Below, in pieces: positions 1-64,000 of a stretch of DNA of 64,000 bases (positions are counted from its first letter, which is position 1; the number at the start of each line of letters is the position of its first letter). The stretch is from NCBI GenBank assembly GCA_029204225.1, contig CM055097.1:39981106-40045105 (forward strand). The letters run 5' to 3'. Under the pieces are notes generated by a model. The model was not told the origin of the DNA and ran no database searches. It saw only the letters and a program-made list of their open reading frames with translations. The position numbers and the translations under genes were made by a program. Source of the DNA: Diphasiastrum complanatum. Taxonomy: Eukaryota > Streptophyta > Lycopodiopsida > Lycopodiales > Lycopodiaceae.

Positions 1-1110
1 GGTGGAGAGTAATTAGGGACAATCCGAAGGCCGAGCATCGCAAGGGAAGCAAGATCAACATTCATTGATAGAAAGAGAGACTTGAGACAAAAGGTGGTCG
101 GGAGGTACATGGATGAGCTGATGAAGGATACATGGGCTGTTAGTGGCTAGGGCGAGGCACGGGCGAGGATGCAAGAAAAACCGAGGAGAGTTTGGAGGGA
201 ATAGAGCAGACGTCTAGATAGACTCGTCAGGTGGGAGGGGGGTCGTAGAGGACCAATGAAAGAGGGAAAAGAGGTCCGGATGGCAAGGGGCAAATTTTTG
301 AGGATGAAGGGCCCTTTCAAATGAAATGATCCACCGAAGCTGAGAAGTTTATCAAATAAAGGAGGAGGCCATAGCAAGGGAGGGGCAACATCATCCCGGG
401 ACAAAAAACGAAGAAGAAGAGAGTGGCAGTGCTGAGACGGGGTAGTGAGGGAATTCAAGCGACGAGAGACCAAGGATTTATTCTTCAGAAGAGGATCCGG
501 GATCCCCAGCCCGTCATCAACAACCAGAGCGGTAACAATGGCCCCAAGGAGAAGAGGACGCATCCTCACCCGAAGAAAGCGATGAAGCAGGCGGGTAATA
601 GCAGCAAGAAGGGCGCAAGTGCTAATAAAAATAGAAGAGAAAAAGGTAGGATAAGCGGAGAGGATATGACGGACAAGGACATAGGTAGTGAAGGACAGAT
701 ACCCATGCTCCCAAGGTGCTAACTTAGCAATAAAGAAATTGAGGAACCAGGCAAGGCATTGGGCAGGAAAAAGGTGCAAACCAAAAGGAGTTCCCAGAAC
801 TCGGGTGACAGTGCCATGGGAGACGATGTGGGATGCCTAGAGAGAGGGACCTGGGATGCAATAACATGAGGTTCATATTTGTCGGAATTGAGCAGGGAAG
901 AGAAGCAATAGCGGAACTTCGAAAAGATAGTGAGGACAAAGCAAGAGAGCGTAGCGAGATGAAAGGCTCAAAATAGGGGCTTAGTTGCAATAGCAAAGAG
1001 AAGAGGGGAAAGAGAGAAGCCTTGGTGAATGCCACAATGGAGAGAAAAGTGGACATAGAGACAACCATTAAAGATGAGCTTGGAAGAAGAAGAAGAGAGG
1101 CATAGAGCAT
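1..1110. other. Purine-rich stretch, no recognised gene
   Basis: The plus strand is strongly enriched in A and G. Open frames exist on both strands (for example 147-779 minus), but their products are leucine/serine-rich on one strand and lysine/arginine-rich on the other. That is what a purine-skewed sequence yields by chance. I recognise no domain. Confidence 0.5.
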
Positions 1111-2079
1111 GGAAATGGGTAGAAAGAGTGGAAGGAATGCTAAGGGTTTGCTGACAATAACGAGAAATATAGTCTCGGCCTATGTGATGTATTGGAATGT
1201 GTTGTTCAAATAGAAGAGTAGAGACATAATCTTGCTATTTGGAATGTCCTACTTTTACAGATTCCTAATGTACCTAGATAGAGTAGAACTCTTAATTCTA
1301 GCTATTGTTGCTAATTAAGATCTTTCTTCTTCTAAGGTGCAATGATCAGTTCATGATCTTTTGCTAGTTTGATTATGATAACCCTTTGTGCGGAATAACA
1401 AATAGAACAAATAACAGAAGATCTTAGAGGAACATTTAATAGGCATAATGCATTTAAAGATTATGCATCATAGTGTTTCATCACAGAGACAAGAGTTAGC
1501 ACACCTCTACGGATACCTTCCGTAGGGGGAGCCACATAATGCGGTAGCGAACTTCCTAATCAGAAAATGTTGGCCAAATCCCCTCAACTTTGTTTCTTGA
1601 AGAGCAATCACGATGTTACATTTGGGATAAGTGGGAAGAAGCTGAGCCAAACAGTTGCATCTTACCGGGGCATTCAAGCCCCTCACATTCCAAGTATTGA
1701 TGTTTATGGAGAAGATGCAGGTGAGGAAACTTGTTGGCTGACCAAAACAAACTCCACAATGAGGGCAATTCCAGAGACAACAGTTGCCAAGATTTTAGCC
1801 CGCAAGGTCACGCTGGAGAGAGATGGATTTATTATGAGAAGAAGAAGACTTCGTCGTTCGCTTTTTTACTTTGAGTGCCAGAGCAGTGCTACCAGAGGGA
1901 GGCATTTGTGTGGCAATCCATGTTGTAGCAAGAGCAGAACAAAGAAGCTAAGGGAGACCTTGTGTAGAAGCCATAGCAGTCGAAAGAAGCCCATCCAAGG
2001 GAGGCAAGTCCAGCATGTAGCATGTCAGGATGGTCTACCCAAAGATATGGTCGTATCTTTGGAGAGAATTCCTCTTTGA
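1111..2079. other. No recognised gene; upstream flank of a copia remnant
   Basis: An open frame at 1567-2079 (plus) gives 170 residues with no domain I recognise and many cysteine and arginine residues. It runs into the copia reverse-transcriptase remnant and may be rearranged element sequence. No LTR was found here. Confidence 0.4.
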
Positions 2080-3575
2080 TCAATAACCAGACATGGTCGT
2101 TAGTCAAACTACCTACTAGTAGCAATCTTATCATTGCAAACGGGTCTTTCAGATCAAATATAAAGTTGATGGGAGTATTGATCGAATGAAGGCCCAACTA
2201 GTAGCCAGAGGATTTTTTTTTATCTCAAACATTGACTACAATGAGACTTTTAGTCCAGTAGTCAAGCATTCATTGATCCAAGTATCATTTGTTGTTGCGG
2301 TTGATCTCGAAGTACATCAACTCGATGTATAGATAGCCTATCTAAATAGAGTTATTGAATAAGACACTTACATGCTACAGCTTGAGGGATATGTCCTCAA
2401 AGATATGAAGAATCATGTCTTTAAACTCCATAAGGCACTTTACGGCTTGAGACAGTCAGCGAGATCTTGGTTTCAGAGGATCAACACATTCCTCATCCAA
2501 TATGGTTTTCAACCAGGCACTACCGATTCAAACGTCTATTTCAAGTCAGTGCAACATTCTTTCATTATCATCACCTTGTTTGTCGACGACACGTTGTTTT
2601 TAAACAACAATACCATCAGGTGAAAGATGCTAAGCAGATGTTATCTTCCGAATTTGACATGATCCATCTGGGTGAGACTCACTACTGTCTAGGAATTCAA
2701 ATCCATCGAGATAGCGAGAGACGGCTGATCTACATCACTCAACAAAGGTATTTTCATAATACTCTTATTAGATACAATTTGATTAATTACAAAGAAGCTC
2801 ACTCATCAATGGATCTAGGCCTGTGATTGTCGAAGGACCAATGCCCTCAAACTAAGCAGGAAAAGGAGCGAATGAGAGAGTATCCATATCAATTGATACT
2901 TGGCTCTCTCATGTACGTGATGGTCTGTACAAGACCTGACATTGCTTTTGTAGTTAGATCACTAAGCCAATTCATGGCTAATCCTAGCATCATACATTGG
3001 AAGGCTCTTATCATAGTCATGAGGTACATTCAAGCTACAACGGACCTATGCATCTGCTATGGAGAAGCTGACAATGACAACCTTCATCAGCTGAGTGGAT
3101 ATTCATATGCAAGTTGGGGAGGAGATGTAGATACTCATAAATCCACATTTGGATTTACATTCTTCTTCAATGACGATGCTATCTCCTGGAACAGTCGTAA
3201 GCAAATCTTTATTGCTCTCTCATCCACAAAAGGAGAATACATTGGCGCTTCTCAAGCTATTAAGAAAGCAATTTGGTTGAGAAATTTACTGTCAAATATT
3301 AGTCTGAATCAGTACACTCCTACAATTATGTTTTGTGATAATCAGAGTGCCATTGCTTTATTGGCCAACCCTAGATTTCACTCTAGGAGTAAGCACAATA
3401 AGATTTGATATCACTATGTAAGGAGTAAGGTTCTCGACAAAGAGGTAAGCCTAATGTACTGTCGGACACAAAACATGATTGTGGATGTGTTTACCAAGGC
3501 TTTGAGCATTGATCCACACCACAAATTTTGTGCATTGCTTAGTCTAAAGATCAAGGAATTCACGGATCTAGATTA
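2080..3575 (+). pseudogene. Ty1/copia reverse transcriptase and RNase H, decayed
   Basis: Read through several stops and frameshifts, this stretch gives the copia pol C-terminal half in order: MKAQLVARGF and YNETFSPVVK near 2190-2270, HKALYGLRQSARSWF near 2425-2475, LFVDDTLF (the catalytic VDD) near 2578, LGIQIHRD near 2690, then RNase H with RPDIAFVV, ALSSTKGEYI, DNQSAIALLANPRFH and DVFTKALS. No single frame spans it, so it is a dead copy. A polypurine tract and a 3' LTR follow directly. Confidence 0.9.
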
Positions 3576-4160
3576 AGGGGGGGGGGGGGTGTTGGATTTA
3601 TTCCTCTACTCTCCTAAATCCCATGTTAATCTAGTTCCATTCATATTGTTGCATGCATTGTTGCATAGTCTGCAGAAATACTCTATTGTCGAAGATAGGC
3701 AAGAGAGTGGCAGTCCGACTTGTCGAAGTTGGCCGACTTATCGGAGAAGCCCGACTTGGCCTACTTATCGAGGAGTTCGACTTGTCGACTCAACCAACTA
3801 TCGTCGAAGACTGTCAAACAACTATCCCAAATTTATTGACTATTGACAGCGACACACTCGACTCCGAATAGTCGAAGCCTTCCCATGCCCACTTCCTGTA
3901 ATGTGTAACTACTTGGACAATGATAGAAGCAGTCTCAAGCTACTCCAGATGGCGCAACGTCTCCATGCCACCTTCTTGTACATACATCTGCACAACTGTA
4001 AATTGTATATAGAGATAGTAATTGTAATCAATATCATGCCATGTACTATGTCATCAAAGATAGACACAATAGATGCTTTCACGCATCGATTCTTTTCTCT
4101 CAGACTGATTGGCAGCAATAAGCTCATAGCTTTTACAGAGCGGAGTTAGCTTCCTGAGCA
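3575..4160 (+). mobile_element. Polypurine tract and 3' LTR of the decayed copia element
   Basis: A run of AA followed by 13 G (3575-3589) is the polypurine tract. The LTR starts at 3590 with TGTTGG. It contains a TATA-like TGTATATAGAGAT near 4006 and probably ends at TGAGCA (4160). The end is a guess from the TG...CA rule because no 5' LTR is present for comparison. Confidence 0.65.
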
Positions 4161-4268
4161 TGCGGTTTCGCCCGCTATTGTCTTGTGTTCAAAACATAAA
4201 TCTGGCTTGTATATTTATACATTATCTGAATCAACTACTATCTTGGTTTTGCGTTCAGAATCTTTGGG

Positions 4269-4640
<372 letters not shown>

Positions 4641-4761
4641 TCAAACAAAGAAACGCATTTGAAACATCCCACTCAAAATGGCCGGTTTCAAAATGTCAAT
4701 CAGACTTTCAGAACAACTGGGAAGGAATCCAATTTTTTTTGCTTTTTTGTGTGATCCCAAG

Positions 4762-4893
<132 letters not shown>

Positions 4894-5361
4894 ATACATG
4901 GCTTGGCATGGTCTTATGCATGGTGAATGTATGAGAGATGTAACCAGACTTAATCTATGTTGCATATGGATTGCATGGGCACATGCACAGGCTACCGGAC
5001 CTTGTATATATACCAGTTAAACTTGTTGGGATAGCGTGGTGGGCGACTATCCTCATTGCAAATAAAAAATCTATGCTATTGGATTCAAGCCACCTTCAAT
5101 AAATTGAGGATCACTTTACTTGATCGCAACTTCAAAGTCATTGGATCAAAACAGTCGATTCCATAGACATGCACAAAATAGATTGACTTAGATTTGAATT
5201 GTGGAAACGAAATAGTGCATAACTTAGAGTGTTATGATCAACATAGATTATCAGTCATAATAGTGGCTTAATCTATGAAACAATTTTTCTACATGTTATG
5301 GATCAATAAAACAGAATAAATATGCATTCAACATAATGCAACACGACTTAGATTATTGGAA

Positions 5362-5364
<3 letters not shown>
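4894..5364. other. Non-coding, nothing recognised
   Basis: Lies between two microsatellites. I see no domain, LTR pair or RNA gene. Confidence 0.4.

Positions 5365-5438
<74 letters not shown>
5365..5438. repeat. (CA)n microsatellite
   Basis: About 72 bases of uninterrupted CA repeat. Confidence 0.95.
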
Positions 5439-6052
5439 TTAGTTGAAAAGTGTACAAGTCTAAATACAGATAGAGTCGCAATCTTTTTGAAACAATATAT
5501 GTGATAATGGAGAGAAAGGTCGAATAGTTGTGCTCTGAACGTTCGATTGAGTGACTGAGTGAGTCACCGAACAACTAATACGTTATTGAATTTATACACA
5601 TGCCTTACTGATTAAAAGAATGCTTAGTTTGTACTTCACAAATAGGATTAAGGCACTACGTGATGTTAGCAGTCGCCATCGAACAACATCTAATTCCGTT
5701 AAAGATTTTATTCAGACGTGATGACCATACTATTGAGCTGTCGAATGTGTTGATGGTGACATGCAAATAGTTGATGATAGTCGAATAGTCGATGAATGGC
5801 CGATTGTTCGATATGATGGTGATACTCGAATCATTGGTGATTTGATAATTCGGCTATGTCTATGTCAACAAAACATTGTCATTGAATCCTTTGTATTTCT
5901 ACAGACTGTTAAGAAACAAGTTTATTTCTACAAAGTATGCGACTGTTCAAATATTTACGTACAACAAATGAATGGATCTAGATTAGCTATGAGTTAAGGG
6001 ATGGAGAGGATAGAAATCCAACAGAACTTGTCCTCTTTGTGCTATGGAATTT
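5439..6052. other. Non-coding; cluster of TCGA-rich words
   Basis: Around 5690-5850 the words GTCGAATG, GTCGATGA and CTCGAATC recur, resembling the TCGA-rich part of the copia LTR at 3690-3860. It may be a diverged LTR piece, but no ends could be set. Confidence 0.3.
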
Positions 6053-8755
<2,703 letters not shown>

Positions 8756-8955
8756 TTCAGTTGGTGCCATACCTTGAGATAACGAGTATGAGGTTCAGAT
8801 ATGAACCAAGTCGTACCCTGGAGAAGCCGAAGCAATATGATGAAACTACAACATGGGATATCATTAGTTTCGTACTGTGAGATCAAAGATATGTGAACAC
8901 TTTAAAGAGAGTAAATATGCCACCAAAATAGAGCTTAAATGTATCCATCCATCCA

Positions 8956-9474
8956 TCCATCGTTGGACAGGAGGAGGACACTTATGCAAAACGTATATGA
9001 AAGGATAGTAACAGTTTATGGTCCATTGTTGGACAGTCAGCCAATGATCATTCTAAAGTATCAGAGCATGAAAAGAAAGTGTTCCTCCTGTCCATCGTTG
9101 TGGACAACGGGATACATATGTGCAGAATGGTAAGCAACTGTAAGTCCAGCAAGCACATATTGTCCATCATTGGATAAGACATCACATTATTCATTATCAA
9201 CTACATCAGATGAGATAGGTAGCCATCTGTCCATCGCTGGACTAACCCTTTCATAAAAGAGTGTGCAATACACAAGTATCTAGAGGAGCCCTCCATTGCT
9301 ATCTATCTAAGCAAGATAGAGTAACTTAGTAGTCGGAGAGGTGGTCAATATACCATCGTTATCACCTGAACTCACAGAGTGTAACCACATGAAAGAATCT
9401 GTCCATCGCTGCCTATTGAGGCAGGATGGACGGTTTTACATATCACTAAGTGCTATTGATGTCCATCGCTGGAC
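8956..9474. repeat. Hairpin family 2: phased GTCCA/TGGAC hairpin array
   Basis: The motif GTCCATCGNTGGAC or a close variant occurs at about 8956, 9021, 9090, 9162, 9229, 9401 and 9461, with weaker versions near 9288 and 9351. Start-to-start spacing is about 50-72 bases. Each strong copy is an inverted repeat with 4-5 bp arms and a 4-6 base loop. The copy at 9401-9431 is longer, with arms GTCCATC/GATGGAC plus GCC/GGC. Sequence between copies is not obviously conserved. Function unknown. Confidence 0.65.
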
Positions 9475-9799
9475 TCCCATACCTCTTAAACTTATGAAGG
9501 CTCCTTCACACCTTCATGTGATGAGTAAATAATAGACAATAGATGAAGGTTATCATATCACCATTACTACGAGAGTAGAGCATTAAGAGAGCAGTGCAAA
9601 AGAGGAAAGCAAACTATCGATTCGTGAGCTGGTAGGGCGCACTTTCAGCATGTGATAGAGGAGAGAACTTCTTCACCGATGTTGTAGAACCAAAGTGTTG
9701 AAAAAGCATGCATTTATAGTGTCCGGAAGGTGCGAGTGGGAGTGGAAAACTCAATTTCCCTCCAATTTTAAAAAGAAAAAACTTTGAAGAGGGTTTTTC

Positions 9800-10130
9800 A
9801 TGTTGTAACCATAGGGATATGAGCTCAAAGGTAAGGAGCATCTTGTCTGCAAAATCCACAAGGCTCTGTATGGTCTGAAACAGTCACCAAGAGCATGGTT
9901 TCAGAAGATAAATGTATTTCTATTCGAGAATGGTCTTATTCCAAACTCGGCACAAATGTCTATTTCAAGTCTATTTCGACTTCCTTCATAATCATCACTT
10001 TATATGTAGATGATACGTTACTGTTTAGTAACAATCTGAATATTTGAAGGATACAAAATGCATGCTAGCCCAGGAATACAAGATGACTGATATGGGTCCA
10101 ACCCATTACTGTATCTAGAATAAAGCCTAC
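9800..10130 (+). pseudogene. Ty1/copia reverse transcriptase fragment
   Basis: Translates as EHLVCKIHKALYGLKQSP and RAWFQKI, then, after a frameshift, ITLYVDDTLLFSNN (catalytic VDD). This is roughly the middle of the copia reverse transcriptase, without neighbouring domains. Confidence 0.85.
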
Positions 10131-10430
10131 ACTTTTAACAGTTAGTGATGAATTTTTTTATTCCTTCTTGTCTGATTGTACTTTCCCAAACAGAAGAGAG
10201 AATCCATCTAGCAACGATCAAGTAGTCAAAGCTCTGCATTTTTGTGCCTCACAGACTAGCGCACTGCTTTATGCTCATGTAATCTATTTTTTTATTAATC
10301 AAAGAGTGCAATTTGTCCACACACCATTGTTTTTGTTCATTTGTGCATTATCACAAATTGTACACTTCTTGATTCTTGTTGCTACGCTAACACACTTTCT
10401 TACCTAGTGAGAACACTCTTGAATTTGAAG
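10131..10430. other. Non-coding, nothing recognised
   Basis: Sits between a copia and a gypsy fragment. No features seen. Confidence 0.4.
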
Positions 10431-11130
10431 TCTATAGTGAACTTAGGCAAGATTTCAATGATGTTTTTCTAGACCTTCCTGTAGGTTTACCACTTGAAAG
10501 GTCTATAAATCACAAGATTCACCTTATATCTGGTTCAATTCCTATTGCACAACACCCTTATAGGATGAGTGCATAGGAAGAGGCTGAGGTACAAAGACAA
10601 TTAAGTGAGTATTTAGAGAAAGGGTGGTTTAACCTAGTAAGTCTCCTTGGGCATCACCTGTGGTTTTGGTCACCAAGAAGGATGGGACTATAAGGTTTTG
10701 TGCAAACTATAAAAACTTGAACAAAGTTGCAATTAAGAATAGGTATCCACTATTATGAATGGATGACCTAATAGATTATCTTGGTGGTATCTAAGATCAG
10801 GGTATTATTAGATTTGCATTAAGGTAGAGGCTATACCTAAGATGGGTCTTCGAACTCGATTTGGACACTACGAGTCTTTGGTGCTTCCATGTGGTTTAAC
10901 CAATGCGCTAGCGACTTTCCAACAAATGATGAACGATTTGTTCATGCCATGTTTGGGAAGATTCGTGGTAGTGTTCTTGGATGATATCCTAGTATTTAGT
11001 AAGACTGTGGCGGAACATAAGGACATCTTAAGATTGTTTTGGACATCTTAAAAAGAGAAAAGCTAAGAGTCTAAGTGTGACTTATTCGCTAAGGAAATAT
11101 CATATCTGGGACATAAGATTTTTGAATGTG
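10431..11130 (+). pseudogene. Ty3/gypsy reverse transcriptase fragment
   Basis: Gives DFNDVFLDLPVGLPLER, then HPYRMSA with a stop, [43 protein letters not shown], and FVVVFLDDILVFSK (the catalytic DD). This is the gypsy order from the pre-RT linker to the palm domain. Several stops make it non-functional. Confidence 0.88.
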
Positions 11131-12560
11131 GAATAGAAATAGAGGCTGATGTGAAGAATTTCAGATCAATTATGATCCAATCCATGTACCTAATCTTTGG
11201 TTACAAAAGAAGAAATTCCTACCAATCTCACCAATGTAGAAAAATCAGCATCTACACATAAAATGAGATACAATCTCTAGTAGAACTTGATCAAACATGT
11301 ATCAAATTATAATGTATTGTTGTTGTCCATACAAAACCAGCAAGCTATTGTATTTCACACGTGTGGATCCAAAAATAACAATTATAAATCATTCTACACA
11401 TAGAATTGCAAGCAATCACAAGTATAGTGCACCAATGGATAGTAGAACCCAAGAAAAGCATGTATAAGCATGAAATGAGATGTGTCTCTCCAAGACTTTC
11501 CTCCTTTTATAATAGGTCCAAAACCTATTTGGCCACTTGGCTTTCCCTCCAAAATGCTAACCCTACTATTTTTGGGTCTAGATTCAAAGTACGCAACATT
11601 CAAATTTGAATCTACTCAAACTCGCCTCCTAACTTTCTCACACTTTCAAAAAGTATTTATTCAAATGAAATTTAGACTAATGAACTTTGAAAAATCAATC
11701 TCTAGTCTAAAAACAAAGTTGGCCTCAATATGCCAAATATGGAAATATAGCAAATATGATCAAACTAGTTGAATCTCTCACACTCTCTCTTCAACTTTTT
11801 CTTGCATGTTTTCTCCTTCTTTGTCCTTTGTTGCCATGTATCCACCATGACACTCCATGAATGAGCCTCCATCTTCATCTTGCCACAAGAAACCATCAAG
11901 CCTTGGTAAATGAGTTTATTCATGATACTAAAGCAGCACCACATGACTCCATAAACCAAGCAAGTTTTACTAGTCCATCTTCAAGATCTACTTGACACAA
12001 GAAAATGACCATAAATTCACCAAAAATTGACAATCTCCAAACCTTGGCACCAAGTAGCTCAACACTTGAGAACTTAGCCATCGATGAGTGATATAATGAA
12101 CCTCCAATAGCTTCATTTCCATCAACAAAACCAGCCAAGAATGCTAGTACAAATCCAACATCAAAATGATGCCCACCAATGTAGCTAGTTTGACCATATC
12201 TTGATAATTTGACCACATCCACATTTCAAAAGAAATCACAAAGATTTGAAGCTATCTCAAAAATTCTCTTCTAGCACTTATACCAAGCAAATCAACACAT
12301 AGAATCATGATCATCAACCTATGATCTATCCTCAATCTAATGACATTTGCCACTTCCTAAGATTGAAACACACTCAAATGAAGTCCAACAATCTCAGCGA
12401 TCATGAATCTAAGTTCACTAGCACATTTGAGAATTGGTCTTTGAAAGATTTAAAACAATTGTTAGTTTTAACTCATTAATCTCCTAAAATCTTATGGGAA
12501 AATTGAACATAATAATCAATCTATGGAAGATATGCTACGGGAGTAAGTTTTTAAACAACA
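11131..12560. other. No recognised gene; possible LTR-type promoter on the minus strand
   Basis: The minus strand carries a TATA-like TATTATAAAAGG near 11505-11516. This could belong to an LTR of the neighbouring gypsy material, but no paired LTR lies in the window. Nothing else is recognised. Confidence 0.3.
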
Positions 12561-12564
12561 GCCA

Positions 12565-12640
12565 AATTGGAAAGAACCTCCCAATAGTTGAGTTTGCATA
12601 TAATAGTGAAAAGAATTATGTCCATTCATAATGATCTATA
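12565..12640 (+). pseudogene. Ty3/gypsy integrase scrap
   Basis: One short frame reads KNLPIVEFAYNSEKNYVHS, which matches the conserved segment near the end of the gypsy integrase core (usually EFAYN followed by a histidine/serine stretch). It is too short to say more. Confidence 0.55.
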
Positions 12641-15600
12641 ACTTTTGATCACATTCACCGACTCAAAGGCCTTAGGTATGGGCTACATCAACTTTCTTGC
12701 ATAATGTGCAAGAAATGTTGTAGGTGGCTAAAGGAAGCATTGTAACAACTCAGCAAGTCCAAATCTATGCGAATCAAGGCTGTTCACCTATAGAGTTTGA
12801 GATCGAAGCACTGTATCTTGCCATGGCCAGAATAAAATAGATGGTGTAGAGTTCACAAGGTTCAGTGTGCACTTTTCAGTCTTCACATGGGTCTCAGATG
12901 AAGACTGACAAGTGGTCTTTGAAAACAAGTCTTGCGATATGAAACAACATGATCAACTGCAACACTTAATGCAATATTAATGATGCTCATCTTTGTCTAT
13001 TATCTCTCAGGATAACACTCTACAACCGATCATGAATATGTTGAAAATAAATGGTATTCTAACTCATGCAGAAAGTATTCTTTCTAACAGCTCATCTTAG
13101 AAGATTACCTTTAAAAATTACTATTTCAACCTTTGCCCCTAAGAAATTTTACTAATTATAGTAGCCCCCATTGTATGGTAAAAGTTTTCGAAAGTGAGAA
13201 AAATCCAATTGCTAGATCGTTGTTTAGCTAAATACAATGCACATGTCAAAGTGTGCAATGTACATTAATAACTAGTATTTTATTTCAACTTATTTTCTTG
13301 GTGCAAAAGTACAAAATGGGTTGTTGAGTTGATTTGTTTGCTAGATTATAGATATTTACAAAGGCTAAGAATTCACTTAGTCCTAGATCATTACCGAAAG
13401 ATTTGTCTTTCCATGCTTGGTGAGTTGGTGTATAATGCTTGAGGTGTGCTCGCCCACTTGGTATATCCTTTGTGATCTCACAGGTTGATATTACCAAAAT
13501 GCATTATTAAAAGATTCTTTTGAAAAAGATTGTGCAATGGTTGTTTGAGAATTGGGACTGTCAGAAGAAATTCTCCTCCCATGTGCCCGCACTATTTAGG
13601 TGGTTTCATTGTTTGTGTTGCTACTAGAAAATGGTTGTTGCAAGATTTGGTGTTATGGTTGTTGCTTTGGCTTACTCTAGTATTGGCCTTGGTTTGACCT
13701 ATTGCTTATTGGTTTGCTCAAACAATTTATTGAATAATTGACTTTATTTTTACCCTCTTTGTTATTATTGTTGTTGTCCTAAACATCATTTGTTGATATT
13801 GAGTCTTTGCTTATTTCAACTTTGTTGATTGGTCTTAGTGTTGCTTGAATATGTTTGTAGCTATTGATTTGCCAAGATTAAGTATGAAATGGCTCGTAGG
13901 CAGCTTTCTTATTTGATTGGCCCAAAGCATGAGTGCACATCTTGATTTCATTGTGTACAATGCTAGTGTTTCATTTTTCTAGAAAGGTTGCTCAAGTAAG
14001 ATTAGTGTGATTATCATAATATTTGATCGGATTTTGTAGAGATCACCATAATAATATATGATCGGATTTTGTAGTGTTTGATTAGGTGGTATGTTGGATG
14101 AACTCGAAGGTCTCTTGATGCATTAACATAAATCTTTATTGTCTTGGAGCTTTCAAGTAAGTTTCGGATAGGCCAATGGGATTAGGGTTCAATGTTGGCG
14201 ATAACTTCCTTAGGGTCGTGGGACTGATCTTCCGATACGAGAGTTGTACAATCTTGGGATTTGGAGGTCAATGGTGGTATAAGCTTTATTTTCAGTTAAA
14301 TTGGGGATTGGAAATACTTAATTTTTGAATAGTTGATTGCGGATTGTGATTGGAGTTTTTGATATTGTATTCACTTGCACAAATACTAGTGGACTCCAAA
14401 TTTTGGGAGTGGTGGTGTTAGGGAACAAATAAGTTGATCCTCATAAGGTCACCAATTTCACACTATCAAGTGACTAATTGCACACAATCAAGTGACGAAT
14501 GCTCACTTATTCACCATCTGTAGAATTGATAAAAAGTTATCATGTGCATTGGAGCTATCAACACCAAAGTCAAGCCTATTCGAACTTTCAATAATAACTT
14601 GTGTTTTATACCACCAAGCATTGCCCTCAACTATCATGGACATCATGAATAAGATAGAAAACATGTTCTAGCTATGCACATGCGTGCTACCACCCACCAA
14701 CTTGGGGGTATTTTGAATGCATGATACTATGTCCACCCATACCTCAATACATGTCCCACCATAAGCATGGTCCATGCCTGGACCCATGACACACGACACT
14801 CATGCATACCAATGTGACATCGAAATTGTTGATAATTCGATACTAATGTTTTGCCTCAAGTATTAAGATTATCACCTCAAGCGTGTCATTATGTATAGAG
14901 TCAATATATAACATCATTTTTCCTTTAAGAACTTCCGCCTCAAGAGAGGAATCTATGAATTTTCACTCTCGAATCCTTTGCTTTATCCCAAGTGTTCTCA
15001 TCAAAATTGTATGGTTTTTTAAATGATGCACTTTTATATCTGCAACATTCTTTAGGTTTGTAGATACAAATTATGTCACATCTAACTCAACTAGTTCATC
15101 TTTTAGGATGAGGTTAAAGTGATCATTTTCATGTAGTTGTTTGTTTAAACAACTGTAGCATGGAATGAGAAAATCCTAATGTGTCACTTGACTATATATT
15201 CTTGGAGATAGCTTATGGCATTTCCTTGTTTGAAGTACCTTAGAGTATTTTGGGATTCTCTATTATAAACTGAGCCAGGCATTCTTCCAGTATTTATATT
15301 TTTGAGGTTAATTCTTACTATAGTATTATTTAAAAATTCCCCATGGGCCATAGGCTCAACAGCTATTGCCAACCAAAGCTAACAATCATTTCCAGGACCC
15401 AAATACCAACAGTATAAAAAAGAGGAGGGGGATTGACAACAGTTGCTTGCGCATCCAGAAAGAAATCTCTATGAACAAATTTTTAAACTTACTGAGATTA
15501 GTTCTCTATATTTTTTTAAGAGGAAGAGCTCAAAAACAGTCATTACAAGCTTCCATCTATCATTCTAGGTTGTCATGTTTGATGTTTGCCTTTCTCAGCA

Positions 15601-16700
15601 GACTTTGATCAGCGTATATTTCACCTTGAAGAAGGAGACTTGAAGCAACAAATTTTGTGATAAGTTTTAATCCAAGAAATAAAACACAATGTGCCCAATG
15701 CAGCAGTTCACATAAATTATGATGGTACAAAGGCCTTCTAGGTTAAAGCTAGGAATTACACTCAAGCTTATACAGACTACAGCCTGTCAGCGATGAAAGC
15801 ACTCCAAATAATTTCAGCCATCACACTTTTGAATAGCATAGTATTACTAGATACTGCAAATCAATGTCTCAGGTCACTGTTATCACAGTAAGCAGACACT
15901 ATCTTGTCCAACAAGAAAGTTATCCCAATCATTAGTATCAAATAGCTCATGGCATCTTAATACATTCTTCAATGCAATAAAGGCTGATTTGGACTTTGAC
16001 CATCGCAGATACTAAAACAATAGACACTGTCTCCTCCTTCATGTCCTACTAAGAGGTACAAGACAGCTTAAACTTTGTGGCTCATTTTAGGTGAATCCAA
16101 GCATAACATATAACAAAAACTCGGCATTAGTGAAAAGCTGCAAGTTCAAAAGTAAATGAGCAACAAGAAGACAATTGGCATGTCCAGAAGAGCTGATCCA
16201 AATGCCGAGTTTTTGCAACAAACCACCATGGAATACTTTAGAACGCGCTCCAAATGCCGACCTTGGCATACACTCTAATCTAAGCTGCCGTCAACCTTGC
16301 TTAGTTGAAACATCACAATGGCACTTAATTACCCTGAACACTTGCTCATAGCTTAATCTAAAATCAGCAAAAAACACTTTAAAACAAAAACACAAATCAG
16401 CAATCCTGGTCCCAAATGCAGGACAGTTTGAACCCCTAGAAATATCATTATGGACATTCATAATCACTACTGTTTCATTGCGCTAATATTTCCATCTGCA
16501 AAAAAAACATCCATGTCACAAAATATGACCTCTTTGACATGATCATATGAATAAAACCTCAGACTTCCTGTAAAGATCGCCCATTGCAGCTAGTTTCATA
16601 CAATGTTGATCAACGTGGACACAGGTTTCGACTGAAATTAACTTCACGTGTGACACAACAAGAATCAACGCCATTGAACTTTGTTTGAACTTTGTTAACA
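12641..16700. other. Four kilobases with no recognised gene
   Basis: AT-rich with only short open frames. A near-duplicate of about 30 bases occurs at 14010-14080 (GATCGGATTTTGTAG twice). The right part, from about 15,600, is the downstream flank and 3' UTR side of the actin gene. Confidence 0.4.
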
Positions 16701-16707
16701 AGCTGCC

Positions 16708-18703
<1,996 letters not shown>

Positions 18704-18720
18704 TAGAAATCCTGCAAATC
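18704..18720 (-). promoter_or_regulatory. 3' splice site of the actin 5' leader intron
   Basis: On the minus strand the sequence reads TTTGCAG, then seven bases, then the actin ATG. Plant actin genes usually carry a leader intron ending about ten bases before the start codon, so this is most likely its acceptor. The matching donor and the promoter lie further upstream (higher coordinates) and I could not place them. Confidence 0.6.
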
Positions 18721-19180
18721 GCATGAATCATGTCACACGGCTGAAATGTTTTTAAGCTTTATAAGGGGGAGTTTGAAAAAGTATCATTATGCTAGAAAAT
18801 ATTACCGCGCGCTGTTTCATTAGAAAAAGCTTGTGTACTTGGAAACCCAGAATAGAATATAACTCCTTCCTAAAATATCAAAACTATCTGAACAAATTTT
18901 CTAGATTCAACAATCATTGCATCACAATATACAACATTTTGAAAAGCTCTTCAAAACCATGGGCTGATGCTCAATATATAATGCATTTACACCTTTAAGA
19001 AGCGAAGAGAAAATTACACCAATTTCAAGCTTTCAAGACTTCAAGTCAAATGCTGACGTTTCTGTATTGATATTAGATCTATAATATTAACCAAACATGA
19101 TAAAAACAACCTTGCAATAGTATTTGCTTTATGAAGTCCATCCACAAATTAATAGACCACCAACTCCATACTTGGCATCA
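18721..19180. other. Upstream flank of the actin gene
   Basis: Expected to hold the leader intron and possibly the leader exon. I could not identify a donor or TATA box with confidence. Confidence 0.35.
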
Positions 19181-19184
19181 AAGT

Positions 19185-19385
19185 TCCAAGTGCCATACCA
19201 CGGCACCTGGTACGGCACGGGTTCCATAGGTGCCGTACAGGTGCCGTGGAACTTCAGTTCATTCCACGGAACTCACGGCACCTGTTTTATTTTTTGTCAT
19301 TTTTGGTAAAAAGAATAAAAAAAAAAACAGGTGCCGTACCACGGCACGTGCCACCTGGACCCCACGGCACCTGTGCCGTGGGGTA
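19185..19385. repeat. Foldback element built from GTGCCGT / ACGGCAC words
   Basis: The 7-base word GTGCCGT and its complement occur about ten times in 200 bases in both orientations. The clearest inverted repeat has arms at 19275-19295 and 19317-19337. Each arm joins ACGGCACCTG (or its complement) to a T- or A-rich run. A second hairpin pairs CAGGTGCCGTG near 19237 with CACGGCACCTG near 19274. Non-coding. Confidence 0.7.
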
Positions 19386-19747
19386 CTTTGCTCGGCATCA
19401 ACCTTAGTGGTGCTACAACCATGTGTCATTCCAACCTCAAAGTGTAGCAGAACATGAGTGTTGGCTGCTCTAGAATGAAATTCTGAGCTCTTTCACTTCA
19501 ATTTTCTTGATTATGTCATATGCAAAATATCACACAGAGCAAGAAAAACAGAGACTAACAGGTGCCGTGGGGTACTTTGCTCGGCATCAACCTTAGTGGT
19601 GCTACAACCATGTGTCATTCCAACCTCAAAGTGTAGCAGAACATGAGTGTTGGCTGCTCTAGAATGAAATTCTGAGCTCTTTCACTTCAATTTTCTTGAT
19701 TATGTCATATGCAAAATATCACACAGAGCAAGAAAAACAGAGACTAA
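19371..19747. repeat. Tandem duplication, 189 bp, two copies
   Basis: The segment starting GTGCCGTGGGGTAC at 19373 repeats at 19562, and the segment end GAGACTAA repeats at 19551 and 19740. Both landmarks are offset by exactly 189 bases. By eye the copies are identical, so the duplication is recent. The unit begins inside the foldback element. Confidence 0.9.
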
Positions 19748-19789
19748 AAATAAAAGATCAATGATGATGATCTCCATAAGAATCATGCT

Positions 19790-20345
19790 AATCACAAGCT
19801 GAGCTACTATGATGAAAGCTAAGCTAATGCTAGATTGCTCTAAGAGAACTCTCAGACAATCAATTTCTAATGTAAGGATGCCCTAGGCCTATTTCTAGGT
19901 GACTAGGAAGTCCACTAGTTAGGGCTAGGAGCCAGATAAGACTGGCCATGCTTATCCTAATGCTAAGTCACTATTGACAAGACCCGATGATCTTATTCTA
20001 CTCGTAACAGAGACATAGGGCCCTAATCACAAATCTAGTGAAATATCAATAATCAGTGGATCTTTGGAGGCCCAATGCTAAATGTAGAGGCTACAAATTG
20101 CCTACAACAGAAAAACAAGCTAAGCTAAAGCTAGCCTATCCTAAGAACTAACCTCTAGCAATCAACCTATCATATGAGGTGACCCATTTATACCTGGCTA
20201 GGAGGTCAGGCTAGTTAGGGCTATTAGCTGAATAAGACTGGCAAAGCTTATCCAAATGCCAAGTCACCTGTAATAAGACTGTGTCCTTACCCTGCTAGTA
20301 ATAAGGCCCCAAGGGCTTAATCACATTGTCTATTGAAAAATAATA
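19790..20345. repeat. Old tandem repeat, two diverged copies of ~300 bp
   Basis: Shared ordered words between 19795-20035 and 20115-20335 include AAGCTAAGCTAA, TAGTTAGGGCTA, ATAAGACTGGC, GCCAAGTCAC or a variant, and a TAATCACA end. Non-coding. Confidence 0.7.
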
Positions 20346-20739
20346 GCAAATGGAGTTTTCGCGATGCAATGCCTGATATAGGGGCCATAACTCTGCCTGC
20401 TTCTCAGGAAGACGCTACCCCTGGTGCCGGTGTAGTTGAATACCGCAGTACTGCAAACTAGAGAACAATGTAAAGTGCTAAAATATCGAGACCGCAAAAC
20501 AAGAGCAAAACAGCAGTAACTACATATACCATCGCGGACACCTCCAAAAATGTATATGCTGAAGAAGCTACAATAGCAGGAAACATATCTATGGATCATG
20601 ATTCATTGGACCATGAACGCCACATGAAGGCATCAACTAAACCAAGGAATGCACATAGAACTCTGCTGCACAGGTCCCATGCCAACTAAACAGAACATTG
20701 CTACATACATCTCATGACATACCATGCCAACTAGATGGA

Positions 20740-23700
20740 GTTAGAAATCAGTTTTGACCTTATTCATTAGTATAAGCTCTAAATGTGATGATGTAATTAC
20801 TGTACAGTTTATTTGGTTTACTGTATATGGTTGTGATCGGGATGTGACCCATTAGGATATATTGATCGGGCACTGATCCCGTAGCCGGCTACTTGGGTTA
20901 GCCGAGTAGCCATACTGGTAAGAAAAAGTAGTTGTACAGAGTTATATACAATGTATGCTATACTTGGGGGCACGTCCCAAGTTTGTCGGTCGAATTTGCC
21001 ATATTAGGCCCAACCTTAGGTTGACAGGTGGTAGGCCAATTTTAGGACACCTGCCTTTTCATGCAGTTTGTGAATACTCTATATGTACAGTGTTTCTTTG
21101 TAATCTAATAACTTTTGTTGTGCCATCTATGAGAGCTTGTGAGGAGTGGCTATGGTGATTGTGTGATGTGATCTACATACTGCACTAGATTCTATCGGAA
21201 TTTCAACTTGGTATTAGAGCTACAGGGTGATGCAGGAATGCACGAGGGTGAAGCTATGGGATAGCATCTTTCACCAAGAGAAATAGCACTCATAGTGTCT
21301 CAGGAGAGAGGACTCCATACAAGGTATCGGCAGTCCGGATGGCAAGAGACAGCAAAGTTCCTTCGATCGGAGATTCGGGGAAGATCAGAACGATCGTCGT
21401 AGGTGGATTCCGAGGAGAATTCACAGAAAATTACTCATAAACGGCTTCAAATGATTTTTACGGAAAGCTGGCCAGAAATCTGTCAATGGTTCATCAATTG
21501 CTGAGCGGAGCGGATCAAAAGGTAGAGCAGGGCAATAGCATCAAGCAGTAGCATCTCAGGGCTGAGAGGATTTTGAAATCCATTTATAGTGTGAAGAGAA
21601 AGAAGCAGTTCGGGGAACTAGCTACGGTGGTCTAGTTTTCGAAAAAATCGAAAAACCACGGATCTTTCTCTACAGTTGACAGAATTGGGCACTGTAAATT
21701 GCTACCCAGGAAGGTTCTATTGAGGCCAAGCTAATCCTAGAAGGATGGAGTCAGCCATGAAGCATGTCGAGAGCAATTGCCTTTCTCTCCGGCTAAGGAA
21801 GGAAAAAGCCCGTTGGGGTTTATAGTCTGAAAACCGAAGAGTTATCTCAATAGGAAACCTTTTGTGGACCTATGACTAGTTGAAGATGGGCGTTTTGGGA
21901 GGGCGACCTTAGTCAAGTGGAGTGCTGCAAGATCAATCCCAAAACAAGTCTGAGAGACGCTCAAAAAAATTGCATTTCTTGACAGCTAGGATTTCTATTG
22001 ATAAGGTCATGGATCTTTCTTCATTGTCGGTGTTTTTCAGATTGGTGAAATCATAGTGAAGGTTGCACTGGCAGGGCGAAATGGCTTGGAGATGGTCGTG
22101 GATGGCTGCAGCCTGTAGAATGAGTTGATTCAGATTGTTTGCAGAGGGCTGCCATAGCTAGCCAAGCAAGGAAGCTTGAAAGAGAGAAAGCATGAAGGAG
22201 GAGGTCGCGGGACTTCGCGCGCGCCCAACCGGAAGGGGGCCGTAGCGTTTCGAAGGAGCTAGCGGTCGATGGAGCATGGATCAGTGCACAAATGGAGTGA
22301 GCATCGTCTAAGGCTCTATGTGGATCAATGGTGGAGAGCAACTTGATGTGGACCATCAGATTGAGGATAACCATTGGATGGGCTTGAAAGAGGCCCATGA
22401 AGGGTGAAGGGTAAAAGTGGTTTTCCCTTCATTAAAAATTTTCAATGTGAAATTCATTGAAGGGACCCGAAGTCCAAAGTGGACTTCACTTCATTAAGAA
22501 ACTTCAATTTGAAGTTACAGTTCAAATTTGCAAGGCATTTTGGAAATGGACCTATCTTTAGATAGAGGGCACCTTTTTTGGCCATCCTTGGGCCAAAATG
22601 GCCCCTAAAACTGGTTGCTTTGAGCTAGTGGATAGAGCAACATCACAAAGCAGGGAAAAAGGTGTTTCGGGGATTTTTCATCACCATTTCATCGAGCGGA
22701 GTGCAGGTGACCTAGCGATGGGCTACATTCACCATTTGGGTACCGTAGGGCCAAATTCAGGGCAATTTTTGGCTGGTGAAACCTGCTACAGGGCGGTACA
22801 ATGAGGCATAATCACTTCTAATGCATTATTACTTACTCTTGACAGGGTAACAAGGTGTTTGGAAGCGGTAAATGCAATATGGGGCGAATGGTAGCGGAAT
22901 TGTGTGGAGAAAGCTAGTAATGGCGACAGAAGTGCAATTTGGTGGCATGACTACTCATCATTGGCGACAATTTTGAGAGGGCAAGCAATCACAGGTGAGA
23001 GGTAGGCATGGTATGCCGATTACAGGTGAAATTCTTGTGATCAAGTGCAACTCTTGGGGTTCGAACCAACCAATGTCAAGTGGCAGTTTGGGAGAACGCT
23101 CTCACAGGTATGATCGGTAGTGGCATTGTCGAGTCGAGTGATAGCTGCATTGACACACGCATCTGTAGCTTGGAAATTTCTCGTTTGGAGGGAAATATGG
23201 GCTAGCTTGGAGGTACACACATTTTTGGCAGTCACAGGTGATGGAAGTGCGAGGTGGTGCCAGTTGGAAGCCATTGGGCAAGATAGCGGACTTGCATTGG
23301 ATGAGCTGTGTGTGGGACACATGGAGGATGAAGAACGGGTCAATAATCACACTTTGGAGACTCTTGAAGAGTGGTGAGTGTCATGATTTTGCAGTTTTGT
23401 AGTAGGTAAGTCAATTTTGATCAAGCCATTTTAGTTGTGGAGCAATGTATCAGGTTTGTCATCGATGAGATACACTTCAACTGCCTATTCTAGGTAAGTC
23501 AAGTCAATTTGTCGTATCAGTATTGCATCAGGGATGCAGATTCCAGTGATGACAGGGTGCAAATCGTTTGGTTTGGGCCATGGAAGATCTCACAGGTTCA
23601 CTTGGAGAGATATTGGCATGCACAGTCATGTGAGGGGACTTGATGGTGGCTTTGGAGTTCACATCTCAGTGCATTCTCAGGGAGTGGTTTGGAACCATTC

Positions 23701-26553
23701 ACAGGATCAGCTTGGAGCTAGCTTGGGGGAATACAGGTGGGCACTACAGGGTAGATGCTCAGATCTTTGTGATCAGAAATGGTGAACTCCTGCAACTTTG
23801 CCGCGATGCGGAGCGAAGCGACACGAAGCGAAGATGGCATTGGGATATCTGATAGGGATGGACTGCAGGATGATTCATCAAGGGGCAGCTATTTCATATT
23901 GCACTTGAGCCATTGGCATGGACAGGACTTACAGAGAGTTGATGGAGATCGCACAAAAACACTATGATGGGTTTTTTGCTAGCGATCTACTAGAGGGGAC
24001 ACTGATGGCGAGGACTTCATGGCGTGCTCGTTTGGGAATACAGGATAGCAAGGGACCAGTTTTGGACATTGGCATCGATGGGGAGACATCTATCATCACG
24101 GGCGTGGATAAGCTATCTATAGCTTTCATGCATTTGGCTGTATTTGCAGGAGTCTAGGCTTGGCACAGGTGTTAGAATTCCATGGTGCAGATTCTCAGGT
24201 GGTGAAATCATGGGGAAGCCTAGAGGAAGTCACTCAGAGCCATATACCTTAGTACGATCAGGGAGACAGTGGTCTCGGGATCCCGTGAGTAGCGACTCAG
24301 GGACAGGCTTGTATTGGCATGGTGTCGGGCGGCACATAGCTAGGGAGAGCGAGCAGATGCTAGGAGCCAGGTGGAGCAGGTGATGCTTTGGAGTTCAACT
24401 TGTCTAGCAAGATGGTGACCAGGATGGGAGACATCATGTGAGCATAGTATGTGGATGACGAGTCCATTGGGGTGGCACTCAGGGAGATGCTACAGTTGCT
24501 CAAGTATGATATGTCATTTGATGTATGGATGATGATCTTCAGCTAGTGCATCAGGTGGTGACCTAGGGACGGGTCATGCCTACTTGGAGGTAGGTGGCAT
24601 GGAGTGTACCTGGGGTGGTACATATCCTGAGGGCATGGAGTGCATTACGAGGTGATGTGGATCCAGCATGCCCATGGTTGTGAGCCAGCAGGGATGGAGA
24701 TGGTTGCTCAGGGAGTGACAGCTGATACTTTGGCGAGTGATTAGGTGAGCTGCATGGTTATATGCACTGTAGTCTCCAGGTTGGCGTCACATGTTGTGTC
24801 TATTCATCACTATTTGGTAAGCACGATGTAGTTATTTGGTTAGATCCAGTTGGAGTCTAGTTGCGCTACAAGTGGACAGATTCTTGGGGAGCTATCAGTG
24901 AGTAATGGATACTTAGTAATCAGATGGTACAGGGTACAAGGTTCTGAGCTATCCTACCTTATATGTTATGGATCGTGGGTGAGTTGTTCATCATGATAGT
25001 GGATCTAGTTTGCATTTGCTTTGGTTTGGATTGACATGATGGATGTGTTGGTGAGATAGGCTCCTTGGTGGGAGGCCTATAGACTGGTCAAATCAGAGTT
25101 GGCAACATCAAACATGGGAAATTGAGCCTACATGAGATGTAGGAGAGGCAAATCAACATCAGTATCTCTGGGAGATGGGCGAGCTACTCAGGTATAGCCT
25201 ATGGTGAGTTTTGCGTACATTCATTCATTGAGTCCTTGGTAGACTCTTGTGCTTGGAGCATGGGGAATGAATGGGGATCAGCTTTCAGGACTTATTGGAC
25301 AGTTGGATATGCTTGGACGTGAGGGCATCTTGTTACAGGTGCAGGCCATGGTTGAGGACCTGATTTAGAGACTAGTGGTGTAGCAGTAGATCTACAGGTG
25401 GCACAGGTGTTGGTACGATAGAATACCACTTATGGGTAGGCCTTGGTCATGTATTTGACGCTTTATCATTCGTGTTGGTTTGCATGAGTGTGTGTGGGCT
25501 TGCATGTTACCTTCTCACGGGAGTATAGATCTGAGTCGGAGTTGTATGTGGTTGTGCATTTGCTACGTTAGAAACAAAGTAATCATTTGATGCTCTTTGA
25601 CTTGTCATTATGTCTACTAGTTGTTTATCCGGTGAGGGTATAGTCTTATGGTGGCAGACTGCAGTAAGATTTCCTCAGGTTGAGCCTCAGTCGCTCATTT
25701 ATGTCATCTTTACAGGTCTGTGCTTGTAAGCGTCTAATAGGATGTCAACCTAATTAGATGGAGGATGTAAGTCTCATGGTGGCAGTGAAATTTCCTCAGT
25801 TTGAGCCATGTCGCTCATGTGGTCCACTTGTGTTCAAGTCGGATTGGGGACGAGTCAGTTGGTCGAGAGTATGGTAGACTCTCTATATGAGCATTGTGTT
25901 TGCATGATACTGGTGGTTTGTTGGTGTGCTTAAGTGTGAGTCAAACCTGGTGGTTTGTTGGTGTGCTTGAGTGTGAGTCAAGTACAGAGTAGCAGGACAT
26001 GCATAACATCTTTTGGACACACAAGACGTTGCTACAAATAATTGTTTTTCACTCTTATCACATTTGAGCTTAAGGGAGAGAGTTAGAAATCCGTTTTGAC
26101 CTGATTCATTAGTATAAGCTCTAAATGTGATGATGTGATTATTGTACAGTTTATTTGATTTACTATATATGGTTGTGATCGGGACGTGACCCATTAGGAT
26201 ATATTGATCAGGCAATGATCCCGTAGCCGGCTACTTGGGTTAGCCGAGTAACCATACTGGTAGGAAAAATTAGCCTGTACAGAGTTATATACAGTGTATG
26301 CTATACTTGGGGGCATGTCCCAAGTTTGTCGGTCGAATTTGGCCATATTGGGCCCGACCTTAGTTTGACAGGTGGTAGGCCAATTTTAGGACACCTGCCT
26401 TTTCATGCAGTTTGTGAATACTCTTTATGTACAATGTTTCTTTGTAATCTAATAACTTTTAATGTGCCATCTATGAGAGCTTGTGAGGAGTGGCTATGGT
26501 GATTGTGTGATGTGATCTGCATACTGCACTAGATTCTATTGGAATTTCAATTG
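20740..26553. mobile_element. Non-autonomous LTR retrotransposon (LARD type), 5.8 kb
   Basis: Two direct LTRs of about 470 bases, 20740-21208 and 26082-26553, differ by only a scatter of substitutions. A primer-binding site (TGGTATTAGAGC, 21209-21220, matching initiator tRNA-Met) follows the left LTR. A polypurine stretch (AAGGGAGAGAG) precedes the right one. The flanks share ATGGA (20735-20739 and 26554-26558), a plausible 5 bp target-site duplication, although the LTR ends are not a clean TG...CA. In 4.87 kb of interior I find no gag, protease, integrase or reverse transcriptase motif, and the longest frame is 115 codons. Confidence 0.85.
25908..25982. repeat. Short tandem repeat inside the LARD interior
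   Basis: A unit of about 38 bases starting CTGGTGGTTTGTTGG occurs twice in a row, with one difference near the middle. Confidence 0.85.
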
Positions 26554-26559
26554 ATGGAC

Positions 26560-27840
26560 CATGAGTAAAACTTAAGCTAGAAAGAGACAGTACTATATTT
26601 TCAGAAACACTCATGGAGATGGAGTCATGCAAACTTGATAAACCATGCCTGCCATCTAGGTGGCAGATGGTAGCACCCAGAATATTATACCGATGCCACA
26701 AATAGTGACTCCCGAATAGAAGGCCATGCCCAAGCAACCATGCCAGCCCTCCACACTGAACCATTGTAAAATTGATCCCTCAATGCAAAAGGATCCATAA
26801 TATCCATTTTCATATGACAAAAATGTTTGAAACTTTTGGAACACTGGGCACTGGTGTACAACAATTATCAGAGGAACAGAAGCCTCTTCCTCATCCGAAA
26901 GAGTTTTCACTAATGTGACCTCTCACAGCCACCATACAAGATAGCAAGAGCCCTCCGTAAAAGAGATGACGTGTCAACTCTCTTTCATCAATTATGTTGT
27001 GTATCAGCTGGGAGCACGTCGAACACTGCCTGTAGCAGGCCTCGCTGCTCCCACGGCTTGGGCCTGCTACAAGCCCATATTAAGTCTGCTTTCAGTTGAT
27101 ATGTAGTACATATGACCACAGTAGACATATGACCACAGTAGATATGCTTATACTACACTAGCTTGTTTTGATAGCTTATGTATAAGCTTAAAACAACATC
27201 AAGACTGATGCCCAATAATTGGTGAAAAGTTGTACTAGGGCAATACATGCCTCATCCTTATTTAATAAATCATGTAGCCTTGACCATGAGGCATGATCTA
27301 GTAATCGCATATGGCTCAAGTGAACAACCTCATCTACCAGCCCTAGATACATATTGATTCTCAGCTATGCAAGAGTCAACAGAACTTAAATGACCCTTTT
27401 CCTCGTTTGCAGATGCATGTGTTCGATGACCCTCAGTATGAACTTCATCTGCACATTTTTTATGTAGCTTCATTGATTACATTTGTTGTGTATCATGTGA
27501 CTATAGGAAGTAATGTAAAAGGATTCATATTCTTCTCATGAAACATTTCATATGAAACTATCCAATGCTTATCAGAGAAAATTAACATATTACGAAATGG
27601 AAAGCAAATCTCTCCTTGTGAAAAGGGCATGGAAGACACGTTGAGCATGCCATTAAGGGCTATTTCATTTAGGCAAGGGGATGAGATTCTTGGAAATTCT
27701 TCCTATGAGATTTCTATCTTTGATGAAACCAAAGGTAATGTGGACTTGCTGTAAATACATGTACATGCTTGTAAATAAGTTAGTCTGCAGAAATCCGACA
27801 GTCCAGGGTCTAGGCAGAAGCTATAATCACAGCAGCATAC
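26560..27840. other. No recognised gene
   Basis: Only short frames. A 19 base unit (CATATGACCACAGTAGA plus two) is repeated in tandem at about 27107-27143. Confidence 0.4.
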
Positions 27841-27842
27841 AT

Positions 27843-28625
27843 TCAAAATCGAAGTACAACCAAGGTGTTGGTGGACAAAACACTTGATGAAGTTTGGAAA
27901 GTTTCTAAACAATCAATTAAAAATCTCAGATTTTTTAATTGTATTGTCTTTGCACAAGTTCCTAAAGAACTTAGAACAATGTTAGATGATTCTAGCACTA
28001 AGTCAATTTTTGTAGGATATGCTTCTGGATACAAAGCTTATGAGCTTTATAATCCATTAATAAGGAAAAATTTTACCAGTAGAGATGCTATATTTCTTGA
28101 AAATTAGTTTTATGATCTGAAGGATTTGTCAAAAGTGAGTGAAGACACTTTAGATACTTCAGATTTACAGGATGCTAAATTATGGTCCTTCAACTCTACA
28201 GTTGTCAATGATCCAGAAGAAGATGATGTACAAAAACCGTGGCAGGAGCATGTATCTCCTAGAAGATCGAATCATCAAAGGTTTCCACCAAGGAGATTTA
28301 TTGATGAAGCCTAATTGCAATCTTGCGGAGGAGCTAGCCACTATAAAAGAAGCAATATCTGGTTCAAATGCAAAGCATTGGAAATCAGCAATGGATAAAG
28401 AGTATCAATCTCTTATCAAGAATCAAACGTGGACTATCACAAATCAGCCGCCTAGTGAAAATAATGTAGGGTGCAAATGGATTTTTAGAATTAAATACAA
28501 AGCTGATGAAAAGATTGATAGATAGCAAGCTTGTTTGGTTGCCAAGGATTTTTCTCAGATTCCTAACATTGGTTTTAGAGAGACCTTTCATCCTGTCGTC
28601 AAGCTTACCTCCACCAGACTTTGAA
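27843..28625 (+). pseudogene. Ty1/copia integrase C-terminus to reverse transcriptase N-terminus
   Basis: In order: FNCIVFAQVPKELR, KSIFVGYASGYKAYELY (the conserved C-terminal integrase segment), an acidic linker, then HWKSAMDKEYQSLIKNQTW, VGCKWIFRIKYKADE and ETFHPVVKL. Frameshifts and stops interrupt it, and it breaks off before the catalytic YVDD. Confidence 0.88.
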
Positions 28626-29940
28626 ATTTAAAAGGGGGTCAAAAGGGTGCAACCTTTGAATTGACCAATTGCCCCACTAAGTCATGGTTAGTTGAACCAA
28701 TTGTCTAGGAACTAGGGGTTACAAGGGTTAGGCAAGTAGTGGAGTGAGGATAAAAGAGAGGGACTCATAGGGAATGGGGGCATCAATTCTGGTATGCATT
28801 ATGTTTGTCTTATTGCTCGCATTGCCTCTTGGATCTATGCTCACCTCGCACAAAGTTTTTTGTGAGATCACAAGTTCACAATTGCAAAGAGAGGAGATGC
28901 TAGATACGTTGAAGAACCTTTGAGAGGGGCAAGAAGCTGACCAGCTTTCGGTTGCTAAGTAGTACACTATTGTACAAGTAGACTTAACATTTTGTGCACG
29001 ATCTAATGATCAAAATCCACCTTTGATTGTTAGTCGCAAATACCAAGAATCTATGAAAAAGTGAATCTAATTGCACGCTCTAAAGCGTGCTCCTGCACAA
29101 GGATTAGCGTTTCTTCTATGGATTTCTATACCAAATTACGAAGATTGTGTATTTAATTCTGCTTTGAAACATGTATGTTAAAAATCTTGCATAAATCAAC
29201 TCCTAGTAGATAAATGTGTATCAGCTTTCCAGTCCAAAAATTAAATTAGGGCATTTGAAGTGATCACATGATGTAATTTTAAGAAATTTAAATATGTTAG
29301 AATTCATGGTAGAAACAAGATATGAGCTTAACTATTTTAGCAACTTGCACATTGTACCTTCATGTGACAAAGAAGTTATATCAATTAGTCACTTGGCCCA
29401 TTCTTAATCTAAGAAAAGACGACCACTATAAGAGAGCACAAGACATCAGAAAAATCACATGTCTAATTGTTACAGACTCTTCAAGGTTGTATACAAGGCC
29501 CCAAAAGTTAAAATCTCTGTTCTTGAAAATCTTAGTTCTCAGGCTCCGCCTATTTTTTAGCTGCCAAGATGGTGAAGACATTTGGATTGTTATCCATTTG
29601 TCATTGGACCTTTTAAAGTAAAGTTCTGAGCAGAGACATTTTTCTTGACCGACTTAATAGACTACCAAAATGATGTGTAGAGGAAAAAGAGTCCCTAGAT
29701 GGTAAAAGACTGACAGCAAAGACACCTTGTTTTCTCATTGCCACGTTTTGGTTGCCAGACAAGATTAAAACCAAGCAGAATCCTTCGCAACATGAAATGG
29801 CATAATCTTCGAGATATAACATGAAAATAAGGAGAAAGTGCAAACTCGACACTCGACACTGAGCATTGGGAAATAATTGTCAATAACCATGCCTCAAATA
29901 GTAAGCATATGACAAGAAACTGGCAAGGGGCAGCAGATCT
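28626..29940. other. No recognised gene
   Basis: Short frames only; no domain, LTR pair or RNA gene seen. Confidence 0.4.
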
Positions 29941-29944
29941 ACAA

Positions 29945-30590
29945 TAGCTTATCACACAAAACAAAAAGGCAACAAAATTGTTTTGCAACAATACACAGCT
30001 ATCTGAGAAGCTTATGCAAGCTCGCATGATCATAATACATGAGAAAACTCGAACATAGAGGTATTTCCGGTGGTCCCTAGACATTATGTCACAAAACTCG
30101 AGATACGATTTGCCAATAGGAGAACGAAAATGAGCAGAAAACAGATTTCAAAAAAACCAAATATATTTGATAATCGTGAGAACCAGCATCTTTTCAAAAG
30201 CGAGCAGACATTCCTCTCAACAAAAGGAAGATGCTGATAGCATCATAATGGAATGCAGATCTGCGAAGGGAAATCACTCAAAACAACAAAGCGACAACGA
30301 GATTGCTTTCAACAGTATACACATGTCTGCAAAGCCTACGCGCGCTTTAAAAGCTTGTGCAAGTTTGCAAGATGGTAATTCATGATAAAACCTCGAAGAT
30401 CGATTCATTTCCACCAAACGAGAAAAGATTTTCCACTAAGAGATCCAAAATGAGCAGAAAACAAATTTCAAAAAACAGTGCATATTACATATTTATGAGA
30501 ACCAGCATCGTTTCAAAAATGAGCACACATTCCTGCCAGCAAAAGGAAGAAAATGCTGATCACATCATTATGCAGTACAATTAACACTGA
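29945..30590. repeat. Diverged tandem duplication of ~320 bp
   Basis: Ordered matches repeat at an offset of about 320 bases. ATGAGCAGAAAACA lies near 30130 and 30450, GAGAACCAGCATC near 30177 and 30497, and CAAAAGGAAGA near 30220 and 30540. The downstream copy runs into the end of a possible small gene. Confidence 0.75.
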
Positions 30591-30867
30591 ATCGGATTTC
30601 CATGACAAGTAGCAGCATACCAGTCGAAAAGAGAGGAGCTACCAAGCAAAGGTGCAAAGGCAATGCGGACCAGAAACAGGATCGAAAACCTTCCAACGAA
30701 AGCAAAGCGCAAGTAAGTAAGGCTAGGATTTGGAAGGCGCTTAAGCAAATCGCGATCCAATTCTTGCCTTCTTCTCTAACAACACCGACGAAGACGAAGA
30801 CGAGGATCGCTAACAATGACAATAAAATAGCAGGGAGTCTTCGAAGAGGCTTGATGGCACGATACAT
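30568..30867 (-). CDS. Hypothetical small membrane protein, 99 residues
   Basis: An open frame from the ATG at 30867 to a stop at 30568. It predicts three hydrophobic spans: LPAILLSLLAILVFVFVGVV (about residues 11-30), a second around ICLSAFQILALLTCALL, and a third around LHLCLVAPLFSTGMLLLV. Composition is even rather than low-complexity. A TATA-like TTATAAAT lies about 180 bases upstream on the same strand. The open frame extends another 64 codons upstream without an ATG, so the gene might start earlier through an unseen exon. I recognise no family. It could also be a chance open frame. Confidence 0.35.
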   Translation of the reverse strand: MYRAIKPLRRLPAILLSLLAILVFVFVGVVREEGKNWIAICLSAFQILALLTCALLSLEGFRSCFWSALPLHLCLVAPLFSTGMLLLVMEIRFSVNCTA

Positions 30868-31041
30868 TCTGCGCTCAGCCACTTGGATTTGTGCCAAGTG
30901 GCATGATGGCCACTTGGGCTCTTTTGAATCGTCTATCGAAAACACGTGGCCAGATCTGAACGTGTAATCGAATGCAACGGTGGCGCCATTTAAATCGTAG
31001 CGTGCCAGCAAGATACGAGGGTCGGCAATGCCAGGCTGTTG

Positions 31042-31050
31042 ATTTATAAG
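31042..31050 (-). promoter_or_regulatory. TATA-like box upstream of the 99-residue frame
   Basis: The minus strand reads CTTATAAATC. If used, transcription would begin near 31010 and leave a leader of about 140 bases before the ATG at 30867. Confidence 0.3.
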
Positions 31051-31059
31051 CCCACTCAC

Positions 31060-31985
31060 TCACCTTTGCATTATGCTATAAGCTTTTAAATTTGCCACGT
31101 TTGTCCATTCATAATATTTTTAACTTGCAAGTACCTAAGGTGTCTGAAATCCAAGTGATCTCGACCAAGGCTCGTTTCACATTATCGACATGTCTCAGTG
31201 CTTGACCCTTTCACTTGCCACCCATTTTTTGAACTTTGGCAAATGAGTTGACAATCAGTCCCCTCTTAAACTTGGCTAGGAAGTGATAAATGGAGTGCCA
31301 CAATTTGATTGGGTCTTTTGAATCCTTGCCATAGCATTGATGAACTTTTTTTAAATTGCTCTGGTCGATTCAACATGCTAGGCAATGTCCCAGATCCAAA
31401 ATATGGGCTTCAGTTGTCTTTATGTGGCAAGATTCTCATGTCACCTTCATATGCCACATGGTGGCAACTCAATGTAAGTCTAAAAGGGAGAGACCCATTT
31501 TTCCTACTTGGACCAATGGGAGAACTCCATTTTTAATTTGGGACTTCCCAGCCAGTGTAATTTCATATGGAAGAAGCCAAGCCAAAAATATGCACTTACA
31601 AGTTACCTCCCAATTTGAAAGCCCAAGTGCTTCCATGTCATTCCATGTGACATCCTCTTCTTCATTAGGAGCATTTAATGTCTGAATTCAAACTAGCTAA
31701 GGCATTTCTGGTTTTTATTGGTGGGGAGAAAAAGGGACTACTACTTACACCCCATACTCCAAAATGCCTCAAGTTCTTCATGTAGTATTTGAGTTACTCG
31801 AGGTTGGCACCTTTCAATGCCACCTAGGGCAACTCTCCGCTTTTGAAATGGGGGGAAGGCATCTTGGAATGGCTCCACCAATCAAGCTTAAGTATTTGAG
31901 TCTTTTGGATCTACTCCCAACTCTAGGAGAACCAAATGTAAGAACAACTTTCCAATGAGAAATTGATGAAAAAAGTGATCGATAT
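31060..31985. other. No recognised gene
   Basis: Short frames only. The right end may include sequence downstream of the minus-strand copia remnant that follows. Confidence 0.35.
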
Positions 31986-31989
31986 CCTT

Positions 31990-32465
31990 CAAGAACAAGC
32001 AACAAATTTTAGGTGGGTCTCATGTCTTGACGTAATGATATTCAATTTCAATGTGCGTTTTCCCAGCATGGAATTTGGGGTTGGCCGAAATGGCAATGGC
32101 ACTTTGAGTTGTCGTAAAAGATGATTGTCCGAGCATGTTGTTTCAAACAAATGTCTGATAGCAAATTTCTCAATCATATCTAAATCTCGATGGGGATTTA
32201 TGATTATTTACATCTCCCTCCTAGCTTGCATCTGGATATCCACTGTAAATGTGGAGTTTGTCGTTGTCGACTGCTCCATAACAGATGCGTTAGTTCGTTG
32301 TAGATTCAATGTAACTCATGACTCATATGAGAGCCTTCCAATGTGTATCACCCAAATTTGCCATGATTTGGCTTAAGGAACCTGGATCCATTGGTGAGTG
32401 ATCTATATGATAATTTATTAGGTTATAACCGATGAACATATAATGAATCTTCCTCTTTTGAGTGA
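31990..32465 (-). pseudogene. Ty1/copia RNase H remnant
   Basis: Read on the minus strand through stops: a YNLINYHIDHSPMD segment, SLSQIMAN, HWKALI, ICYGAVDNDKLH, DVNNHKSPS, then QSAIAISANPKFHAGKTHIE. It matches the copia element at 2,740-3,410 segment by segment, so the two belong to one family. Confidence 0.85.
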
Positions 32466-34742
32466 TGTTAAGCAACAATAAAATGAGAAAAATTAAGGCT
32501 TCAATTACTAATAGCATTATGAATGAAGTCAGGAAAATACTAGACACCAGAAATCCCAATCCAGACTAACAATGGTTATCTGATAGATGCTATTACGAAA
32601 CCCGTCATTCAGGCGACTACGCATCTGTTGAATAACTTTCTGGTTATTTCAACATTTTGCAAGGACAGAATCCAGTCCAAGCTGCTGAGTCAGATAGTGG
32701 AATCCTTTATGGAATTCCCTGGCCTCTCAGTTGTGCCATACGACTAGCATAGCTTTCCCATTCGTGAACTAACCATCTCCATTAAACCCAACAACTGTGA
32801 GCGCATCGCAGCAGGCCCCCTGTTGTGTAATTTTGCCTGCGCACTTCTCGAGGCGAAAGTGCACGGTTTCCACTGCTCATCCCTTTTGTCTTCCATCATC
32901 CCGCACACTAACCTCTACCCGCACTGGCCGTGTGTCAGTAACTGCAGGTTGGGAGGAGGTGGATGCTTGAGACTAGTGCGTTTGGGCTTGTGGTTAAACA
33001 TTCCTGAAAATGGTGGGCCAAGATAGGGATGCTATTCGAAATTTGATGGATAGTCAAATTTTCAACTATGTATCAAACCATGGTGAGGGGAGACCAGTTC
33101 TGGAGGGATGCACAGACATTGTCAGGACTGCTTCGATAAAAAATCATGTAGTGGCATAAAAAGAGTAGCACACCATGTGCTACCATGTTGTTGGACCATG
33201 GGTAGAAGAAACTCACAAAAAATCTACTCGCAAAATGTCAAAAGCCCTTTGAATGGTCTCAAAGGATTTGTTTCTTTGATATACTACCTAGAGAATTAGT
33301 TTTGAATTGTGAATATATTAATTTATCAGTTAGTTTGTTTATGGCATAAAAAAATGATGAGTGGCATGTGAATGATGAATTACACATAAGTCTCTACCAT
33401 TGATTGAAGTTTCCTCATGTATGGGGTTGACCGTGAAGGATTAGCTTAAGGTTGAAGTGAAAACTCTCTGAGATCACTAACGATTGTAATATGATAAATT
33501 AACTTTTTGCCTAGCTGAATTTTGTTGCTGATGAGCTAGTCATAGTGTTGGTTGTTACATAATGACAAGTACAGGAAAAATTTAAAAATTCAAATGGCAG
33601 TTTTACTTTGAAATGAGTCTTCCCTACTAGAGACCACTTTTTTGACGCTTGGGATGCATTGACGCCATGTTTTATCAATGTCAAAAAACATTCTTGATCT
33701 TTGCTTTTTGCTTGAAGCATGTGTACATTTCAAGCTCCATTATTTTTGTACATGTATGCATCATACTTCGTTGCTACTACTTGGATGGCCACTTTACATA
33801 GCCTGGATTGTCTACATATGTGTTGTTGTGAGGCATCATGGTGCCTATACTTTGACAAATTCTTTCATCTCTCATAGATTGTTTCACATTAAAGGGTCGT
33901 CTTTTGTGATGGTTCTTTCTCTGCAAGTGGTTTGGATGCTTTCGCCATGGCATTTAGAGCATATGGTACAAGTATGATTGCCTTTAGCTATATCTTATGA
34001 GTCCTTTGTAGTAGCTATATTCATACATTCATGATCTTTTTGAATAGCGCAACATACTCATTAGGCTATCAGTATTTTGCTTTTTGTGGTCCTATTTCTT
34101 TGACATGACAAGGTGGATGTCTTGTTGGTTTTTTATTAATATTGTATTTTCCAAATGGTAGGCCTGGTCTATCATGATGGTTTGGAGCATTGTTATTTTT
34201 TAACAATCATGTTGTAATCCTAAAACTGGAGTCTAAAAAGTACATAGAGATTAACATATTCTCATTGACACAAGGGATTCTTTAGCGTTTGAGATTTCTT
34301 TAAAAGAGATAATTTTACTTTGAATAGGTTGAACCAAACATCATATAATTATCATCAAACATGTTTGAGAAGCAAGCATTTATGTATGTTGGATAAGTAG
34401 AAATGAAGTGAAGTTGAACTCTACAATATGTGAATAGCAAACAAAAAAGATTGTTTTCATGTATATATGGCAATGTCACTATAAGCTTAAAACAAATTAA
34501 AAATATACACCACAATTTAAGACACTGTGCATGAGAGAAATGAAGAGCTGTCCAATTAAATATGGAAATGGTCTCCGTACCATATAGTCCTAGACTACAA
34601 CTCTCTCTCTTCTTAGTGGTTGTTTTTGTGTTTTATGCAATAAGTTTGTTTCAACGACATTGATCCGTCTAGCTTCTATCATACTTGTATGTACTACTTT
34701 TGTCTTATATGCCTTTTGGCATGGAAAAGACATTACTAAAAC
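32466..34742. other. No recognised gene
   Basis: AT-rich with short frames only; no LTR pair or domain seen. Confidence 0.4.
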
Positions 34743-34761
34743 TTCTTCTTCTTCTTCTTCT

Positions 34762-34822
<61 letters not shown>
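34743..34822. repeat. (TTC)n(TC)n microsatellite
   Basis: About eight TTC triplets pass into about 55 bases of TC. Confidence 0.95.
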
Positions 34823-34825
<3 letters not shown>

Positions 34826-35612
34826 ATTAGCTTTTTGTCTGGTTTCAACAAAATGAATTAGAGAGATTCAAAATGAGAGATGTTTTAAAATGAATTAGAG
34901 ATGTAGTATGATTTCTTATAAACATATATGTGTCTTATAAAAACAATTACCACACCTCTCATATGATGTTTTTGAAATGAATTAGAGAGATTTACCCTAG
35001 ACCTCGTCTATTGATTATACAAGGACAACATATTACATTCGACTAGGTAGTGATTTTGTTATGCTTCATAACTTCATAAGCAATAGAACTTTGTAATTTG
35101 CAATGAGTTGAGCTTGAAACCATACTATTTTACAACATACACCTACCTTTGATAAGGGTTTTTGTCCAAAACGGGCATCAGCTCGATGTCTACAGCAAAT
35201 GGCCCCTATGCTTTTACGAAAAATGCGAAGGGGACTAAATTTCGAACTCTCTTAAACTTGTTTGGTCCTAAAAGTGCGAGAAAGTTTGCAATTCACACTC
35301 CCTGTTGAACTTGAATTTTGCAAAAAGTGCGAAAAATACGACAAGGTTTGAAGTTTGCACTCCTTCTTACACTCGACTTCTGCAAAAAGTGCAAAAACTA
35401 TGAGAAGGTCATATATATGGGTGCATTTCTACTGTGGACCAACGATCCATCGCTAGCTTCTACCTTTGTTCATATCAACTGCTCTTTTTGGTTCTATATT
35501 CAATTCAAAGACATCAACAATAATATGCTTTGAAAATTCTGAAATGCATATCAAAAACCACTTTTGAAGAGTATCAATCAAATTGGAAGTAGATTGCCGG
35601 CCAAGGACCTCT
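34823..35612. other. No recognised gene
   Basis: Around 35220-35410 the word AAAAAGTGC(A/G)A recurs in a loose repeat of about 60-110 bases. Nothing else seen. Confidence 0.35.
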
Positions 35613-35731
35613 TACATACCTGAAAAATGCTTCTTGGTTTCCGAGGGAAGGCTCAAACCTGGGACCAAAGAAACTTTGGATGCCAAGGTAACCAGTTGAG
35701 CCAACCCCGTTGCGTACATACCTGAAAAATG
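35613..35731 (-). mobile_element. 85 bp tRNA-derived insertion (SINE head or tRNA retrocopy) with 17 bp target-site duplications
   Basis: TACATACCTGAAAAATG occurs at 35613-35629 and again at 35715-35731. The 85 bases between them read, on the minus strand, TTGGCTCAACTGGTTA (polymerase III A box) and, about 32 bases later, AGGTTTGAGCC (B box). The spacing is that of a tRNA. The insert ends soon after the B box without a long tail, so it is either a very short SINE or a retroposed tRNA. Long flanking duplications point to LINE-type retroposition. Confidence 0.75.
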
Positions 35732-36032
35732 ATAGAACTAAGCTCCAAATGCCGAATTACTTATGGACCAACGCTCCACTGTAGGTTATGAATGAGTTTG
35801 TTGGCTCAAAATCGCATTCGAAAGAGAGGAAGAGAGGAAGAAAAAGGCATAAAAGAGACGAGTCCATCGTTGCTCCATAGTTTTTTCAAGCCATAACAGG
35901 GCACTCTATGGACTATGATGCCCATCGTTTGATTCAAAGCTTTGCAGAAGGGCAAATCCTCACCATCCATCACAAACTTGTAGGGCAAGTTATTACATAT
36001 CCCAATAATCCCCCCTTTTAAAAAAAAAACCT

Positions 36033-36140
36033 TCATTGTTGATGCAATGATTTATATGTAACCGATAAGGTCAAGAGAGTAAAAAAAACCTTTTTAAACA
36101 TCATTGTTGATGCAATGATTTATATGTAACCGATAAGGTC
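36033..36140. repeat. Tandem duplication, 68 bp period
   Basis: A 40-base stretch starting CATTGTTGATGCAATG and ending GATAAGGTC occurs at 36033-36072 and 36101-36140 without a visible difference. Each copy is preceded by an A-run and CCTT. Confidence 0.9.
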
Positions 36141-36244
36141 GGTACTCTCTCGGTCGGAATTTCCAAGCAAACTTAATATAAGTTAACCTTTTAACCATGT
36201 TCAACGGTAGCATTGGGAATAGCTTCATGCAATATCATTAATGG

Positions 36245-36245
<1 letters not shown>

Positions 36246-36280
<35 letters not shown>
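36246..36280. repeat. (GA)n microsatellite
   Basis: About 17 GA units. Confidence 0.95.
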
Positions 36281-36285
<5 letters not shown>

Positions 36286-37015
36286 TGGAAAGTGACAAGA
36301 AAATGCAATCTCTAAATACACACACGCACGCCCCCCAAAATATATTCTCTCACTTAGGTATTTCGTACCGAGCTAGTAAAATACAACTAAATAATAATAT
36401 ATTCCAGATGAAAATATAATGCCAAAAACAAGGGGTGAGGCATGCAAGATGGTGACTGCAATTGGAATGGACTATGAGTCTTACATGTCCCGATTGGCAT
36501 GGACTGCAGGTCTTATCATGCATGTCCCAATGATTGCTTATATATTAAGGCGAATTTGGTCACTTCAGAAATGCCCATGTAAACCGTATACAAGAGGCTG
36601 TAGGATTACCCAACAGAGTTAACTGTTATAATATGTACAGACAAACAAAAGAAGCTGACAATAGAAAATATTTTGACCTATGAACTGAAGATTTTGATCC
36701 GACCAGATCACCAAAAGTCAAATGAGGATAAAGAACGTTCATCTTCAACGCAATGGAAGGACCTGAATCCACCAATTCATACCAGACTTATTGTAATAAT
36801 CAAAATTTTCTCAATGATACAGTTCTATTTGAAATGAGGAGCTGACAGGATGAGATATATGATATCTGATGACAAAAATTTCCTCAAAGACTAATCCTGC
36901 TATTAGTTATTCTAATAGCAGCTTTTGTTGTTTTTTATACACATTCCACATTTCTTGATTCAACAAGACCAGCTAGGAATCATTGGCTAGGTATATGCTG
37001 ATATTCTTAAAGTCT
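36281..37015. other. Downstream flank and probable 3' UTR side of MSP1
   Basis: Lies immediately beyond the MSP1 stop codon on the minus strand. No gene is recognised. Confidence 0.4.
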
Positions 37016-37231
37016 CTATGAGTCCGAAGAATTTCTCCTGTTGGCACTGCTAAATGCAGCAAAGAGCTTTAACAGGTCTGCCATAGAAAGTTCCTGTTCA
37101 GGTATTGACCCTGGCCTTGATTGACCATCCAAAGGCCTTCGTGTATTTTGATACTCAAAAGCAGCAATCTTCGAAGTTTTCAATTGCTTCAGAACGGTTT
37201 CAAAGTCTGATTGCCTCAAAGGCCTCGGTAA
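37016..37231 (-). CDS. MSP1: MSP1/ATAD1 exon 5: C-terminus
   Basis: Seventy-one codons and a TAG stop. It opens with [12 protein letters not shown], the usual start of the C-terminal helix, and ends in a serine-rich tail. The acceptor is CTTGCAG. Confidence 0.93.
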   Translation of the reverse strand, partial: LPRPLRQSDFETVLKQLKTSKIAAFEYQNTRRPLDGQSRPGSIPEQELSMADLLKLFAAFSSANRRNSSDS

Positions 37232-40200
37232 CTGCAAGCAACAAGAGAAACGTCAGCTCAAATGTTAACAACACATCAAAAAAAGACTTTAGTGAATAAG
37301 GAAATTGATATCAAACATAGCACATTATGAGATAATTCACACTTTCTGAATTGATCCACCACAAACACATTATGCTTCTACCTAAGTCACCAAAAGTTAC
37401 ACAAGATATTCGTTAGGACAAATGCAAATAACCTTGAAAGGCAGAGCCATTTGGTTTAAGAACACCTTATATCAGAAGCATATACAATCTTAGAACATGC
37501 AAAGTCACTGGAAATGATTTTAGTCCACCAAACCTGTACAGATGCAATTTCCCCAGATCTTTCATGCTCTAACAGATCCCTTATGGGTAGATAAGCTGCT
37601 TGCTTACACAGCTCCGTGAGGTCAGAGCCACTATACCCATCACATAAACTTGCCAAGTAGTCCACATCCAGGTTGTCCTCTACGTTCTCCTCTTTCAAAA
37701 TGACCCGCAAAATACTTGCTCGTTGCAAGGCATCTGGCATCCCAACCTCAAATGCGCGTGGAAGCCGCCTCAAGATTGCTTCATCAAGATCCCAAGGTCT
37801 GTTAGTCGCCGCTAAAACCATCACTCTAGCATTTTCTGCAGATCGGTGATAAGAACAGTAATTTCAGTGTGCATGCATCGGACATGTGATCCAGCCTTAA
37901 TTTTAAGCATCTCAAACAAAAATCAGATGACATACATAATGGATTTCAACATATTTGGAACCAAAGGCGTCTCGCACTTCACATGTAGTCTCTCTATAGT
38001 AGGCCAGATGATCATCACACTTAAACAGAAAGGGCTGCTTTTTCCTATGCCTGGTACATATGTACAGAACAAAAATTACAGAAAACTGAAGGCTTCTCCC
38101 ACTTGGTGAATGGCCTCTATGTCTTGAGAGAGAGAGAGAGAGAGAGAGAGAGGTGTCAACTTTATTTTTTAAACATTGTGCTCCATATACAGGCGTGAAG
38201 TCAATATAATTGTGTTCATGTGGCAATTAAGGCCAAAAATCAGTCAATTGAATGTCTATTGATACTGAGATACTGCTTCCCAGCCAAGATATCTTGATAT
38301 ACAAGGTTTTAAGTCCCTGAATTTCTAAATTCATTGCTTGCTCATTGCTCTAGCTGTCTACTTTGCGTGCAAGATGTTAGATTCCCTATGAGTTGAAGAA
38401 AAAAAAAAACTAGTAGAGGGGTTTTTGAAATTATCCTATTGATAGCAGATTCTAGTTTTAAGTGAAAGGAAACTAAAAATACTTCAGTCTTTGAAGTGGC
38501 CTTCCACCCAATACTATTTTCGTGCATTCTGCAGATGCCTTTGATAAAACAAAGCCTTTAAATGTCATTTAAACCTGCACTATTCATTTCTGAAAGAAAA
38601 CTCCTTCCACTTTCCAAAACTCCAGTTGATGCTTTTTCGACCTTAATGATTGAACACAATCCCAATAGGAAGAAACCAGAATACTAATTGCACACAATTT
38701 TGCTATTCCTAAACATTCGAGGTCAATAAAGCATTATGCCTACAGCTATCTAATGTCTTGGACTACAAAAATTTAAGGGCACTGTGAAAAGGTGAAATTA
38801 TGCAAAGACAACAGGAATGTAGTTGCTTACGGTCGGTTGTAAAACCATCCCAAAGAGCCATAAACTCCGTTTTCATATTTGTTACAGCTTCATGCTCTGT
38901 GACTCTACGCTGCCCAAGAAAGCTGTCAACCTCATCAATGAATATAATGGCTGGCTGAAGCTTGTATGCTAAGGTAAAAAGTGCAGTTACTGCAAATTTA
39001 ACCAAAGGACTGTTTGTTAAATGTCAAGCAAAGATACAATTTAAAAGAGTAACTACTCATAGCTTCAATTACTCAAAATTAACCACTTGAAGACTCATAT
39101 ACTATAATTTTATTGAGAACAAGACTCGTGAGTATGTATAGTTTCACGACAACCAAGCTTCCCACATGTCAATGAGAGCTTGGTGATCTCAACCCATCAC
39201 ACCCTTCAAAGGTTGTGCCATCCATGATTGATCTAATTGATTGTTAACATCGCTAGACTTGCAGGTTAGAAGTTTCTTTTACAGAAACAAAATTATTCTC
39301 TAAAATATATGCTCATTACAACATTCTTTTATGACAAGCTACAAGAGAGACAAATGTTGTTAAAACTTAATGGAAGCAGGTGTGTATGTCACTGGCCATG
39401 TCAAGTCTAGGTGAATCATGATTACACAATCATTTGTTGATGTTGGCAAAAGGACTTGGATAGGAGAATTTGTTTACACTTATATCTGGAGTTAACTGTC
39501 AAGATGAAGCTTAACTACATAACGCAAACTGCAAAACATCCCAGTATTGCAACTAGAAATAGATTTCTCTGGAAGTCTACTATTATCATAACTCTATAAA
39601 TGACATCATAAAGATAATATGATGTTCAGGTCTTAGCTTCCTATTTCAAGCTGAAGAGTGGCCTTCACCTACCCCAGGAATGGATGACTTGTCTCATCAC
39701 TCCAGCCAGCAGCCAGAAGTTAGATCAACTTAGCAGCAAATCATTCAACAATCAAAGTTGCACTGCGTGATTATGTACTAGTTTTGCCCAATCGTGTATG
39801 TTAATAAAGAGGAACAGCCAAAACGAGTACAAAAGGTAATCCCTTTCACATGGGGCCTGCTTTAAGATGAACAATTAGCTACAAATAAAAGTAATTAAAT
39901 ATGCAACCAGAAACACTTTACAATCATAGCGATTATTATTGCTCATCTTAGGTTAGTTTGCTGAAAAAATTCCTCAAATCATTTTCGCAAAAAGGTCAAA
40001 AAATCATGCCCACAGAACTATGCTAGCATGGCAGAGCTAATTTTCTTGAAAAAGGGCCACAAGGAAATGTGCGGTAACAGGTCCTAATTGGTAGTTTGTA
40101 CAGCACTATCTGAAATTTACACTGCTGTTAAGTCAAAATAATTTGTGCAATGTGTACTATCAACTTGAGCACCTAGTGAAGGCCACAGAAACTTTCCTTC

Positions 40201-43200
40201 ACTAGCCAGATGAATGGATCTTCAATATAGCAATATTTGACAATAACTGTTCCGGTTGTCGTTACTAAGGTTCTTCATTTTGCAGGAAGTTGTTTAAATA
40301 TGCATTGCCATCAAGTCAAGGCTGGCACCTGAACAAAACATTCAATGGAGCCCGTCCATATAGTACCACACCATTAACACCATTATGCATAGCAAAGATT
40401 GACTACAACATTTCTGCTCGTGTCACCAATGCCCAAGAGTAGGTGCCAAGCTTCCATCGCTCACAAGCACAAAGATGTTTCAAATTAGGTTTTATACATT
40501 CCAATATTGTACAAAGACTGATGTGCCGGGCTTCCATCGCCTGGTGATGGAGAACAGACTAGAGCAAAGCCAATCAAATGAAATTCTTACTTCCTCATGG
40601 AAAGATAGGGCATACAGCAGATAATCACTACAACTTGCTCAAACAAAGCTAAACCTAGAGAGTAGCTGATAGGTTTCCAGCTTCAACTACATTCGCTTTT
40701 TGAACAGTGGGTCAAACTTTTTTACAGTTCACATTTCATATCCTTCTGCCAGGTATTATTTTCACATATCTTCTGCCGAGAGTCTCCTGTGGTTTACCAG
40801 TGCCTCCATGCATTCTTTCTTGATTATTTATAAGTGGATTCTTACTTAATATTTCACAAATGGTCTGCAGAAATTTTATCATCTTCGGGAATTTTACTTC
40901 TACTTTCTTTGTTGTGAGAGTTGAAAAACTTCAGCCAATCAACAAGTCCACAACGGTCCAGTCCAATTTTTCACACAATCCTCAAAACTCTATTGCCTCA
41001 TTCCTAGGGTTATCAACTCTGGCACTGCTAGTTTCAATTATTAAATCATTCCAGCAAATCTTCAGTGTGCATTGTGTCTAAACCGTTCACTGTAAGATGA
41101 GTGGCCCAACACCTCCACCATCTGTCCAACTGTTGCAAATGTTCACCACTCTGACCATTCCCAACTGCTCCTATTTGTGTAGAGCAGCAGTACTTAAATA
41201 GAACTAAAAAGGTGAGCATCTGACTGTTGAGGCTCACAAGACTAGCCACATATAATGACACATATTTACTGTTGGAATGTAAATGGAATTGCTTACATTA
41301 CCATAGGTTACTTTGACCCAACAGGTCGAGAGTTGTGTAACCATGGTTTATTTATCTCCATTAGGTCTACTAAACTTAAAGTTAGCTAAGTTAGTATGTT
41401 CTTAACTTAGTAGGGACTCGTGGGTCTGTAGGAAAGCAAGAGTCAAGTCACCAAGATCTAGTTATCAATCAATCTCCACAAGAAACAAGAAAGAAGAGGC
41501 TGGGCGCCCAACTCTAAGAGAGAGAGAGAGAAAACAGCAACAAGAGCAATGGAGAGCAATGCTTAGCCAAACTATAAAATGTGACACAATAGGCCAATAT
41601 GTACTCTACCTACTTACTGATTGTAGGGCACCCCCAAAAGTCAAGATAGGGCCCCTAAACAAAATTAGACCCCTAAGGACCCACGAGTCAGTACATGACC
41701 AAAATTGGGTCCAACTGAACTTAAGACAAACTTAAGATGGCCTAAATAACTAAATACCCATGGTTACACAAATCTCGATCTTTTGGGTCAAAGTAACCTA
41801 TGAATTAACTTCAGCATAGTCATTTATTTCTAACACCCTCTCTATGTGATAAAAGCAACACGTGGTATTAAATTTAAAGCTTTGCATACCACTTCAAATC
41901 TGACTCTAGGCAATGCCTTAGTGAAGAGGTCCGCAATATTATCCTCTGTAGGACAATACTCAAGTAAAATGTCGTCATCATGAAGTCTCTCCCGAACAAA
42001 GTGATAATGGATTCGATGTGCTTCGTCCTCGCATGAAAAACAGGATTCCGTGCAATAGCAATAGCACTTTGACTGTCACTCAAGATAGGAGTGGTTGAGG
42101 GCTCGCCAAACTTCATGTCAACAAGTAGTCTTCTCAGCCATAAACACTCTGTTGTGGCTGAAAATATCACTCTATATCTTGCCTCACTAGAAGAAGGAGC
42201 AACAATGGGCTGCTTTTTACTTGACAACGAAATTGCAGAATTTCCATAGAAAAAGCAATGTCCACTTGTAGAGCGTCTAGTGTCCGATTTAGCCTTCATA
42301 GGATAGATCCATGTAAAACGAGAAAAATCATCAATAAAAGTCACAAAATAGATGCACTTTCCAATGGATTCGGTCCTCATTGGACCACAAAGATCACTAT
42401 GAACCAAATCAAATTTATCAAGAACCCTTATAGTTCCATCAATTGGAAAAGGTTTCCTTTGAAACTTTCAGTATGCACCCCTCGCATACATGCCCTTCTG
42501 GCTGCTCAATAGTAGGAATGTCTTCTACCATATTAAATGTCTTCAGCTTCTTCAAACTTGCAAAGTTGAGATGCCCAAACCTTGTGTGCCACAATTCAAC
42601 CAGCTCCAATGATTGTGATGTAGAAGCAACAAGACATGTAGAGGAAATTCGTCGCTCATAGGTATCCAGCATGCATTGTTCCCGAAACAATAATCAAGAG
42701 TGATCTTTTAGGATCCTTGACAAGACACTTACCTTCTTTGAACTCAACAACTAGTCCTTGCTTCAACATAGTTGAAACCGAAAGAAGATTCTTCTTGATT
42801 CCCGAAACATAAAGCACATTCTTAATGTACTTTTCTTCACCATTAGGCAGAATGATGGCTACAATTCCAATTCCATGAATAGAATAAGATGCATCATCCG
42901 CACATTGTACCTTACTTCCATTTTGCACTTTCACTAATTTAGTGAATGCTTCTTTGCGAGAAGTCATATGACGAGTAGCACCACTACCAATCACCCATTC
43001 AATGGGCTGAAAATCAGCAACTTGCAAAACAGAACCTAAATTCCTCCTAGATGTAGAAGTACTAGTAGAAGCAATATTAGACACAAAAGCATAGTCTTGG
43101 TTAAAGAGATCCCCACTAGCGTCAAGCTCTTGCTCCAAAGTAGCAAGTGAAGCATCAGTATCAATTCCTTTACTCTCCTCTTTCGCAAGCTTCATCTTAC

Positions 43201-46200
43201 AATCCTTGATGAAGTGCCCATACTTCTTGCAATAATGGCACTTCCCTTTCTTCTTTTGAGTGTTGACATCTTGACCTCCAACGGGCTTTTGCTCATCCTT
43301 GGAAGGAGGCTTCCCCTTTCCTTTTGACTTGCCTTTGCCCTTGCCTTTCGTGAAGAAAGCTTGATCTTGTTGAGCGTCACCCGCAAAATTTTGCCTCATT
43401 TGCTCTTCTTGAAGAAGCAACCCAACAAGTTCATCAAAGGAGAGTTGATGTCTCCTAAGAGAGATACTCAAAGACGAAACAAATGAAAGATAAGAGGAAG
43501 GTAATGAGTTGAGAGTAATGGAAACAAATTGAGCATCCTCAATTATCTCATCAATATTGAGAAGCTCCTCACGAAGGTCCTTGATCTTCGTCAAGTGACT
43601 GGTCACTTGATTCCCTTCTTGCATCTTCAACAAAGAAAGCTGATTTCTGAGATACACCACTCTTGCTGGATTTTTGACTCAGAATGTGCTTGTGCATCCC
43701 TTCTATCCCACTTCTTTTGTTCTTCCGAAGATGGAGAAGATGATGTTGATGATGATGATCCACGAGGTGTAGGAGGTGCCAAAGACGGAGGCCTTTCCTC
43801 ATCACCAATGACCAAATCCCACAGCCCTTTCGCTATGAGAAGATTCTTCATCATGTAACTCCACAAGGAGTAGTTTGTGCCATCCAACCGATCTTCACTA
43901 AACAAAGAACCGATACCTTCCGATTCTTTAGCCATTACCTCCAACAGAATTTCAACTTGTAGTAGATAGGAAAGAGAGCCTTTCCACAACCAAATCTACT
44001 CAAAAAATTTGCAGCAAACAAAGAGCTGAAAGTAGGAGCACAAGATGTCTTTCAATCTACAACCAAAGTGCCCAAAAGACAATGGATAGATGGCTGTCAT
44101 TCTGCACAAAAAAGCCAGCTTCTTGAAAATTAGGTTACCTTCGATTGAAGCCTACACCAAAACCCAATTAAGAAGCCAAATAGTGTGATCGACACACGCT
44201 CCAATAGGGCTATTGAAAGCGCCCTACTGCTTGCGGAGAATTTGCAAATTTCCAGCCACAAGTTGACCTAACCCTGAATAGGGTTTGCTGAATTTTGGGT
44301 GCCCTCCTACACAAATGCAAACTTGAAAACAAAAACAGCACAACCAAAAATCAGTAGCAGATTTTTGGGCGCCCTCCTCCAAACAAAACTTGCTGAAAAC
44401 TGGTTGCATAAAAATCAGATTTGAGATTCTAATTTTTGGGTGCCACAAATTGCTCCTCCAAGATCTCTGATGGGTGCCCTCCTTCAACCTAAAAAGGGAC
44501 AAAAAAGCTGATCCAAACTCCACTTGGAAAGATCAACAGGATGCTGAAATTTCACAACAAAAGCAGAGAAGCTCCCCTTATGGTAGGGCGCCAGCATACA
44601 AGCTTGCTACAGATCCGATAGCTCTGATACCATGTAGGAAAGTAAGAGTCAAGTCACCAAGATCTAGTTATCAATCAATCTCCACAAGAAACAAGAGAGA
44701 AGAGGCTGGGCGCCCAACTCTAAGAGAGAGAGAGAGAAAACAGCAACAAGAGCAATGGAGAGCAATGCTTAACCAAACTGTAAAATGTGACACAATAAGT
44801 CAATATGTACTCTACCTACTTATTGACAATAGGGCACCCCCAAAAGTCAAGATAGGGCCCCTAAACACAATTAGACCCCTAAGGACCCACGAGTCATACA
44901 TGACCAAAATTGGGTCCAACTAAACTTAAGACAAACTTAAGATGGCCTAAATAACTAAATACCCATGGTTACACAAGTCTCGACCTTTTGGGTCAAAGTA
45001 ACCTATGGATTAACTTCAGCATAGTCATTTATTTCTAACAGGGTCCACTATGCCTAATTGACATCTGGAGGTACCTTATTCTTTTTATGTAACTTATAAA
45101 AAGTTAGATAGTCATAGAAATTGAATAGTCAATGGTCATGAAGTTGGATAGTCAATAGTCATGGCGTTGGATAGTCAATAGTCAAGAAGTTAGATAGTTA
45201 TTTTGAAAGACTATGTATATGTGCATCTTTGTTGTATCATTACTATTCTCCTTGGCTGTCCACGAGTTGAGAATGCTTCGTGTGATTGAGTAGTTAAGAT
45301 CCTGGATCCTTAGGCTTCTATTTCCTACATGGTATCGTAGCCATGGTTGTGGGTGTGGTCTAGATGGGCGGTAGCCAAAAAGGGCTATGCCTTGAGGGGG
45401 AGTGTTAAAAAGTGTCGAGGCTATAGCCCTTGCACAACATTTTAGGAACACAAATGGACGGGTAGCTCAGTGGTAGAGCACCCCACTGGAATGGGGGAAG
45501 TCCCAGGTTCAATCCCTAGCCACACCAAGTGTAAAAACTTTTCAACTACTCTTTGTGATACTACATGATTAAGAACCTTCTTATTGCAGAAGGTTTATGG
45601 GAAATAGTTAATGGTGACGAAGAGAGGCCACCTACCTTGGCACCTACTACACCAACTAGAGCAACTACTTCATCATCAACGGTTGTGTCTTCCGATGAGC
45701 AAAAGAAGTGGGATCGACGAGATGCACAAGCACATTCCGTCATTGCTCAGTGAAGAAATCTATCCTTCCACATATTAGATCTTGATCTTGAAGATGCAAG
45801 AAGGTGATTTGTTTATGAACCACTTGACGAAGATCAAGGATCTTCGAGAGAAGCTTCTTAGTGTCGATGAGGTGATTGAAGATTCACAATTTGTATCTAT
45901 TAATCTCAACTCTCTTCCTAATTCTTACCTTCCCTTTGCGTCATCATTGAGCATTTCTCTTAGGGGACAACAAATCTCCTTCGACGAACTTGTTGGCTTA
46001 CTTCTTCAGGCTCAACTTTGGTGAGCAAGAAGATCAAGCTTTCTTTGCAAAAAGCAAAAGTGAAGGCAAGTGGAAAGGGAAGCCTCCAAAGGTGATAAAA
46101 AATCTAAGAAAGCTCAAGATCAAGGACAAGGCTCCAAGAAGAAGGGTAAGTGCCACTATTGCAAGAAGTTTGGGCATCACATCAAAGAATGTAGGAAGAG

Positions 46201-49200
46201 GCTTGCAAAGGAAAAAGAAAGAGGTAACGATATAAGTACAACAACTATTACTTTGGGACAACAATTTGAAGAAAAGGATGATCCTTTCAATAATGATTAT
46301 GCTTTTGTCACTAATAATCTCATCTCTCCTCAAGATGAGATTTCTACCACTTCACCTCTTGCTGGTTTTTCAGCCAAAAAGAACTCATCTTCAGCTTTAC
46401 AAGTTGCTGTTTTTTCATCTTTTGAATGGATGATTGATAGAGGTGCCACACGTCATATGACTTATCACAAAGAGGTCTTCACAAAGCTTGTGAAAGTGCA
46501 TGATGGAAGCAAAGTTCAAGGTGTTATTAACACCTCTTATCCTATCAAGGGTATTGGAGTGATCGCCATTATCTTACCCAATGGTGAGGAGAAGTAAATT
46601 CGCAATGTACTTTATGTTCCAAGAATCAAGAAGAATCTCATATCGGTCTCTATTATTATGAACCAAGGCTTGGTTGTGGAGTTCAAAGAAGACAAATGTC
46701 TTATCAAAGACCCAAAGAGATCTCTCATGATCATTGTTAAGAATTTATCAAGGAGAATATGTGATAGACTATTTTGTAGTCTTCTATGAAATTATCAGTC
46801 AAACAATGGTCTAACGACACGTAACAGTTGTCAAATATAGATCTGAAATTATAGAATGAAGATTCAGATGTGATTTTAATCATAAAAATCACTTCAGAAT
46901 ACTGTGTACTGACTTTTGGTCAGTTTTTTGTTTCTGTATCAGCTTATCCACATTGAACAAGTATCATACTGACACGTGGCATGACCTGTGTGATTCAAAA
47001 CCGTCCTAGTAGAGTAGAAATCGCCCTATCTCCACTTTACAAAACTTGTTTTGGATCATTCATCAAAAAATTATGGATAAAAATGTGAAATCCTTCACAA
47101 AGTCTTGTAAAAAGTAAACTGATGATTGATTCTCATTCATGTGAGATAGGTATTGATGTTTGAATATCATTTACATACTATTAAGATAGTACTTATGAAA
47201 TGAATCAAACGGAAACATTAGATATTCAATGTATGATGGATTTCATGAAAGAAATCGAAGAACGTGAGAAAAATTCAAATGTACTGAGCATCTAAATGAA
47301 ATGAAGTCTATAGCTTCTGTAGAACGATTTACTGATCTGAATCTTTCTCCATTCAGTTTTGATCATTCTCCACTCAAGATTGGTAGTTCTCCGAATAGAC
47401 TGCACACAGAAAAATTTCTCCTCTCTACGTTCACTCTCTCTCTAGAAGTGTGTTCAAAAAGTAGATCCTACCCTCTATTTAAAAAAAAAATAGAAAAGTC
47501 TAGAAGCTAAACATTCTAGATTATTCTACTCTAATAGGAATTTCTAGAATCTTCTACCACTATGTAAAGTTAACATAAAGTGTATTATTAAGTAAGGCCC
47601 ATGAATTTAATTCAATGTATAATAGGGGTCTACTTAATTATTTTGGTATTAATTATTGACCCTTATGATGGCCTCATAATTAAATTACCAACACTTTATA
47701 TACGTGACAATCATTGCTTTGGGAACATTGCGTGGTGGATTGTTTCTTATGGATACCTCTGAGCGAAGGGCTTCATCATTTTGTCTTATTGCATCAAGTT
47801 CACATTCTTTGGAGTTGGCTGAAAAATGTCATGCTAAGTACGGACATCTCAACTTTGCTAGCTTGAAGATGTTGAAGAGATTTAATATGGTTGAAGACAT
47901 TCCTAATATTGAGCATCCCGAAGGACATGTATGCGAAGGATGCATACTCGGAAAATTTCAAAGGCACGCTTTTCCAATTGATGGAACTATTCGAGTTGGT
48001 GGCAAGTTCGATTTGATTCATAGTGATGTGTGTGGTCCAAGGAGGACCGAATCCATTGGAAGGTGTAAGTACTTTGTTACTTTTATTGATGACCTTCTAG
48101 ATTTACTTGGATTTAGCCTATGAAGGCAAAACCTGAAGTATTTCAACGCTTTAAGGATTTTCTAGCAATGATAGAAAATCAATTTGGGCACTCTTTCAAG
48201 ATCCTATGCACCGATCGAGGCAGGGAATATATCAAGAATACGTTCGGTGCTTATCTTCAAAGCAAAGGTATCCAACATCAAATGAAACTCCTTACACATC
48301 TCAACAAAATGGTGTTGCCAAAAGGAAGAATTGCACTATTATGGAGATGGCTCGATGCATGCTCAAGGCAAAGGGCCTGCCTCATAAGTTTTGGGCGGAA
48401 GTGGTCATAACGGCGGCATACATTAGCAATCGGTGTCCTAGTAAAGCCTTGAAGGTATTGACTCCATATGAAGTTTGGTATGGTAAGAAGCCCAAGGTTT
48501 CTCACTTTCGCATCTTTGGTTGCAAGGCTTATTCTTTCATTCCCGATAACCTTCGATCCAAACTTGATGATAAAGGAGTTAAGTGCATCTTTGTTGGCTA
48601 TAGTAGTGAAAGCAAGGGCTATAAGTTGTTCGATTTGGATACTAATAAGATCATAGTGAGTCGTGATGATGAAAAGACCTCCTATGATGTTGCGCCCATT
48701 CATGTTATGAAAGGGGACTGCCCGCATTTCAGAGGGACTGCCATCTACACTGCTCCTTCAAGTTTGCAACCCATAGGTCACCAAGAAGAACCTATTTATG
48801 GTGAAGAGCAGCCTATTGAAGACTCTGGACAGCAAGGTCCAAGTTCGGGACACTTTGGACAACAAAGTGTTGACAAAGGTAAGGACCAGTCCCTAAATGG
48901 TTGTTGCAGACTTTGCAGGACAGCAAAGTGGATCATTTTTGTGAAGGGAAGACTCGTGCCTCTACTAAATCAGTAGAATTTGCTGATTTTTTTGATTTTG
49001 CTCTTACTTCTATTGAGGATGGTGCAGTAGAACCTGTTTTTTATGAGCAAGCCAAAGGAGTAAAATGTTGGGAGGATGCGATGCAAGAGGAGTATGACTC
49101 ACTCATGAAGAACCACATTTCGGTTCTTGTTGATCTTCCACATGAGGCTGGAATCTTCATCTCTCAACAACGATACATCGGGCAGATGTTAAAGCAATTC

Positions 49201-51903
49201 AAGCCGCCGCAAATTGATGCATGTGATGCATGCATTAGTGAAAAGTTTCATGCAAAACCTTTTCAATTTGATGTTTTAGCGAAGGCTGAAAAATTCAAAA
49301 GCACTCTTTGGAACCGTTTGGTACTAATCGAGGACGGAGTCAACATGTGTCAATTAGTACTTTTGTTCAAAGTGTTAAGAGCGAGCATTTATTTGGAGAG
49401 AATTATTCATTAATTAAAGAATCTTCTATGCCATCCCATGCCTCTTCGAGGGACAGCTTGGATGATGCCATCGTTGATGCATCTCTTGATAGTTTGCCAA
49501 TTTTTTATGATGAAGACGTTGAACAGCAGGTTCAGTCATCTTCTTTTGGTCACTTACAGCCCATTTTACATCATGAGCAATCCATTATGCTTCGGGAATG
49601 GCCTGCTGAAGATTATGGACAACATGGTCCATGTTGGGAACACTTTGGGCAGCAAAGTCTTGAATAGCCCATAACAGTTCCTTGTCGGCTAGAGACTTTG
49701 CAGGACAACAAAGAAATGTCTTAGTACGAAAGGAAGGCACATGCCTCTTTAAGATCAGTAACTCTTGTTGATTTTTTTGGTTCTACACTTACTCTTCATC
49801 ATGATGTTGGTACATTGCCTATTCTATGTGAGCAAGTCATTGATGGTAAGGTTTGGGAGGATGTGATGCCAAAAGAGTTTGGTACTCTTTTTTATTGTCC
49901 TTATGGTAAGAAGTTTTTTCGAATGATGTGGGAGCCTATGATGGATTACAAGTACATGTTTTGACTTATTGCCGAGTTTATGTCGATTCCCTACTTCGGA
50001 TGGAGCATGCAAATCCTCACCCTTCGACTTGATGCTTCACTATTATGCATTCTTTTCCTTTATATGTTGGACATGATTAGAGATGAGATTTTGACTACTT
50101 CGGTGCGAAGTTTATTTGGCGACATGAAGTTCGGACAACAAGTTGCATTTTTCTCTTTCGAGAAATTACTTCATGTTATGTTATGCATTTCTATTTAAGG
50201 AGGGTGTTGGAATGTAAATGGAATTGCTTACATTACCATAGGTTACTTCGACCCAAAAGGTCGAGAGTTGTGTAACCGTGGTTTATTTATCTCCATTAGG
50301 CCTACTAAACTTAGAGTTAGCTAAGTTAGCATGTTCTTAACTTAGTAGGGACTCATGGGCACACTAGGCCTAATTGTAACAATATGTACCCCAACTTGGC
50401 ATCTGGAGGTACCTTATTCTTTCTATGTAACTTATAGAAAGTTAGATAGTCATAGAAATTGGATAGTCAATGGTCATGAAGTTGGATAGTCAATGGTCAT
50501 GAAGTTGGATAGTCAATAATCAAGAAGTTAGATAATTATTTTGAAAGACTGTATGTGTGCACCTCTTTTGTATCAAACAAATTGTAAGCATCATTACTAT
50601 TTTCCTTGGCTGTCCACGAGTTTCTACAAGAGGGTTACCAGCCATCTCTCTCTTTCTTTTGAGAATGCTTTGTGTGATTGAATAGTTAAGATCCTAGATC
50701 CTTAGGCTTCTATAACCTACATTTACATGAATAGAAACCTAGCCAAATGGTCAATAAGGTGAATGTACCTTGGGGAGGTTTGGACTGGCCGATTCATTTG
50801 ATTCAATCAAGAAAGAATTAGCCCATCCGAACCATCAAATTATCTTAGAAGTTAGGATCTTCTTATTTTTTAGTTTCCTTCATGTCCTTCTATTATAAAA
50901 AAGGAAGTGTTCGCTAAGGGTTTAGGGTCCTTACAGTTACAACTCTTTACACTGTTCGTACGTTATTGATAGGGTCCTGTCTCCTCACTGTTGATTTTTG
51001 AATCACGAATGTTGAATGCTCAATGTTATAAAGATAGCTTAAGAAGGTTGAAATTCAAAGAGCTCTTGCAAGTTGTTTTGAAACACAGTAATAGGTGCTA
51101 GGTACGTGTCGAGACACCTAGTAATTGAACCTCAGAATCATATCAGTGGCTTCAGTGCTCAATGTTAAAGCCTACAACTTACAAAGATAAAGGGTTTTCC
51201 AAAATTGGTATGAAACACAATATTAGGTCGACATATCAAAGATCATGCTTATACACCTAGCCCTAATTTGGCCTCTGACATCTACAAGTGACGTATGACA
51301 CATGAGAGCTTGCTACTTTGCAAGAACGGAAGCAATCAATAGGTTGCAAGTAGGTCTATAAGACCAAGTTTCATGCCAATGGAATAGTGAACAAGTACAA
51401 GGCGAGGTTGGTGGCGAAAGGTTACACCCATCAAGAGAGGCTAGACTATGATGCAACATTTGCACCTATTGCCAAGATGATATGTATCAGGACCGTATAC
51501 GCCCTCATACTTTGATTGGGAGGTCCATTAAATGGATGTTAAGAGTGCCTTTCTTAATTGGTAACTTCAAGACGAGGTTTATATGGAGCAATTGTAGGGG
51601 ACTTGCAATCCCAACCGTAGGCATTACTCTTTAAGCGAGGTTTATTTAAGCTAACATCTAACAATGTTCTGAACTTCTCAAACTTATCTATACTAAGTGG
51701 TTTAGTAAAGATGTCAGCAATCTGATTGTTTACCTCGGTACATTACCTCGATCTATCAACTATGCACTCTCTCATATAAAGTGTTGGTCCACCTTTATAT
51801 GTTTTGTCAATGCATGGTAGACTGAATTTCTTGCAAGCTAAATGCAGCTTTGGTTATCACTATCACACATTTGATATGTACTTCATCTTACATTAATAAA
51901 GCT

Positions 51904-51968
<65 letters not shown>

Positions 51969-54900
51969 TGCATACATATGTATTTAAGTATGTATATATG
52001 AACACGCGTATACTTATCAATGTGTGTTTGTTCCATGAAATTTTAATCATCACTCGCAAGTCAAATAATCTCACAAAGCTATCTCAACTAAATCCCACAC
52101 CAAATTAGGCACCAAATATCCACTTTATTGATTTCTTTTAAAAGTACATATCAAGATCCTAGCATAAACAGGTAAGAGCACAACTGCTAAGTCTCCTTCC
52201 AGCCACCTACTACGTAGTAGAAAGATGAGACATACTCAAGAGGCTCCCCCTCTTAACCTCCCACACCCTCAACCCTGACTTGTCCTATCGTCAACACATG
52301 GCATACTCCATGTACAATTGAAATTTGCCACTTGGCAGTACCCTAACACATAGGTAAGTGAAGAGGATCGTCTTACCTGTGTCACTCATAAATTGGACCA
52401 AGTGTCACAATGAGCATATGACGGGTGTACTGTTGTGTCAGGCTTTCCCTCAACTCCTAACCGACACCCGTACACTGATTACCACAAAACTTTCCTCCCT
52501 TTGATTCCCTTTAAGCACAAGCATCAAACATAGACACACAGTGGAGTTGGCTGTGTCGTCTCCTCCCCTTTGCTGCATAGATCACGATGAGGAATGCATC
52601 TCTCTAGGCTCTCTTATCCATGAACGTCAAGCACCCCTCAACGCTGACCCTTCCTATCGTACACATGGGTAATTCCATGCACAGTCGACGCTCGCCACTC
52701 GGCAGTACTCTGCCACATAGGTAAACACGTAAGTTGACATGTGTCACTCATTCACTGGACCAAGTGTCCCAGTGAGCATATGACATATGTCCTGCCAATG
52801 CTCTTTCAGGTTTGTGCATGACTGCTAGATTTCAATCCCCACATGTGCAAGTGAAGATATCTTCTATCCTTGTGGGGTCCTTGTTAAAAAACATGCCAAA
52901 CCAAGTTCGGAAGGCAGATTTATGACCATCGTCTTCATGAACTCTAACCTGATGATACCCACTCTTCAAGTCTATCTTACTAAACACAGTAGCACCATGA
53001 AGAGCATCGGGCGTGGCATAGGATATCGATGCTTGATAGTTAATAATCCACACACATATGCAAAGACCCATCCTTCTCTTTTACTAGAATGATTGGCAAG
53101 GCAAAAGTCTGATTGATCTGCCCACGTGCAAGATAATCCTCTAGCATCTTCTTCACCTCCTCTTCGTCTCTCAAACTCATTCTATAAGGTGGTTTATTTA
53201 CAGAACAAGATCCTAGAATAAGCTCAATCTTATGTTCAACATTTCCATTAGACGGTAATGCAGATGGCAAAACATCAGTAAACACATCTTCAAACTCACT
53301 CCTAATTTCATGGTCTAGGTTAGCTGAAGTATTGTCTTGCACCTACCACATGGTACTCTCACTAGTACTAGTAGCCATATCTAGCAAAAAAAAACATACA
53401 TAGTACATACTTTCACAACTTACCTTACACTTACCTTGCGCAACTGCAGAGCTGAGATTAGTAATCGTAGAGACACATCCCGCTCACCACAAATGGAATG
53501 AAGCTTACCACCATGCTGAAACTCATACACGTGAGTATCCCAAGCCATGTAAGGCTACCGCATCGCATACCAACAGATCTCCAGAATGACATCAAAGTGT
53601 GCCAAACGAGTCATCTCAAAATCCAACTCCTCAAAATAACTCTGAATAGTTAAGGGCATACTCACAACCCTCATGTCCCAAATCTTCGTACCCTTTCCAT
53701 CAACCATTTCAACTGTGTACTGGTACTTGGATGGTTGTGTGCTCACTCTTGACTTTTATCAAGAGTTGAAATAATGACATTATGCGAGGACCCAATGTCA
53801 AATTGAACTAATATATCTCTACCACGAAGCTATCCACGCATAACTATCAAAGAAGTGTCAGAAAATTGGTACCCATGTTGTGTCGCTTTTGACAATGTCA
53901 CTGGAGAAGTCGTGTCCACCTTTCGCACCACATAAACATTCCTCAACTGAAGAACATCAGGATTAGCTTCTTGTTGTTGGAATATCAATCCACACTCTAG
54001 AGAGAACTATCAAACAGGGCGGATAGCTCAGTGGTAGAGCATCCCATCCGATATGAGGGAGGTCCTGGGTTCGAATCCTAGTCTATCCATCCATATTATG
54101 ATTTATGGATTTCTAACATGGTATCAGAGCCAAGTTAGACCTAATAGTTCATGGTGTCAAAGCCATGGTTAGGTGGCCCAAGTTGTGGGGCAGGTGACAG
54201 CTAGGACCCCAACCAAGTGTGGCTTGAGGGGGGGGGTTGGAATATCAATCCACACTCTAGAGAGAACTATCACACAGGGCGGATAGCTCAGTGGTAGAGC
54301 ATCCCATCCGGTATGAGGGAGGTCCTGGGTTCGAATCCTAGTCTGTCCATCCATATTATGATTTATGGATTTCTAACAGTTGCTAGATCTCCTCTACTTC
54401 CATTGGCTGCTATTGTTGCTCTACTTGAAGGTTATAGGTGGTTCTCATCTAGTTACGTGGACATTCCTTCCACCGATGTTGTCCATCCAAAGCATAAATT
54501 CTCTCTTTTTGCCCGCTCTTGGTCCTGTGATGACAATGTAGAGCGTTGACCCCCTTGGGCATTAGGCCGCCCATACGACCCTTAGCCTTTTAGAGCACCA
54601 ACCTCTTTACCCATTTGGCCACTTGGAACTTGCCCTTGTCCTTGTCCTGCCCTTCACATTTGGCCTTTGACCTTCTTGAATTCGCGCTTACCCCAAGGCA
54701 TTTGGCCTCTTTGAGGCTGACCCAAAGGTTCTTGCAGCTGGTTCGTGGGACTTCTTCCCATCTTCATAATAAATAGCCATCTGAATGACATTCTAGAGAG
54801 TATGTGTTTGCTCTTTCCGCACAAAAGCCCGCAAACTCTCCCTAAGTCCTTCAATGAAATGAAACACCTATAAATACATAGGCGCTTCGTCAGGAATTCT

Positions 54901-57900
54901 CAGCAACACCTCTCTATATCGATAAGCATACTCTTGAAGTGACCCGTTGCTTGAGGCTTGTCCACTATTGCATGGCTTGATTCTTCTCATAAAGAGGCAC
55001 CCAATTCTGTACAAACATCTGGCGAAATGCCTCCCGAGAATCCGGTACAAGGCCATTCTTTTCAACTTTCCTCCACCATTGTTGTGTTGATTCCTAGAAT
55101 CGATAAGTAGCTTCAGCAATCATCTCCGAATCATCGGCAACACCACACATTCCAAAGGCGTTTTCCCATTTCTGCAACCCTTTGTCCACCACATTCGTGG
55201 TTCTTACAACTATTGCACCTGTAAGCTTTGGAGGTTTCAAGTCCTTGATGGATGGCAACTTGCACTTCTTGCCAAAATCAACATCTCTTTCACTTGAACC
55301 AGGCTCACCACCCAAATTCCTTGTGCCACTGACCCTTTTAGGTACATGGTTAGGTTTCAATTGCTCTAAAATCTGCTTTAACATCAGCTCCATGCCATCA
55401 ACCTTGGCAGAAAATGCATCAATCCTCTGGGAACCATGAATAGTATCACTTCCAAAAAAAGTGATACAAAGCCCTTGAAACAAAGCACAAAAAAGCTTTT
55501 TTCACCCCAAACAAACCAACTCTTTTCCTTCAAAAATCAACAAACAAGGGTTTGAATCTGACAATCAACAAAAGTAAGGGAAAATCGTTGAATAGGAAAG
55601 CCAAAGGCTCTACCCCACCAGTGACCTACCGCAAGACACCTATTACAATCTTCGAATCCAAAAAATACTGAGAAATAAAAAAGCTACAAACACTTTTGCA
55701 AATCCAAAGAAGGCTAATTTTTTACAAAAGCAAAGAGAAAAGGCAAGCAGACGCTCAAAGGCTGCTCAAAGATCAACAATCCACCATAGGGTTCCAATCT
55801 GTAAGCTTATGGGTTGTCAAAACACTCCGAAATTCTCCAATAGTAGGGCACTAGCTCACCAAGCCCACATCAAACCCTAGCTCAAGGTAAAAGTCATGCC
55901 AAACCCCACACAATCCTAGAAAGGAACTGAGCTTACCAAATCTCACAAAGCTATCTCAACAAAATCCTATCACACCAAAGTAGCCACCAAATATCCACTT
56001 TATTGATTTCTCATGAAATTACACATAAAGATCCTACCATAAAGACATCAGAACAGTGCTGCTCAGTCTCCTCCTAGCCACCTACTACATAGTAGAAAGA
56101 TGAGGCATACTCAAGAGGCACCCCCTCTTAACCTCCCACGCCCTCCTACCTCAAAGCACCCACTTGAACCTGACTTGTCCTATCATCGACACATGGCACT
56201 CCATGCACATCCGACACTCGCACGTGTCCTGTTGACCGATGATCGATCAACTCTCCTACTTTTTAGGAGGTCAATCTAGTAGCCTCTAAATTAAGACCCA
56301 GTACCCCATACCAAATACAAGCAGGTCAACGAGATAACCAGAACCTGCTATTTACATTTTCTTACAAAACATCACAAGCCAATGTCAGCCATTTCAATAT
56401 TTACAAACTACAATTTACAAACATGTTCACACTAAGGATACATGACAAATGAAGTAGCTACCTGTTGCACTCCAATCTCCAGGACCCAGTGTGTAGAATC
56501 ATTCACCCAATCGTAGGTGCCTCCTCTTGAGTTTATCTGATAACTATTATGGGCCTAGGACACATGACTGTCATGCAACGATGATCAGTCCACATGGTTC
56601 CATGAAATCCACTACCCACAATCAGTGCGATACAACTCCTGCTCATGTGTGGGATATTTTTGTTCCGTTGGCATCAATTTCTTACTTTCAAAGGCTGCCG
56701 TTCTACCTTCCTGGCTCATTACTACACCCATGGCAATGCCACTAGCATCCGTCTCTAGGTCGAAAGGTTTCTGGGTATCAACAATCTTGAGTATTGGAGC
56801 TTTGGCAACATCCTCCTTCAAGTTGTCAAAACTATGCTGAGCTTCAGCATCTTAGCAAACCACAGTGTCTACCCTGGAATAGTTTCTATCGAACCGTCGG
56901 TAGAACTTGCAAAAGCCTAGGAGAGACTGTTACTGACGAATATCAGCCGGTTTTGGCCACTTCTTGACCATAGCCACCTTGGCGATGTCAACTGAAATAC
57001 CCTCTGCCGTCACATGTGACCCAAATACTATACACATGTCTTACACAACCCGGTCTTCTGAGCATTGCCATACAAGACCGTTTCTTGTGGCTTGTCAAAT
57101 TAGGTCCGGAGATGACCTTCATGCTCCACCATCGTCTTACTATAGACTAGTATGTCGTCAATAAAATTGACAACAAACTTGCCCATATAGTCACGCAAGA
57201 CATCGTTCATAGGCATCATGAACGTGGCACGTGCATTTATTAACCTGTCAGAATTTGTGATACAAATTGAAAAAACAGCCAAAAACAACTTCAACCAAAA
57301 TGATGACAAGCTCAAACATCCTCGGTTGTTTGGCAACTAAACAAGATTTGATCACTCGATCTTATTGAACACGTTCAAAGCTAGAATTTGTGATTTCTAG
57401 CCAACAAGTAGGTTCACAACAATATTAAATGTGCATCATTAAAGATTAAATCTGTTTCTTGTAGACCGTGTGTTGATTGAGCAAACTTCAATCACTTGCT
57501 AATAGAATGTTATGCACAAATACCTTTTGATAACTATTCCTTTGTTCCTTGTAAAGAATGAATACAAGTCATAAGAGAAACATTGATGTTGTATTATATT
57601 CTTGAAGATTTCAATTCACAGCATTAGAGCTTTTTCAAAGCTGCTTTAAAGAAGGCAAGAATAAACTTTCATCAGCTCATCATAATATATTCAGAGAAAG
57701 CTTTCCATCCAACTCATTCATCCAATAGTTTACCTTATATTTCTATTGGTAATGCTGTCAATAACTCTCCTTGCACTAAAATTTAAATAAAAAAAGTCAA
57801 CTATGATCAAGATATGTTCGAATGAGCAAAGAAGCTTATAGATGAAACCATCTTCGTTAAGATATTAACACAATCATGATAAACCAGGGTGACTAGCAGA

Positions 57901-60451
57901 TAAGTGAGCACTATTGAGCATTACAATATTTCTAAAATGCATTCCAAGTATCTCTGCTTCTACATACCAAGCTTTTGAGCATCCCCAAACCACTTGCTCA
58001 TAAGAGTCGCGACCCGAACGTTAATGAAAACAGCTTGAGACTCCTTAGCAATGGCCTTAGCAAGTAATGTCTTGCCTGTTCCTGGAGGTCCATATAACAA
58101 TACTCCCTTCTGAGGGGCCAAAAGTTTCCCATGTGCAAAAAGTTCTGGGCGCCGCAACGGTAGAATAACTAGCTCATGTAGAGACTGCTTCACTTTCTCC
58201 AAGCCTCCAATCGAGTCAAAGGTCACATCAATATCCTCTGGATTAATAACATCACAAGCTATAATGTCCTGCACCACCAATTCAGAAATATTGGCTTCAT
58301 CAAAATCTTGAGTATCACATGAAGAGAACCTCAAAGACAATAGAACAATACCAAAGTAAAGTAAACAAGAATTCAAATATTTTGGCAAAACTCCACTACT
58401 TACATTGGGCACGGGACATGATATTTGATTTCTAACGTATTCAAACTCTCAAAGGCTGAATGTTACTTGTAGCATATAACCTTGACGATATGGTCAGTTG
58501 TTGCTGTTTATTGGTTAAAATTGGACGCATTAAATGCCATAATCTGCCTTACTATTTTTAGTAAGACAGCTTTGAAGGGTGCAGGCGTTTCTACCTTTCA
58601 AAAGTGAAAGGTGCAGGCGTTTCGCGAGAGAGAGAGAGGCTTCAGCGGACAGCGCCATCGCTCCTCTCAGCCAAAGAGTGGGAGCTTGGAAATTGCAGGC
58701 TATTCTTGTTACCAATCTTCCTGCAGCATTTGCAGCGATGGTTAAGGAGCAGAATTGACTCGCTCTTCTGCACGTCTTCCTCATCCGCCTCTTCCTGGAT
58801 TGTGCAGTTGTCTATTGTAGTTTCTGCGCTCTTTTTGTATTTGAGTACATTAAGTACTGGATGGATGCCTTAGCTGATAAAGAAAGCAGCAAGTGGATTT
58901 GCAGTCTGAGAGATCGTGGTGTGAAGAATGATACCTTTTGAGTGGTGTTTCATTCTTCGTTGTATCATTTGGTTTGATTTTCAGTGATCTTGTTTCCGTT
59001 TGGCTTGATTTTCATATATATTGTAATAATTTGGCAGAAATTGTGTTTTCATTTGGCCTGATTTTCATTAATAATGTAATCGCTTGGTTTGATTCCATTC
59101 GTAATGTTTGGAAGAAGTCTGTGCTTCTTGGTATCTGCAACGACGCCACGCTTCACAAATTTCTGAATCATTCTGGAAGCGAACAGTGGATCAATTTCAG
59201 TAGTGAGGCTTCAAATGAGAATGTCTTCTCAATAAGCGAGGCAAAAACGGTGCTGACTCTGCTGCTTTGTCTCCCCGAGAGAAAGTGCAACCTAGGATAC
59301 AAACTGTTTACTCTTTGTGACTTACGTCCTCTGTGACAGTCCTAAACCTTGCATATCACAGTTATCGCATTCCCAGTACAATGCTACAATGCTTCAGTCT
59401 AGACAACATTTGAGAGCTCTGAGTGAGTTTTCAGCAAATTTTTTCTTCAGATGGACAATATATGGCCATTTCTCGGTTGACCAACCTTCTAAAAATCTTG
59501 TACGCCTCTTCTCAGTCAATCTCCAGAATGCTCTCTCTCTATCTCTCGCTCTCCCTCTCTCTATCTCTCGCTCTCTCTGTCCGCCCCCTCTCAATTTATC
59601 TCTCTCTCTCTCTTGAATGGCACCATCTGACCATAACGTCAAATAACGGGCCCTCCCGTTATCTAATACATAAGCAACGCACACATTTTCTTTAATCAAA
59701 CTTATATAATAACTAATGCACCATAGGGCCTAAAACCTTTCAATAAATTGGAAGCACATGTCCATAAAAAAGATAGCAAAACAAGACCGATAAAATAGAA
59801 TCCGTCATATGACACTTAGGGCCATAGTAGCTCATGCACACTTCATAAGAGGGAGAGACATGAACAAGGCTACAGAATGTTGGCAACATTGTAAGACTAC
59901 CTCATACAAGCAGTAAATTGATCACTTGAAGGTGCTTCTTATAAGTGCTCTAGCGGAACAAGAAGTCGGAAGTCTGAATAAGCATTGCTGGAAAACAGTT
60001 TGTTCTCATGATTTGATAACCTGCTAGTTGATTGAAAAATAAAAGAATCTCTGTAGAGGGCTTGAGAAACGGATCGGACTATTAACTCAAACCGACCAGC
60101 CATGCTATTGGACACAAAAAGCTATAGAATCATGAGGATCCAATAATGTATCCGTATTCAACCAGTGCTAACAAGCCTCCTAGATTCAATCCAATCTACA
60201 TCCAACAATGTCTGCGAAGCAGTAACCTAATTCTGAAAGCTTTCATGAGTGCACACCTCATAAATATTCGTCTGCGCAACGGAGCGGCCCAAGCGTTTGG
60301 CAATCTCCTTCTTTCGCTCCGCTGCTTTCTTGGCTTGCGCCCGATTGGGATCGAGATGCCTGAGGCCCACAAACAGAACCAGGCAGCTCAGAGCGGCACT
60401 GACTGCATAAAGAAAGAGCTCCTGCCCTATCGAGGCTGCTCTACTCCCCAT
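37016..60451 (-). CDS. MSP1: MSP1/ATAD1-type AAA ATPase of the outer mitochondrial membrane, five exons
   Basis: This family of membrane-anchored AAA ATPases pulls mislocalised tail-anchored proteins out of the mitochondrial outer membrane. Minus-strand exons are 60257-60451, 57968-58268, 38831-38989, 37534-37835 and 37016-37231. They total 1,173 bases and join in frame to 390 residues, close to the family's usual length. Exon 1 gives an N-terminal membrane helix (about residues 12-31) and a basic linker. Exon 2 carries the Walker A motif GPPGTGKT at 125-132. Exon 3 carries Walker B (IIFIDE, acidic pair at 184-185). Exon 4 carries sensor 1 (N230 in TNRP) and the arginine fingers at 241-242. 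Exon 5 is the C-terminal helical region. All introns are GT-AG. Intron 2 is 18,978 bases and full of retrotransposons; intron 1 is 1,988 bases. No coding lesion was seen. The start was chosen at 60451 because the family conserves the sequence immediately after it. Confidence 0.95.
37534..37835 (-). CDS. MSP1: MSP1/ATAD1 exon 4: sensor 1 and arginine fingers
   Basis: 302 bases, resuming in the split glutamine codon after TCTGCAG and ending in phase 0 at GTTTGG. It encodes [19 protein letters not shown], the two adjacent arginines that act in trans on the neighbouring subunit, and the lid segment [20 protein letters not shown]. Confidence 0.95.
38831..38989 (-). CDS. MSP1: MSP1/ATAD1 exon 3: Walker B
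   Basis: 159 bases, entering with two bases that complete a valine codon and leaving with one base of a glutamine codon. It encodes [20 protein letters not shown] and [12 protein letters not shown], both hallmarks of MSP1-type ATPases. The acceptor is TTTGCAG and the donor GTAAGC. Confidence 0.95.
38990..41264. other. Unassigned left part of MSP1 intron 2
   Basis: Contains only short frames. Ends at the TTTAC target site of the outer copia element. (The shorter intron between exons 3 and 4 holds a GA tract at about 38125-38151.). Confidence 0.4.
41270..41426 (+). repeat. 5' LTR of the outer copia element, first part
   Basis: Starts TGTTGGAATGTAAATGG and aligns with the start of the LTR at 50205, with few substitutions. 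Broken off at GGGTC by the nested element. Confidence 0.93.
41874..42407 (-). pseudogene. Integrase-RNase H fusion frame created by internal deletion
   Basis: A 177-codon open frame. It opens with SDLCGPM and [22 protein letters not shown] from the integrase core. It then passes without a stop into [23 protein letters not shown] and [15 protein letters not shown], the RNase H C-terminal half. Everything between in a normal element is absent. It reads as one open frame but lacks complete catalytic domains. Confidence 0.9.
42656..43989 (-). pseudogene. Gag-protease region of the nested copia element
   Basis: Begins near 43930 with MAKESEG and continues [18 protein letters not shown], then, after a frame change near 43640, the gag domain ([19 protein letters not shown]). 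A zinc knuckle follows, [14 protein letters not shown] (CX2CX4HX4C) near 43195-43240. The protease motif [11 protein letters not shown] sits near 42985. The catalytic aspartate (normally DSGAT) reads glycine. GAG-pre-integrase sequence follows to about 42656. Confidence 0.9.
45041..45329 (+). repeat. 5' LTR of the outer copia element, second part
   Basis: Resumes with the duplicated GGGTC and then matches 50360-50721 (TCTGGAGGTACCTTATTC, the GTTGGATAGTCAAT repeats, GGCTTCTAT...CCTACA). It is shorter than the 3' LTR because it lacks two internal stretches. It ends directly at a primer-binding site. Confidence 0.92.
45330..45544 (+). mobile_element. TRIM B: internal region and 3' LTR, 5' LTR missing, fused to the outer copia LTR
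   Basis: The outer copia LTR ends at 45329 and is followed at once by the primer-binding site TGGTATCGTAGCC. Next come about 60 bases of interior, a polypurine stretch (TTGAGGGGGAG, to 45402) and an apparent LTR, 45403-45544 (TGTTAAAAAGTG...CTTTTCA, 142 bases). Copia gag sequence (NYSL, a stop, then YMIKNLL) starts on the very next base. The interior resembles TRIM A (GCCATGGTT, then G-rich, then CTTGAGGGGG). The copia leader and the first part of gag are absent. The 5' LTR of the TRIM is also missing, consistent with recombination between two primer-binding sites. Confidence 0.75.
45456..45527 (+). tRNA. tRNA-like sequence inside the TRIM B LTR (probably a polymerase III promoter, not a working tRNA)
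   Basis: 72 bases with a D arm (GCTC/GAGC), an anticodon stem CCCC/GGGG, loop CTGGAAT (GGA in the anticodon position with U33), and a T arm with TTCAATC. The A box is TAGCTCAGTGG and the B box GGTTCAATCC. The acceptor stem pairs at only four of seven positions, so a charged tRNA is unlikely. A TTTT terminator lies 12 bases downstream at 45539-45542. Confidence 0.6.
45545..46625 (+). pseudogene. Gag-protease region of the outer copia element
   Basis: Fragments in several frames: [51 protein letters not shown], the gag core with [18 protein letters not shown], a zinc knuckle [14 protein letters not shown] near 46150-46190, and [11 protein letters not shown] near 46428 (protease, with the serine of DSGA changed to arginine). 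It is closely related to gag of the nested element, so both belong to one lineage. Confidence 0.9.
46735..47709. mobile_element. Solo LTR, 975 bp, inside the outer copia element
   Basis: Interrupts the host frame between SLMIIV and GTLRGGLFL and is flanked by ATCAT on both sides (46730-46734 and 47710-47714). It begins TGTTAAGAATTT and ends TACGTGACA, fitting TG...CA. No coding sequence or second LTR lies within it, and it matches nothing else in the window. A TATA-like CTATTTAAA is near 47472. Confidence 0.85.
47715..48975 (+). pseudogene. Integrase region of the outer copia element
   Basis: GAG-pre-integrase ([28 protein letters not shown]), then integrase core segments [10 protein letters not shown] and FVTFIDD. 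After a frame change come [10 protein letters not shown] and [15 protein letters not shown] (catalytic D and E regions), [31 protein letters not shown] and [18 protein letters not shown]. Frame breaks near 48115 and 48205 disable it. Confidence 0.92.
48976..50200 (+). pseudogene. Truncated and rearranged pol C-terminus of the outer copia element
   Basis: Begins [12 protein letters not shown] and [17 protein letters not shown] (start of reverse transcriptase), then jumps directly to [20 protein letters not shown] from the far side of the domain, so the catalytic palm is deleted. From about 49,540 a second, diverged copy of the linker follows ([14 protein letters not shown], then [10 protein letters not shown]). 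No RNase H is recognised before the polypurine tract. Confidence 0.8.
50205..50721 (+). repeat. 3' LTR of the outer copia element
   Basis: TGTTGGAATG...AACCTACA, 517 bases. Contains three or four near-repeats of GTTGGATAGTCAATGGTCAT near 50458-50520. Followed by the target-site duplication TTTAC. Confidence 0.93.
50727..51345. other. No recognised gene
   Basis: Short frames only, between the outer copia element and copia fragments. Confidence 0.4.
51350..51598 (+). pseudogene. Ty1/copia reverse transcriptase fragment
   Basis: Reads [30 protein letters not shown] and IRTVYALI, the first third of the copia reverse transcriptase, followed by stops. Confidence 0.88.
51600..51890 (-). pseudogene. 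Ty1/copia RNase H C-terminus
   Basis: On the minus strand: [14 protein letters not shown], then [19 protein letters not shown] and [14 protein letters not shown], the end of copia pol. It abuts the plus-strand fragment at 51350-51598 tail to tail. Confidence 0.85.
51904..51962. repeat. (TC)n microsatellite
   Basis: About 29 TC units. Confidence 0.95.
52075..52810 (-). repeat. Gypsy LTR region, 3' side of copy B, with an internal duplication
   Basis: 52081-52300 aligns with 55945-56200 (ATCCACTTTATTGATTTCT, AGCCACCTACTAC, TAGTAGAAAGATGAG, CCCCCTCTTAACCTCCCAC). Within it, 52277-52441 recurs in diverged form at 52645-52798 (CACATAGGTAA, TGTGTCACTCAT, GACCAAGTGTC, GAGCATATGAC). Confidence 0.75.
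52811..53345 (-). pseudogene. Ty3/gypsy reverse transcriptase, first half (copy B)
   Basis: [56 protein letters not shown], then [19 protein letters not shown] and [11 protein letters not shown]. It stops before the catalytic YVDD, where LTR-like sequence begins, so the rest of pol is deleted. Confidence 0.92.
53555..53830 (-). pseudogene. Ty3/gypsy protease region (copy B)
   Basis: On the minus strand: [12 protein letters not shown], where the aspartate begins the aspartic-protease active site, then [14 protein letters not shown] and [10 protein letters not shown], the conserved end of the domain. Separated from gag by the inserted TRIM. Confidence 0.75.
54017..54089 (+). tRNA. tRNA-like sequence in the left LTR of TRIM A
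   Basis: 73 bases that can be drawn as a tRNA: acceptor GGGCGGA with TCTATCC (one mismatch, two G-U), D arm GCTC/GAGC, anticodon stem with one mismatch, and a T arm CTGGG/CCTAG around TTCGAAT. The A box is TAGCTCAGTGG and the B box GGTTCGAATCC, a perfect match to the consensus. Position 33 is C rather than U, so translation use is doubtful; a promoter role is more likely. Confidence 0.6.
54277..54349 (+). tRNA. tRNA-like sequence in the right LTR of TRIM A
   Basis: Differs from the left copy at a few bases. Here all seven acceptor positions pair (GGGCGGA with TCTGTCC, two as G-U). The loop reads TCCGGTA, which would place CGG as the anticodon. The A and B boxes are the same as in the left copy. 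No TTTT terminator follows within the LTR. Confidence 0.6.
54560..55483 (-). pseudogene. Ty3/gypsy gag (copy B)
   Basis: Minus-strand frames give a coiled segment ([20 protein letters not shown]), then [18 protein letters not shown], and [24 protein letters not shown]. The gag core follows with [27 protein letters not shown], as in retrotransposon gag proteins. Frame breaks lie near 55100 and 54860. Confidence 0.75.
55484..55940 (-). other. Gypsy leader region
   Basis: Between the gag frame and LTR-like sequence. No clear primer-binding site was found. Confidence 0.4.
55941..56500 (-). repeat. Gypsy LTR between copies A and B
   Basis: Aligns with the LTR-like sequence at 52081-52300. It lies 5' of the gag of copy B and 3' of the RNase H of copy A, so it could be a shared LTR. 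Confidence 0.65.
56600..57240 (-). pseudogene. Ty3/gypsy reverse transcriptase second half and RNase H (copy A)
   Basis: Reads [41 protein letters not shown] (catalytic DD), then [55 protein letters not shown] (RNase H) and YPTHEQELY. Homology starts abruptly at about 57236. Integrase is absent. Confidence 0.92.
57337..57967. other. Right end of MSP1 intron 2, nothing recognised
   Basis: AT-rich, ending at the exon 2 donor. Confidence 0.45.
57968..58268 (-). CDS. MSP1: MSP1/ATAD1 exon 2: Walker A
   Basis: One hundred codons plus one base, entering after the acceptor TGGTGCAG and leaving at GTATGT. It contains the family signature ACDVINP, the N-domain SIGGLE, Walker A GPPGTGKT, and the pore-loop region [12 protein letters not shown]. 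It is separated from exon 3 by the 19 kb retrotransposon-filled intron. Confidence 0.95.
58269..60256 (-). other. Intron 1 of MSP1
   Basis: GTGTGC donor and TGGTGCAG acceptor. Contains a TC-rich stretch near 59525-59615 and short frames that I take to be chance. Confidence 0.85.
60257..60451 (-). CDS. MSP1: MSP1/ATAD1 exon 1: membrane anchor
   Basis: Sixty-five codons ending in phase 0 at a GTGTGC donor. The hydrophobic run [19 protein letters not shown] is the single transmembrane helix. It is followed by HLDPNR and a lysine/arginine-rich linker typical of plant members. An in-frame ATG lies 31 codons further upstream, but the extra residues do not resemble the family, so the inner ATG is preferred. 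Confidence 0.93.
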
Positions 60452-60710
60452 ATCCGGAGAGGTAGGGGAGCGCATGTAATGCGCGCGGCTCACAAACTCA
60501 CAGGCGCAGTAGCGGTGAGACACAAGAAGAAGCCGGGGAGGCATCCGCCATCGCTAATCCAATCTAGCTTTGGTCGCAGGCAGAAGAGAAGAGAGAAAGA
60601 AAAGGAAGGAAGAAGAAGCAATAAAGAGAAAGAAGAAAGCTACGGAATGATATATTGCTTCTCGCCATCGATGAGCTACGGATATGTCATCCAACGGCGC
60701 AAAATGCAAG

Positions 60711-60722
60711 AATATTTATATT
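60711..60722 (-). promoter_or_regulatory. Possible TATA box upstream of the MSP1 gene
   Basis: The minus strand carries TATAAATA about 260 bases upstream of the chosen ATG. The intervening leader is rich in CT on the minus strand (GA on the plus strand), as many plant 5' UTRs are. Position alone does not prove it is the core promoter. Confidence 0.3.
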
Positions 60723-60779
60723 GTTTGTCAGAAAAATTACAATGCCATAGGAACCACTTTGAGTCCCTAGATACATGAT

Positions 60780-62370
60780 AAGGACATAATTTTTTATAGG
60801 TTTTGGGTATTTGTGAGTGGAACTTTTTTTATGGGCATCTTCCTTTTTCTTGATTACAGATGTTGTATATGTATTTTGTTTGCCCAATGTAAAAAAAGTA
60901 ATCCCTGTATATGATCCATGTGTTAAAGGAAAACATCATAAGCTTTAGTCACAACACATGTGGGCATTTTGCCATGCACACAACACAAGGTCGTTGGCAC
61001 ACCTGTCGCCCTTTGCATTGGCAATCGCGTAGCTATGGTAGTGAATACTAACATGTGACACATGTCGACCAATTTTTTTACAATAAAACCATTTGCATGC
61101 TAGAAGGTGTCATCAATAAATAAATTTTGGATTGTGTGGCTCTGCACATGTGGCATAGCCTCATGTGGCACATTTTCCAGGGTTGAGCATTTTAACATTT
61201 TTGTCACACATGACTATGCCAAACAAGTTTTTGAAATGTTGCCATGATGGAAAATCCCAAAACACAAATTTTGTAATTGGCAAAATATTTAGGGCATGGC
61301 AGTGCCATGCAAAACAAGAGTTCCCAAAAAAATTCACGAAGATGAAATGTGATATCCCGTTCTCTATTTTTCATTGAGAGAGAGAGAGAGAGAGAGAGAG
61401 CATAATTATTTAGATTTAGTGCACTGTTGGATAAATGTTGTTATTAGAATGGTTCTTTGGATTTTATCGAATGGATTGTAAAGAATAGATGGATGAATGT
61501 TTAATGGAAGTATTAAATGGATGGGAAGTTGAATTGATAGTTTGATGGTGGATTGATAGATGGGCAAAAGAAGAAGAGAAGAGGTTTAAAGCAAAAAGTG
61601 TATTTATGTACATGAACTATTTGGTTTAAACATGAATTGATTCATAAATCTACTACATTGTATGCTAAACTTTGTTCAAAAAATAGTTATGGGACTGGAT
61701 TTAGGTTAGAAAGTTATAAAGAGTAGATAGATACATGGATTTTTAGCATAAACGGATAGATAGGTTGATTGTTTAGTATTTTTTTTCAATTGACGATTGA
61801 AAACACGGGAGGGACCCTAAGCAAAGAAATTTGAAAGATGTATGTGACAATAAGATTTGTTATTATTTTCTTGGATTTAATTGTATAGTTTGTGCTTTAT
61901 CAAAAATAATAATAAACATTATGACAATGTAGTTGTAAAAAGTAATAAGCATTTCAATGATATAAAATTGAGATAATTTTATGCAATAGGAAAAAAAAAT
62001 TGCTTTCTATATAGATACAAAAGGTTACATGAGTGTTTTTTATAAGCGGTTTGAAACAAATTTTACATTTTGGATGCATCTTGGCTATATCATGTAATCG
62101 AAGGAGTACCATGTTTTTATTCTCATTTGTTATTGAATGCCACTCACCTTGGGGGCTTTTTTCCTCCGTCAGTTTCTCATTCTCTCTATTTGTCTTTGCA
62201 AGACACTAAAGTGAAAGAAGTAGTACAATATTGTTTAGAATTGACCACCTCTCCTCTGTGGAGAGTTGTTACGTTCAAGTTAGCAACTAGCATATGTACA
62301 AAAAAAAAGCCCTTACATAATTATACATTGAAAAACAATTAAATTGAATCCATACAATATTCTCTTGTTT
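60780..62370. other. Intergenic, nothing recognised
   Basis: Upstream of MSP1. A short GA tract is at about 61375-61400. Around 61440-61760 the words GGATGGAT and GATAGATGG recur loosely. Confidence 0.4.
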
Positions 62371-62501
62371 GGTTCATCACCCCCATGTGTGGTGGTAGAG
62401 GGTTCATCACCAATGTGTGGTGGTAGAGGGTTCTCGATGTGTGATTGATCACCCAAGTTCAAACGTCAGCCACACATAGTCAGTGTCCAAGAAAAAAAAA
62501 A
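62371..62501 (+). mobile_element. Possible tRNA-derived SINE
   Basis: GTGTGGTGGTAGAGGGTTC (A-box-like) occurs twice, at about 62386 and 62415. The second copy is followed about 27 bases later by AAGTTCAAACGTC (B-box-like) and, after CAGCCACACA, by a run of ten A (62492-62501). No target-site duplication was found and the B box is imperfect. Confidence 0.35.
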
Positions 62502-62609
62502 TCAAAAGGTCCACCTTAATTATATTCTAAGGTAGACCTTGTGCTAAAGTTTAATGGTTTTGTCTACTAAAGACATAACTCTTTTTTTTCTCTCTCAAAA
62601 AGCTGGCCA

Positions 62610-63320
62610 TAGATCAATAATTTTATACAAATACAAATTGAAACCATAAAAAATTACTTAAAGGCGGATAAGTTTATCAGCCTCTTTAAAAAGAAGTAGG
62701 GGGGAATAAAAAAATCACCTTTCTCAAATTCCCTACTATTTCTATCAAGCCAAATGTTCCAAAGGGAAATAACTCTAAGACAATGCCAAAAGGAGTTACA
62801 TTAGCATCTTCAAACAAAATATCGTTCAGTCAGTATAATTGAATCTCCTGAATCTGACATGAAAATGCACAATGACAAGATCAGCAACTGATTTCCAAAG
62901 TGGAGCATAGCAATGGAAGAATAAGTGTGGCGATTTTATGGGTACGACGGAATCTAGCCTTCAACAAATGGGGAGGATCAGCAAGGTTCCACTATTGGAA
63001 ATGGTAAAAAGATACACACGACCTCCGATGATAGAAGAGTGAAAAGTGAGTTTTCAATCTCTAGGGATAAGGGTAAGCAAACCACCACAAGTGTCGTCCG
63101 CTGGAGTACAAGAGTAGTTAAAGTTTTGGGCAAAAGACTTACTAAGCATTTCCAAGAGGAAACCACTCAGCTTAGTTTCTTGCAGGCAAATCACAAGGTT
63201 GGAATGGCAGAGAGAAGAGATACAATGTAGGAGAAGAGAATGACGGATAGGAGAATTATGACATCTAACATTCCAGGTAATAACGTTCATGATGATTAAA
63301 ATTAGAATAAACAAGAAAAG
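62610..63320 (-). pseudogene. Decayed LINE: endonuclease N-terminus joined to the C-terminal end
   Basis: On the minus strand, NVITWNVRCHNSPIRHSLL and NLVICLQETKLS (63054-63290) are the first two motifs of the LINE apurinic-type endonuclease. Soon after GGLLTLIPRD and GGRVYLF the reading changes to HLFFHCYAPLW and FWHCLRVISLWNIWLDRN, which resembles the end of plant LINE ORF2 (zinc-binding region). The middle of the endonuclease and the whole reverse transcriptase are missing. Confidence 0.7.
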
Positions 63321-64000
63321 AGTGTGGCATGTCTGCTAAGAGTGCAAAACAAAAATAGAGACAACCTCTAATAAAGTTCCAAGGTTGCACCCACAATTTT
63401 CAATGCAGTGCATGAGGCTTAGCTTTAACACGCACCAATGCATTTAGGGAACTACGAGTAACCACTTTGCTAATATGGTTTTTTCCCATTCCATAAGGAG
63501 GGCTCCAAAAATGTGGAGAAAGATAGGGAGAGGCCAAAAACTGGCTCTCGTAAGAAAGTTCATCGAAATGCGCTGATTTGTCTTTCTCCAATATGGTAGG
63601 ATCTGAGTTTGTAAGATTCCAAATCTGATGAAGTGTCGTTAGTAGGGCTAGTTGACAAGAGTATCTCCTTAAAAGTCATGCTCTTAGAATCCGATTTCTT
63701 TACCGTGGAAGGGTTCACGTGGTTATCTCGTCATTTAAGACTAAGAGAAGCCTCCCCTTGGAAACCAAGAAGCATTTGAGACTAGGAGGAACATAATTCG
63801 AAAGTGTTTCAAAGACCGTTGCTTGATGTTTAGCTGAGTTTGGGATTCTGTCTTGGTTAGACAACAAATGAGGTTCTGTTGCCTTCAGAGTTCTCTTCGG
63901 AAGGTTCCTCTTTTTAGTCCGTTTGGGGAGTGAAAGAGTCATGCAAAAAGCTCTTTGTTCATTTGTAGGAATGTTAATATATTTGTCATCGTTTATATTA
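63321..64000 (-). other. Possible LINE ORF1 side, not confirmed
   Basis: Lies upstream of the endonuclease remnant on the minus strand, where ORF1 would be expected. The frames at 63400-63591 and 63715-63942 show no recognisable ORF1 motif. Confidence 0.3.

Follow-up and report, generated by a model that had tools for sequence, protein, structure and literature searches.

Which element moves a retrotransposon without genes of its own? TRIMs carry no genes, and the element that mobilises them is mostly unknown. The excerpts of Gao et al. 2016 (PMC4717578) used here report a larger related element in 11 of the 289 subfamilies of plant TRIMs, and those of Kojima 2024 (PMC10886601) give no indication of a mobilising element for Cassandra. 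A 404-bp TRIM in a 64,000-nucleotide stretch of Diphasiastrum complanatum DNA (the window) raises the question in a particular form, with a tRNA-like sequence in both of its LTRs: what kind of element is it, what promotes its transcription, and which retrotransposon mobilises it?

Structure of the TRIM in the window

The sequence at 53975–54378 comprises a 144-bp LTR, a 116-bp internal region, and a second 144-bp LTR (404 bp). Its features (family A) and those of a second, related TRIM piece in the window (family B) are as follows.

53975..54118, + strand: 5′ LTR, 144 bp, TGTTGG...TCTAACA (repeat comparison)
54017..54089, + strand: tRNA-like sequence of the 5′ LTR, LTR positions 43–115 (ARAGORN; Rfam tRNA, 45.5 bits)
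54119..54131, + strand: primer-binding site (PBS) TGGTATCAGAGCC, directly abutting the 5′ LTR (read from the sequence)
54119..54234, + strand: internal region, 116 bp (sequence)
54226..54234, + strand: polypurine tract GAGGGGGGG, G-rich (read from the sequence)
54235..54378, + strand: 3′ LTR, 144 bp, first base G, not T (repeat comparison)
54277..54349, + strand: tRNA-like sequence of the 3′ LTR, 73 nt (ARAGORN; Rfam tRNA, 49.8 bits)
45330..45544, + strand: family B TRIM piece, internal sequence at 45330–45402 and one LTR at 45403–45544
45456–45527, + strand: family B tRNA-like sequence (Rfam, 44.3 bits)

The LTRs of the family A copy differ at 4 of 144 positions and start 260 bases apart. We take the PBS TGGTATCAGAGCC to be of the initiator-tRNA-Met type; its first 12 bases are shared with a Copia element in the window (44632–44621). 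Within the tRNA-like part of the 5′ LTR, box A is TAGCTCAGTGG (54024–54034) and box B is GGTTCGAATCC (54068–54078), and a CAA triplet occupies positions −6 to −4. ARAGORN assigned the tRNA-like sequences at 54017–54089 and 54277–54349 to Ile(GAT) and Thr(GGT), respectively.

An earlier reading of the window from its sequence only had described a TRIM with LTRs that carry a tRNA-like gene and had proposed running tRNAscan-SE and Infernal on the LTR. An Rfam search matched tRNA in both LTRs (45.5 and 49.8 bits), above the gathering score of 29, and the coordinates and lengths given in that reading (144-bp LTRs, 73-nt tRNA-like parts, PBS, and polypurine tract) were reproduced. With a short LTR pair, a PBS, and a polypurine tract in less than ~1 kb, which is too small for the usual proteins, 53975–54378 is a TRIM carrying a tRNA-like gene in its LTRs, as that reading had held. 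Three tRNA matches were obtained in the whole window at Rfam gathering thresholds, all in TRIM LTRs; such LTRs may thus inflate tRNA gene counts.

No target-site duplication surrounds the window copy, the flanks of which (CTTGT/GTTGC) show 2 mismatches. Dispersed copies and target-site duplications were found across the family, with the window copy as an exception.

Copies in the genome and target duplications

The genome searched comprises 1.74 Gb in 5176 contigs, many of which are tens of megabases long. The search with the whole element gave 1231 candidates, the best 40 of which were scored and contained 47 matches across many contigs, and the search with the LTR gave 1566 candidates, the best 40 of which were scored. 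The last 21 bases of the LTR occur in 1260 exact copies, and the LTR–PBS junction in 572, both strands included; the junction pattern has 22 bases, 9 of them from the LTR, and the TRIM internal region was present at 30 of the 30 places fetched. A two-LTR copy contributes two LTR ends, so the figures of 1260 and 572 require few solo LTRs. We observed one solo LTR that has a duplication (L035).

We fetched 68 loci (8 from the whole-element search, 30 from the LTR search, and 30 from the junction pattern), 59 of which were distinct by their flanks. The 47 that were complete at both ends were retained, and the 12 incomplete loci were left out. The complete loci comprised 41 with LTR-internal-LTR structure, 4 longer arrays, in one of which the middle LTR is broken, and 2 single LTRs (one within a rearrangement). 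Exact 5-bp duplications flanked 33 of the 47, an exact 4-bp duplication flanked 1, duplications with one mismatch flanked 7, and none was scored at 6, including the window copy; L038, also scored as having none, shows the duplication GTGCT when the outermost LTRs are taken. In mismatched pairings of flanks, which served as a control, exact 5-bp agreement occurred in 4 of 2162. The 5′ and 3′ LTRs differed by a median of 2.8% (range 0–13.9%, n=41); ages and solo counts are biased because the element and LTR searches yield the most similar copies and the junction pattern requires an exact match.

The sequence-only reading would have been refuted if the 260-base period existed only here and no other genomic copy had two LTRs with target-site duplications, and it had suggested counting copies with 5-bp duplications; the count above answers this in its favor. 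The two direct repeats, each with a tRNA-like sequence and boxes A and B, would also be expected of a tRNA-derived SINE in a local tandem duplication that merely resembles a TRIM. However, SINEs have no LTRs, no PBS, and no fixed 5-bp duplication, whereas this element shows an LTR-internal-LTR layout with a PBS and polypurine tract in place and 5-bp duplications at many places, and it is joined to Copia sequence at the PBS (see below). Dispersed two-LTR copies with target duplications rule out a local SINE duplication, which we regard as practically without probability.

The tRNA-like sequence and its possible role as a promoter

Among 82 LTRs, ARAGORN called Thr(GGT) in 66, Ile(GAT) in 8, and other isotypes in 6, and made no call in 2. 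As a tRNA of a single isotype, the tRNA-like part is not credible. The 66 Thr(GGT) calls would be in line with a dispersed family of functional tRNA-Thr genes borne by LTRs; however, the calls differ among copies, the window 5′ LTR copy has non-standard acceptor pairs, and Kojima 2024 (PMC10886601, excerpts) rates Helenus, a group of TRIMs with tRNA-like LTRs, as less likely to expand functional tRNAs. We consider such a gene family very improbable. As the source of the tRNA-like part, tRNA-Cys was also tried, using three sequence patterns, and was rejected with 0 genome matches.

We then have to consider that polymerase II transcribes the LTR and that the tRNA-like part is a relic of a captured SINE or tRNA with no role as a promoter. 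The lowest-energy fold of the 3′ LTR tRNA-like sequence is a cloverleaf; however, its stability is similar to that of shuffled sequences (z −0.55). The 5′ LTR sequence does not fold into a cloverleaf (z 0.24), and one family B copy gave z −1.17. The mean non-consensus value across the 82 LTRs was 0.021 in the tRNA-like part (0.015 in box A and 0.020 in box B), against 0.013 in the first 42 bases and 0.007 in the last 29 bases. Selection on boxes A and B through lower variability was rejected because both boxes vary more than the flanking LTR parts. TTTT does not occur in the TRIM element, which is not significant because 60.6% of shuffles also lack it, and TTTT avoidance was rejected as a sign of polymerase III. 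In family B, TTTT immediately precedes the PBS, which should hinder polymerase III. All of these observations suit a relic transcribed by polymerase II.

On the other side, both families retain boxes A and B, and their LTRs match tRNA cleanly in Rfam. When one LTR of each family was compared, 56 of 72 aligned positions were alike in the tRNA-like part, against 14 of 26 downstream in the 3′ LTR part; upstream, 30 of 36 were alike, with several gaps, one of 15 bases. The CAA triplet directly before the tRNA-like start is present in the LTRs of both families; CAA in this place suits plant polymerase III genes. Polymerase II transcription past a relic is a real possibility, which we hold to be the less probable one. 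The captured tRNA-like gene probably serves as a promoter in the LTR, and transcription of the TRIM by polymerase III is plausible, if unproven.

A separate observation was made at C10:31627550-31628900 (L103), which contains 971-bp tandem units. Each unit joins a piece of TRIM LTR, which begins at tRNA position 1, to another retroelement's pol end, LTR, and leader (by eye). If the start point of this piece were the RNA 5′ end, the transcription start would be marked there. We rejected an RNA 5′ end at tRNA position 1 (LTR position 42/43) as a result and retained it as a lead only: the two units form one array and represent one event. Other truncated TRIM LTR pieces begin at LTR positions 13, 16, 26, 30, 38, 90, and 101.

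Hybrids between the TRIM and a Copia family

The Copia family that forms hybrids with the TRIM has a copy in the window, at a distance of 9 kb from the TRIM.

41427..45040, − strand: Copia element, 5′ LTR at 44633–45040, 3′ LTR at 41427–41835, PBS core at 44632–44621

Its LTRs are 408 and 409 bp long, and GACCC is present on both flanks. It is shorter than a hybrid-borne copy elsewhere and is probably internally deleted. Retrotran_gag_2, Pol_BBD, and gag_pre-integrs were matched in Pfam in three of the four frames tested, besides DUF4219/gag_3; frame 41877–42407 had no Pfam match. The TRIM LTR does not match the LTR of this Copia at E values up to 10, and in the internal region only the 12-base PBS core TGGTATCAGAGC is alike, which becomes 15 bases at joints with the preceding ACA.

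Joints of two kinds were found. The TRIM LTR is joined to the Copia leader at 8 loci, seven of which were read (L069, L074, L075, L081, L086, L094, and L095) and one of which was recognised from coordinates (C17:36318975, where LTR L109 is followed by a match to the leader from the leader-gag search). The opposite joint, from the Copia LTR to the TRIM internal region, was read at 2 loci (L114 and L115). Genome counts of the corresponding patterns are upper bounds. The TRIM LTR followed by TGGTATCARAGCT of the Copia leader has 104 exact matches; of two such places fetched blind, L110 has a TRIM LTR before a different leader, and L111 is not a TRIM LTR. The Copia LTR followed by the TRIM internal region has 25, an upper bound for the partner Copia since only 9 Copia bases are in the pattern and the end of one other LTR in the window is alike; the same applies to the 533 exact matches of the Copia LTR followed by its own PBS.

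Composites that are complete with outer duplications are L069 (TAGAT) and L038/L074 (GTGCT). L069 consists of a TRIM LTR, the Copia leader and first part of gag (Pfam Retrotran_gag_2, 1.7e-33), TRIM internal positions 74–116, a TRIM LTR, an internal region, and an LTR. The search with the leader and gag gave 2201 candidates, the best 40 of which were scored. At 20 sampled loci beyond L069, the leader was preceded by a TRIM LTR at 4, by a Copia LTR at 15 (one with a deletion), and by a rearranged Copia LTR end at 1 (L097). All four TRIM-headed loci run 500 bp further into Copia gag. Three of them were sampled at the 3′ end, with the middle unread (C4:71314885, C6:19783494, and C6:13725907), and all three have a Copia 3′ LTR there. 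At the two C6 loci, this LTR runs directly into TRIM sequence from the PBS, while at C4:71314885 other sequence comes after it, and the TRIM LTR of that locus is preceded by TRIM internal sequence with the polypurine tract. TRIM internal sequence also precedes the TRIM LTR of the fourth locus (L108).

By coordinates, 6 of the 25 joints of the Copia LTR to the TRIM internal region lie within 10 kb of a same-strand joint of the opposite kind, when compared with the first 100 of the 104 matches (C1:47.07, C4:45.79, C6:13.72, C14:20.04, C17:13.82, and C20:27.21 Mb). In two of these six, the joints are ~250 bp apart, which is near the combined length of one TRIM internal region and LTR. At C2:31.01 Mb, a joint of the Copia LTR to the TRIM internal region lies between two TRIM LTRs that are ~5 kb apart. 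The switch points from gag to TRIM are AGG.GACA in L069 (7 of 8 bases shared) and GGTGACA in L070. The family B piece in the window also looks like a TRIM/Copia hybrid, with a foreign LTR end (..TTTCCTACA followed by TGG) before it and gag-like sequence after it (both by eye); the family B LTR–PBS pattern, taken from a single copy, occurs exactly at 2 places in the genome.

The C1 loci L070, L071, and L072 represent copies of a single event, in which ~400 bp of Copia gag is replaced by TRIM internal positions 74–116, an LTR, an internal region, and most of an LTR; the template was probably a TRIM multimer. Sequences other than the partner Copia also follow TRIM LTR pieces (L103 and L110), and this Copia may not be the sole TRIM partner. 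Five matches to the pattern of a TRIM LTR followed by a GCT leader, 4 on the + strand and 1 on the − strand, lie within 340 kb at C5:50.61-50.95 Mb among the matches listed, perhaps as a segmental repeat.

Origin of the hybrids and mobilisation of the TRIM

The hybrids may have arisen by DNA recombination after integration or by nested insertion, in which case they would be uninformative on co-packaging. Some loci are complex, such as that with head-to-head pieces (L075), one array joint (L074) may be a nested insertion, and the outer duplications of the two long C6 heterodimers could not be read. However, the TRIM and Copia LTRs do not match, and at the loci read, the joints sit in the 12 shared PBS bases (15 with ACA). 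With so little shared sequence, DNA recombination at this number of loci is less likely. A nested Copia would be expected to have its own 5′ LTR and a duplication, both of which are absent at the joints read, and the composites L069 and L074 have a single duplication outside all LTRs. We regard recombination or nesting as improbable. The TRIM/Copia joints are best explained by a switch of template between two RNAs that share a particle: PBS joints occur in both directions, outer duplications are present (TAGAT and GTGCT), and the switch points show short homologies. At L075 (C6:14183235-14188378), head-to-head TRIM pieces lie beside the Copia leader, a layout that simple template switching does not explain.

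In the mechanism that we propose, TRIM RNA would probably start at or just before the tRNA-like sequence, and initiator tRNA-Met would prime it at the PBS. The Copia family with the same PBS core would supply the enzymes, package the TRIM RNA together with its own, and reverse-transcribe it. The TRIM would then integrate with 5-bp duplications, which were observed, and reverse transcriptase may switch templates between TRIM and Copia RNAs in one particle and produce hybrids. A natural inference is that ordinary TRIM copies, too, are moved by this Copia. Taken as a whole, we are fairly confident in the explanation of a non-autonomous Helenus-type TRIM (TRIMp3) that has a captured tRNA-like gene in its LTR, probably as a promoter, and that is probably mobilised by a Copia family sharing its PBS core. 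Through the hybrids, a candidate partner can be named for a TRIM with tRNA-bearing LTRs, and co-packaging becomes testable.

A further step is more speculative. Polymerase III RNA from a tRNA-type promoter may be the genome of an LTR retrotransposon and be co-packaged with the polymerase II RNA of one Copia family, with frequent recombination at the PBS replacing the Copia 5′ LTR with the tRNA-bearing LTR. We offer this tentatively, as conceivable rather than expected; if true, Copia elements would arise that are headed by a tRNA-gene promoter.

Comparison with known elements

TRIMs with tRNA-like LTRs are already known as Helenus (PMC10886601), and the addition of the present study is the hybrid evidence for a Copia partner. 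This was the only paper found with "Helenus", "retrotransposon", and "TRIM" in the open-licence literature searched. According to its excerpts, Helenus elements are short and have LTRs with a tRNA-like sequence and boxes A and B, a PBS, and a polypurine tract, with 5-bp duplications in fungi and plants; the sole plant host in Table 1 is Selaginella moellendorffii. The present TRIM shares these features: ARAGORN makes a tRNA call for 80 of 82 LTRs, boxes A and B are present in the window copy (TAGCTCAGTGG and GGTTCGAATCC) and in similar form in one copy of family B, and 5-bp duplications of the plant and fungal type are present. The assignment to Helenus is by features; the LTR and internal region are 120 and 85 bp long in S. 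moellendorffii, and 144 and 116 bp here. The same excerpts note tandem arrays for LTR-11_DR, propose multiple origins of Helenus, and likewise do not show actual polymerase III transcription. They also tie fungal Helenus to Copia through the PBS and, in one family, internal similarity, whereas here the link is drawn from hybrids of TRIM and Copia; "chimer" as a word stem is absent from the main text of PMC10886601.

Cassandra (PMC7215508, excerpts) is likewise a plant TRIM with a polymerase III gene in its LTR, the PBS TGGTATCAGAGC, and long tandem arrays, and the comparison with it in the sequence-only reading was apt. However, the Cassandra LTR contains 5S rRNA sequence, whereas the LTR of the present TRIM contains a tRNA-like sequence, with Rfam matches to tRNA and none to 5S.

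Sabot & Schulman 2007 (PMC1950507) described three-LTR complexes with outer target duplications, explained them by switching between two packaged RNAs, and cited VejuL and BARE2 as formed by template switching. Their four complexes from Triticeae (two of Angela, one of Squiq, and one of Opie) have like LTRs, whereas the present hybrids combine a TRIM with tRNA-bearing LTRs and a Copia with non-matching LTRs, joined at the PBS. Gao et al. 2016 (PMC4717578) also sought autonomous TRIM partners and reported tandem TRIMs and 5-bp duplications; in the excerpts used, their partners resemble the TRIM in both LTR and internal sequence, unlike the present Copia, and "tRNA" has 0 occurrences in the main text. 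Tandem LTR retrotransposons in plants (PMC11899658) similarly form arrays that share LTRs and are taken as single insertions; the abstract concerns ordinary LTR retrotransposons and has no tRNA-like LTR. Alesia was rejected as a name for the TRIM, since in the excerpts found it appears with papers on LTR-retrotransposon lineages.

Other sequences in the window

Fragments of an actin gene and of AAA-ATPase-like genes (the latter by eye) are present on the − strand at 16887–18464, 38763–39005, and 57960–58412. The actin fragment matches the actins of many eukaryotes about equally.
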